This document shows positions 1-43,760 of a stretch of DNA of 43,760 nucleotides, in pieces. The notes beneath the pieces were generated by a model that saw only the letters and a list, made by a program, of their open reading frames with translations, did not search any database and was not told the origin of the DNA. The position numbers and the translations under genes were made by a program. The stretch comes from Bacteroides sp. (GTDB lineage Bacteria > Bacteroidota > Bacteroidia > Bacteroidales > GCA-2748055), in the NCBI GenBank assembly GCA_011056635.1, contig DSEO01000264.1, positions 1 through 43,760 on the forward strand, written 5' to 3'. Numbering within the stretch: the first letter of the stretch is position 1; each line of letters opens with the position of its first letter.

Positions 1-81
1 AACGCTTGCGCAGCCATGATACCTAACTTCACTAACCACTAACGCTTGCGCAGCAAGCATATTAACGCCCGCCTCGCGGGC
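1..81. repeat. Intergenic short repeats and two small hairpins downstream of lpdA
   Basis: AACGCTTGCGCAGC occurs at 1-14 and 41-54. Perfect 6-bp stem/3-nt loop inverted repeats: GCTTGC-GCA-GCAAGC (44-58) and GCCCGC-CTC-GCGGGC (67-81). Confidence 0.7.
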
Positions 82-82
82 A

Positions 83-1474
83 TTATATATGTATGACTTC
101 CCCGTATGCCGCTGCGGCCGCCTCCATGATGGCCTCCGACATGGTGGGGTGCGGGTGGACCGACTTGATGATCTCCTCCCCGGTTGTCTCCAGCTTCCTG
201 GCCACCACGATCTCGGCGATCATTTCTGTCACATTGGCCCCGATCATGTGGGCGCCCAGCAGCTCGCCGTATTTTGCATCAAAGACCAGCTTGACAAATC
301 CCTCCTTGGCCCCTGCCGCTGATGCCTTTCCGGATGCGGTGAATGGAAATTTCCCCACCTTCAGTTCATACCCGGCTTCTTTTGCCGCTTTCTCGGTCAT
401 ACCCACCGATGCAACCTCGGGATTGGTGTATGTACAGGCCGGAACATTGTGATAATCCACCGGCCGGGGATCCTTGCCCGCGATCTTTTCCACGCATGTG
501 ATCCCTTCGGCCGATGCCACGTGGGCCAGTGCGGGTCCGCCCACGATGTCTCCGATGGCATAAATGCCGTTCACACTGGTCCTGTAGAATGGGTCCACCT
601 TCACCTTTCCGTTTTCGACCTCGACCCCGAGCGTTTCCAGTCCGATGTCTTCGATATTGGGGGTGATACCCACCGCTGATAGCACCACCTCCGCTTCCAC
701 CTCCGTTTCACCTTTGGAGGTTTTGACCACCGCCCTGCACAGATCCCCGGACGTATCCACGCTTTCCACAGACGAACCGGTCATCACGTTCATTTTGGAT
801 TTCTTGAATGAACGTTCCAGCTGTCTGGACACTTCCTCGTCTTCCAGGGGGACCACGTTGGGCAGGAATTCCACGAGGGTGACTTCCGTTCCGAGGGTAT
901 TGAAAAAGTAAGCGAATTCGCTGCCGATGGCACCGGAACCGACCACCAGCATTGATTTGGGAAGCTTTTCCAGGGTCATGGCCTCCCGGTATCCGATGAT
1001 CTTTTTTCCATCCTGCTTCAGGTTGGGAAGCTCTTTGGACCTTGCCCCTGTGGCCAGGATGATATGGTCAGCCTCCACCAGGGTGGCTTCGCCATCCTTC
1101 CCCGTCACTTCCACTTTCCCGGGCGATTTCAATCTGCCGGTACCCCGGATGGTCTCGATCTTATTTTTCTTGAAAAGGTACTGCACCCCTTTGCTCATAC
1201 CTTCCGCAACCGATCTGCTCCTCTCCACCATCCTGGGCAGATCAGGGCTGACCGATCCTTCAACGGCCACACCGTAATCCGGGGCATGCAGGAAGTAGTC
1301 ATATACCTGCGCACTTTTCAGCAGGGATTTCGTGGGGATACATCCCCAATTCAGACATACACCTCCCAGGGATTCCCGTTCGACCACCGCGGTCTTCAAT
1401 CCCAGTTGTGCGGCGCGGATGGCAGCCACATAACCGCCCGGTCCGCTTCCTATGACTACAAGATCAAATTTCAT
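83..1474 (-). CDS. lpdA: Dihydrolipoyl dehydrogenase (E3)
   Basis: Full-length 463 aa. N-terminal FAD motif GSGPGGYVAAIRAAQLG, redox-active GGVCLNWGCIPTKSLL, and C-terminal HPHPTMSEAIMEA. Confidence 0.96.
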   Translation of the reverse strand: MKFDLVVIGSGPGGYVAAIRAAQLGLKTAVVERESLGGVCLNWGCIPTKSLLKSAQVYDYFLHAPDYGVAVEGSVSPDLPRMVERSRSVAEGMSKGVQYLFKKNKIETIRGTGRLKSPGKVEVTGKDGEATLVEADHIILATGARSKELPNLKQDGKKIIGYREAMTLEKLPKSMLVVGSGAIGSEFAYFFNTLGTEVTLVEFLPNVVPLEDEEVSRQLERSFKKSKMNVMTGSSVESVDTSGDLCRAVVKTSKGETEVEAEVVLSAVGITPNIEDIGLETLGVEVENGKVKVDPFYRTSVNGIYAIGDIVGGPALAHVASAEGITCVEKIAGKDPRPVDYHNVPACTYTNPEVASVGMTEKAAKEAGYELKVGKFPFTASGKASAAGAKEGFVKLVFDAKYGELLGAHMIGANVTEMIAEIVVARKLETTGEEIIKSVHPHPTMSEAIMEAAAAAYGEVIHI

Positions 1475-1533
1475 GCTTACTGGATTTTATGGTTTTGTAA
1501 GTGAATATACATGCATATAACACCCAAAGTGAA

Positions 1534-2760
1534 TTAGGGTTTAATAATTTCCCCAACCCCGGTGGCATCCGCATACTGGAAGAAAAGGTCGAAGAAAGCG
1601 GGGACGCTCCGGGAAGCCAGTCCGTTGGGCGAGTTCTGCAGGAATGCAATCCCCACATCTTCCTCGGGACAGAAACCGATCTCCGCACGGTAACCGCGTA
1701 TGTAGCCTCCGTGATAGATGATCTTTCTGCCCTTGTAATGGTAGATCCTCCAGCCCAGGCTGTAGTAGCGGTCCCGGAAAGGCTCCCATTGTACAGTGTA
1801 TACTGCTTTCAGGGGGGTGTAAACCAGCGGAGTGGCCAGTTGCCGGCACACTGTATCCGGGAAATACGCCGGTTGATGCCCCAGCAGGGCCAGCAGCCAG
1901 CGTCCCATATCGGCGATGCTGGCATTGATCCCTGCCGCAGGTATCACATTATAATAACCGTCATGCAGGTCCAGGGGTATGTATCCCTCTCCCCCCCTCA
2001 CATGCGGGAAAGCTACATTGTAAGGATGACCGAGGTCGATCTTCCCGGCCGAGGCATCCCTCATACCCAGCGGATGGAATATCTTCTCCTCCAGAAGCCG
2101 GGCATAGGAGCTTCCCGTCACCTGCTCCGCAACGGGTGCAAACATGCTGAAGATCACATTCTGGTAACCGTATAATTTTCCCGGGGGGGCCGAGATGTCC
2201 ACCTCGGCGAGCCGCGCCAGGATAGCATCGAGTTCCATATCCGCCTCCACCAGGTTATCGTAGGCGTGGGGGATCAGACCGGAGGTATGGCTCATGACAT
2301 GACGGAGGGTAAGATCTGCGGTGCTGACCGAATCCTTCAGCCTGAACCCGGGTAAATACCGGGTGAGCCTGTCATCCAGGGAAAGGATCCCTTCGTGGTC
2401 CAGGAGACAGGCCAGGGCCCCGGAAAATCCTTTGGATACGGAGGCGAGCCTGAAAACAGTATGCTCATTAACCCTGGCATCACTTCCTATCCTTCTCAGC
2501 CCGTAAGTTCGGGTGGCAGCAATCCGGCCCTGGTGCACAATGGTGAACGCAGCACCCACGGTACCTGTGCTGTCCAATGCATGGAGCATTTGCCCGGCGT
2601 ACTCCAATATGGCCTCATGTGTCGGTATAACTTCCACGGGGGCCGTTTCGGGTTCCGGATCTTCATGATGGACCTGGGAACCGGAATGCAATAAAATAAA
2701 TATCGTGGCGACACCGGGAATCAGAAGAAATACCCAGATCCTTCTCGCGCGCTGTTTCAT
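1534..2760 (-). CDS. Serine hydrolase, beta-lactamase class C/PBP4*-like family, membrane-anchored or secreted
   Basis: SxxK motif in FRLASVSKGFSGAL, YGYQN, and HGGYIRGY. Start moved from 2793 to the internal ATG at 2760 (MKQRARRIWVFLLIPGVATIFIL signal/TM), supported by TAGATTTG at 2801-2808 on the minus strand. Confidence 0.88.
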   Translation of the reverse strand: MKQRARRIWVFLLIPGVATIFILLHSGSQVHHEDPEPETAPVEVIPTHEAILEYAGQMLHALDSTGTVGAAFTIVHQGRIAATRTYGLRRIGSDARVNEHTVFRLASVSKGFSGALACLLDHEGILSLDDRLTRYLPGFRLKDSVSTADLTLRHVMSHTSGLIPHAYDNLVEADMELDAILARLAEVDISAPPGKLYGYQNVIFSMFAPVAEQVTGSSYARLLEEKIFHPLGMRDASAGKIDLGHPYNVAFPHVRGGEGYIPLDLHDGYYNVIPAAGINASIADMGRWLLALLGHQPAYFPDTVCRQLATPLVYTPLKAVYTVQWEPFRDRYYSLGWRIYHYKGRKIIYHGGYIRGYRAEIGFCPEEDVGIAFLQNSPNGLASRSVPAFFDLFFQYADATGVGEIIKP

Positions 2761-2800
2761 AACTGTACTTTCGTTCCTGGGTTCATACATCATCTGGCAG

Positions 2801-2808
2801 CAAATCTA
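2801..2808 (-). promoter_or_regulatory. Putative Bacteroidota -7 element (TAGATTTG) for the serine hydrolase
   Basis: Matches TAnnTTTG on the minus strand, 40 nt upstream of the proposed ATG. No convincing -33 TTG seen. Confidence 0.4.
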
Positions 2809-2907
2809 CAATTATATAAAAAAAACCCGAACTGCTGCTGCCACTGTTTATGAACCGGTCATGAAAACCATTCGCTCATTTTGTGTACAAAATTGTCTGA
2901 GGTTCCT

Positions 2908-2915
2908 TACATTTG
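2908..2915 (+). promoter_or_regulatory. Putative -7 element (TACATTTG) for ppk1
   Basis: Matches TAnnTTTG, 18 nt upstream of the ATG at 2934. The track's start codon (TTG 2913) lies inside it. Confidence 0.45.
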
Positions 2916-2933
2916 CATACAGATCCTCTTTTC

Positions 2934-5006
2934 ATGAGCAGGTATGAATATATCAACAGGGACATAAGCTGGCTTTCATTCAATTTCCGGGTTCTTCAGG
3001 AAGCCATGGACAAGAGTCTGCCCCTGTATGAACGCATTAAATTCCTCGCCATCTATTCCAACAACATGGAGGAGTTCTACCAGGTCAGGGTGAGCTACTA
3101 CAAGGAAATGCTGCGTCATGAAAGCGAGTTTCCCATGGAACACGTCCGGGAGGTCAATCCCTCGTCGATCATCCGGCAGATCAACGAGATCGTTACCAAC
3201 CAGCAATCCATATTTCACCTGATCTTTGAGGATGAGATCCTCCCGGAGCTGAGAAAGAACAACATCATCGTCGTGGAGGAAAATGACAGGCTTTCCGCTG
3301 AACAGACCAGATACATCCGCGATGTATTTTACTCGGATATCCTGACTTCCATCCAGCCGGTCCTGCTCGTTAAAAAGAAGGTCCGTCCCTTCCTGAAAAC
3401 CGGTCAGCCCTACGTGGCCATCGAAATGGTCAGCAAGGAGCGGACAGGTAAAAAACAGCGCAGGCGGTATGCCATCCTGAAGATCCCCACCGACCACAAT
3501 ATTCCCAGGTTCCTGCAGCTTCCCGGAAAAGATAACAAACATTATATCATGTTCCTGGAGGATGTGATCATGCGGCATTCTGAGGCCCTGTTCCCGGGAT
3601 ACAGGGTGAAGGACTGGTACTCGCTAAAGCTTACCAGGGATGCAGACCTTGAATACGACGATTATGAGGGCGAGGATCTGATCGAAACCATCGACAGGAT
3701 CCGGTCACTTCGCTCCGTTGGCAGTCCGAACCGCTTCCAGTATGACAGGAGAATGCCGGAAAAACTGCTGGATTACATCATGGCGTCCTTCGGGATTTCA
3801 AGAGATATCCTGGTCATCGGAGGCAGCCGTCACAATTTCCGGGATTTTTTCAATTTTCCCAACCCGGTCTACCCGGATCTGGAAATTGAAAACCTTCCTC
3901 CTGTGCCCATCCCGGCACTGGCCAACCAGAAAAAGACCATGGCCTCCCTCATCAGCAAGAAGGACTACCTGCTGAGTGTGCCTTACCAGCCCTTTGAGCA
4001 CTTTCTGAGGTACCTGCGTGAGGCAGCGACCGATCCCTCGGTGGAGGAGATCAAGACCACCCAGTACAGGGTTTCCGATCACTCGGTGGTGGTCAATACC
4101 CTGATCGATGCGGCGGAGAACGGGAAAAAAGTGACTGTATTCGTGGAACTGAAAGCCCGGTTCGATGAGGAAGCCAATCTGAAATGGGCCAATGAAATGA
4201 CCAAGGCCGGGATCCGGATCATATACAGCATCCCCGGACTGAAAGTGCATGCCAAGATCGCACTGGTCATCCGGAAAGCAGATTCCAAGCATGGTGACCA
4301 GGTCTACCTGGGAACGGGGAACTTCAACGAAAAAACGGCCCGCCTCTACGCCGATCACGGATTCTTTACCTCGAATCCGGAAGTGGTAAAAGAAGTGAAA
4401 GCGCTTTACAACCACCTGGAGGACCAGGACCTTCGGCCTGAATTCAGGCATATCCTTGTCCCCGGCTTTAACCTGATCCCACATTTTATCAGGCTGATCG
4501 ATCAGGAAATCGCCCATGTGAACAAAGGAAACAGCGGGTACATTTTATTGAAAATGAACGGTCTTCAGGATATGGAAATGGTGGATCACCTGTACAGGGC
4601 GAGTGAAGCGGGGGTGAAAATTGACTTGATCATCAGGGGGGTCTGCACCCTGAAAACAAACCAGCCCTACAGCCGGAACATCCGGGTGGTCAGGATCGTG
4701 GATCGTTACCTGGAACACGCAAGGGCATATGTATTTCTGAACAACGGTGACAACCAGGTCTACCTGGGGTCGGCAGACTGGATGAAACGGAACCTGCGCA
4801 GAAGGGTGGAGTGTGTCTTCCCCATCTACGATCCGGATGCCAGGAGGGAGGTCCTGGATATTTTGAAGATTCAACTGTCGGATAATGTGAAAGCCTGCGA
4901 GGTGGATGAGAACCTGAACAACGTAAGGGTAACTTCGGATGGCTCTGACATCAGGGCCCAGATAGACACGTACGAGTATTTCAGGAAAAAATATGCTGCA
5001 CCCTGA
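2934..5006 (+). CDS. ppk1: Polyphosphate kinase 1
   Basis: N-terminal YINRDISWLSFNFRVLQEA, KTTQYRVSDHSVVVNTLIDAAENGKKVTVFVELKARFDEEANL, GLKVHAKIALV, YLGTGNFNEKTARLYADHG. Start revised to ATG 2934 (MSRYEYINRD). Confidence 0.96.
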   Translation: MSRYEYINRDISWLSFNFRVLQEAMDKSLPLYERIKFLAIYSNNMEEFYQVRVSYYKEMLRHESEFPMEHVREVNPSSIIRQINEIVTNQQSIFHLIFEDEILPELRKNNIIVVEENDRLSAEQTRYIRDVFYSDILTSIQPVLLVKKKVRPFLKTGQPYVAIEMVSKERTGKKQRRRYAILKIPTDHNIPRFLQLPGKDNKHYIMFLEDVIMRHSEALFPGYRVKDWYSLKLTRDADLEYDDYEGEDLIETIDRIRSLRSVGSPNRFQYDRRMPEKLLDYIMASFGISRDILVIGGSRHNFRDFFNFPNPVYPDLEIENLPPVPIPALANQKKTMASLISKKDYLLSVPYQPFEHFLRYLREAATDPSVEEIKTTQYRVSDHSVVVNTLIDAAENGKKVTVFVELKARFDEEANLKWANEMTKAGIRIIYSIPGLKVHAKIALVIRKADSKHGDQVYLGTGNFNEKTARLYADHGFFTSNPEVVKEVKALYNHLEDQDLRPEFRHILVPGFNLIPHFIRLIDQEIAHVNKGNSGYILLKMNGLQDMEMVDHLYRASEAGVKIDLIIRGVCTLKTNQPYSRNIRVVRIVDRYLEHARAYVFLNNGDNQVYLGSADWMKRNLRRRVECVFPIYDPDARREVLDILKIQLSDNVKACEVDENLNNVRVTSDGSDIRAQIDTYEYFRKKYAAP

Positions 5007-5045
5007 AACGATCCCCGGCCCGTATCACGAACAATTGCATCCCTG

Positions 5046-6134
5046 ATGACAGCATCGAAAAAGAAAAGGTCTGCGCTCTCTGTATCCGAAGGGGTATCAC
5101 CACCCGATCCCATCAATAAGGAGGCCGTCAGCCGTCTGAAAAAAGCCAGGAAAAAACAATATTCCACGGCTGAATTGCTGGAAGGGATCAAACAGGGGGA
5201 TACAGGCATGCTCAGCAGGGCCATTACCTTGATTGAAAGCTCACTGCCACAGCACCAGTCCGAATCGGAGGCCCTGATCACAGCCTGTCTCCCCCTGTCG
5301 GGCCATGCTTTTCGTATCGGTATCACCGGCGTTCCCGGGGCAGGCAAAAGTACATTTATTGAAGCCCTTGGGAATCACATCATCCAGCAGGGGGGAAGGC
5401 TGGCCGTTCTGGCCATTGACCCGAGCAGCGAGCGGTCAAAAGGTAGCATCATGGGAGATAAGACCCGCATGGAAGAGCTGGCGGGCAGGCCGGAAGCCTA
5501 TATCCGTCCCTCACCTTCCGGGGGAACCCTCGGAGGCGTGGCGCGCAAGACCCGGGAGACCATCCTCCTGTGTGAAGCGGCCGGATTCGATACCATCTTC
5601 GTTGAAACCGTGGGAGTGGGACAATCCGAAACAGCCGTGCACAGCATGGTCGATTTCTTCCTGCTGATCATGCTGGCCGGCGCGGGCGACGAGTTGCAGG
5701 GGATCAAGCGCGGGATCATGGAGATGGCGGATGCCCTGGTGATCAACAAGGCGGACGGGACCAATATCCAGAAAGCCCGAAGGGCACAGGCAGAATATGC
5801 CAATGCCCTTCACCTCTTCCCGCCTTCACCTTCCGGGTGGACCGTTCAGGTCAGGACCTGCTCATCGATCCATCAAACCGGCATCGAGGAGATCTGGCAG
5901 ATGGCACTGGATTACCAAAATCACGTTACTGCAAACGGATTCCTGGAAAGAAAAAGGAAGGAACAGTCAAAATTCTGGATGTATGAAACCCTGCGTGAGG
6001 GGATCTTCAACCATGCATTCAATGATCCCGGGATGCAGAAGGAATTGAAAAAACACGAAAAAGCCATTGCGGAAGGAAAGATGACCTCCTTTATGGCTGC
6101 CGTCTCTATTTTGAATAAATACAAATCCAAGTAA
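5046..6134 (+). CDS. meaB: Methylmalonyl-CoA mutase-associated GTPase MeaB (ArgK family)
   Basis: Walker A GVPGAGKST, AIDPSSERSKGSIMGDKTRM, RPSPSGGTLGGVARKTRET, ETVGVGQSE, NKADG. Confidence 0.95.
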   Translation: MTASKKKRSALSVSEGVSPPDPINKEAVSRLKKARKKQYSTAELLEGIKQGDTGMLSRAITLIESSLPQHQSESEALITACLPLSGHAFRIGITGVPGAGKSTFIEALGNHIIQQGGRLAVLAIDPSSERSKGSIMGDKTRMEELAGRPEAYIRPSPSGGTLGGVARKTRETILLCEAAGFDTIFVETVGVGQSETAVHSMVDFFLLIMLAGAGDELQGIKRGIMEMADALVINKADGTNIQKARRAQAEYANALHLFPPSPSGWTVQVRTCSSIHQTGIEEIWQMALDYQNHVTANGFLERKRKEQSKFWMYETLREGIFNHAFNDPGMQKELKKHEKAIAEGKMTSFMAAVSILNKYKSK

Positions 6135-6156
6135 CGTTCCTGACTTGCGACGTTAC
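6131..6156. repeat. Inverted repeat spanning the convergent stops of meaB and the DUF1573 gene
   Basis: GTAACGT (6131-6137) and ACGTTAC (6150-6156), a perfect 7-bp stem with a 12-nt loop. Both TAA stops lie in the arms. Confidence 0.6.
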
Positions 6157-7253
6157 GACTTCACCACTTCCCCCCTGACCCAGAGAATGGTTTTGCTGTT
6201 TTTGGGATCGTTGGTGATAATGGTCACCGTCTTGTTCTGGTTGCCCACCTTTCCGGCGGAATTAAACACCATTTTGATATTCACCTTCTCGCCCGGGGCG
6301 ATCACCTTCTTTTCCGGCTGTACGGCCGTGCATCCGCAGGAAGCGCTCACTTTCCTGATCACCAGGTCTGATTTGCCCGAATTGGACAGGATATAGGTGT
6401 GTTCCACCTTCTCTCCCTGGTTGATCTTTCCGAAATTGAACTCCGTATTATCCACGCTCAGCACAGGGGCCTTTGCCATCTCATCCGCTGTCATCACAGA
6501 GAAATCCTCCTCGATGTTGGCACTGATCACCAGGCTGTAGTTGCGGTCTGTGGTCCCGTTCAGCTTCAGGTTCATCCTGTCAATCACAAAGCCCCAATCG
6601 TTCCGCTCCGGTGCATTGTAGGTGGCAGTCAGCATCCCCTTCTCCCCCGGTTTCAGGGTCGCGGGTTCGGCTTTGATCCGGATGTGTGACGGAACACGTT
6701 CGAAAGCTATGTTAACAGGGCCATCGGAGGTGTTGATAACTTCCAGGCTTTTCTCTGTTTTCTGGGTGTTCTTGATATTACCGAATGCCAGGTGGTTCGA
6801 TCTCAGCCGCATCGGTCCCATGGCATACCTGTATTCGTCCTCGATGGATTTCGGTTTCGGGATCACCTCACCGGAAATGGTGAGACGTACATTTCCCGGG
6901 TTCGAGTTTGAGATGACCGTGACATACTTTCTGAATGCGCCCGGTCTTCCCGCCGGATCGTAGGTGGCTGCCACAAACCCTGTCTCCCCCGGGTGGACCG
7001 GCTCACGGGTCCAGCTGGGTGCGGTACACCCGCAGGATGTGGACACATGCTGGATGATCAGGTCGCTCCCGCCTGTATTCACGAATTCAAACTGGTAGGT
7101 TACCTTCCCATCCGTTTCCTGGAATTTCCCGAAATCATGATCAGTTTTCTTGAAGGAAATTTTCGGCTCCATCGTCTGTGCCATCAACGGCAGCAACAAA
7201 CCGCCCAAAAAGAAGATCAAAGTTGCTCGTTTTATCAAAGTTGCTCGTTTCAT
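6153..7253 (-). CDS. Secreted DUF1573-domain protein (two or more copies)
   Basis: Signal peptide, then repeated F..TDHDFGKF/FNFGKI...STSCGCTAPSW / SASCGCTAVQPEKK...PGE motifs typical of DUF1573. Confidence 0.9.
   Translation of the reverse strand: MKRATLIKRATLIFFLGGLLLPLMAQTMEPKISFKKTDHDFGKFQETDGKVTYQFEFVNTGGSDLIIQHVSTSCGCTAPSWTREPVHPGETGFVAATYDPAGRPGAFRKYVTVISNSNPGNVRLTISGEVIPKPKSIEDEYRYAMGPMRLRSNHLAFGNIKNTQKTEKSLEVINTSDGPVNIAFERVPSHIRIKAEPATLKPGEKGMLTATYNAPERNDWGFVIDRMNLKLNGTTDRNYSLVISANIEEDFSVMTADEMAKAPVLSVDNTEFNFGKINQGEKVEHTYILSNSGKSDLVIRKVSASCGCTAVQPEKKVIAPGEKVNIKMVFNSAGKVGNQNKTVTIITNDPKNSKTILWVRGEVVKS
7216..7250 (-). repeat. 18-bp in-frame tandem duplication at the start of the DUF1573 gene
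   Basis: ATCAAAGTTGCTCGTTT at 7216-7232 and 7234-7250, encoding KRATLI-KRATLI directly after the start Met. Confidence 0.95.
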
Positions 7254-7463
7254 GACTCTTCAACAAATATTACTGGTTTTCGAAATTGTATCCGACTTTT
7301 TTTACGGGTTATTCCCGACTTTGTTCGTTGTCCTGCAAAATTAACAGAAAAATCCTACAATTAGTTGCATAATTTTTGAGGTACCCATGTGAATACAAAT
7401 TTCGTTCCGGGATTTTAAAGCGACTTGTCATCAATAATGTGTATTTTTAGAGCCCGGAAGAGA

Positions 7464-10400
7464 ATGATGAGACGTGTAATGCGCATATGGTGTGCAGTTT
7501 TACTGCTCGCTGGCTCACACCAGCTCTCTGCCCAGTTCTATAACGGAATGCAGATGAATTTCGGCAAGAACCGGGTGCAGTTTAATGACAGGTACTGGAA
7601 ATATTACCGTTTTGACAGGTTTGATGTGTATTCCTATGAGAACGGGACGGATCTTTCCCTGTATGTGGCCGACTTTCTGGAGAAAGAACTGGAACTGATT
7701 GAACGTTTTTTTGACTATGAGATCGAACAACGGCTGATCTTCCTCACCTACAACAAACTCTCTGACTTCAGGCAAAGCAATATCGGACTGGTTTCGGAGA
7801 ATGAAGAATACAACATTGGGGGGACCACGCAGATCATCCAGAACAAAGTGTTTGTCTACTTCGACGGTGATCATGTGAGTTTTGAGCGGCAGATCAGGGC
7901 GGCCATCGCAGAAGTGCTTCTGAAAGAGATGATGTTCGGGAACGGGTTGCGGGATAACCTGACCAATACGACCATTGTCAATCTCCCGGAATGGTACCTG
8001 GAAGGTCTTATCTCCTTTGTGTCCAATCCATGGGATTATGAGCTGGAAAACAGGGTCAAGGATGGCATTGTCTCCGGAAAATACCGCAAATTCGTCAATC
8101 TCCAGGATGATGACGCCCGGTATGCGGGTCACTCCTTCTGGAAGTATGTGGCCGACACCTACGGCGCCTCCATCATTCCCCAGATCCTCTATATCACCAA
8201 GATCAACAAGAATGCCGAAAGCGGATTCCTCTATGTTCTGGGCAGCAAGCTGAAGGAACTTTCCATTGACTGGACTGCTTACTATTTGGGACTCTATACG
8301 GCACGAGAGGAGATGTCAGAACTGCCGGAGCAGGGTCAGATCCTGAAAAAACCCCACAAGAAGCGGGTTTACCAGCAGATCAGGATCAGTCCCGATGGTA
8401 TACACGTAGCCTATGTAACCAACCAGGAAGGCCAGTATAAAATATGGATCCATCACGAAGGGGAAACGAGAAAAGACCGGATCTACAAAAAGGGGCATAA
8501 GCTGGAACAGATCAATGACTATTCATTCCCGGTGCTGGCATGGCATCCATCCTCCCAGATCCTGGGATTTGTGACAGAGGAAGAGGGACTTTTGAAGATC
8601 CATTTCTATAACCTGGAAACGGGTGAGACCACCACCAGGAACCTGCTTCATTTTGAAAAGATCCTGGATATGAATTTTTCACCCGATGCCAGGAAGCTGG
8701 TCTTCTCTGCTGTGGTGGACGGACAGACAGATATCTGGGTTTTCGATATTGCTTCGTCCACCAATGAACGCATCACCAATGACCTGGCGGATGATTTCCA
8801 TCCGCGTTTCATCAACAACATGACCGGGATCTCATTTGTCTCCAACAGGAGGCTGGATACGCTTTTCATGCAAAATGATCCGGAAAACAATACCACCACC
8901 GCTTTTACGGTCTATGTTTATGATTATGCAAACAAAGATCCGCTGCTCCAGCGGATCTCGGAGGGTAATTATATCAATCATCTGCAGCCCCTCTCCATGG
9001 GAAGGAACGAGTTCATCTACCTGAGCGACAAGAACGGGATCCTGAACCGTTACTATGCGGAATATGACAGTGTCATCAGCCTTGTGGATACCACAATCCA
9101 CTACCGCTATTTTGCGAACAGTTATCCGCTCACCAACTACAAGCGCAACATCCTCTCCCATGATATCAACAACGACACCGATGAAGTTGCGGAGATCATC
9201 TATCACGATCGCAGGTACCACATGTACAAGAATCCTGTGGATTATGAAAGGAGATACGGGGATGTACTGGAGCCTACCGAGTACCGGGACAGGCATGTGG
9301 ACAGGTTGATGCAGGAGGACTCGGTCCACCACGTGGAAAAGATGGTGGTCTCCATGAAGGACATTGCCAACAATGAGCTGGTCCTGGACGGGGACACCAT
9401 TCCTTTGCAGGAATTCAGGATCGACATCAACAATTACATTTTTGAGCGGGAAAAACTGAATTACTACAACAACCAGCTGCGCAGCAGGAACCTGAACCTG
9501 GTGCTGGATTCTGCGGAAACGGAAACAATGATGTATATCGATTACCAGACCGCTTTCTATCCCAATCAGCTGGTCAACCAGATCGATTTCAGCTTCCTGA
9601 ATGCTTCCTACCAGGCTTTTACAGGCGGGGCCTATTATTTCAACCCGGGACTGAACCTGCTGTTCAAAGTGGGTGCCAACGATCTTTTCGAGGATTACCG
9701 CCTGGTGGGGGGGGTCAGGTTTGCCACGGATTTCGACAGCAATGAGTACCTGCTCAGCTTTGAGAACCTGAAATACCAGCTTGACAAACAGCTGATCTTC
9801 CACCGGCAGGTATTCAAGAATTATACTTACGATAACAACGGTTACCCGGAGGCCATGGTGAAGACCTTCACCCATGAATTGCTGGGATCCCTGAAATATC
9901 CTTTCAGCCAGACCCTGGCCCTGAAAGGCACCGCATCGCTCAGGCATGACAATACCATCTTTCTTTCAACCGATCTGAGAAACCTGAACAAATCCGGGAT
10001 TTTAAAAGTGTGGGGCGGACTCAAGGGCGAACTGATCTTCGACAATACCAGGATCCTCGGGACCAATCTTTACAGCGGGATGCGCTTTAAAGTTTTCGGT
10101 GAAGCATACCGGCAACTGAACAGGGCCAAATCCGATCTTTTTGTGGTGGGTGGAGATTTCAGGCACTATACCAGGATCCACAGGACGCTGATCTGGGCCA
10201 ACAGGTTCGCGGCCAGCGGATCATTCGGCAGGAGTCCCCTGATCTATTACCTGGGCAGTGTGGACAACTGGATCAATATTTTCCAACAGCGGATTCCCAC
10301 CTTCAATGAATCGGTGGACATTGACTACTCCAGGAATTATGCCTACCAGGCACTGGCCACCAACCTGAGGGGATTCTCGCAGAATATCCGGAACGGGAGC

Positions 10401-10757
10401 AATTTTGCCGTAATCAACACCGAGCTCAGGTGGCCCATCTTCCGTTACCTGGTGGGTCACCCGCTGAGCTCCGCATTTCTCAATAACTTCCAGGTAGTGG
10501 GATTTGCCGATGTGGGAAGTGCGTGGACCGGACTGCACCCGTTTACTGACCAGAATGCCTGGAACACGGAAGTGATCACAAATGGTCCCATAACCATTAC
10601 CCTGGATGCCAACCGTGACCCCATTGTGGCCGGCTACGGATTCGGCGTAAGGAGCCGACTGCTGGGTTACTTTGTAAGGCTTGACTGGGCATGGGGGGTG
10701 GAAAATATGGAAGTGCAACCAAGGATCTTTTATCTCTCGCTCAGCCTGGATTTTTAA
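7464..10757 (+). CDS. Outer-membrane protein: peptidase MA-like N-terminal region, PD40/TolB-like propeller, Omp85/surface-antigen-like C-terminal barrel
   Basis: Signal peptide after ATG 7464/7467 (MMRRVMRIWCAVLLLAGSHQLSAQ). PD40-like repeats (ISPDGIHVAYVTNQEGQYKIWIH, FSPDARKLVFSAVVDGQTDIWVFD). C-terminus VVGFADVGSAW...GYGFGVRSRLLGYFVRLDWAWG...FYLSLSLDF is barrel-like with a terminal Phe. Confidence 0.8.
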   Translation: MMRRVMRIWCAVLLLAGSHQLSAQFYNGMQMNFGKNRVQFNDRYWKYYRFDRFDVYSYENGTDLSLYVADFLEKELELIERFFDYEIEQRLIFLTYNKLSDFRQSNIGLVSENEEYNIGGTTQIIQNKVFVYFDGDHVSFERQIRAAIAEVLLKEMMFGNGLRDNLTNTTIVNLPEWYLEGLISFVSNPWDYELENRVKDGIVSGKYRKFVNLQDDDARYAGHSFWKYVADTYGASIIPQILYITKINKNAESGFLYVLGSKLKELSIDWTAYYLGLYTAREEMSELPEQGQILKKPHKKRVYQQIRISPDGIHVAYVTNQEGQYKIWIHHEGETRKDRIYKKGHKLEQINDYSFPVLAWHPSSQILGFVTEEEGLLKIHFYNLETGETTTRNLLHFEKILDMNFSPDARKLVFSAVVDGQTDIWVFDIASSTNERITNDLADDFHPRFINNMTGISFVSNRRLDTLFMQNDPENNTTTAFTVYVYDYANKDPLLQRISEGNYINHLQPLSMGRNEFIYLSDKNGILNRYYAEYDSVISLVDTTIHYRYFANSYPLTNYKRNILSHDINNDTDEVAEIIYHDRRYHMYKNPVDYERRYGDVLEPTEYRDRHVDRLMQEDSVHHVEKMVVSMKDIANNELVLDGDTIPLQEFRIDINNYIFEREKLNYYNNQLRSRNLNLVLDSAETETMMYIDYQTAFYPNQLVNQIDFSFLNASYQAFTGGAYYFNPGLNLLFKVGANDLFEDYRLVGGVRFATDFDSNEYLLSFENLKYQLDKQLIFHRQVFKNYTYDNNGYPEAMVKTFTHELLGSLKYPFSQTLALKGTASLRHDNTIFLSTDLRNLNKSGILKVWGGLKGELIFDNTRILGTNLYSGMRFKVFGEAYRQLNRAKSDLFVVGGDFRHYTRIHRTLIWANRFAASGSFGRSPLIYYLGSVDNWINIFQQRIPTFNESVDIDYSRNYAYQALATNLRGFSQNIRNGSNFAVINTELRWPIFRYLVGHPLSSAFLNNFQVVGFADVGSAWTGLHPFTDQNAWNTEVITNGPITITLDANRDPIVAGYGFGVRSRLLGYFVRLDWAWGVENMEVQPRIFYLSLSLDF

Positions 10758-10763
10758 CCTTTC

Positions 10764-11963
10764 ATGGATCTGAAATCGCATATCAATCAATTGCTGGACG
10801 GACCGTTGCTGGATGAGCTGGTCCGGATCCGCAGACATCTACACCGGCACCCCGAACTCTCCTTCGAGGAATACCAGACCGCCGCCTTCATCAGAGAAAA
10901 ACTCGATGCATGGGGGATCAGCTATCGATACCCGGTGGCCCGCACTGGGATCCTTGCCTGGATCAGCGGCAGTCACCCCGGCAAAAGGATCGCCCTTCGC
11001 GCTGACATGGATGCGCTTCCCATCACCGAAAAGACCGGACTTGATTACAGTTCCGGGCAATCCGGCGTGATGCACGCCTGCGGACACGATATGCATATGG
11101 CCTGTCTCCTGGGTGCCATTCGCCTGCTGGACAGGCTGAAAAAAGAGATCAGGGGAGAGGTGCTGTTCGTGTTCCAGCCGGGTGAGGAAAAGGTGCCGGG
11201 CGGGGCCAGGCTGATGCTTGAAGAAGGAGTCTTTGAAGGCAGAATGCCCGATATGATCATTGCCCAACATGTTCTGCCCGAGATGAAAGCGGGGCATGTG
11301 GGATTCAAACCGGGTATTTACATGGCTTCCAGCGATGAGATCTACATCACTGTGAACGGCAAGGGGGGACATGGAGCACAGCCGGAAAACATCACGGACC
11401 CCGTCCTGATGTCAGCGCACATCCTCATCTCACTGCAGCAGGAAATCAACAGGAGATCGCCGAAAGGAGTGCCCACGGTCCTCTCCTTCGGTAAGGTTCT
11501 CGCCGAAGGGGCAGTGAATGTGATACCCGACACTGTAAAACTGGAGGGCACCTTCCGGACCATGAATGAATCGTGGAGAAAGGAAGCCCAACGGTTGATC
11601 AGGCAGATCGCTTCGGGCATCGCCGAAAGCATGGGCGGGTCGGTGGAGGTGGAGATCCGGCACGGGTACCCGGTGCTCCACAACCATGAAAAGCTCACAG
11701 CACAGGCAAAGGCGATCGCGGCCGGGTTCCTGGGATCCGCTGCGGTGGAAGATATGGAGATCCGGATGACAGCCGAGGATTTTGCCTGGTTTGCCGGTGC
11801 CATACCGGGCATGATGTACCGGCTGGGTGTACGACCTCCGGGATCAGAAGAGGTATCCGGACTGCATACGCCCGGATTCAGGGCGGATGAATCCGCACTC
11901 GGAACCGGCACCGCTCTGCTTTCCTGCCTGGCCATCGAACTGCTGAAAGATCCTCCCTGTTGA
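10764..11963 (+). CDS. M20 family metallopeptidase/amidohydrolase (N-acyl-L-amino acid amidohydrolase-like)
   Basis: RRHLHRHPELSFEEYQTAAFI, ALRADMDALPI, HACGHDMHMACLLG, GEEKVPGGARLMLEEG. Confidence 0.93.
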   Translation: MDLKSHINQLLDGPLLDELVRIRRHLHRHPELSFEEYQTAAFIREKLDAWGISYRYPVARTGILAWISGSHPGKRIALRADMDALPITEKTGLDYSSGQSGVMHACGHDMHMACLLGAIRLLDRLKKEIRGEVLFVFQPGEEKVPGGARLMLEEGVFEGRMPDMIIAQHVLPEMKAGHVGFKPGIYMASSDEIYITVNGKGGHGAQPENITDPVLMSAHILISLQQEINRRSPKGVPTVLSFGKVLAEGAVNVIPDTVKLEGTFRTMNESWRKEAQRLIRQIASGIAESMGGSVEVEIRHGYPVLHNHEKLTAQAKAIAAGFLGSAAVEDMEIRMTAEDFAWFAGAIPGMMYRLGVRPPGSEEVSGLHTPGFRADESALGTGTALLSCLAIELLKDPPC

Positions 11964-12004
11964 AAAAAAGCATGGGCCGGGATGGTCATAACAAAAAATG
12001 CGGC

Positions 12005-12012
12005 TAAATTTG
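12005..12012 (+). promoter_or_regulatory. Putative -7 element (TAAATTTG) for the ferredoxin gene
   Basis: Matches TAnnTTTG, 28 nt upstream of ATG 12041. No convincing -33 element. Confidence 0.4.
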
Positions 12013-12040
12013 GTGCGTTTGATCCAAAAAATTTGATGAT

Positions 12041-12208
12041 ATGGCCCACGTAATATCAGATGACTGTACTGCATGCGGTACATGTATTGACGAATGCCCT
12101 GTGGAGGCAATCAGCGAAGGCGACATCTTTGTAATTGATCCCGAAATTTGTACCGACTGTGGTGCATGTGCTGATGTGTGTCCCGTAGAAGCAATCCACC
12201 CTGAATAG
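12041..12208 (+). CDS. 2[4Fe-4S] ferredoxin, 55 aa (not in the supplied ORF track)
   Basis: My translation: MAHVISDDCTACGTCIDECPVEAISEGDIFVIDPEICTDCGACADVCPVEAIHPE*. Two complete CxxCxxCxxxCP motifs. Confidence 0.96.
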   Translation: MAHVISDDCTACGTCIDECPVEAISEGDIFVIDPEICTDCGACADVCPVEAIHPE

Positions 12209-12212
12209 GGGG

Positions 12213-13016
12213 ATGAAACTGAAGAAAAAGATATTCACCGTTATTTTCGGTACGGATACTCCGGCCGGAAAAGCATTTGATGTAGTCCTCCTGACGCTCA
12301 TCGTGCTCAGCGTTACCATAGTGATCCTGGAGAGCGTCAGGTCCATCCGGGAGACCAGTCCCCTGTTTTTCACCGGCGTGGAATGGGTATTCACCGTGGT
12401 CTTCACACTGGAATACCTGCTCCGCATATACAGCTCACCCAATCCGGTTAAATACATGACCAGTTTTTTCGGGGTGATCGACCTGCTGGCCATTCTCCCC
12501 ACTTACCTGGGCCTTTTCTTCAATCAATCCACTTTCCTGCTGACATTCCGAGCCCTCAGGCTGCTGCGGATGTTCCGGATCTTTAAGCTGGGGAGATATA
12601 TGGCTGAAGCATCCATCCTTGTGAAGGCATTGCGGTCGAGCATCTACAAGATCACCCTATTTTTCGGTGCGGTCCTTACGCTCGTCCTGGTCCTGGGTAC
12701 ACTGATCTATTTAATAGAAGGGGAGGAAAACGGATTCACCTCCATTCCGCAGAGCATGTACTGGGCCATCGTCACCATCACAACCGTCGGGTATGGAGAT
12801 ATTGCACCGGCCACGGTTCCGGGAAAGATGCTTGCCTCCGTGGCCATGCTGACAGGATTTTCCATCATTGCGGTTCCCACCGGGATCATCTCGGTGGAAA
12901 TAGGGAAAGCCGTGAAAAACAGAAAACACTCCGGCAAAAGGGTTTGCCCGGGCTGTGGCCATGATTCCCACGATCTTGATGCCCGTTTCTGCAAAATATG
13001 CGGTAGTCCGCTTTGA
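12213..13016 (+). CDS. Voltage-gated potassium channel-like ion transporter with C-terminal zinc ribbon
   Basis: Selectivity filter TTVGYGD, S4-like FRALRLLRMFRIFKLGRY, and C-terminal CPGCGHDSHDLDARFCKICGSPL. Confidence 0.92.
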   Translation: MKLKKKIFTVIFGTDTPAGKAFDVVLLTLIVLSVTIVILESVRSIRETSPLFFTGVEWVFTVVFTLEYLLRIYSSPNPVKYMTSFFGVIDLLAILPTYLGLFFNQSTFLLTFRALRLLRMFRIFKLGRYMAEASILVKALRSSIYKITLFFGAVLTLVLVLGTLIYLIEGEENGFTSIPQSMYWAIVTITTVGYGDIAPATVPGKMLASVAMLTGFSIIAVPTGIISVEIGKAVKNRKHSGKRVCPGCGHDSHDLDARFCKICGSPL

Positions 13017-13018
13017 CG

Positions 13019-14428
13019 ATGGCAGCGCGGCGATCCCTGGAATCAAAAGACAGCGATCATCAAAGGAGGGAAAGGCGGATCATTCTCTCCATGATCGTCA
13101 TCACCTCTTTCATCAATCCTTTCCTGGGAGGCTCCATCAATATCGCCCTTCCTGCCATCAGCGAGGATTTTTCACTGGGGGCGGTGGGAATGAGCTGGGT
13201 GGCCATGTCCTTTATCCTTACCTCCGCCGTGTTCCTGGTCCCCCTCGGAAAACTTGCGGACATCCGCGGAAGAAAGACGACCTTTTTGTGGGGCAATGTG
13301 ATCATTGCCATTACTTCCGTCATGTGCGCCCTGGCCCCATCGGGATCCATGCTGATCTTTTTCCGCGCGCTCCAGGGCGCAGGGAGCGCCATGGTCTTCG
13401 GAACCGGCGTGGCCATCATTACCTCCGTATATCCTGCCGGAGAAAGGGGCCGGGCCATCGGGATCTCCGTCACGGCGGTCTACATCGGACTCTCACTGGC
13501 ACCGTTCCTGGGAGGGATCCTGACCCAGTACCTGGGCTGGCGGAGCATCTTCTATGCCACCATACCCTTTGAACTGCTGGTCATCGGAATCACCTGGCTG
13601 GGGATCAGCGATGAATGGGCCGATGCCCGCGGGGAAACGTTTGACCTGCGGGGATCGATCCTCTATCTCCTTTCCATGTCAGCTTTCATGTACGGATTCT
13701 CCAGGCTGCCGGGCACCTGGGCCATCCTGCTGACCGCGGCAGGGCTGACCGGACTGGTCCTTTTTACGCTGCTGGAGCTGCGGACTAAGTCTCCCGTATT
13801 CAATATCGCCCTGTTCACCCGGAACAGGCTGTTTGCATTTTCAAACCTGGCCGCCCTGATCAACTATGCCACCACATTTGCCATTACCTTTTTGCTGAGC
13901 CTCTATCTGCAATACATCGCGGGACTCTCGCCAAGAGATGCGGGGATCATTTTGGTCACCCAGCCCCTGACCATGGCCCTGGTGGCATCTTATTCGGGAA
14001 AGCTGTCGGACAGGTACGATCCGCGGATCCTCGCTTCTGCCGGAATGGGGATTACCGTGGGGGGACTGATCATGATGAGTTTCCTTTACACCGATACCCC
14101 CCTCTCCTATCTGATCTTCTCCCTGGTGGTAGTCGGACTGGGCTTCGGGATGTTCTCCTCTCCCAATACCAATGCCATCATGGGATCGGTGAGTAAAAAA
14201 TACCTGGGGGTGGCGTCTGCCACGGTGGGGACCATGCGACTGACCGGACAGATGATCAGCATGGGTATCGCCACCCTGGTGCTGCAGCTGTTCATCGGCA
14301 ACAATCCGCTTTCCACAGAAGTCTCGGACGAATTTCTGGCCAGCATGAAAATCACGTTGATTATTTTTGCAGCACTCTGTACCCTGGGGGTGTTTGCCTC
14401 CCTGGCCAGGGGGAGAAAGTCCCAATAG
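13019..14428 (+). CDS. MFS transporter, DHA2-like multidrug efflux family
   Basis: Many TM segments. GKLADIRGRKTTFLWG loop motif and GAGSAMVFGTGVAIITSVYPAGERGRAIG. The track start is TTG 13013; ATG at 13019. Confidence 0.9.
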   Translation: MAARRSLESKDSDHQRRERRIILSMIVITSFINPFLGGSINIALPAISEDFSLGAVGMSWVAMSFILTSAVFLVPLGKLADIRGRKTTFLWGNVIIAITSVMCALAPSGSMLIFFRALQGAGSAMVFGTGVAIITSVYPAGERGRAIGISVTAVYIGLSLAPFLGGILTQYLGWRSIFYATIPFELLVIGITWLGISDEWADARGETFDLRGSILYLLSMSAFMYGFSRLPGTWAILLTAAGLTGLVLFTLLELRTKSPVFNIALFTRNRLFAFSNLAALINYATTFAITFLLSLYLQYIAGLSPRDAGIILVTQPLTMALVASYSGKLSDRYDPRILASAGMGITVGGLIMMSFLYTDTPLSYLIFSLVVVGLGFGMFSSPNTNAIMGSVSKKYLGVASATVGTMRLTGQMISMGIATLVLQLFIGNNPLSTEVSDEFLASMKITLIIFAALCTLGVFASLARGRKSQ

Positions 14429-14469
14429 CGACCCATGTCCACTGCGTGTGCGGGCCGTACGCCGGATGC

Positions 14470-15486
14470 TCACGGATCATACCTGGACTCCCTGAGGATC
14501 TCCTGGTAATCGCGCCGGGACATGAGCACGCCCAGGGGAAGGTCCGGATTCCTGCGGACAAATTCCCTGACGATCTGCCGGCCCAGCCAGACAGCCGCTC
14601 TGCCCGGCGATTCTCCCGTGAAATAGTAGGTGTAGGGTGCATCTTCCAGGAGTTTCCGGATCACAAGCGGATCGGTCGAAAAAAGCAGTTTCTTTTCCAC
14701 CAGGTGGGTCCACATCTGCGCTTCGTTTTTCCTGCACCAGGTCAGCTGTTCGCCGGTGAATCCCATTTTCAGGCTATCCTCCAGCTGCGGGAACATGGCA
14801 TCCACAAAATGGTGGAGCATCCCCTGGTGGATGATCCTTGTGAGCAGGTTGTCCACCGAATCATTGTAGGGATAGATCTGTGTGGCCCAGGCGTACAGCA
14901 CATCCACCGGGATCTTTTCAGGGATCTTGTTCTTTGACAGGTACCTGGGGATACCCATGAGGTCATAGTAGTGGCAATCGCTTCCCAGGTACTGGTCAAG
15001 ACCCACCCCGATGAAATGACCCACAGTGAAAAGCCCCTGGTTGAAACGGCTCACGTACCCCACCACCCTGGGCAGCGTGGAATCGGGATAGTGGTACAGG
15101 TAATGCCTGAATCCATTCGTGAGGCACCGGTTGATTTCCTCCATGTCGGAAAATACCCTGCCGGTATATTCATAAACCTCCCTGTTTGCGGGATCGTTGA
15201 TAAACATGGAGAGAAAGGACGGATACCGCTTGCCGGATCCGGGACCAATATGGATGATGTGTGTGTTGAATATGTCAAAAAAATCACCGTACCGCTCGTA
15301 AAAATAACCGATGGCATGGTCCGCGGTATCCATTTTCATTTCAAAAAGCTCCCTGTCAAACCGTTCCACATGCACTGTTTCCTCAATATCCGAAATATCC
15401 ACCTCCAGCGGGTGCCTCCCGCACCCATGCAATAAAAATACTCCGCAGGATACAAAAAAACAGATCTCCTGGACAGGTCTCATCAT
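14470..15486 (-). CDS. gldB: Gliding motility lipoprotein GldB-like
   Basis: Signal with lipobox-like LLHGCG, then VERFDRELFEMKMD...YFYERYGDFFDIFNTHIIHIG. Next to nadE, a neighbourhood known for Bacteroidota gldB. Start taken as the ATG at 15486 or 15483. Confidence 0.8.
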   Translation of the reverse strand: MMRPVQEICFFVSCGVFLLHGCGRHPLEVDISDIEETVHVERFDRELFEMKMDTADHAIGYFYERYGDFFDIFNTHIIHIGPGSGKRYPSFLSMFINDPANREVYEYTGRVFSDMEEINRCLTNGFRHYLYHYPDSTLPRVVGYVSRFNQGLFTVGHFIGVGLDQYLGSDCHYYDLMGIPRYLSKNKIPEKIPVDVLYAWATQIYPYNDSVDNLLTRIIHQGMLHHFVDAMFPQLEDSLKMGFTGEQLTWCRKNEAQMWTHLVEKKLLFSTDPLVIRKLLEDAPYTYYFTGESPGRAAVWLGRQIVREFVRRNPDLPLGVLMSRRDYQEILRESRYDP

Positions 15487-15492
15487 ATTATG

Positions 15493-15500
15493 TAAATTTG
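15493..15500 (+). promoter_or_regulatory. Putative -7 element (TAAATTTG) for the outer-membrane barrel gene
   Basis: Matches TAnnTTTG, 34 nt upstream of ATG 15535, in the divergent gldB intergenic region. Confidence 0.4.
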
Positions 15501-15534
15501 AACCGTTAATAATAAGTCCATAAAAATACACAAT

Positions 15535-16188
15535 ATGAAACGAATCCTGGCTACCTCACTTATTCTTATCTCCCTTACCGCGGTATACGGACAACAAATG
15601 AGGTTCAGCGTACATGCCGATCCCCAGTTTTCCTGGTTCCGCTCGGATGAGGAGCATGTAACTTCGGACGGGGCTGTGTTTCATCTCCAGACCGGTGTGT
15701 TCATGGATCTATTCTTCGCCGATAATTACGCATTTGCTTTTGGGCTCGGCATCAACAACACGGGTGGAAATCTGGCCTATGCCGATTCCACCATGATCGT
15801 TTCCAAAAGCGACACCCTCTTTGCGATCCCCGGGCAAAGCCTGAAACACAGACTGCAGTACATAGACCTACCCGTCGGATTGAAGCTGAAGACAGAGGAA
15901 CTGGGCTATACCACCATATTTTTTCAGTTCGGATTCAATCCGATGATCAATATCAACGCCTTCACCAGTTCTCAGGATGATACATTTCACAGGGAGAGTA
16001 CCCGTGAAAACACCAATCTCTTTAACCTGGGTTACCATGTAGGGGCCGGGGTGGAGTACCGGCTGGGCGGGAGCACAGCCCTGGTGGGCGGAGTGCGGTG
16101 GTCTTCCGGACTGACCGATGTAACCCTGAACGATGGTGCGAAAATTACCCTGAACGCCATCTCCATTCACCTGGGCGTCCAATTTTAG
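15535..16188 (+). CDS. Outer-membrane beta-barrel protein, PorT-family-like
   Basis: Signal peptide. Features FSVHADPQFSWF, LQYIDLPVGLKLKTEELGYTTIFFQFGFNPMINI, YHVGAGVEYRLGGSTALVGGV. Ends in Phe. Confidence 0.75.
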   Translation: MKRILATSLILISLTAVYGQQMRFSVHADPQFSWFRSDEEHVTSDGAVFHLQTGVFMDLFFADNYAFAFGLGINNTGGNLAYADSTMIVSKSDTLFAIPGQSLKHRLQYIDLPVGLKLKTEELGYTTIFFQFGFNPMININAFTSSQDDTFHRESTRENTNLFNLGYHVGAGVEYRLGGSTALVGGVRWSSGLTDVTLNDGAKITLNAISIHLGVQF

Positions 16189-16195
16189 ACACGTA

Positions 16196-17857
16196 ATGAT
16201 GAAGATCGCCCTGGCTCAGATGAATTACCTCATCGGAGATTTTGAGGGAAACAGGCAAAAGATCCTCGATGCCGTATCCAGGGCGGTCAGGGAGCATGCA
16301 AACCTGGTGGTTTTTTCCGAGCTTTCCGTATGCGGTTATCCCCCCCTGGACCTGCTGGAACGGGAAGATTTCATCCACGACTGCGGAAAGAGTGTTTCTG
16401 CCATCGCCGGGTGCATTGATCCAGATGTGGGAGTGCTTCTGGGGTCGCCCGAATTCAACCCGGGCAAACAGGGCAAAATGCTCTTTAATTCCGCATTCTT
16501 CCTCCGGGGCGGAAAGGTCAGGCAGGTATTCAGAAAGTCACTTCTTCCCAACTACGATATTTTTGACGAATACCGGTACTTTGAGCCGAATAAAACGTTT
16601 CGCCTGCTCGAATTCGGAGGCCGGCGGATCGCCGTCACCATCTGTGAAGATCTGTGGGATGAACAACCTTTCGAGCGTTCATTCTCAAGGTCCAGGCTCT
16701 ATACGGTCAATCCCCTGGAAACGCTCAGCCGGCAACAGCCGGATCTGGTCATCAACCTGGCAGCCTCGCCCTACGCACACCGCAAGCAGGAAGTGAAGCA
16801 ATCCATATTCACCCGCAAAGCCGAAACATACGGGCTTCCGGTCATTTACTGCAACCAGGCTGGGGCCCAGACCGAGCTGATTTTCGAAGGAGGGTCCATG
16901 GCCGTTAACAGCCGGGGGAAGGTCATCAGAAGGCTTGCATTCTTCAGGGAGGATTTTACGGTGATCGATCTGGAAGAACTGGAATCAGCAGATCCGGAAC
17001 CTGCGGCGGAACCGGTCCCCGAAAGGATGAAAATGGTATCTGAAGCACTCATATGCGGGATCAGGGATTACTTTCAGAAGCTGGGATTCAGGCATGCGAC
17101 CCTGGGGCTGTCAGGAGGTATTGATTCCGCAGTCACACTGGTCCTTGCATCCCGGGCCCTGGGACCGGAGAACATGCATGTGCTGCTGATGCCGTCCCCG
17201 TATTCTTCTGCACACAGTGTGGATGATTCCATTCAACTGGCCGACAACCTGGGGATCCGGTACAGCATTCTCCCCATTGATCATCTCTTCCGCCTTTTCC
17301 GGGAAACATTGCAGCCCCTTTTCGGGGATCTCCCGGAAGATACCACCGAGGAGAACATCCAGGCCAGGATCAGGAGCATCCTGCTGATGGCCCTCTCCAA
17401 CAAGGCCGGCCATATTTTACTCAATACAAGCAATAAAAGTGAGACGGCCGTGGGTTACGGGACCCTTTACGGGGATATGAGCGGCGGACTTTCGGTACTG
17501 GGGGATGTGTACAAAACAGATGTTTACGAACTGGCACGATCCCTGAACAATCCGGTTGAGATCATCCCCCGGAACATTCTTACAAAGCCGCCATCCGCCG
17601 AACTGAAGCCGGACCAGAAAGATATGGATTCCCTGCCTCCCTATGAGATCCTGGACGGGATCCTGGAAGCCTACATCGAGAGACAGCTCTCTCCCCGGGA
17701 GGTGATCGCACTCGGATATGACAAAGATTTGGTTATCAAGATTATCAGGATGGTGGACCAGAATGAGTACAAGCGGTATCAGACACCCCCCATCCTGAGA
17801 ATCTCTTCCAAGGCATTCGGTGCGGGAAGGCGCATTCCCCTGGCGGCCAAATACTGA
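16196..17857 (+). CDS. nadE: Glutamine-hydrolysing NAD+ synthase
   Basis: N-terminal nitrilase domain (FSELSVCGYPPLDLLER; ICEDLW) and C-terminal synthetase domain (LGLSGGIDSAVTLVLA; NTSNKSETAVGYGTLYGDMSGG). Confidence 0.95.
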   Translation: MMKIALAQMNYLIGDFEGNRQKILDAVSRAVREHANLVVFSELSVCGYPPLDLLEREDFIHDCGKSVSAIAGCIDPDVGVLLGSPEFNPGKQGKMLFNSAFFLRGGKVRQVFRKSLLPNYDIFDEYRYFEPNKTFRLLEFGGRRIAVTICEDLWDEQPFERSFSRSRLYTVNPLETLSRQQPDLVINLAASPYAHRKQEVKQSIFTRKAETYGLPVIYCNQAGAQTELIFEGGSMAVNSRGKVIRRLAFFREDFTVIDLEELESADPEPAAEPVPERMKMVSEALICGIRDYFQKLGFRHATLGLSGGIDSAVTLVLASRALGPENMHVLLMPSPYSSAHSVDDSIQLADNLGIRYSILPIDHLFRLFRETLQPLFGDLPEDTTEENIQARIRSILLMALSNKAGHILLNTSNKSETAVGYGTLYGDMSGGLSVLGDVYKTDVYELARSLNNPVEIIPRNILTKPPSAELKPDQKDMDSLPPYEILDGILEAYIERQLSPREVIALGYDKDLVIKIIRMVDQNEYKRYQTPPILRISSKAFGAGRRIPLAAKY

Positions 17858-17878
17858 AAGGATGTCGATTATTTTTTC

Positions 17879-17886
17879 TATTTTTG
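17879..17886 (+). promoter_or_regulatory. Putative -7 element (TATTTTTG) for the Crp/Fnr gene
   Basis: Matches TAnnTTTG, 41 nt upstream of ATG 17928. Confidence 0.35.
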
Positions 17887-17927
17887 CGTGTTGTTCAGCA
17901 TAATCAGATATTATAACCCGAAACAGA

Positions 17928-18629
17928 ATGCAGGAAAGGAACTACAATGCAGATGACTGTATCGAAAATCCAAAGTCTGTATTTACGGTACTTACGCCCA
18001 AGGAAAAGGAATTCCTGAAGCAAAATTACACCTGTGCTTTTTACAAAAAAGGAGAGATCATTTTCAAGGAGGGGGACAAACCCGTGGGTCTGATGATCCT
18101 GGCGGAAGGGAAAGTGAAGATTTTCAAAGAGGGTGTTGGAGGAAGGGAGCAGATTGTCAGGATGGCAAAACCGGTCGGCTTTATCGGATACAGGGCTCTT
18201 TTCGCCGAAGAGAACCATACCGCCACCGCAGTGGCTATTGAGGATAGTGTTTCCTGCATCATTGATAAGGAAAGCGTCTACAGGGTGATGCGCAGCAATG
18301 CCGAACTGAGCATCAGCATTATCCAGTCCTTTGCGTCGGAGCTCGGTTTTTCCCATGACAGGACTGTAACCCTGACCCAGAAACATATCAGGGGAAGGCT
18401 CGCCGAATCCCTGATCTTTCTCAAGGATACTTACGGGTACGAAGATGATGGAAAAACCATCAAAATCTATCTCTCCAGGGAGGATGTGGCCAATCTTTCC
18501 AACATGACTACTTCTAATGCCATTCGGACACTCTCCACTTTTGCACAGGAGGGAGTCATCTCCATTGACGGCAGGAAAATCAGGATCCTTGACCTGCACA
18601 GACTGGAACGGATCAGTGAGCTGGGTTAG
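17928..18629 (+). CDS. Crp/Fnr family transcriptional regulator
   Basis: Cyclic-nucleotide-binding-like domain (YKKGEIIFKEGDKPVGLMILAEGKVKIFKEG) and C-terminal HTH (LSREDVANLSNMTTSNAIRTLSTFAQEGVI). Confidence 0.93.
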   Translation: MQERNYNADDCIENPKSVFTVLTPKEKEFLKQNYTCAFYKKGEIIFKEGDKPVGLMILAEGKVKIFKEGVGGREQIVRMAKPVGFIGYRALFAEENHTATAVAIEDSVSCIIDKESVYRVMRSNAELSISIIQSFASELGFSHDRTVTLTQKHIRGRLAESLIFLKDTYGYEDDGKTIKIYLSREDVANLSNMTTSNAIRTLSTFAQEGVISIDGRKIRILDLHRLERISELG

Positions 18630-18632
18630 GGA

Positions 18633-19517
18633 ATGAAGCTTGTCGGCTATATTCTCACATACAGCTTGATATGGGTTCTGCACCTGCTGCCCGGCCGGAT
18701 CCTTTACTTTTTCTCTGACGGATTGTACCTGATTGCATACCACCTGGCCGGCTACCGGAAAAAGGTGGTTTTCGAAAATCTTTCCAGGGCATTCCCGGAA
18801 TACGGACCCGGGGAAATTGCAAACACTGCCCGGAAATTCTACCATCATCTGTGCGATCTGCTCCTGGAATTGGCCGTCTCCCTGTTCTTCAATGAAAAAC
18901 AGGCTTTGTCCAGGATTTCATTCAGGAACCCCGAATTGCTGGAAACACTTTATAACAAGGGGAAACCGGTAATTGGCGTTACAGCCCACTACGGGAACTG
19001 GGAATACCTGGCCACCATTGGCCTGCTCACGGACTACCGGATCATCGCTGCATACAAACCCCTGAAAAATAAATATTTCGACAGATTTGTCCTGAGAAGC
19101 AGAGAGAAATTCGGAGCCACCCTCGTCCCCATGGACAAGATTGCACGGCAGCTGATGAACTTCCGCCGTGACAAAGCACTGGCCCTGACTATTTTTCTCT
19201 CAGACCAGCGGCCAGTCCGAAGCCATATCCAGTACTGGACCACGTTTCTCGGTATGGATACGCCCCTCTACCTGGGGGTGGAGAAGCTATCCAGAAAACT
19301 GGATACCGCCGTCATCTTCCTTAAGGTAAGGAAAGTCAGGCGGGGACATTACGAGGTCGAATATGAACTGGTCTGTGAGAACCCCTCCTCCATGAAACCC
19401 TTCGAGATCACCGATGCGCATGTGCGGATCCTGGAGAACCTGATCCGGGAAAAACCAGAGCTCTGGCTGTGGTCACACCGACGCTGGAAATTCACCAGAG
19501 ACCGTTCGACCGGGTGA
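18633..19517 (+). CDS. Lysophospholipid/lipid A acyltransferase (LpxL/HtrB family)
   Basis: GVTAHYGNWEYLATIG (HxxxxD/E-type motif), LSDQRPVRSHIQYWTTFLGMDTPLYLGVEKLS, and WLWSHRRWKF. Confidence 0.92.
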   Translation: MKLVGYILTYSLIWVLHLLPGRILYFFSDGLYLIAYHLAGYRKKVVFENLSRAFPEYGPGEIANTARKFYHHLCDLLLELAVSLFFNEKQALSRISFRNPELLETLYNKGKPVIGVTAHYGNWEYLATIGLLTDYRIIAAYKPLKNKYFDRFVLRSREKFGATLVPMDKIARQLMNFRRDKALALTIFLSDQRPVRSHIQYWTTFLGMDTPLYLGVEKLSRKLDTAVIFLKVRKVRRGHYEVEYELVCENPSSMKPFEITDAHVRILENLIREKPELWLWSHRRWKFTRDRSTG

Positions 19518-21357
19518 TCAGTTCCCGGATCACCTCTCTGCTCTTTTCGAATGAAAACATTTCCTCCACCCTGGTCCTCCCGTTGGCGCCCATCTGTTCC
19601 CGAAGTGAGCTGTGATCTGCAAGCTCAAGCACTCGCCGGGCCATCTCACGGACATTGTTGTGCTCTGTGATGAAGCCCGTTTCACCATGGACAATGATCT
19701 CGGCTGAAGACTTGATATCGAATGCCACTACGGGTTTCCTGCTGGCCATGGCTTCGGCGATCACGTAACCGAAACCTTCGTAGTGAGAGGAGAGCAGGAA
19801 AATATCAATGGAACGGAAGAATGCGGGCATATCTTCCACGAATCCGAGAAAGCGGGTCTGTTTGTCCACTCCGAGTTTTCTGGCTTTCTTCTGCAGCCAG
19901 TGCTTCAGTCTCCCCTCCCCTGCGATCAGGAGCGTGAACCGGTGATCGCTGTCCCGAAGCAGCTGAAGGAGTTCCAGCAGGTAAAGGTGTCCTTTTTCTT
20001 CCGAAAGTCTTCCTGCCGAACCGAGCACGACTTCTCCCTGCTCTGCCCGGTAAACAGGTTCAATTTCCATATGGTACCTGGAAAGATACACCCCGTTATA
20101 GATCACACTGATCTTTTCTGAAGGCACCAGTTTCTCATTGTTTACCAGAATGGTACGCCTGGTTTCCATGGAATTTGCCACGATCCGGGTAATCACCTTT
20201 CTGAAGAGGTACCTGTTGATGACGCTGTTCCTGATGGGGATGGCGCTCCCCCTGCGGTAGATGATATTGGGCACTCCGGCTATCTTCCCGGCAATGCTGG
20301 CCACCTTCATATCGCCCGAAATATTGGTGATCAGCGATCCTACCTGTTCTTTCCTGAAAATCCTGACGATCCTCCAGACCTTGAAGGGATTGAGAAAACT
20401 GAGATTGGAAATGCGGATGGGATAACCGTTGATCCCGATCTCCTTGATTTTGTGGGAAAGGGGACTGCCGGGGGAGGATATGAGCAGGGCACGGTAATGT
20501 TGTTTCACCAGATAGGAAGCCACATCAAAGTGCCATTTCTCCCCCCCTCCCCAGGTGTTCATGCTGTTAAAAAAACAGATGGTCTTCTTTTGTTTCTCTT
20601 TCTCCTCGGTGTAGATATTCCTCAGCTTCACATATTTCAAAAATACTTCGTGGGCCGAGTTTACGCTGACAATGAATCCGTAATACCCGTCCAGGAATCC
20701 GGTCTTCAGAATAAAATCCTTGATGAAGCGCCAGAGTGGATGCAGGATGATGCTGGAAATGTAAACCTGTCTGCCCCTCTCGAAATAAGAGCGGGCCAGA
20801 ATGGAGGAAAAGGAGTTCATCTTCTCCAGGTGTTCACTGAGGGAGTAGTAGGAGTAGTGCAGAATGTCCCCTTTCAGAAACCGCCTGGAGGCCCCCTTAT
20901 TCAGGTAGAACCGGTCATGTGGATTGAAACCTCCCCAGATGCCCTTCCTTGCATCCCACAGCCGGAGCTTCCTGGACGGGTACCAGCTGGTATGCCTGAT
21001 CCATTTGCCGCAGTAGTTGGTGAGCCGGTTAAAATAGTACCCGTCGTGTGTCCAGTTCTTCTTGACCTGGAGGATCGATTCCCGCAGGAGGTCCGACAGG
21101 GTCTCATCTGCATCCAGGGAAAGGATATGGGGATAGGTTGCCTGAAGGATGGCCCAGTTCTTCTGTTCGATATGACCTGTAAAACGATGCTCAATAAAAC
21201 GGGCCCCGTATTGCCTGCAGATCTCCGCGGTTGCGTCGGTTGAATAACTGTCCACCACCACGATCTCATCTGCCACCCCTGTGAGGGATTCCAGACACCT
21301 CCGGATGTTCCGTTCCTCATTAAAGGTGATGATGATCGCTGATATCTTAATCGTCAT
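19492..21357 (-). CDS. Fused glycosyltransferase: N-terminal GT2 (WaaE/KdtX-like) and C-terminal GT4
   Basis: N-terminal ISAIIITFNEERNIRRCLESLTGVADEIVVVDSYSTDATAEI and ILSLDADE. C-terminal GGGEKWHFDVASYL, GSAGRLSEEKGHLYLLELL, SSHYEGFGYVIAEAMASRKPVVAFD. Confidence 0.9.
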   Translation of the reverse strand: MTIKISAIIITFNEERNIRRCLESLTGVADEIVVVDSYSTDATAEICRQYGARFIEHRFTGHIEQKNWAILQATYPHILSLDADETLSDLLRESILQVKKNWTHDGYYFNRLTNYCGKWIRHTSWYPSRKLRLWDARKGIWGGFNPHDRFYLNKGASRRFLKGDILHYSYYSLSEHLEKMNSFSSILARSYFERGRQVYISSIILHPLWRFIKDFILKTGFLDGYYGFIVSVNSAHEVFLKYVKLRNIYTEEKEKQKKTICFFNSMNTWGGGEKWHFDVASYLVKQHYRALLISSPGSPLSHKIKEIGINGYPIRISNLSFLNPFKVWRIVRIFRKEQVGSLITNISGDMKVASIAGKIAGVPNIIYRRGSAIPIRNSVINRYLFRKVITRIVANSMETRRTILVNNEKLVPSEKISVIYNGVYLSRYHMEIEPVYRAEQGEVVLGSAGRLSEEKGHLYLLELLQLLRDSDHRFTLLIAGEGRLKHWLQKKARKLGVDKQTRFLGFVEDMPAFFRSIDIFLLSSHYEGFGYVIAEAMASRKPVVAFDIKSSAEIIVHGETGFITEHNNVREMARRVLELADHSSLREQMGANGRTRVEEMFSFEKSREVIRELITRSNGLW

Positions 21358-21359
21358 AG

Positions 21360-23816
21360 CTATTCCTGCAAATATACTCTTTTCACCCGGGGAGGGATGG
21401 ATGTCAGCATCTCATAGGGAATGGTACCGCACAGCCGGGAGATCTCGGTAACGGACTGGTGTTTTCCGAAAATCTCCACCTCCTGTCCTTCGGTCACATC
21501 CAGCCCGGTCACATCGATCATGGTCATATCCATACAGATATTGCCCACCGTGGGAACCAGTGTTCCGGCAATCCACAATTTCCCCGCACCGTTGCCCAGT
21601 TTACGGTTCAACCCGTCCGCATAGCCCACAGGCAGGGTGGCAATCAGACTCTCCCTGTCCAATTTGCCGGCCCTGGAATAGCCCACCGTTTCTCCCGCCT
21701 TCACCTTTCTCAGTTGTGAAATACGGGTCCTGAAAGAACTGGATGGTTTCAATGCGGGATCCTTACCGATCCCGTGGAGTCCGATCCCCAGTCTGACCAT
21801 CTCATACTGTGCATCCGGGAACCTTTCAATGCCGGAAGAGTTCAGGACATGCCTGGCATAGGGCTCCCCGAGCATTGCTGAAAAAACAGCGGTCATGCGG
21901 TCGAAATCCCTGATCTGTTCCCGCGTAAACCGGTCAAGCAGCGGATCATCGCTGGCAGCCAGGTGTGTAAAAACCGAAACCACACGGAACGCTTCCCGGT
22001 TCAGCAGCGGCAACAACCTTTCGATCTCATCCTCCATGAAACCCAGCCGGTGCATGCCCGTATCCAGTTTGACATGAACGGGGTATTGTTTCATTCCCCG
22101 GTAACGGAGTACCTCGAACAGGCGCTGCAGTCCCCCGAAACTGTAAATCTCCGGTTCCAGCTGGTAATCCAGCATCTGTCCGAATCCCGAAGGGTCGGGA
22201 TTCATGACCATGATGGGCAGATAAATTCCGGCCCTGCGTAAATCAACACCCTCATCAATGAACGCCACGGCCAGGTATTCCACCTTGTGAAACTGCAACA
22301 AATTGGCGATCTCCACATTTCCGCTGCCATAGGAAAGGGCTTTGACGATGACCATGGTTTTCACTCCGTCCTTTAAAATGGACCTGAAGGTATTGAGGTT
22401 ATGCACCATGGCATTCAGGTCTATTTCCAGCAGGGTCTGGTGTGTCTTGAGCTGCAGTTCCCGGGTGATGCGTTCAAATCCGAATTTCCTGGAACCCTTG
22501 ATCAGCACTGTCTTATCCCTGAAAAAGGTTTTATCCATCCTTTCGACAAAGTCGGCCGTATCCGGGAAAAAGCGACTCTGCCAGGGAAAACTCTTCCTGT
22601 GCCGCATCAGGGCCGGACCGATACCGATAAAATGATCGACCCCTTTTTGCCCGATTAGCCTGGCGATCTCGCCGTACAGCTCCCTGTCCGCCATCCCGCT
22701 CTGAAGAAGGTCCGACAGGATAAGCACCTTCCCATTCTGCTTGTCCTGCTGGTTCATCAGGTCCAGCGCCGAGGCCAGTCCCCCGATATCCGCATTGTAT
22801 GCATCATTGATGATCACGCTTCCCAGGATCCCCTGGAGCATCTCAAGCCGCATCGATACCGGTTCGATCTCTCCGATGCGATGAATGGCCTGATGCAGCG
22901 GGATCCCCATTTCCAGGATGAAGGTCAGGGCATGCAGGGCATTTTCAATGGATGCCTCATCACTGAAGGGCAGGTGGAACGATGCATCGCCGGCCGGGGC
23001 ATGCATGGTGATTTCCGTGTGGAAAGGCTCCCGCTTACCGGGAATATACCTGTAGATCGCCTCCCCGCCCAGGGACCAGTCCACCACCTCCGGTTTCATC
23101 TCCGCCAGAAATTCAAGCAGGGGCCTTTGCCCGACAACCTGATCCGATCTGCAGATCACCTTTTCACAATTTTTGAACAGGATGAGCTTCTCCCGCAGCT
23201 TTTCCTCCAGGTCCCTGAAATTCTCCTGATGGGCGGTCCCCAGGTTTGTAAAGAGACCGATCCCGGGCAGGATGGTCTGCTCCAGCCTGGCCATTTCCCC
23301 CGGCCGGGATATCCCCGCCTCCAGGAGGGCCAGTTCGTGGTTGTCGCTGATCATCCAGAGGGATAGGGGCACCCCTACCTGGCTATTATAACTCTTCGGG
23401 CTCCGGAATATGCGCGTCTGGTCCTGGAGACACTGGTAAATCCATTCCTTGACGATGGTCTTCCCGTTGCTTCCGGTCACTGCTGCAACCATGCCATTGA
23501 ATGCCCGGCGCCTTGCCAGGGCAAGTTCCTGCATGGCCGTCAATGTATCTTCCACCAGGCAGAATCCTGCCTCCGGAAACCGGTCCGCACGGGGAAGACG
23601 TGAAACCAGGAATGCACGGATCCCCCTCCGATAAAGCTCCTCCAGGTAGTCGTGCCCGTCATGCCGGTCACCCACAAGGGCAACGAACAGGGTGAATTCC
23701 GTTTGCGCAAGTGTCCTGCTGTCCACGGCCAGATTCCGGAAAACCGCCTGCCCGTTCCCGGTGACACTGCCATGAAGGAGCCCCGCTGCATTCCCTATGG
23801 ATAATTCAAACTCCAT
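21360..23816 (-). CDS. murF-alr: Bifunctional UDP-N-acetylmuramoyl-tripeptide:D-Ala-D-Ala ligase / alanine racemase
   Basis: MurF part: VTGSNGKTIVKEWIYQCL, INDAYNAD. Alr part: LEIDLNAMVHNLNTFRS, MVIVKALSYGSG, VHVKLDTGMHRLGF, VGNICMDMTMIDVT. Confidence 0.95.
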   Translation of the reverse strand: MEFELSIGNAAGLLHGSVTGNGQAVFRNLAVDSRTLAQTEFTLFVALVGDRHDGHDYLEELYRRGIRAFLVSRLPRADRFPEAGFCLVEDTLTAMQELALARRRAFNGMVAAVTGSNGKTIVKEWIYQCLQDQTRIFRSPKSYNSQVGVPLSLWMISDNHELALLEAGISRPGEMARLEQTILPGIGLFTNLGTAHQENFRDLEEKLREKLILFKNCEKVICRSDQVVGQRPLLEFLAEMKPEVVDWSLGGEAIYRYIPGKREPFHTEITMHAPAGDASFHLPFSDEASIENALHALTFILEMGIPLHQAIHRIGEIEPVSMRLEMLQGILGSVIINDAYNADIGGLASALDLMNQQDKQNGKVLILSDLLQSGMADRELYGEIARLIGQKGVDHFIGIGPALMRHRKSFPWQSRFFPDTADFVERMDKTFFRDKTVLIKGSRKFGFERITRELQLKTHQTLLEIDLNAMVHNLNTFRSILKDGVKTMVIVKALSYGSGNVEIANLLQFHKVEYLAVAFIDEGVDLRRAGIYLPIMVMNPDPSGFGQMLDYQLEPEIYSFGGLQRLFEVLRYRGMKQYPVHVKLDTGMHRLGFMEDEIERLLPLLNREAFRVVSVFTHLAASDDPLLDRFTREQIRDFDRMTAVFSAMLGEPYARHVLNSSGIERFPDAQYEMVRLGIGLHGIGKDPALKPSSSFRTRISQLRKVKAGETVGYSRAGKLDRESLIATLPVGYADGLNRKLGNGAGKLWIAGTLVPTVGNICMDMTMIDVTGLDVTEGQEVEIFGKHQSVTEISRLCGTIPYEMLTSIPPRVKRVYLQE

Positions 23817-23822
23817 CGGCTG

Positions 23823-24404
23823 TTATTTTTCATTCATTGCCCGGTGAAAACATCCCCTGCACAGGGGTTCATACAGTTCCGTTTCACCCAGCAGTATCAG
23901 TTTGTCTTCCTTTGACAACCGGTGCGTATAGTTCGCCAGTTTCCCGCACCGCACACAAATGGCATGCACCTTGGTCACGTATTCCGCCACGGACATCAGT
24001 CCCGGCATGGGTCCGAACGGTTTCCCCCTGAAATCCATGTCCAGTCCGGCTATAATGACACGTGTACCGTTGTTTGCGAGCTGGTTGGCCACTTCAATCA
24101 GCCCGTTGTCGAAGAACTGGGCTTCATCCACTCCCACCACTTCCACTCCGCTCGCCAGCAGGACAATATTCGCCGAAGAGTCGACCGGGGTACTCTGAAT
24201 GGTATTTTCATCGTGGGAGACAACCGCTTCCTCGGAATACCGGACATCAATCCTGGGCTTGAAGATCTCCACCTTCTGCCGTGCGATCCTGGCCCGCTTC
24301 AGTCTCCTGATCAACTCTTCTGTCTTTCCCGAAAACATGGACCCCGTGATCACCTCAATCCAGCCCTTTCCCCCATAACTTTCAACCGTGTTTTCCAGAA
24401 ACAT
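23823..24404 (-). CDS. tdk: Thymidine kinase
   Basis: [49 protein letters not shown], and Zn-binding CxxC motifs. Confidence 0.96.
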
Positions 24405-24432
24405 GATATAAGATTATGTAAAAGATTATCGT

Positions 24433-24440
24433 TAGTTTTG
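24433..24440 (+). promoter_or_regulatory. Putative -7 element (TAGTTTTG) for the tdk-rsmI intervening gene
   Basis: Matches TAnnTTTG, 18 nt upstream of ATG 24459. Confidence 0.4.
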
Positions 24441-24458
24441 TACAGACCTCAAGACAAA

Positions 24459-25196
24459 ATGTGTGGAACCATGATGGAAATTAAGTATACCCTGGAAATA
24501 TTGACTAAAGATATACAAGATATAGAAAAATTGGTGGTGAACCTTCAAAATTCTCCGGAAGGCTCTGCGCTGGAAATGGACCTTGCACTTTCCAAACTTC
24601 GGAATGTATATGAGATACTTACCATGATCAGGGAGGACCGGATACAGCATCGGGGTGAGCCCCGCTCGCATGCGGGAGATGCACCCATACCCCGGGGTGC
24701 GGGAGAAGACCGGCAGGAAGGTACCGGTGAAAAGGCGGTGGCTGAAAGGCCTGAACCCATCGCTGCGCAGAGCGGAACGGGTCATGAGGAAATTGCTCCC
24801 GTGCAGGAAACGGGGAAAATGCCTTCACAGAAATCAAAATCCGAAGTGCAGACCGGATCCAGGAAGGAGACCGGGATCCTGGCCGAGAAATTCAGCACCG
24901 AATCGAGCATCAATGAGAATATGGCCACCAGGAGGGGCAATGATATGGACACCAAACTCAAAGGCCAGCCCATTGAAAGTATCAGTCGCAGTATCGGGAT
25001 TAACGACAGGTTTTTCATCATCCGGGAACTATTTAACGGGGATGCCAGCGGATTCCGGTCCCTGCTTGACCAGCTCGACAGTGCCGCCAGTTATGAAGAT
25101 ACCTCCCTGATCATCGGGGAACGTTTTCCCGGCCAGATGGAACATGAGGGAGTGAGCATCCTGCAGAAGCTGATCAACCGGAAGTTCCGAAGATAA
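24459..25196 (+). CDS. Hypothetical protein: coiled-coil-like N-terminus, low-complexity middle, conserved-looking C-terminal domain
   Basis: The supplied ORF 23922-25196 overruns antisense to tdk. Proposed start 24459 or 24471/24474 gives MxxMMEIKYTLEILTKDIQDIEKLVVNLQN... C-terminus: ISRSIGINDRFFIIRELFNGDASGFRSLLDQLDSAASYEDTSLIIGERF... Confidence 0.8.
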   Translation: MCGTMMEIKYTLEILTKDIQDIEKLVVNLQNSPEGSALEMDLALSKLRNVYEILTMIREDRIQHRGEPRSHAGDAPIPRGAGEDRQEGTGEKAVAERPEPIAAQSGTGHEEIAPVQETGKMPSQKSKSEVQTGSRKETGILAEKFSTESSINENMATRRGNDMDTKLKGQPIESISRSIGINDRFFIIRELFNGDASGFRSLLDQLDSAASYEDTSLIIGERFPGQMEHEGVSILQKLINRKFRR

Positions 25197-25197
25197 C

Positions 25198-25875
25198 ATG
25201 TCCGCATTATACCTTGTCCCCACGCCCATCGGTAACCTGGGTGATATCACCTACAGGGCGGTGGAGATCCTGGGGAAGGCGGACCTTGTGCTGGCAGAAG
25301 ATACACGGAAGACCGGAATCCTTCTCAGGCACCTGAATATCAGCAAGCCTGTCCGTTCACACCATCAGTTCAATGAACACCGGACGCTGGACGGGATCAT
25401 CCGGGAACTGCTTGCAGGAACTTCCATCGCGCTGGTCACCGACGCAGGCACACCGGGCATTTCGGACCCCGGTTTCCTGCTGGTGAGAAAATGCATCGAA
25501 GCGGGAATAGAGATTGAAACACTTCCCGGGCCCACTGCTTTCATCCCGGCCCTTGTGAACTCGGGTCTCCCATCTGACCGTTTCGTATTCGAAGGATTCC
25601 TGCCCCATAAAAAAGGCAGGCAGAAAAGACTCGGGGAACTGCTGCGGGAACCGCGGACCATGGTCTTTTATGAATCGCCTTTCAGGCTGTGCAAAACACT
25701 GCAGCAATTGCTCGAGACCCTCGGAGCAGAAAGAAAGGCTTCCGTTTCCAGGGAACTAACAAAAGTCCATGAAGAAACCATCAGGGGGACCCTGGCAGAG
25801 CTGGTCGCCCACTTCGGGGAAAACGCCCCCAGGGGAGAGATCGTGATCGTGGTAGAGGGTGCAGGCCGTCAATGA
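25198..25875 (+). CDS. rsmI: 16S rRNA (cytidine(1402)-2'-O)-methyltransferase
   Basis: LYLVPTPIGNLGDITYRAVEIL, EDTRKTGILLRHL, LVTDAGTPGISDPGFLLV, LPGPTAFIPALVNSGLP. Confidence 0.96.
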   Translation: MSALYLVPTPIGNLGDITYRAVEILGKADLVLAEDTRKTGILLRHLNISKPVRSHHQFNEHRTLDGIIRELLAGTSIALVTDAGTPGISDPGFLLVRKCIEAGIEIETLPGPTAFIPALVNSGLPSDRFVFEGFLPHKKGRQKRLGELLREPRTMVFYESPFRLCKTLQQLLETLGAERKASVSRELTKVHEETIRGTLAELVAHFGENAPRGEIVIVVEGAGRQ

Positions 25876-25878
25876 TCT

Positions 25879-26781
25879 TCAATAATGCACCAAATCTCCC
25901 GATCCGGTGATCCTGTAACTGATGACCGGGTCTCCCCTGTATATAATATCACCCGATCCGATGATGGTGGCCTCCAGGGATTCCGTGGCATACACATGGA
26001 TGTTTCCGGAACCGGAATTGGTAGCCTTTACCTCTGCCACCATCAATTCCAGGGCATCGATCCGCCCTGATGCGCTGAGGGTGAAATCTGCCTCATCCGA
26101 CCCGCCCGTAAGATCGATCCTGCCCGATCCGCTCAATATCCCGCTGACGTGGATCCCATCCACGATGGTGGATCTGACCCTGCCGGAACTGCTGTGACGG
26201 ACGGACACATCAGACGAGCCGTACACTGCGGCCGCCTCGATAATTCCCGATCCTGACTGCACAAGGGTTACCTCCTCCACGTCGGACTCATCCACGAAAA
26301 TGGTTCCCGATCCCGAATTACCGATGACCATCTCCCCGGCCGCTACCCTGCCCACATGGACAGAACCCGAACCTGAATTTGCACATTCAAAAAAATCACC
26401 CGCTGCTTCATCCAGTTCCAGGTTCCCCGACCCCGTGAGCTTCAGCTCCTCGATGAAAGGAAGCGTGACATGGATCACCATGGGAGAGGCGGGACCGATA
26501 CAGGTACCGGTCTTCGTCTTGATGATCAGGGAATTCCCTGACACATAGGTCTCTATCAGGGGTAAAAGATTTTCCTGTGCCCTTACCTCCACACTGCAAC
26601 TGTCCGAGAGGAAAACCTGCACCCTGAACGAACCCGTATTCGTAACCGCAGAAAAACTTTCAGTTACACGGATCTCACTGATGACCGGCCCGGTTCCGTC
26701 AATACATGGGCCGTCAAAGTAGCAACCTGTGAGGGCGGCCATGATGACGCCGGTCCCCCATATGATCCATCCTCTTTTCAT
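25879..26781 (-). CDS. Head-GIN-domain (DUF2807) putative lipoprotein with beta-helix repeats
   Basis: Start revised to ATG 26781 (MKRGWIIWGTGVIMAALTGCYF; lipobox-like LTGC). About 20-residue SGSG-phased repeats through the C-terminal two thirds. Confidence 0.85.
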   Translation of the reverse strand: MKRGWIIWGTGVIMAALTGCYFDGPCIDGTGPVISEIRVTESFSAVTNTGSFRVQVFLSDSCSVEVRAQENLLPLIETYVSGNSLIIKTKTGTCIGPASPMVIHVTLPFIEELKLTGSGNLELDEAAGDFFECANSGSGSVHVGRVAAGEMVIGNSGSGTIFVDESDVEEVTLVQSGSGIIEAAAVYGSSDVSVRHSSSGRVRSTIVDGIHVSGILSGSGRIDLTGGSDEADFTLSASGRIDALELMVAEVKATNSGSGNIHVYATESLEATIIGSGDIIYRGDPVISYRITGSGDLVHY

Positions 26782-26798
26782 AATTTGCCGATTTTGTT

Positions 26799-26806
26799 CA
26801 AACATA
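26799..26806 (-). promoter_or_regulatory. Putative -7 element (TATGTTTG) for the head-GIN gene
   Basis: CAAACATA on the plus strand, 17 nt upstream of ATG 26781. A TTTG (CAAA at 26823-26826 on plus) lies 16 nt further upstream. Confidence 0.4.
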
Positions 26807-27075
26807 CCGATTATCTTCAACTCAAAAGACAACGGCCGGGGTGAAAGGATGCATCCCGGGAGCAGAACATCAACAATACTTTTTACAGGTGCCCTCCCAA
26901 ATCCGGCGTAAAGGACCCATGTACGGATCCGGACACCCATGTCTCGTTTCCGTTCACAAAGAAACATTTTTAACAATTCCCAATTTGTACTATATATATC
27001 TTATTATCTGTTTATTACAAGGTTTGGCATGCGAATTGATCAAGTATTCACGAACAAGAAAAAAGCAGTGCAGTT

Positions 27076-27651
27076 ATGAAAGCAACGAAATTATTCACCG
27101 GCATACTTCTGGTCGCAATGGCCACCTCTGCAAACGGACAGGTTTTCGGATCGAAAGATCATACGCTTTTTGAAGGAATAAAGGACAGGCTGTTTCCGAA
27201 CCGGAACCAGAAAGTGGAATATCTCACCGTGGATTTTCAAAGCGAACGCGGCCGGATTGAAATCTGGATATCCGATCTGCACAGCTGGGCCATCGATCTT
27301 GTATCAGGAGATGTCTATGAGGCACCGGTTATCTCCAGGACCATCCTGGTGGATCATGCCGAAGTGGTTTTCGAATCGGATCTCAGGGTGGAGCAGTGGA
27401 TGGGAACGCCATTTGAGACAGGCGTATCGGAAGATGCATTAACCGTGGAAGGCTGGATGGCCGCTCCCTTCGAGGAAGGAGTGACTGATAATGAGGTAGT
27501 TGTGGAAGATTGGATGGCTATCCCCTTCCCGGATTGCCTGGAGGATCATGAAATAGCCATAGAAGACTGGATGATCACCCCCTTCGAAACGGGCCCGGCA
27601 GAGGAAGAAGTGTCTGTAGAAGATTGGATGACAGCTGCCTGGACAGAGTAA
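27076..27651 (+). CDS. Secreted/exported hypothetical protein with C-terminal 19-residue WM..PF tandem repeats
   Basis: Signal peptide MKATKLFTGILLVAMATSANGQ, then five phased units beginning VEQWM/VEGWM/VEDWM/IEDWM/VEDWM. In frame through to the stop. Confidence 0.85.
   Translation: MKATKLFTGILLVAMATSANGQVFGSKDHTLFEGIKDRLFPNRNQKVEYLTVDFQSERGRIEIWISDLHSWAIDLVSGDVYEAPVISRTILVDHAEVVFESDLRVEQWMGTPFETGVSEDALTVEGWMAAPFEEGVTDNEVVVEDWMAIPFPDCLEDHEIAIEDWMITPFETGPAEEEVSVEDWMTAAWTE
27388..27651 (+). repeat. Protein-level tandem repeat, exact 57-nt (19-aa) period, four full units plus one partial
   Basis: Units start at 27388, 27445, 27502, 27559 and 27616. Nucleotide sequence has diverged but V/I-E-x-W-M-x-x-P-F is kept. 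Confidence 0.95.
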
Positions 27652-29178
27652 TTAAAACGGTATGGAGTCATCAAAACCATTGTTGGCCTCCATATCGTCC
27701 TCTGATAATCCCTTTTTATTTCCCTCCTGATTGATCCTTGACTGAAAAGTGGCCAGTGCGGTTCCGTTTTCATCCACCACCATGGCCAGCGTGTCATCCA
27801 GGTCCACAAACTTGGCATATTCCCTGATGAATTTCAGTTGCACATCCCCCACAGGACCGTTCCTGTGCTTGGAAAGTATAATCTCTGCGATCCCCTTCAG
27901 GGAATTTCCTTCCTCATCCACATCCAGACCGTAATATTCGGGACGGTGAATGAATATTACCAGGTCGGCATCTTGCTCAATGGCTCCCGATTCGCGCAGG
28001 TCGGAAAGCTGGGGCCGTTTGTTGCCCGACCGCATTTCCACACTCCGGTTCAGCTGGGAGAGGGCAATGACCGGTATATCCAGTTCTTTGGCCACTGTTT
28101 TCAGGGATCTTGAAATACTGCTGACCTCCTGCTCCCTGCTTCCGGAGGACTCTCGCGGCCCGGTCATCAACTGCAGGTAATCGATCACCACCGCCTGGAT
28201 ATCATACTTCTGCTTCAGGCGCCGGCATTTTGCCCTGAACTCAAATATAGAGATGGCCGGGGTGTCATCCACGTAGATGGGAGCTTTCTCCAGGTCCTTG
28301 ATCTTGTATTCCAGCTGTTCCCATTCATAATTTTCCAGTCTTCCCGTGCGTATCTTGGCGGAAGAGAGCTGGGTTTCCCCGATGATCAGGCGGTTAACCA
28401 GCTGGATGGAAGACATTTCCAGGGAGAAGAAAGCTACGGGCCGGTTGTGATCGACAGCCATATTTCTTGCCATGGACAGCACAAATGCGGTTTTCCCCAT
28501 GGAAGGCCTGGCAGCCACAATCACCAGATCCGATTTCTGCCATCCCGAAGTAAGCCTGTCAAGCCTGGTAAACCCCGAAGGCACCCCGCTCAGGCTGTCC
28601 TCCCGTTTTCCCGCCTCCTCAATCTGTTCGATGGCAGATTTCAGCAGATTATCGATCCTGACCGTTTCCTTTTTGATGTGTCCCTCGGCAATATTCAGCA
28701 GTTCCCGCTCCGAGAAATCAAGCAGATCATCCACATCCGACCCTTCATCAAACGCTTTTTCCTGGATTTCCGAAGAGACCCTGATCAGCTCCCGCTGAAT
28801 GTATTTCTGGGCAACGATCCTGGCATGATATTCCAGGTGAGCGGCCGAACCCACCCTGGAGGTCAGCTGGGCAATATAGACCGCTCCCCCCACCTGCTCC
28901 AGTTTTTCCAGTTTCCGAAGCGCTTCGGTGACAGTCAGCAGGTCGATCGGCTTCTCCTGCTGTGAAAGGGTCTGGGCCACTTCATAGATCTGCTGATGCG
29001 CTTCCTTGTAAAAACTGGCCGGCTCCAGGATATCAAGCACAGAAAAAATCGCATCCTTTTCAAGCATGATCGCCCCCAAAACAGCTTCCTCCAGATCCAG
29101 CGCCTGGGGTGGTATTTTTCCGTAATCCAGCGCGATGGAAGTCTTTCTTCCGGGTATGCTTCCCTGTTGCTTGGCCAT
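27652..29178 (-). CDS. dnaB: Replicative DNA helicase
   Basis: PPQALDLEEAVLGAIMLEKDAI, LVIVAARPSMGKTAFVLSMARN, FSLEMSSIQLVNRLI, VIDYLQLMTG, ALSQLNRSVE. Confidence 0.97.
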   Translation of the reverse strand: MAKQQGSIPGRKTSIALDYGKIPPQALDLEEAVLGAIMLEKDAIFSVLDILEPASFYKEAHQQIYEVAQTLSQQEKPIDLLTVTEALRKLEKLEQVGGAVYIAQLTSRVGSAAHLEYHARIVAQKYIQRELIRVSSEIQEKAFDEGSDVDDLLDFSERELLNIAEGHIKKETVRIDNLLKSAIEQIEEAGKREDSLSGVPSGFTRLDRLTSGWQKSDLVIVAARPSMGKTAFVLSMARNMAVDHNRPVAFFSLEMSSIQLVNRLIIGETQLSSAKIRTGRLENYEWEQLEYKIKDLEKAPIYVDDTPAISIFEFRAKCRRLKQKYDIQAVVIDYLQLMTGPRESSGSREQEVSSISRSLKTVAKELDIPVIALSQLNRSVEMRSGNKRPQLSDLRESGAIEQDADLVIFIHRPEYYGLDVDEEGNSLKGIAEIILSKHRNGPVGDVQLKFIREYAKFVDLDDTLAMVVDENGTALATFQSRINQEGNKKGLSEDDMEANNGFDDSIPF

Positions 29179-29307
29179 GGGGTTTTTTTGGGTTGATAAA
29201 GGTAAGAAACCACCCCGACCAAGTGGGGATCACCCCGGTGTAATTGTAAACACCTGGTTCGAAGTTATCATTAACAAATGTTGAAAAATGCCATATCTTT
29301 ACAACCT

Positions 29308-30147
29308 ATGATCCTGTTTTCACCTGCCAAGATCAACATCGGACTTCTGATTACCCGGCGGAGGGATGACGGCTATCACGATCTTCAGTCGGTCATGCAT
29401 CCGGTCGGATTGTACGACCTGATCGAGATCATGGAGACGGAGGATTCGGACAGGGGCATCACATTCACAGACTCCGGAATACCGTCGGGTGCCTCCAGGG
29501 AGAATAACCTCTGCATGCGTGCATGTGAACTGTATGGAAACATGAATCCCCTCCCTCCCCTTCGCCTGCACCTGCATAAGCAGATCCCGGTGGGTGCCGG
29601 ACTGGGAGGAGGTTCTTCCGATGCATCCGCCACGTTGAAAGGGATCAACATGTTGGTAGGTAGACCGTTACCCGAACATAAACTGGAAGAGCTGGCAGCT
29701 TCGGTCGGTAGCGACTGCCCCTTCTTCCTTCGGGCGGGGACCATGATGGTGGAGGGAAGGGGTGAAAGGCTCACACCGCTCAGTCTCCGCCTCGAACATC
29801 TTTACCTGGTCCTGCTGAATCCCGGAATCCATGTCTCAACTGCAGCAGCATACCGTGAGATTCAACCCGCCGCACCGGAGGCACACCTGGGAACCCTGAT
29901 CCGTGAACCCATCGAAAAATGGAGAAATCTGATCGTGAATGATTTTGAGGTTCCTTTGTTCAAAAGGCACCCTTTACTGAAGGAATTGAAGCAAGGATTA
30001 TACCAGGCGGGGGCACTCTATGCCTCCATGAGCGGAAGCGGTTCCTCGGTTTACGGGTTCTTCAGAAAACCTCCTTCACTCCCGGATGCACTGGATCATT
30101 TTGCGATCTGGAAGGGAGGTGCCGGATGTGCGCTTACACCTGTCTGA
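29308..30147 (+). CDS. ispE: 4-(cytidine 5'-diphospho)-2-C-methyl-D-erythritol kinase
   Basis: FSPAKINIGLLITRRRDDGYHDLQSVMHPVGLYD, IPVGAGLGGGSSDASATLKGIN, ASMSGSGSSVYGFF. Start revised to ATG 29308. Confidence 0.94.
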   Translation: MILFSPAKINIGLLITRRRDDGYHDLQSVMHPVGLYDLIEIMETEDSDRGITFTDSGIPSGASRENNLCMRACELYGNMNPLPPLRLHLHKQIPVGAGLGGGSSDASATLKGINMLVGRPLPEHKLEELAASVGSDCPFFLRAGTMMVEGRGERLTPLSLRLEHLYLVLLNPGIHVSTAAAYREIQPAAPEAHLGTLIREPIEKWRNLIVNDFEVPLFKRHPLLKELKQGLYQAGALYASMSGSGSSVYGFFRKPPSLPDALDHFAIWKGGAGCALTPV

Positions 30148-30523
30148 ACTCGAGCAGCAAATGGCCTTTCGCCACCCTGTCCCCTTCAGCCACATGGATC
30201 TTTTCAATCACCCCGTGCTGGGGCGATAACAACTCATTGTACATTTTCATGGCTTCGAGAATCAGCAGCGGGGTTTTCTCATGGACTTCCATACCCTCCT
30301 CTACCATAATTTTCTGTATGGTCCCCGGAATGAATGCCAGTACCTTGCAGGGTTCAGGTCTTTCCCAGACTTTCCTGTTCCTGAATTTATCCGTGAGCCG
30401 GGTGAGGTATTTGGACATGCCGATCTCCAGTTCCTCCAGGGGAGGATCCCCGGCCGGATGACTGCGGGATGACCGCTCCTGGCCGGACCGGGTCGAATTG
30501 GATGCATGTTTTTGACTGGGCAT
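30134..30523 (-). CDS. Biotin carboxyl carrier-type protein of an acyl-CoA (methylmalonyl/propionyl-CoA) carboxylase/decarboxylase
   Basis: Biotinylation motif LEAMKMYNELLSPQHGVIEKIHVAEGDRVAKGHLLLEF. Confidence 0.9.
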   Translation of the reverse strand: MPSQKHASNSTRSGQERSSRSHPAGDPPLEELEIGMSKYLTRLTDKFRNRKVWERPEPCKVLAFIPGTIQKIMVEEGMEVHEKTPLLILEAMKMYNELLSPQHGVIEKIHVAEGDRVAKGHLLLEFRQV

Positions 30524-30532
30524 GATGATCTG

Positions 30533-32077
30533 TTAAAAGGGTGGAACACCGTGTTTCTTGGCAGGCATGCCCACACGCTTTTCACCGGAAACCTCCAGGG
30601 CATGCAGCAGGGCTTTCCGGGTCTCTTTCGGTTCGATCACCGAATCAATGTATCCTTTTGCCGCAGCCACATAGGGGTTGGAAAATTTCTCCCTGTATTC
30701 CTGGACCTTCTGGCGACGCATTTTTTCCGGATCTTCAGCAGCGGCGATTTCCTTCCTGAAAATGATATTTGCCGCTCCCTCGGGCCCCATGACCGCCACT
30801 TCGGCATCGGGCCATGCAAATACGAAATCAGCCCTCAGGTGTCTGGAATTCATTGCGATATAGCCGCCTCCGTAAGCTTTTCTCAGAATCACAGTGATCT
30901 TCGGGACCGTGGCTTCGCTGTAGGCATAAAGCAATTTCGCCCCGTGCCTGATGACCCCTGCATGTTCCTGGTCCACCCCCGGCAGATATCCCGGCAGATC
31001 CACGAAAGTCGCAATGGGTATATTGAATGCATCACAGTACCGGATAAACCTGGCTGCCTTATCGGAAGAGTCCACATCCAGCACTCCTGCCAGGACATAG
31101 GGCTGGTTAGCAACAAAGCCAACCGTGCGGCCGTTCATTGTCCCGAATCCGATGACGATATTCGCGGCCCAGCGTTTCTGGATCTCAAAGAAGTCCGAGC
31201 CGTCGGTAACCGACCGGATCACATTGCGCACATCATAGGGTTGCCTGGGATCAGCCGGAACGATCTTGGATATGTTGAACTTTTTCATGGGTTCCCGCAT
31301 TTCCTTCCTGTCGGGCACATCCGAATTGGACCAGGGAAGATAGCTGAGCAGCACCTTGATCTGTTCGAAACACTCATCTTCACTCTCGGAAAAGAAATGT
31401 GCATTCCCGGTGATCTCACTGTGCACCCTGGCACCCCCCAGCTCCTCCATGGTGATATCTTCCCCGAGGACTGTCTTGATCACTTCGGGCCCGGTGATGA
31501 ACATTTTGGAGATGTTCTCCACCACGAATACAAAATCGGTCAGGGCGGGTGAGTAAACGGCACCTCCCGCGCAGGGTCCCAGAATCACGGAGATCTGCGG
31601 TATCACTCCCGATGCCAGGGTGTTCCTGAAAAAGATCTCCCCGTAACCGGCCAGGGAGTTGACCCCTTCCTGGATCCGTGCCCCCCCCGAATCGTTGATC
31701 CCGATCAGCGGCATCCGCATCTTCAGGGAGTGGTCCATAATTTTGGTGATCTTCCTGGCGTGCATGAAGCCCAGTGAACCTCCGGCCACGGTAAAATCCT
31801 GCGCGAAGATACAAACAGGTTTCCCTCCGATGGTGCCGGTACCCGTGATAACTCCGTCTCCGTGAAGTATTTTCCCGTCCATTCCGAAATCGCGTGCTTC
31901 ATGTTCCACGAAGAGATCGTACTCGTTAAAAGATCCCCTGTCGAGCAATTTCACGATGCGTTCCCGGGCAGTCATTTTACCCATGGCCACCTGTTTCTGG
32001 ATGGCGATCTCTCCGCCGCCCCGTAAAATTTCTTCACGGCGCTTCTTTAATTCCTGAATCTTCTTCGTTGAGGCCAT
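30533..32077 (-). CDS. mmdA: Acyl-CoA carboxylase carboxyltransferase subunit (methylmalonyl-CoA decarboxylase alpha/PccB family)
   Basis: MGKMTARERIVKLLDRGSFNEYD, GGSLGFMHARKITKIMD, INDSGGARIQEGVNSLAGYG, GPCAGGAVYSPALTDF, DVPGYLPG-like DLPGYLPGVDQEHAGVIRHGAKLLYAY. Confidence 0.93.
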   Translation of the reverse strand: MASTKKIQELKKRREEILRGGGEIAIQKQVAMGKMTARERIVKLLDRGSFNEYDLFVEHEARDFGMDGKILHGDGVITGTGTIGGKPVCIFAQDFTVAGGSLGFMHARKITKIMDHSLKMRMPLIGINDSGGARIQEGVNSLAGYGEIFFRNTLASGVIPQISVILGPCAGGAVYSPALTDFVFVVENISKMFITGPEVIKTVLGEDITMEELGGARVHSEITGNAHFFSESEDECFEQIKVLLSYLPWSNSDVPDRKEMREPMKKFNISKIVPADPRQPYDVRNVIRSVTDGSDFFEIQKRWAANIVIGFGTMNGRTVGFVANQPYVLAGVLDVDSSDKAARFIRYCDAFNIPIATFVDLPGYLPGVDQEHAGVIRHGAKLLYAYSEATVPKITVILRKAYGGGYIAMNSRHLRADFVFAWPDAEVAVMGPEGAANIIFRKEIAAAEDPEKMRRQKVQEYREKFSNPYVAAAKGYIDSVIEPKETRKALLHALEVSGEKRVGMPAKKHGVPPF

Positions 32078-32149
32078 AGGACCAGGTTTTGATTTGGAGC
32101 TACAATCTTACAAAAAAAAGCTGTTTCCATGCCGCCGGAGAATATTTTC

Positions 32150-33283
32150 CTACCTGGGAGCCAGCCGGAGAAGGTAAACAGCCACGATCAGGAAGAGGAT
32201 ATTGGGCAACCAGACAGCAAGCATCACCGGCAGCAATCCTCCGATGGCAAATTGCTTGGAAAACTGGGTGAAAAGGATATAGGAAAAACTGATCACCACG
32301 CCGATGGCAATCTGGAACCCGATCCCCCCTCGCAATTTCCGGCTGGAAACCGCCACCCCGATCAGGGTGAGGATGAAGGTGGTAAAGGGGAAAGAGATCC
32401 TGTTCTGCCGCTCAATCTGGTAAGCGGTCACGTTGGTCTCCCCCTGCATCCGCTGCTGTCTGATGAAATCGTCCAGTTCCTTCAGACTCATGGTTTCAAC
32501 AATGTTCAGCCGCATCTGGAAATCATCCGGGTGAATATTCAGGGCCGTATCGATCATCCTGCCCTCCTCCAGGGTCTCTTTCAATCCGTCGATGGTCCGG
32601 ATATAATACCTCCGGGCAGACCATCTCTCTGAAGCTGTATCCCACCTGATCTGGTCAGCGAACATTTTTGAGACCAGCTCTCCATCCTCAAATTTCTCGA
32701 TGGTGAAATCATAACCCACCTTGGAGACGTTGCTGTAATTCTTGAGGTAAACATATACCCCGGGTTCGATCTGCCGGTGGAAATTCTTGGTCTTAAAACG
32801 AACGGGACGCCTGTGGATGTACTTTTCCTCAAAATCCAGCTTGATCCTGTTGGCTTTCGGGATCACCCTGTCGCTGAGCCAGAATGCAGCCCCCGCAATG
32901 ATCATCGCCGAGATGAAATAGGGTAACAGGAGTCGCCTGAAGCTCATACCGCTGTTGAGGATGGCAATGATCTCCGTATTGTAGGCCATCCTCGATGTAA
33001 AATAAATCACCGCTATGAAGGCGAAAAGGGAGCTGAAAAGTACGGCGAAATAGGGGATAAAATTGAGGTAATATTCAAAGAGGATCTCCCTGAACTTCGC
33101 CCCATTCTCAATGAAATCATCGATCTTTTCCGACAGGTCGAAAATCACCACGATTGAAAGGATCAGGACGATGGCCAGGATAAAGGAACTCAGATATTTC
33201 CGGATGATGTAAATATCCAGGATCTTTAGTCCCAAAAACCTTATAACCTTGTACTTAAACCGGGTATCATCTTTTCCTTCCAT
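32150..33283 (-). CDS. LptF/LptG family (YjgP/YjgQ) permease
   Basis: ILDIYIIRKYLSSFILAIVLILSIVVIFDLSEKIDDF, MAYNTEIIAILNSGMSFRRLLLPYF. C-terminal TM cluster. Confidence 0.92.
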   Translation of the reverse strand: MEGKDDTRFKYKVIRFLGLKILDIYIIRKYLSSFILAIVLILSIVVIFDLSEKIDDFIENGAKFREILFEYYLNFIPYFAVLFSSLFAFIAVIYFTSRMAYNTEIIAILNSGMSFRRLLLPYFISAMIIAGAAFWLSDRVIPKANRIKLDFEEKYIHRRPVRFKTKNFHRQIEPGVYVYLKNYSNVSKVGYDFTIEKFEDGELVSKMFADQIRWDTASERWSARRYYIRTIDGLKETLEEGRMIDTALNIHPDDFQMRLNIVETMSLKELDDFIRQQRMQGETNVTAYQIERQNRISFPFTTFILTLIGVAVSSRKLRGGIGFQIAIGVVISFSYILFTQFSKQFAIGGLLPVMLAVWLPNILFLIVAVYLLRLAPR

Positions 33284-34371
33284 GCACTGAATGTTCCCCT
33301 TCTTATTTCGTGAAATGCACTTCTTACCAGCCAGAGATAAAATGCGAGGTTGTGGAGGCTCGCGATCTGTGCGCCCAGCAATTCTCCGGATATGATTAAA
33401 TGACGCAGGTAGGCCCTGGAATATTGCGTATCCACATAGCAGGTCCCTTCACTGTCGATGGGCGAATAGTCATCCATCCACTTTTTATTCCTGATGTTGA
33501 TGATCCCTTCGCGTGTGAACAGCATACCGTTCCTTCCGTTCCTGGTGGGGATCACACAGTCAAACATGTCAATGCCCAGCGAGATCGCCTCCAGGATATT
33601 GACAGGAGTGCCCACACCCATCAGGTACCGGGGTCTGTTTTCGGGCAGGATCCCGTTGACTATCCCGATCATCTCATACATCAACTCGGCCGGTTCTCCC
33701 ACGGATAACCCCCCGATGGCATTGGCCTCCGCGAATTTTCCGGCAATGTATTCGGCCGATCTGATGCGAAGGTCTCTGAAAACGCTCCCCTGGACGATGG
33801 GAATAAAAGACTGGCTGTGACCGTACAAAGGATCAGTGGACCCAAACCGCTCCAGCCCCCGGTCAAGCCAGTGATGGGTCAGTTCCATGGAATTCCCGGC
33901 ATACGCTGCATCACAGGGCCAGGGGGTGCACTCATCGAATGCCATGATCATATCCGCACCGATCTCCCTTTGAATATCCACAATGCTTTCCGGGGTGAAA
34001 AGGTGCCTGGATCCGTCGATATGGGAATTGAAATGAGCCCCTTCCTCTGTCAGCCTGCGGCTTGCTGAAAGGGAAAAAACCTGGTATCCTCCGCTGTCGG
34101 TGAGCAGGGAACGGTCCCAGTTCATGAACCGGTGCAGACCCCCGGCCCCCCTGATGATCTCCGTACCGGGCCGAAGATAAAGATGATAGGTATTGCCAAG
34201 GATCACAGGGGCGTTGAGATCCTCCAACAGTTCTCTCCGGTGTATCCCTTTCACGCTGCCGGCTGTACCCACAGGCATAAAGACCGGTGTCTCGATCTCG
34301 GAGTGATCCGTCCTGATGATCCCGGCCCGGGCATGACTTGCAGGATCCCTGTGTAAGATCTCAAAATTCAT
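33241..34371 (-). CDS. tgt: tRNA guanosine(34) transglycosylase
   Basis: ETPVFMPVGTAGSVKGI, LGNTYHLYLRPGTEII, LTDSGGYQVFSLS, MGVGTPVNILEAISLGIDMFDCVIPTRNGRNG. Start revised to ATG 34371 (MNFEILHRD). Confidence 0.96.
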   Translation of the reverse strand: MNFEILHRDPASHARAGIIRTDHSEIETPVFMPVGTAGSVKGIHRRELLEDLNAPVILGNTYHLYLRPGTEIIRGAGGLHRFMNWDRSLLTDSGGYQVFSLSASRRLTEEGAHFNSHIDGSRHLFTPESIVDIQREIGADMIMAFDECTPWPCDAAYAGNSMELTHHWLDRGLERFGSTDPLYGHSQSFIPIVQGSVFRDLRIRSAEYIAGKFAEANAIGGLSVGEPAELMYEMIGIVNGILPENRPRYLMGVGTPVNILEAISLGIDMFDCVIPTRNGRNGMLFTREGIINIRNKKWMDDYSPIDSEGTCYVDTQYSRAYLRHLIISGELLGAQIASLHNLAFYLWLVRSAFHEIRRGTFSAWKEKMIPGLSTRL

Positions 34372-34457
34372 GGAAAAAACATGATCTGCCAAAGATAATC
34401 AATTGTTGAAATTCTGGGTTTTCTTTTCTATCATTGCCTCGTGATATTCCGCAATCC

Positions 34458-35564
34458 ATGCAGTGGTTTCTGATTGCCGTCTTTCTCGTCTCCTTGCTGG
34501 TCCAGATGGGTTACTACCTGATGGTCTATCTCAGACTGCCCCTTTACCGCCAGCCGAAAAGAAGGAATACAGGCCGGGGGACTTCCGTGGTCATCTGCGC
34601 CAGGAACGAATCGGAGAATCTTCAACGATTCCTTCCCACTGTGCTTGAACAGGATTACCCGGAGTATGAAGTGGTGGTTGTCAATGACGCCTCCACCGAT
34701 GACACGGAAGATGTACTTGCCAGGTTTTCTGCCCGTTACAGGCATCTCCGGTACACCACGATCCCATGCAATGACAAATTCAGTCACGGGAAAAAACTGG
34801 CCCTGACAGTGGGGATCAAATCGGCCAGATACGATCTCCTGCTGCTCACGGATGCGGATTGTTCTCCGGTAACCGGACAATGGCTCAGGAAAATGGTTTC
34901 GAACCTTTCCGGGGAGCGGAAGATCGTGCTGGGCTACGGAAAATACGAGAAGAGGAAAGGAATGCTGAACTGTTTGATCCGTTATGAAACGGTCTTTACG
35001 GCGATCCAGTACTTTTCATTTGCCATCATTGGCAAGCCTTACATGGGCGTGGGAAGGAACCTGGCCTACCGGAAATCGCTCTTTTTCGAAAACAGGGGTT
35101 TTGCCAGCCATTACCACCTTGCATCGGGTGATGACGATCTCTTTGTCAATGAAACCGCCACAGGTAAAAATACGGCTGTGGAGCTCAGCAAAGAGAGTCA
35201 CACCGTCTCCGTTCCCGAAACTTCTTTCGGTGAATGGGTCAAACAGAAGCAGCGGCACCTGTCCGCCGGCAACCATTACCGGACTGCTTCCAGAATCAGG
35301 CTTGCGGGGGAGCTGTTCAGCAGGTTCCTGCTGTATGCAACCCTGGTTGCCGCCTGCATCCTGTCCCCCTGGAAATGGCATTTGCTGATGGCATTCGGAG
35401 TGCTGACGGCAGTGAAACTCCTGGTGTTCAAATTAGGAATGAAGCGTTTGGATGAAAGGGATTTATTGCTACCTTCGCTGCTGTTCGATCCACTCCTGCC
35501 GGTCCTGCTGGGAGTGATCTGGTTCAGCAACATATTTATTACCAGGTATCAGTCATGGAAATAA
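34458..35564 (+). CDS. Family 2 membrane glycosyltransferase
   Basis: TSVVICARNESENLQRFLPTVLEQDYPEYEVVVVNDASTDDTEDVL, LLLTDADCSP, KQRHLSAGNHYR. TM segments at both ends. Confidence 0.9.
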   Translation: MQWFLIAVFLVSLLVQMGYYLMVYLRLPLYRQPKRRNTGRGTSVVICARNESENLQRFLPTVLEQDYPEYEVVVVNDASTDDTEDVLARFSARYRHLRYTTIPCNDKFSHGKKLALTVGIKSARYDLLLLTDADCSPVTGQWLRKMVSNLSGERKIVLGYGKYEKRKGMLNCLIRYETVFTAIQYFSFAIIGKPYMGVGRNLAYRKSLFFENRGFASHYHLASGDDDLFVNETATGKNTAVELSKESHTVSVPETSFGEWVKQKQRHLSAGNHYRTASRIRLAGELFSRFLLYATLVAACILSPWKWHLLMAFGVLTAVKLLVFKLGMKRLDERDLLLPSLLFDPLLPVLLGVIWFSNIFITRYQSWK

Positions 35565-36160
35565 ACGAAAACCTTTCCCTCAAGGCGCAACAGGATATCC
35601 ATCTGGTGGATAAAGCCAGGAAAGGGGATCAGCTGGCATATGGTGAATTGCTGGGCCGTTACCGGGACGCCATTTATTTCATGCTGCTAAAAATGGTGAA
35701 CAGTCCCACTGACGCGGAGGACCTGACCATTGAGGCCTTCGGGAAAGCTTTCAAGAATATTGACCAGTATACACCCAATTTTGCATTCAGCACCTGGTTG
35801 TTTAAAATCGCGACCAATAATTGCATAGATTTCATCAGGAAAAAAAGGGCCAGTCATGTGTCCCTCGACCAGTCCATGGACGGCGAAGAAACCCTCTCCC
35901 CTTCCTCCCTGATCCAGTCGGATTCTCCCGACCCGGAATCCACCATGATCATCCAGCAGAAAGTATTGCGCATGAGGGAGGTTGTCTCCCGGCTGAAACC
36001 CCGCTACAGGACACTGGTGGAACTTCGTTATTTCAAGGAGTATTCCTATGAGGAGATTGCCGAAGAAATGGATATTCCCATCGGCACGGTGAAGGCACAG
36101 CTTTTCAGGGCGCGCGAACTGCTGCTGAATATTCTGAACCGCTCGCAGGAAAAACCCTGA
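35555..36160 (+). CDS. ECF-type RNA polymerase sigma factor (sigma-70 family)
   Basis: Region 2: AYGELLGRYRDAIYFMLLKMVNSPTDAEDLTIEAFGKAF, FSTWLFKIATNNCIDFIRKK. Region 4: LVELRYFKEYSYEEIAEEMDIPIGTVKAQLFRARELL. Confidence 0.94.
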   Translation: MEINENLSLKAQQDIHLVDKARKGDQLAYGELLGRYRDAIYFMLLKMVNSPTDAEDLTIEAFGKAFKNIDQYTPNFAFSTWLFKIATNNCIDFIRKKRASHVSLDQSMDGEETLSPSSLIQSDSPDPESTMIIQQKVLRMREVVSRLKPRYRTLVELRYFKEYSYEEIAEEMDIPIGTVKAQLFRARELLLNILNRSQEKP

Positions 36161-36163
36161 GCG

Positions 36164-36784
36164 ATGGATCTGATCCGTAAATACTTTCCGGATCTGGAGC
36201 ACGCACAGGATCTCCAGTTCCGGCAGCTTCTGGCGCTTATACCGGAACTGAACCGAAAGGTGAACGTGATCTCAAGAAAGGATATTCCCCACCTGGAAGA
36301 AAGACACATTCTCCATTCACTGGCCATTGCGAAAACTTTCAGCTTTCATCCCGGCTGTTCCGTTGTGGATCTGGGAACCGGCGGAGGTTTCCCGGGGATC
36401 CCCCTGTCGGTGATATTTCCCCGGGTTCAGTTCCTGCTTGTCGATTCCATCGGGAAAAAGGTCAAGATCGTGCGGGAACTCATCCATGCACTGGGACTGA
36501 AAAATGCATCCGCTCGCCAGTCCAGGGTGGAAAATCTCGATCGTACATTCGACTATGCGGTATCCCGGGCCGTAACTTCTTTCTCCCGGCTCAGCCAGTG
36601 GAGCCGGAAGCTGCTTGTTCCGGGAGAGAAAGGCAGTCCTCCCAATGGCATGATCATCCTGAAGGGCGGAGACCTGGAAAACGAACTGGGTCGGTTCAGG
36701 GACCGGGTGGAAATCATACCCGTCTCCCTGCTTTTCGACGAGCCTTTTTTTTCAACCAAAAAGATTGTCTATCTAAAAAAATGA
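36164..36784 (+). CDS. rsmG: 16S rRNA (guanine(527)-N7)-methyltransferase
   Basis: NVISRKDIPHLEERHILHSLAIAK, VVDLGTGGGFPGIPLSVIFP, LVDSIGKKVKIVREL. Confidence 0.95.
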   Translation: MDLIRKYFPDLEHAQDLQFRQLLALIPELNRKVNVISRKDIPHLEERHILHSLAIAKTFSFHPGCSVVDLGTGGGFPGIPLSVIFPRVQFLLVDSIGKKVKIVRELIHALGLKNASARQSRVENLDRTFDYAVSRAVTSFSRLSQWSRKLLVPGEKGSPPNGMIILKGGDLENELGRFRDRVEIIPVSLLFDEPFFSTKKIVYLKK

Positions 36785-36793
36785 CTACTTTTG
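36765..36793 (+). promoter_or_regulatory. Putative rpmH promoter: TTG-N18-TACTTTTG
   Basis: TTG 36765-36767 and TACTTTTG 36786-36793, ending 22 nt before ATG 36816. Fits the Bacteroidota TTG-N17-23-TAnnTTTG pattern. Confidence 0.6.
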
Positions 36794-36815
36794 CATTCTT
36801 AAATCAAGATGAGTC

Positions 36816-36974
36816 ATGAAGCGAACATTTCAGCCATCCAGAAGGAAAAGGAAGAACAAGCACGGATTCAGGGAAAGGATGTCCACTGCAAGCGGTCGGA
36901 ATGTCATTGCATCCAGGCGCAAGAAAGGCCGCAAAAAATTAACGGTTTCCGACGAACCGAGGCATAAAGCGTAA
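36816..36974 (+). CDS. rpmH: 50S ribosomal protein L34 (not in the supplied ORF track)
   Basis: My translation: [52 protein letters not shown]. Confidence 0.97.
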
Positions 36975-37001
36975 ATAAAGGGTCAGCACCCTGATACACA
37001 C

Positions 37002-37031
37002 GGCCGTCTCCCAATCATTTGTGAGGCGGCC
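37002..37031 (+). terminator. Putative intrinsic terminator after rpmH
   Basis: GGCCGTCTC (37002-37010) pairs with GAGGCGGCC (37023-37031), 8 Watson-Crick pairs plus one T-G; 12-nt loop, then TGATTATTTGTAATTT. Confidence 0.6.
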
Positions 37032-37072
37032 TGATTATTTGTAATTTGGCAGGGTTACCCAGCAACCATATC

Positions 37073-39898
37073 ATGGCCAGAGGCATTCAACACGGAAAGA
37101 AGAAACCAGGGAGCCACTCCCCTTCCGGTTCGCAGCCTGCCTTCAGTTTTGTATTTCCCGATCCCAGCATAAGCGGGATCACCCCCGGGTATCTGACAGG
37201 CCTCTCAGGAAAGATCAGGAAAGAATTCTCATCCCGCTTTCAGATCTTTGCACTGCACAGGGATCCCACCCCTCCGGAGGAATCAACCGGACCTGTAACC
37301 TACATTCAGGAGGAACAATTGAAAGACGAGACGGTCTGCTCGCGTTTCGGGAAAGGGTATGCGGTCATTCTGCACGCTGCGCCCCTGGTCAGGGAAATCA
37401 ATCCCAACGAATTCTTGCAGCTTTCGCTTCCGGAGGAACCGGGGCAGAAAGTCTATCATGAGATCCTGTTCGAAGGGAAAAAAGAAACCGTGAAAGGGGG
37501 ACTCATACTGCCTGCAGCCGTATTGCAGTACATCTTTTCACTCTCCCTTCTGAAAGAGCCTCTGGATACGGAAATGATCAGGGCGGTTCTGAAAAAACTG
37601 GATTTCAGGCAACAGGAGGTGGTCATTCACCAGGACGCTCCCTTCGGGGAAGACAGCAGCAGGGGATCCCGGTTCCCGGAAAAAATGAAGCTCGCCCTCG
37701 CCTGGAATACCACAATACCCGTGAGGGAAACCCGGGTCCCTTCCCTGAGGAATCTGTTTTTCATCAAAGAGCATCCCCTGTTCCGGCTGGCATTCTTTCT
37801 GACCGCCCTGGCAATTTTCATCATCCTTCCCATCCTGAGCCTTGATGCCGGACTTTCCGGAGATGATGAGAAGCATCACCAGCACGCCGTCAAGGTGTAC
37901 CGGTATTTTACGGAAGATGATCCTTCGGCCCTGGATGATCCGCATCATAAACTGAATTACTACGGACAATCATTTGACTTTTTCACCTACCTGATCATCC
38001 GCCTCCTGAACCTGGAGGAGAACCCCTATGAAGCCAGGCATGTGATGGTGGCCATCACAGGCGCGGCCACCATGCTGGTCACAGCGCTTCTCGTCAGGCT
38101 CTTTGCGGGCTATGGTGCGGGGTGGCTTGCCTTGCTGCTGATGTTCCTGTCGCCCCGTTTCCTGGGGCACGCATACAACAATCCTTTGGATGTCCCCTTT
38201 GCCCTTGGCTATATCTTCACCATCTACCATATCGTCCTGTTCCTGAGAAAGCTTCCCCGCATCAGCATATGGTCAGCCATCTGGATCGCTGTGGGCATTG
38301 GCTGGACCAACGGGATCCGGATTGGCGGGCTGGTACTCATTCCCTATCTCTTCATGTTTGCAGGGCTTTACCTTTTGCTGCACAAATGGCCCTGGAAATT
38401 TTTATCGTCCGGCTGGTGGAGGTTTGCGCTGCGGGGACTGCTCACCCTGGTCCTGATCTCGGCCGTTGGATACATACTCAGCCTGCTCACCTGGCCCTAC
38501 GCTTTGCAGGACATCGTGAACCATCCCATCCAGTCCTTCAAGATCATGTCGAACATCCAGGTCTCGCTCCGTGTCATGTATGACGGTGTGCTGCAATGGT
38601 CGGACCGGCTGCCCTGGCATTATATCCCCAGGAACATATTCCTTACGGTACCAATCCTCATCCTCGTGGGCTGGCTGGCATCTGTCTTTTCCTGGTATTT
38701 CCAAAAGAAGGAACGGCTGGGATTCTGGTATTTCCTGCTCTGGTTCTGTGTGGGTTTCCCCGTGGTATTCGTTATCATCAGGGAATCCAATGTTTACGGA
38801 GGATGGAGGCATCTGATGTTCGTCTATCCCCCGATGCTTGCACTCTCGGTCCTGGCCATTGCTTCCTTTTTCCGCTTAAGCAGGAAACGATGGACCACGC
38901 TTGTCCTTACCCTGGTGGTGGCCGCAGGAATGTTCCATCCGCTCCGGCACATCATCCGCAACCACCCCAATACCTATATATACTACAACGAATGGTCCGG
39001 GGGGATCAACCATGCCTACGGTACTTATGAGACCGACTATTATATGAACAGCCTCGGCCCGGCTTCCGATTATTTCATCAGTCACATACTGCCTGAGGCG
39101 GAGACCCGTTCAGACCGGCCCCTGCGCGTGGTCAGCAATGCGGATATCAGTTATTATTTCAGGGATGAGACCGACCGCGTGGAAACGTTTTACAGCAGGT
39201 ATTACGATCGCGGGAAATATGACTGGGATTATGCCATCCTTTACTGCAACTATATCCACCCTTTTCAGCTGAATAACGGATTATGGCCCCCGAAGAACAC
39301 CATCCATGAAATCCGGGTGGACGATGTGGCGGTTGCTGCAATCGTGGAAAGGAAGAACAGGGACGATCATTACGGTTCGGAACTTCTTGCCCAGGGGATC
39401 AGGGAAGACAATCCGGGAAAATTGAGCCGTTCCGTGCAGCTGCTGGAAAGTGCCATTGCATACGATCCCACCAACGAAGCTGCCAACCTGGAGATCATCA
39501 ATGCCTATTCGGTGTTCTTCCGTTTTGAGGAGGCCAGGGCGGCGGCGGACCGGCTGCTGAAGATCTATCCGCAGTACGACAAGGCCCTGAATGCAAAGGG
39601 TTACACCTACCTGCTTGAAGCGGATCTCAAAAGAGATGAATCCCTGGTTGACGAAGCCATCAGGATCATCAATGAAGCCATCAGGTCCAATTACAAGTTC
39701 TCCTCGGGTTATTATAACCTGGGGCTCTGTTACGGATTGAAAAATGACAGGGACAATGCCATCGAAAATTTCAAACTGGCCATCAGATACAACGGCAGGT
39801 TCACTGCAGCATATGAAAAGCTTGCCCAGGTATACGAATATTACGGAGATACGGAAATGGCCAGCCACGTCAGGTCACAATTAAGAAAGATCCAGTAA
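37073..39898 (+). CDS. GT39-like membrane glycosyltransferase with novel N-terminal cytosolic region and C-terminal TPR repeats
   Basis: About 220 aa of unrecognised soluble sequence, then multi-TM with DAGLSGDDEKHHQHAV (acidic first-loop motif), then C-terminal TPR-like AIAYDPTNEAANLEIINAY...SGYYNLGLCYGLKNDRDNAIENFKLAIRYN. Start uncertain (37046 or 37073). Confidence 0.8.
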   Translation: MARGIQHGKKKPGSHSPSGSQPAFSFVFPDPSISGITPGYLTGLSGKIRKEFSSRFQIFALHRDPTPPEESTGPVTYIQEEQLKDETVCSRFGKGYAVILHAAPLVREINPNEFLQLSLPEEPGQKVYHEILFEGKKETVKGGLILPAAVLQYIFSLSLLKEPLDTEMIRAVLKKLDFRQQEVVIHQDAPFGEDSSRGSRFPEKMKLALAWNTTIPVRETRVPSLRNLFFIKEHPLFRLAFFLTALAIFIILPILSLDAGLSGDDEKHHQHAVKVYRYFTEDDPSALDDPHHKLNYYGQSFDFFTYLIIRLLNLEENPYEARHVMVAITGAATMLVTALLVRLFAGYGAGWLALLLMFLSPRFLGHAYNNPLDVPFALGYIFTIYHIVLFLRKLPRISIWSAIWIAVGIGWTNGIRIGGLVLIPYLFMFAGLYLLLHKWPWKFLSSGWWRFALRGLLTLVLISAVGYILSLLTWPYALQDIVNHPIQSFKIMSNIQVSLRVMYDGVLQWSDRLPWHYIPRNIFLTVPILILVGWLASVFSWYFQKKERLGFWYFLLWFCVGFPVVFVIIRESNVYGGWRHLMFVYPPMLALSVLAIASFFRLSRKRWTTLVLTLVVAAGMFHPLRHIIRNHPNTYIYYNEWSGGINHAYGTYETDYYMNSLGPASDYFISHILPEAETRSDRPLRVVSNADISYYFRDETDRVETFYSRYYDRGKYDWDYAILYCNYIHPFQLNNGLWPPKNTIHEIRVDDVAVAAIVERKNRDDHYGSELLAQGIREDNPGKLSRSVQLLESAIAYDPTNEAANLEIINAYSVFFRFEEARAAADRLLKIYPQYDKALNAKGYTYLLEADLKRDESLVDEAIRIINEAIRSNYKFSSGYYNLGLCYGLKNDRDNAIENFKLAIRYNGRFTAAYEKLAQVYEYYGDTEMASHVRSQLRKIQ

Positions 39899-39929
39899 CG
39901 TTTTATGGGAATACTGATATGATTGACTT

Positions 39930-41366
39930 ATGAGAATTGCGGTGATCGGAGGCGGACCGGCGGGAATGACTGCAGCTTATGAAATTTCCAGACAGCTGGG
40001 CCAGGAGGTGGACACCCTGGATTTGTTCGAAAAAAGCGACCGGGTAGGCGGACTGTCGAAATCCATGGATCTCTGGGGGCAGCGGGTGGACCTTGGGCCC
40101 CACCGGTTTTTCAGTCACGATGCCCGGATCAATTCCCTCTGGCTGGAGGTGGTTCAGGGACATTATGAAATCGTGGACCGGCAGACCAGGATTTATTACA
40201 AAAAAAAGTTCTTTGATTATCCCATACGCCCTTTCAATGCCCTGAGGGGACTGGGCCTCCTGGAAGCTGCCCGGTGTCTCCTGAGTTATATGAAAGAACG
40301 CATCGCTCCAACCAGGGACACTTCCACATTTGAAGGATGGGTCACCAGCAGATTCGGCCAGCGGCTTTACCGCATATTTTTCAAGACTTATTCCGAGAAG
40401 CTCTGGGGAATTCCCTGTACCGAACTGGATTCGGATTTCGCGGCCCAGCGCATCAAGAAACTATCCCTCCTGGAAGCCATCAAGAATGCATTCTTCCAGG
40501 GTATGAAGAACAAACACGCCACATTGGTGGATCAGTTTGCCTATCCCACGGGAGGTACGGGGTCGGTCTATGAATCCATGCAGGCCATGATCGAATCGCG
40601 GGGTGGACAGATCCTGGTCGGTACAGGTGTGGAGCGGGTGATCACGGTGAACGGGAAGGTCATTTCGTTGCAGCTGGAAAACGGGGAGATCAGGAAATAT
40701 GATCACATCGTTTCCTCCATGCCCATATCCCTTCTGGTGGAAAAATTGCCTGAAGTACCGCCTTCTGTGGCGGACCATGCAAAATCGCTGAAGTTCAGGA
40801 ATACGATCCTGGTCTATCTCCGGGTGGAACGGACCGATCTGTTCACGGACCAGTGGCTCTATATCCATGAAAAGTCGCTGCAGATGGGCCGGGTCACCAA
40901 CTTCAGGAACTGGGTCAGTCAAATATACAGGGACTCTGCATCCACCATTCTCTGTATGGAGTACTGGTGTTATTTTGAGGATGAACTGTGGTCGCTGGAT
41001 GCTGAAAGTATGATCTCCCTGGCAATGGAGGAGATCGCACAGACGGGTCTTGTGGACCGGGAAGATGTGACAGAAGGGCATGTGGAAAGACTCCCCCGCT
41101 GTTACCCGGTCTACTTCAGGGGTTACAGGGAAATCATGAAACCTGTGGAAACATATCTTTCATCCATCGCACATCTTCATGTGATCGGACGATACGGGGC
41201 ATACAAGTATAACAATCAGGATCACAGTATCTTAATGGGGATGCTGGCAGCGGAAAACATCCTGAAGGGAACCCGCCATGATCTGTGGGCGATCAACACG
41301 GATTATGAAGTGTACCAGGAGGCCTCCGTGATCACAAAAACCGGCCTGATGATCAATAAACCCTAG
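39930..41366 (+). CDS. NAD(P)/FAD-dependent oxidoreductase, UDP-galactopyranose mutase/protoporphyrinogen oxidase-like
   Basis: RIAVIGGGPAGMTAAYEIS...DLFEKSDRVGGLSKS, DLGPHRFFSHD, FFKTYSEKLWGIPCTELDSDFAAQRI, IGRYGAYKYNNQDHSI. Confidence 0.85.
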   Translation: MRIAVIGGGPAGMTAAYEISRQLGQEVDTLDLFEKSDRVGGLSKSMDLWGQRVDLGPHRFFSHDARINSLWLEVVQGHYEIVDRQTRIYYKKKFFDYPIRPFNALRGLGLLEAARCLLSYMKERIAPTRDTSTFEGWVTSRFGQRLYRIFFKTYSEKLWGIPCTELDSDFAAQRIKKLSLLEAIKNAFFQGMKNKHATLVDQFAYPTGGTGSVYESMQAMIESRGGQILVGTGVERVITVNGKVISLQLENGEIRKYDHIVSSMPISLLVEKLPEVPPSVADHAKSLKFRNTILVYLRVERTDLFTDQWLYIHEKSLQMGRVTNFRNWVSQIYRDSASTILCMEYWCYFEDELWSLDAESMISLAMEEIAQTGLVDREDVTEGHVERLPRCYPVYFRGYREIMKPVETYLSSIAHLHVIGRYGAYKYNNQDHSILMGMLAAENILKGTRHDLWAINTDYEVYQEASVITKTGLMINKP

Positions 41367-41408
41367 ATGATGTTCGTAAATCCGTCCAACTAAAACAATA
41401 TTCCTGAA

Positions 41409-42218
41409 ATGGATTTCTTTAAATTTTTTACTACCAGAACATTCCTGAAACACCTGATGCTGGCCGTCCTGATCGGGATCATCCTGTTGCTGGTCACGCT
41501 GGTATGGCTGAAGATCTATACCCATCACGGTCAGGCTATTTCAGTCCCGGAAATGACAGGACTGACCGAAGCAGAGGTGGAAGATGTCATCGCATCCCGC
41601 GAGTTAAGGTATGAAATTGTGGATTCGGTTTACTCCTCGGAGATGCCGCGGGGAACCGTACTCAAACAGAACCCGTTGCCCGGATCGAAGGTGAAGAAGA
41701 ACCGGAGGGTTTTTCTGACATTGAATGCGGTCCACCCTGAAATGGTCTCCATGCCCCGGCTTGTGGGACTCTCCATAAGACAGGCCAGGCTCGCTCTGCA
41801 GAACGCGGGACTGACACTGGGTGAAATTGAATACCGGCCTGATTATGCGGTTAACAACGTACTGCAACAAAAGCACAACGACTCCGTTATTACTGCAGGC
41901 AGCGAGATCAGGAAAAATGCGGTGATCGACCTGGTACTGGGAATGGGATTGAGCAATGAAACGACCCGGGTGCCGGACCTGATCGGGCTTGACCTGGCCA
42001 CAGCCAGGGAGATCATCATGGATCATTACCTGAACATCGGGGCTGTCACATTTGACGAAAGCGTGATTGACGGGGAGGACAGTGCCTCGGCGGTCGTATG
42101 GAGACAATACCCTGAATTCGAAATGTTTCAAAGATTGAACCTGGGAATGGAAGTGGACATATGGCTGTCCCTGGATTCGACACTGCTGCCGGAACCCGAT
42201 ACCGTCTTTCTGGATTAA
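41409..42218 (+). CDS. Single-TM protein with three PASTA domains
   Basis: N-terminal TM (LMLAVLIGIILLLVTLVWL), then VPEMTGLTEAEVEDVI..., MPRLVGLSIRQARLALQNAGL..., VPDLIGLDLATAREIIMDHYL.... Confidence 0.92.
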   Translation: MDFFKFFTTRTFLKHLMLAVLIGIILLLVTLVWLKIYTHHGQAISVPEMTGLTEAEVEDVIASRELRYEIVDSVYSSEMPRGTVLKQNPLPGSKVKKNRRVFLTLNAVHPEMVSMPRLVGLSIRQARLALQNAGLTLGEIEYRPDYAVNNVLQQKHNDSVITAGSEIRKNAVIDLVLGMGLSNETTRVPDLIGLDLATAREIIMDHYLNIGAVTFDESVIDGEDSASAVVWRQYPEFEMFQRLNLGMEVDIWLSLDSTLLPEPDTVFLD

Positions 42219-42234
42219 AACCCGGACGCACCGT

Positions 42235-43760
42235 ATGAAGATCTTTTATCATATCATTACATCCTGTGGCATTTGCCTGATCATCTCTTCCGGGCTCCAC
42301 GGTCAGGAGGTGGTCACACCCGTCTTCGGGAAACCTCACACCGGGGGAGCCGGACGACAAGTCTCAGACAATCGGGAGACCGGGCTCCTGAAGTCCGCCG
42401 ATGCTGTCATACTGGAACTTCCGTTTATGGATGATTTTTCCGGATATACCGGTCTTCCCGACACCGGCCGCTGGGCCGACGCACATGTGTTTGTCAACAG
42501 GAACTACGGGGCAGATCCCGTCACCATCGGGGTGGCCACCCTGGATGTCCTGGACGGGGACGGAAGTATGTACCCGGATGCCGAGATCGATCCGGGCACT
42601 TTTGTGGCAGACCAGCTGACCAGTCAGCCCCTGCATATGGATTACCCTGCTTCAGACAGCATTTATCTGAGTTTTCTTTACCAGCCGGAAGGCCTGGGTG
42701 ACAGGCCTGAACCGCAGGACTCGCTCATGGTGGATTTCTATGATCCCGCAGACGAAGCGTGGATCAATGTCTGGCGCATTCCGGGCGATACGCTCCATCC
42801 ATTCAGATACGCCATGATCCCGGTGACCGGGGAGCGGTTCCTGCAGGAAGGGTTCAGGTTCAGGTTCAGGAACAGGGGCAGTCTCCCCCGCAACCAGGAT
42901 TATCCGGATAAAAGGGCCAACGTGGATCACTGGAATGTGGATTATGTGAAGTTGGACCGCAACCGTTACCGCGCCGATACCCTGATCAGCGATGTAGCCA
43001 TCACCGCACCCATAGCTTCCATTCTCAAGGATCTCACCGCACTGCCGTGGGATCATTTCGAGCAGGCACACAATACCGTTATGGATGAGTCCATCACCGT
43101 GCATTACAGGAACAATGACAACATTACCAGGAACGTAACCCGGTCACTGGTCATCCGGGATATGCTGTTCCAGGAGACATACACCCCCGGGATTCCCACC
43201 GCCCAGGACATCCCCCCGGGGGAAGATACTTCGGTGATGTTTGGTAACTATTACCCTTTCAATTTTGACAGGGGGGATTCGGCCGTCTTCAGGCTGAAGG
43301 CTTCCCTCCGCACTGATGAATTTGATTACAAGGTCAATGACACAGTATTCCATGACCAGGTCTTCAGGGACTATTATGCATATGATGACGGGACCGCCGA
43401 AGCCGGCTACGGTTTGAGGGGACAGGGGACAAGGAACGGGAGCGTGGCCATCAAATATCATGCATTCGTGCCTGACCTGCTCGGGGGTGTGGATATCTGT
43501 TTCAACCAGCTGTACGATTCGGTGAACCTGGGCTATTATTTTAAACTGATGGTCTGGGCTGAAGATGATGGTTTGCCGGGACAGGTTCTCTGGGAGGATG
43601 AGCATGATCTCATACCACGGTATGCCGGCAGTCTGCACGGGTTCGTCAGGTACCGGTTCTCACAGCCCGTCCCGGTGAATGGCAAATTCTTCGTGGGCTG
43701 GAAACAGTACAACGAGTATATGCTGAATGTGGGTCTGGACCTCAACAACCGGCCTGCTCC
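42235..43760 (+). CDS. Secreted hypothetical protein, truncated by the window end (candidate T9SS cargo; C-terminus not visible)
   Basis: ATG at 42235; my translation MKIFYHIITSCGICLIISSGLHGQEVVTPVFGKPH... stays open to the window end. Signal peptide and beta-rich extracellular-type sequence (LPFMDDFSGYTGLPDTGRWADAHVFVN...). Absent from the ORF track because no stop falls in the window. Confidence 0.8.
   Translation, partial: MKIFYHIITSCGICLIISSGLHGQEVVTPVFGKPHTGGAGRQVSDNRETGLLKSADAVILELPFMDDFSGYTGLPDTGRWADAHVFVNRNYGADPVTIGVATLDVLDGDGSMYPDAEIDPGTFVADQLTSQPLHMDYPASDSIYLSFLYQPEGLGDRPEPQDSLMVDFYDPADEAWINVWRIPGDTLHPFRYAMIPVTGERFLQEGFRFRFRNRGSLPRNQDYPDKRANVDHWNVDYVKLDRNRYRADTLISDVAITAPIASILKDLTALPWDHFEQAHNTVMDESITVHYRNNDNITRNVTRSLVIRDMLFQETYTPGIPTAQDIPPGEDTSVMFGNYYPFNFDRGDSAVFRLKASLRTDEFDYKVNDTVFHDQVFRDYYAYDDGTAEAGYGLRGQGTRNGSVAIKYHAFVPDLLGGVDICFNQLYDSVNLGYYFKLMVWAEDDGLPGQVLWEDEHDLIPRYAGSLHGFVRYRFSQPVPVNGKFFVGWKQYNEYMLNVGLDLNNRPA

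Follow-up and report, generated by a model that had tools for sequence, protein, structure and literature searches.

The locus raises the question of what a putatively exported, acidic protein built from tandem WM..PF units and belonging to no named family might do for its host. The gene lies in a 43,760-nt stretch of a Bacteroides sp. assembly (contig DSEO01000264.1, hereafter the window) and its features are collected in Table 1. The protein comprises a putative signal peptide, about 80 residues, four full units of 19 residues each and a C-terminal unit of 11, with the unit tryptophans at residues 108, 127, 146, 165 and 184. An initial annotation, made from the window alone, had described five tandem units; their starts (27388, 27445, 27502, 27559 and 27616) and their period of exactly 57 nt were reproduced. 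An additional, degenerate copy, RIEIWISDLHSW, was found N-terminal to the five units. Five E-x-W-M motifs were observed, whereas none of 20,000 shuffled versions of the mature sequence had more than two; the repeats are thus not due to chance. The repeat region is acidic and devoid of basic residues, with 24 D/E and 0 K/R between residues 105 and 191, and the protein does terminate on a repeat, in the form of a variant (WMTAAW without PF) that is present in many homologs.

Table 1. Positions of the repeat gene, its candidate promoter and the putative small RNA (nucleotide positions refer to the window unless a locus is given).
Feature	Position	Strand	Basis
Repeat-protein gene, 191 aa	27076..27651	+	ORF list, translation, homologs
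Signal peptide (putative), likely cleavage between ...SANG and Q	27076..27138	+	sequence, homologs, PMC10653852
Degenerate N-terminal unit RIEIWISDLHSW, W64	27253..27288	+	homologs with full E-x-W-M here, e.g. RIESWMTDLHSW
Repeat unit 1, VEQWMGTPFETGVSEDALT	27388..27444	+	
Repeat unit 2, VEGWMAAPFEEGVTDNEVV	27445..27501	+	
Repeat unit 3, VEDWMAIPFPDCLEDHEIA	27502..27558	+	
Repeat unit 4, IEDWMITPFETGPAEEEVS	27559..27615	+	
C-terminal unit VEDWMTAAWTE, distinct form, common at the C-terminus of homologs	27616..27648	+	
Candidate sigma-54 (RpoN) -24/-12 type promoter TTTGGCATGCGAATTG	27023..27038	+	only TTTGGCAY-N5-DTG match in the window
Putative small RNA, ~75 nt	L161 on G000:C37 of the own genome; sigma-54-type site at 261-276	minus	
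Putative small RNA, ~75 nt, other loci	L176, L177, L178, L201, L206, L209, L214, L226		
Putative small RNA, ~75 nt, other loci	L233, L248, L250, L256, L259, L261, L280		

Divergence of the codons had first been read as a sign of selection on the protein rather than of recent slippage. Nucleotide identity between units is 56-65%, and comparison of the four full units gave pS 0.69 and pN 0.33, crude values given the 57 nt per unit. Computed separately, and equally crudely, pN between units was 0.10 in the core columns versus 0.49 in the other columns, so that the core columns look to be under purifying selection. The far lower pN of the core relative to the linkers and the retention of E-x-W-M in at least eight families both argue for selection acting on the protein. 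Recent slippage or strain-specific low complexity was rejected on account of the low unit identity together with conservation across many genera.

With the whole protein as query, 23 of 61 related genomes gave homologs, and these 23 all belong to the window's own family; a profile search recovered them in 23 of the 28 genomes of that family. When an even sample of the order was searched, the profile matched 17 of 247 genomes, 15 of which were accepted; the matches in G105 and G122 were discarded as they align only to the half of the profile that contains the signal peptide. A two-unit profile matched 14 of 198 genomes of the order. The family thus extends over the window's own family and at least seven other families of Bacteroidales. 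The search across Bacteroidota suggested by the initial annotation brought nothing beyond that one order: the single match among 396 genomes evenly sampled from the phylum was the window's own genome. All the named carriers of homologs are uncultured MAGs. Over 47 genes, the unit consensus is roughly E-x(5)-[LIV/x]-E-x-W-M-T-x-P-F, in which W and M were fixed by the search motif and the preceding E reaches 99%. Units are variable in number and mostly spaced by 16-25 residues, with peaks at 18-19, a period of exactly 19 being a feature of close relatives rather than typical of the family. In most homologs the last motif lies within about 10 residues of the C-terminus, and the C-terminal unit is usually retained, some homologs having longer tails or lacking the terminal form. 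Several genomes carry tandem or scattered paralogs of the gene. Homologs retain the repeats, so these are not strain-specific low-complexity sequence, and no characterised family was recovered: the Pfam, NCBIfam, PHROGs and PDB sequence searches returned no credible match, in line with the first impression that the protein had no family to be named. Sub-threshold Pfam matches of distant family members were judged to be chance. Searches of phage, plasmid and viral contigs with the repeat protein gave no match, and a phage or plasmid origin was discarded; a literature search found no publication on a WM-repeat family.

The putative signal peptide has a glutamine at its likely cleavage site, and many homologs show FG or YG followed by Q at the same place. 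This fits the Q-rule of Bacteroidetes, a Gln at the signal-peptide cleavage site (PMC10653852), and supports the secretion proposed at the outset. AlphaFold, run with an alignment of 20 sequences, gave a model of pLDDT 56.7 and pTM 0.20 with single helical turns at some WM motifs. Such low confidence would agree with short linear motifs strung along a disordered chain, but it may also stem from the shallow alignment. Variable unit number and spacing combined with a near-invariant E-x-W-M are what would be expected of linear motifs and not of a solenoid. The protein is polyanionic, and we infer that it is exported and probably disordered; it presents five copies and one degenerate copy of [VIL]-E-x-W-M-x-x-P-F, with a C-terminal variant. 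A conserved C-terminus is also found in Type IX secretion substrates, likewise exported Bacteroidota proteins, but the conserved terminal unit of the repeat protein spans only about 11 residues and forms no domain, and no Type IX C-terminal sorting domain was matched in Pfam or NCBIfam up to E 10.

In the window's genus the repeat gene usually follows rsmI and is flanked by a DUF2807/head-GIN-like gene, whose identity was read by eye, and by dnaB. A locus from a different family (L115) also has it after rsmI, and paralogs located elsewhere stand beside unrelated genes. We consider the gene order from rsmI to dnaB, with the DUF2807-like gene and the repeat gene in between, as vertical synteny, and a partner encoded by a neighbour was discarded. 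Both neighbours in the window are on the minus strand; the gene is therefore probably a monocistronic unit, and the context yields no partner. RiPP and other peptide precursors have a modification or processing enzyme encoded alongside; in contrast, no conserved processing, modification or other enzyme neighbour of the repeat gene was found over 40 loci. No polysaccharide gene cluster was seen near the gene either. A radical SAM-like gene and a small lipoprotein gene stand beside two paralogs (L088, L109); the pair is missing at the syntenic locus L107 and is thus probably unrelated to the repeat gene.

The strongest functional clue is a sigma-54-type site just upstream of the gene, which was absent from the initial annotation. 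TTTGGCATGCGAATTG ends 37 nt before the start codon, outside the interval first described, and the full pattern TTTGGCAY-N5-[A/T/G]TG has one match in the window versus 0.11 expected. The upstream DNA of the 47 homologs shares the element TTTGGCAC-N5-[A/T/G]TG, in most cases at a distance of 33-62 nt from the start codon. This site precedes 37 of the 47 family genes with the strict pattern, 39 with a looser one and about 40 altogether. Among 452 further genes at these loci, the strict pattern precedes 2, both of them htpG (Hsp90); as these counts take in related genomes, p-values drawn from them overstate independence. It recurs in five families (f1, f14, f31, f38 and f82), is imperfect in f56 and is absent in members of f22 and f55. 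Sigma-54 promoters consist of a -24 box, TGGCA(C), and a -12 box, TTGC, at fixed spacing. The -24 box is present upstream of the window gene; in the -12 box, spacing and G are kept and the C is mostly replaced by A or T (TTGA in the window). RpoN is encoded in the same genome (PF04552 at G000:C52, E 6.7e-54), and it was found in 233 of the 247 genomes of the order, so nearly universal that its presence is useless as a discriminating correlate.

Over the 28 genomes of the family, the promoter pattern occurs at 100 sites, compared to 14 for a reversed control. The same motif precedes groES in 13 genomes and is also found before genes for Lon, a Bax-inhibitor-1-like protein (BaxI-1), a MacB/FtsX permease, an ABC ATPase, an HlyD-like adaptor, a sensor kinase, a TlpA-like protein and small secreted proteins (the HlyD, TlpA and OB labels used here were read by eye, the others being Pfam matches or plain sequence). 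According to a published survey, sigma-54 targets in Bacteroidota include GroES, GrpE, Hsp90, Lon and FtsX/COG0577 (PMC12316311). Because of this independent agreement we assign the site to RpoN, and its conservation before most family genes places the repeat gene, probably, in the Bacteroidota sigma-54 stress regulon. The departure of the -12 box from TTGC in most members would also fit another type of promoter or operator that only resembles a -24 box, which would leave the gene outside the regulon. This is rather unlikely, since the same motif precedes groES, htpG and lon, known sigma-54 targets (PMC12316311), and the full TTGC occurs at some sites of a co-regulated basic protein described below. 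The proposed membership in the sigma-54 regulon rests on a common promoter motif and on the presence of groES, htpG, lon and MacB-type genes behind it in the same genomes; the repeat protein differs from these in being exported and in having no known enzymatic or chaperone domain, and the part of the survey consulted makes no mention of such exported repeat proteins (PMC12316311). Two repeat genes of f22 (L077, L114) have no sigma-54-type site and share another upstream element, GATGTAACAT..CGAT..CGTCTTATA, which suggests a different control in this family.

On this basis we propose, with a confidence that stays somewhat short of even, that the protein is a stress-induced, extracytoplasmic, multivalent acidic binding scaffold. 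Its own sigma-54-dependent promoter would drive the gene as part of a regulon comprising chaperones, Lon, the Bax-inhibitor-like membrane protein, MacB/FtsX transporters and secreted and lipoprotein components of the envelope. Upon stress, the protein would be produced and exported to the periplasm or the cell surface, where the Trp/Met/aromatic motifs would serve as stickers, individually weak but repeated, with the acidic linkers as spacers between them, avidity being set by the number of units. The repeats, the constraint on their core, the extent of the family, the promoter association and the content of the regulon come out of the computation itself; sigma-54 control in the cell and scaffold action are what we infer, and the multivalent docking or adaptor role put forward earlier is of the same kind. 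Like sticker-and-spacer disordered proteins built of tandem short linear motifs, the protein has an aromatic motif in several copies, acidic linkers that vary, a changing number of units and no confident fold; its own disorder and binding are putative. An unnamed secreted family restricted to one order would thereby gain a regulatory context and a testable role, within what would be the envelope arm of a sigma-54 stress regulon that, in Bacteroidota, is little known beyond chaperones and transporters.

A basic secreted protein (L160 and L290 in the own genome; L188, L292-L299) lies behind a promoter of the same type and is unmatched in Pfam. It combines an N-terminal part rich in Arg, Lys, Gln and His with a conserved OB-like C-terminal domain, and a -24/-12 type site precedes its gene in 8 of the 8 loci with readable upstream DNA, three of them judged by eye. 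The C-terminal domain was strongly matched in 16 of the 247 genomes of the order, and 9 of the 16 also carry the repeat gene, which occurs in 15 (p 6e-9; counted by family, 4 are shared, p 9e-4; either value ignores relatedness in part). Six or seven repeat-bearing genomes of the order, depending on the count, lack the basic protein and several have it without repeats, so neither protein requires the other. Given the opposite charge, the shared promoter type and the co-occurrence, this strongly basic co-regulated protein is our best guess for a partner. A Tyr-rich lipoprotein of about 490 residues, also without Pfam match, carries the motif before its gene in 22 family genomes (L162 in the own genome; L180, L185, L190, L202 and others); its middle is extremely rich in Tyr and Trp and its end in Ser, Arg and Pro.

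Among the alternatives, the protein might be a periplasmic holdase, an extracytoplasmic counterpart of the chaperones of the same regulon, whose acidic chain would, during proteotoxic stress, use its Trp/Met/Phe stickers to hold on to exposed hydrophobic or basic segments of envelope proteins that are unfolding, and so keep these proteins soluble. An acidic, Trp/Met-rich and probably disordered chain and a promoter type common to groES, htpG and lon would suit this role; we nevertheless find it unlikely, if worth keeping in mind, because a holdase would not need so exact a motif, and the invariant E-x-W-M suggests a specific target. Somewhat less probable is a role in the matrix: a low-complexity protein, secreted under sigma-54 control, would help to build a surface layer, matrix or floc, and co-regulation with the Tyr-rich lipoprotein and the basic protein could be invoked for it. 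PEP-CTERM/exosortase substrates carry a C-terminal PEP motif, a transmembrane helix and a basic tail; the repeat protein ends in VEDWMTAAWTE, with neither PEP motif, transmembrane or hydrophobic stretch nor Arg cluster. It does share with RpoN-dependent PEP-CTERM proteins export and (putative) sigma-54 control, and such a gene is reported to be needed for floc formation in Aquincola (PMC9850573). The missing sorting signal and the absence of a polysaccharide gene cluster nearby count against the matrix role. With the same low probability, the acidic WM-repeat protein, the Arg/Lys/His-rich OB-like protein and the Tyr/Arg-rich lipoprotein could be a charge-complementary secreted set under sigma-54, forming a stress-induced protective sticker-and-spacer condensate; if so, these Bacteroidales would assemble a protective layer outside the inner membrane. 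A cationic-peptide sponge, a secreted polyanion capturing cationic antimicrobial peptides ahead of the membrane alongside MacB-type transporters, is more doubtful still: the repeat region has no K/R, MacB/FtsX permease, ABC ATPase and HlyD-like genes share the promoter and FtsX/COG0577 is a sigma-54 target in Bacteroidia (PMC12316311), but charge alone does not require an invariant Trp-Met motif, and the sediment habitats of the MAGs give no sign of peptide exposure. It is very improbable that the terminal unit is a signal read by a PDZ-type periplasmic protease or quality-control factor, with internal units modulating it: the unit is conserved at the very end and often finishes in an aromatic or hydrophobic residue, but the window protein finishes in ...AAWTE rather than in a hydrophobic residue, and some homologs have longer tails or miss the terminal form. 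A precursor whose units are individually excised and released as signal or product peptides is hardly credible: tandem conserved cores with variable linkers and copy number would fit it, but the repeats have no K/R, a cleavage site, dibasic or otherwise, is not conserved, and the 40 loci have no conserved adjacent processing or modification gene.

Beyond the scaffold that we favour, the promoter motif offers a simple way to list more secreted members and putative small RNAs of uncultured Bacteroidales. In 16 family genomes no ORF lies behind the site, which instead leads into a conserved segment some 75 nt long, GACAGTTCATCCA..CATAT..CCCTGA..GGGCCAGGTCCGTCTC..AGGCGGACTTTTATTTTTT, whose end resembles a Rho-independent terminator; this putative sigma-54-driven small RNA has no Rfam match. 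Pairing of its CAUCCA with the repeated TGGATG codons was considered and dropped, as in most genomes it did not exceed what control genes gave. A further candidate for a sigma-54-driven small RNA has a site followed by a shared GGTTTAAGTGGTTAGTAAAA stretch in L186 and L242, with a similar one in L220, and then a hairpin resembling a terminator.
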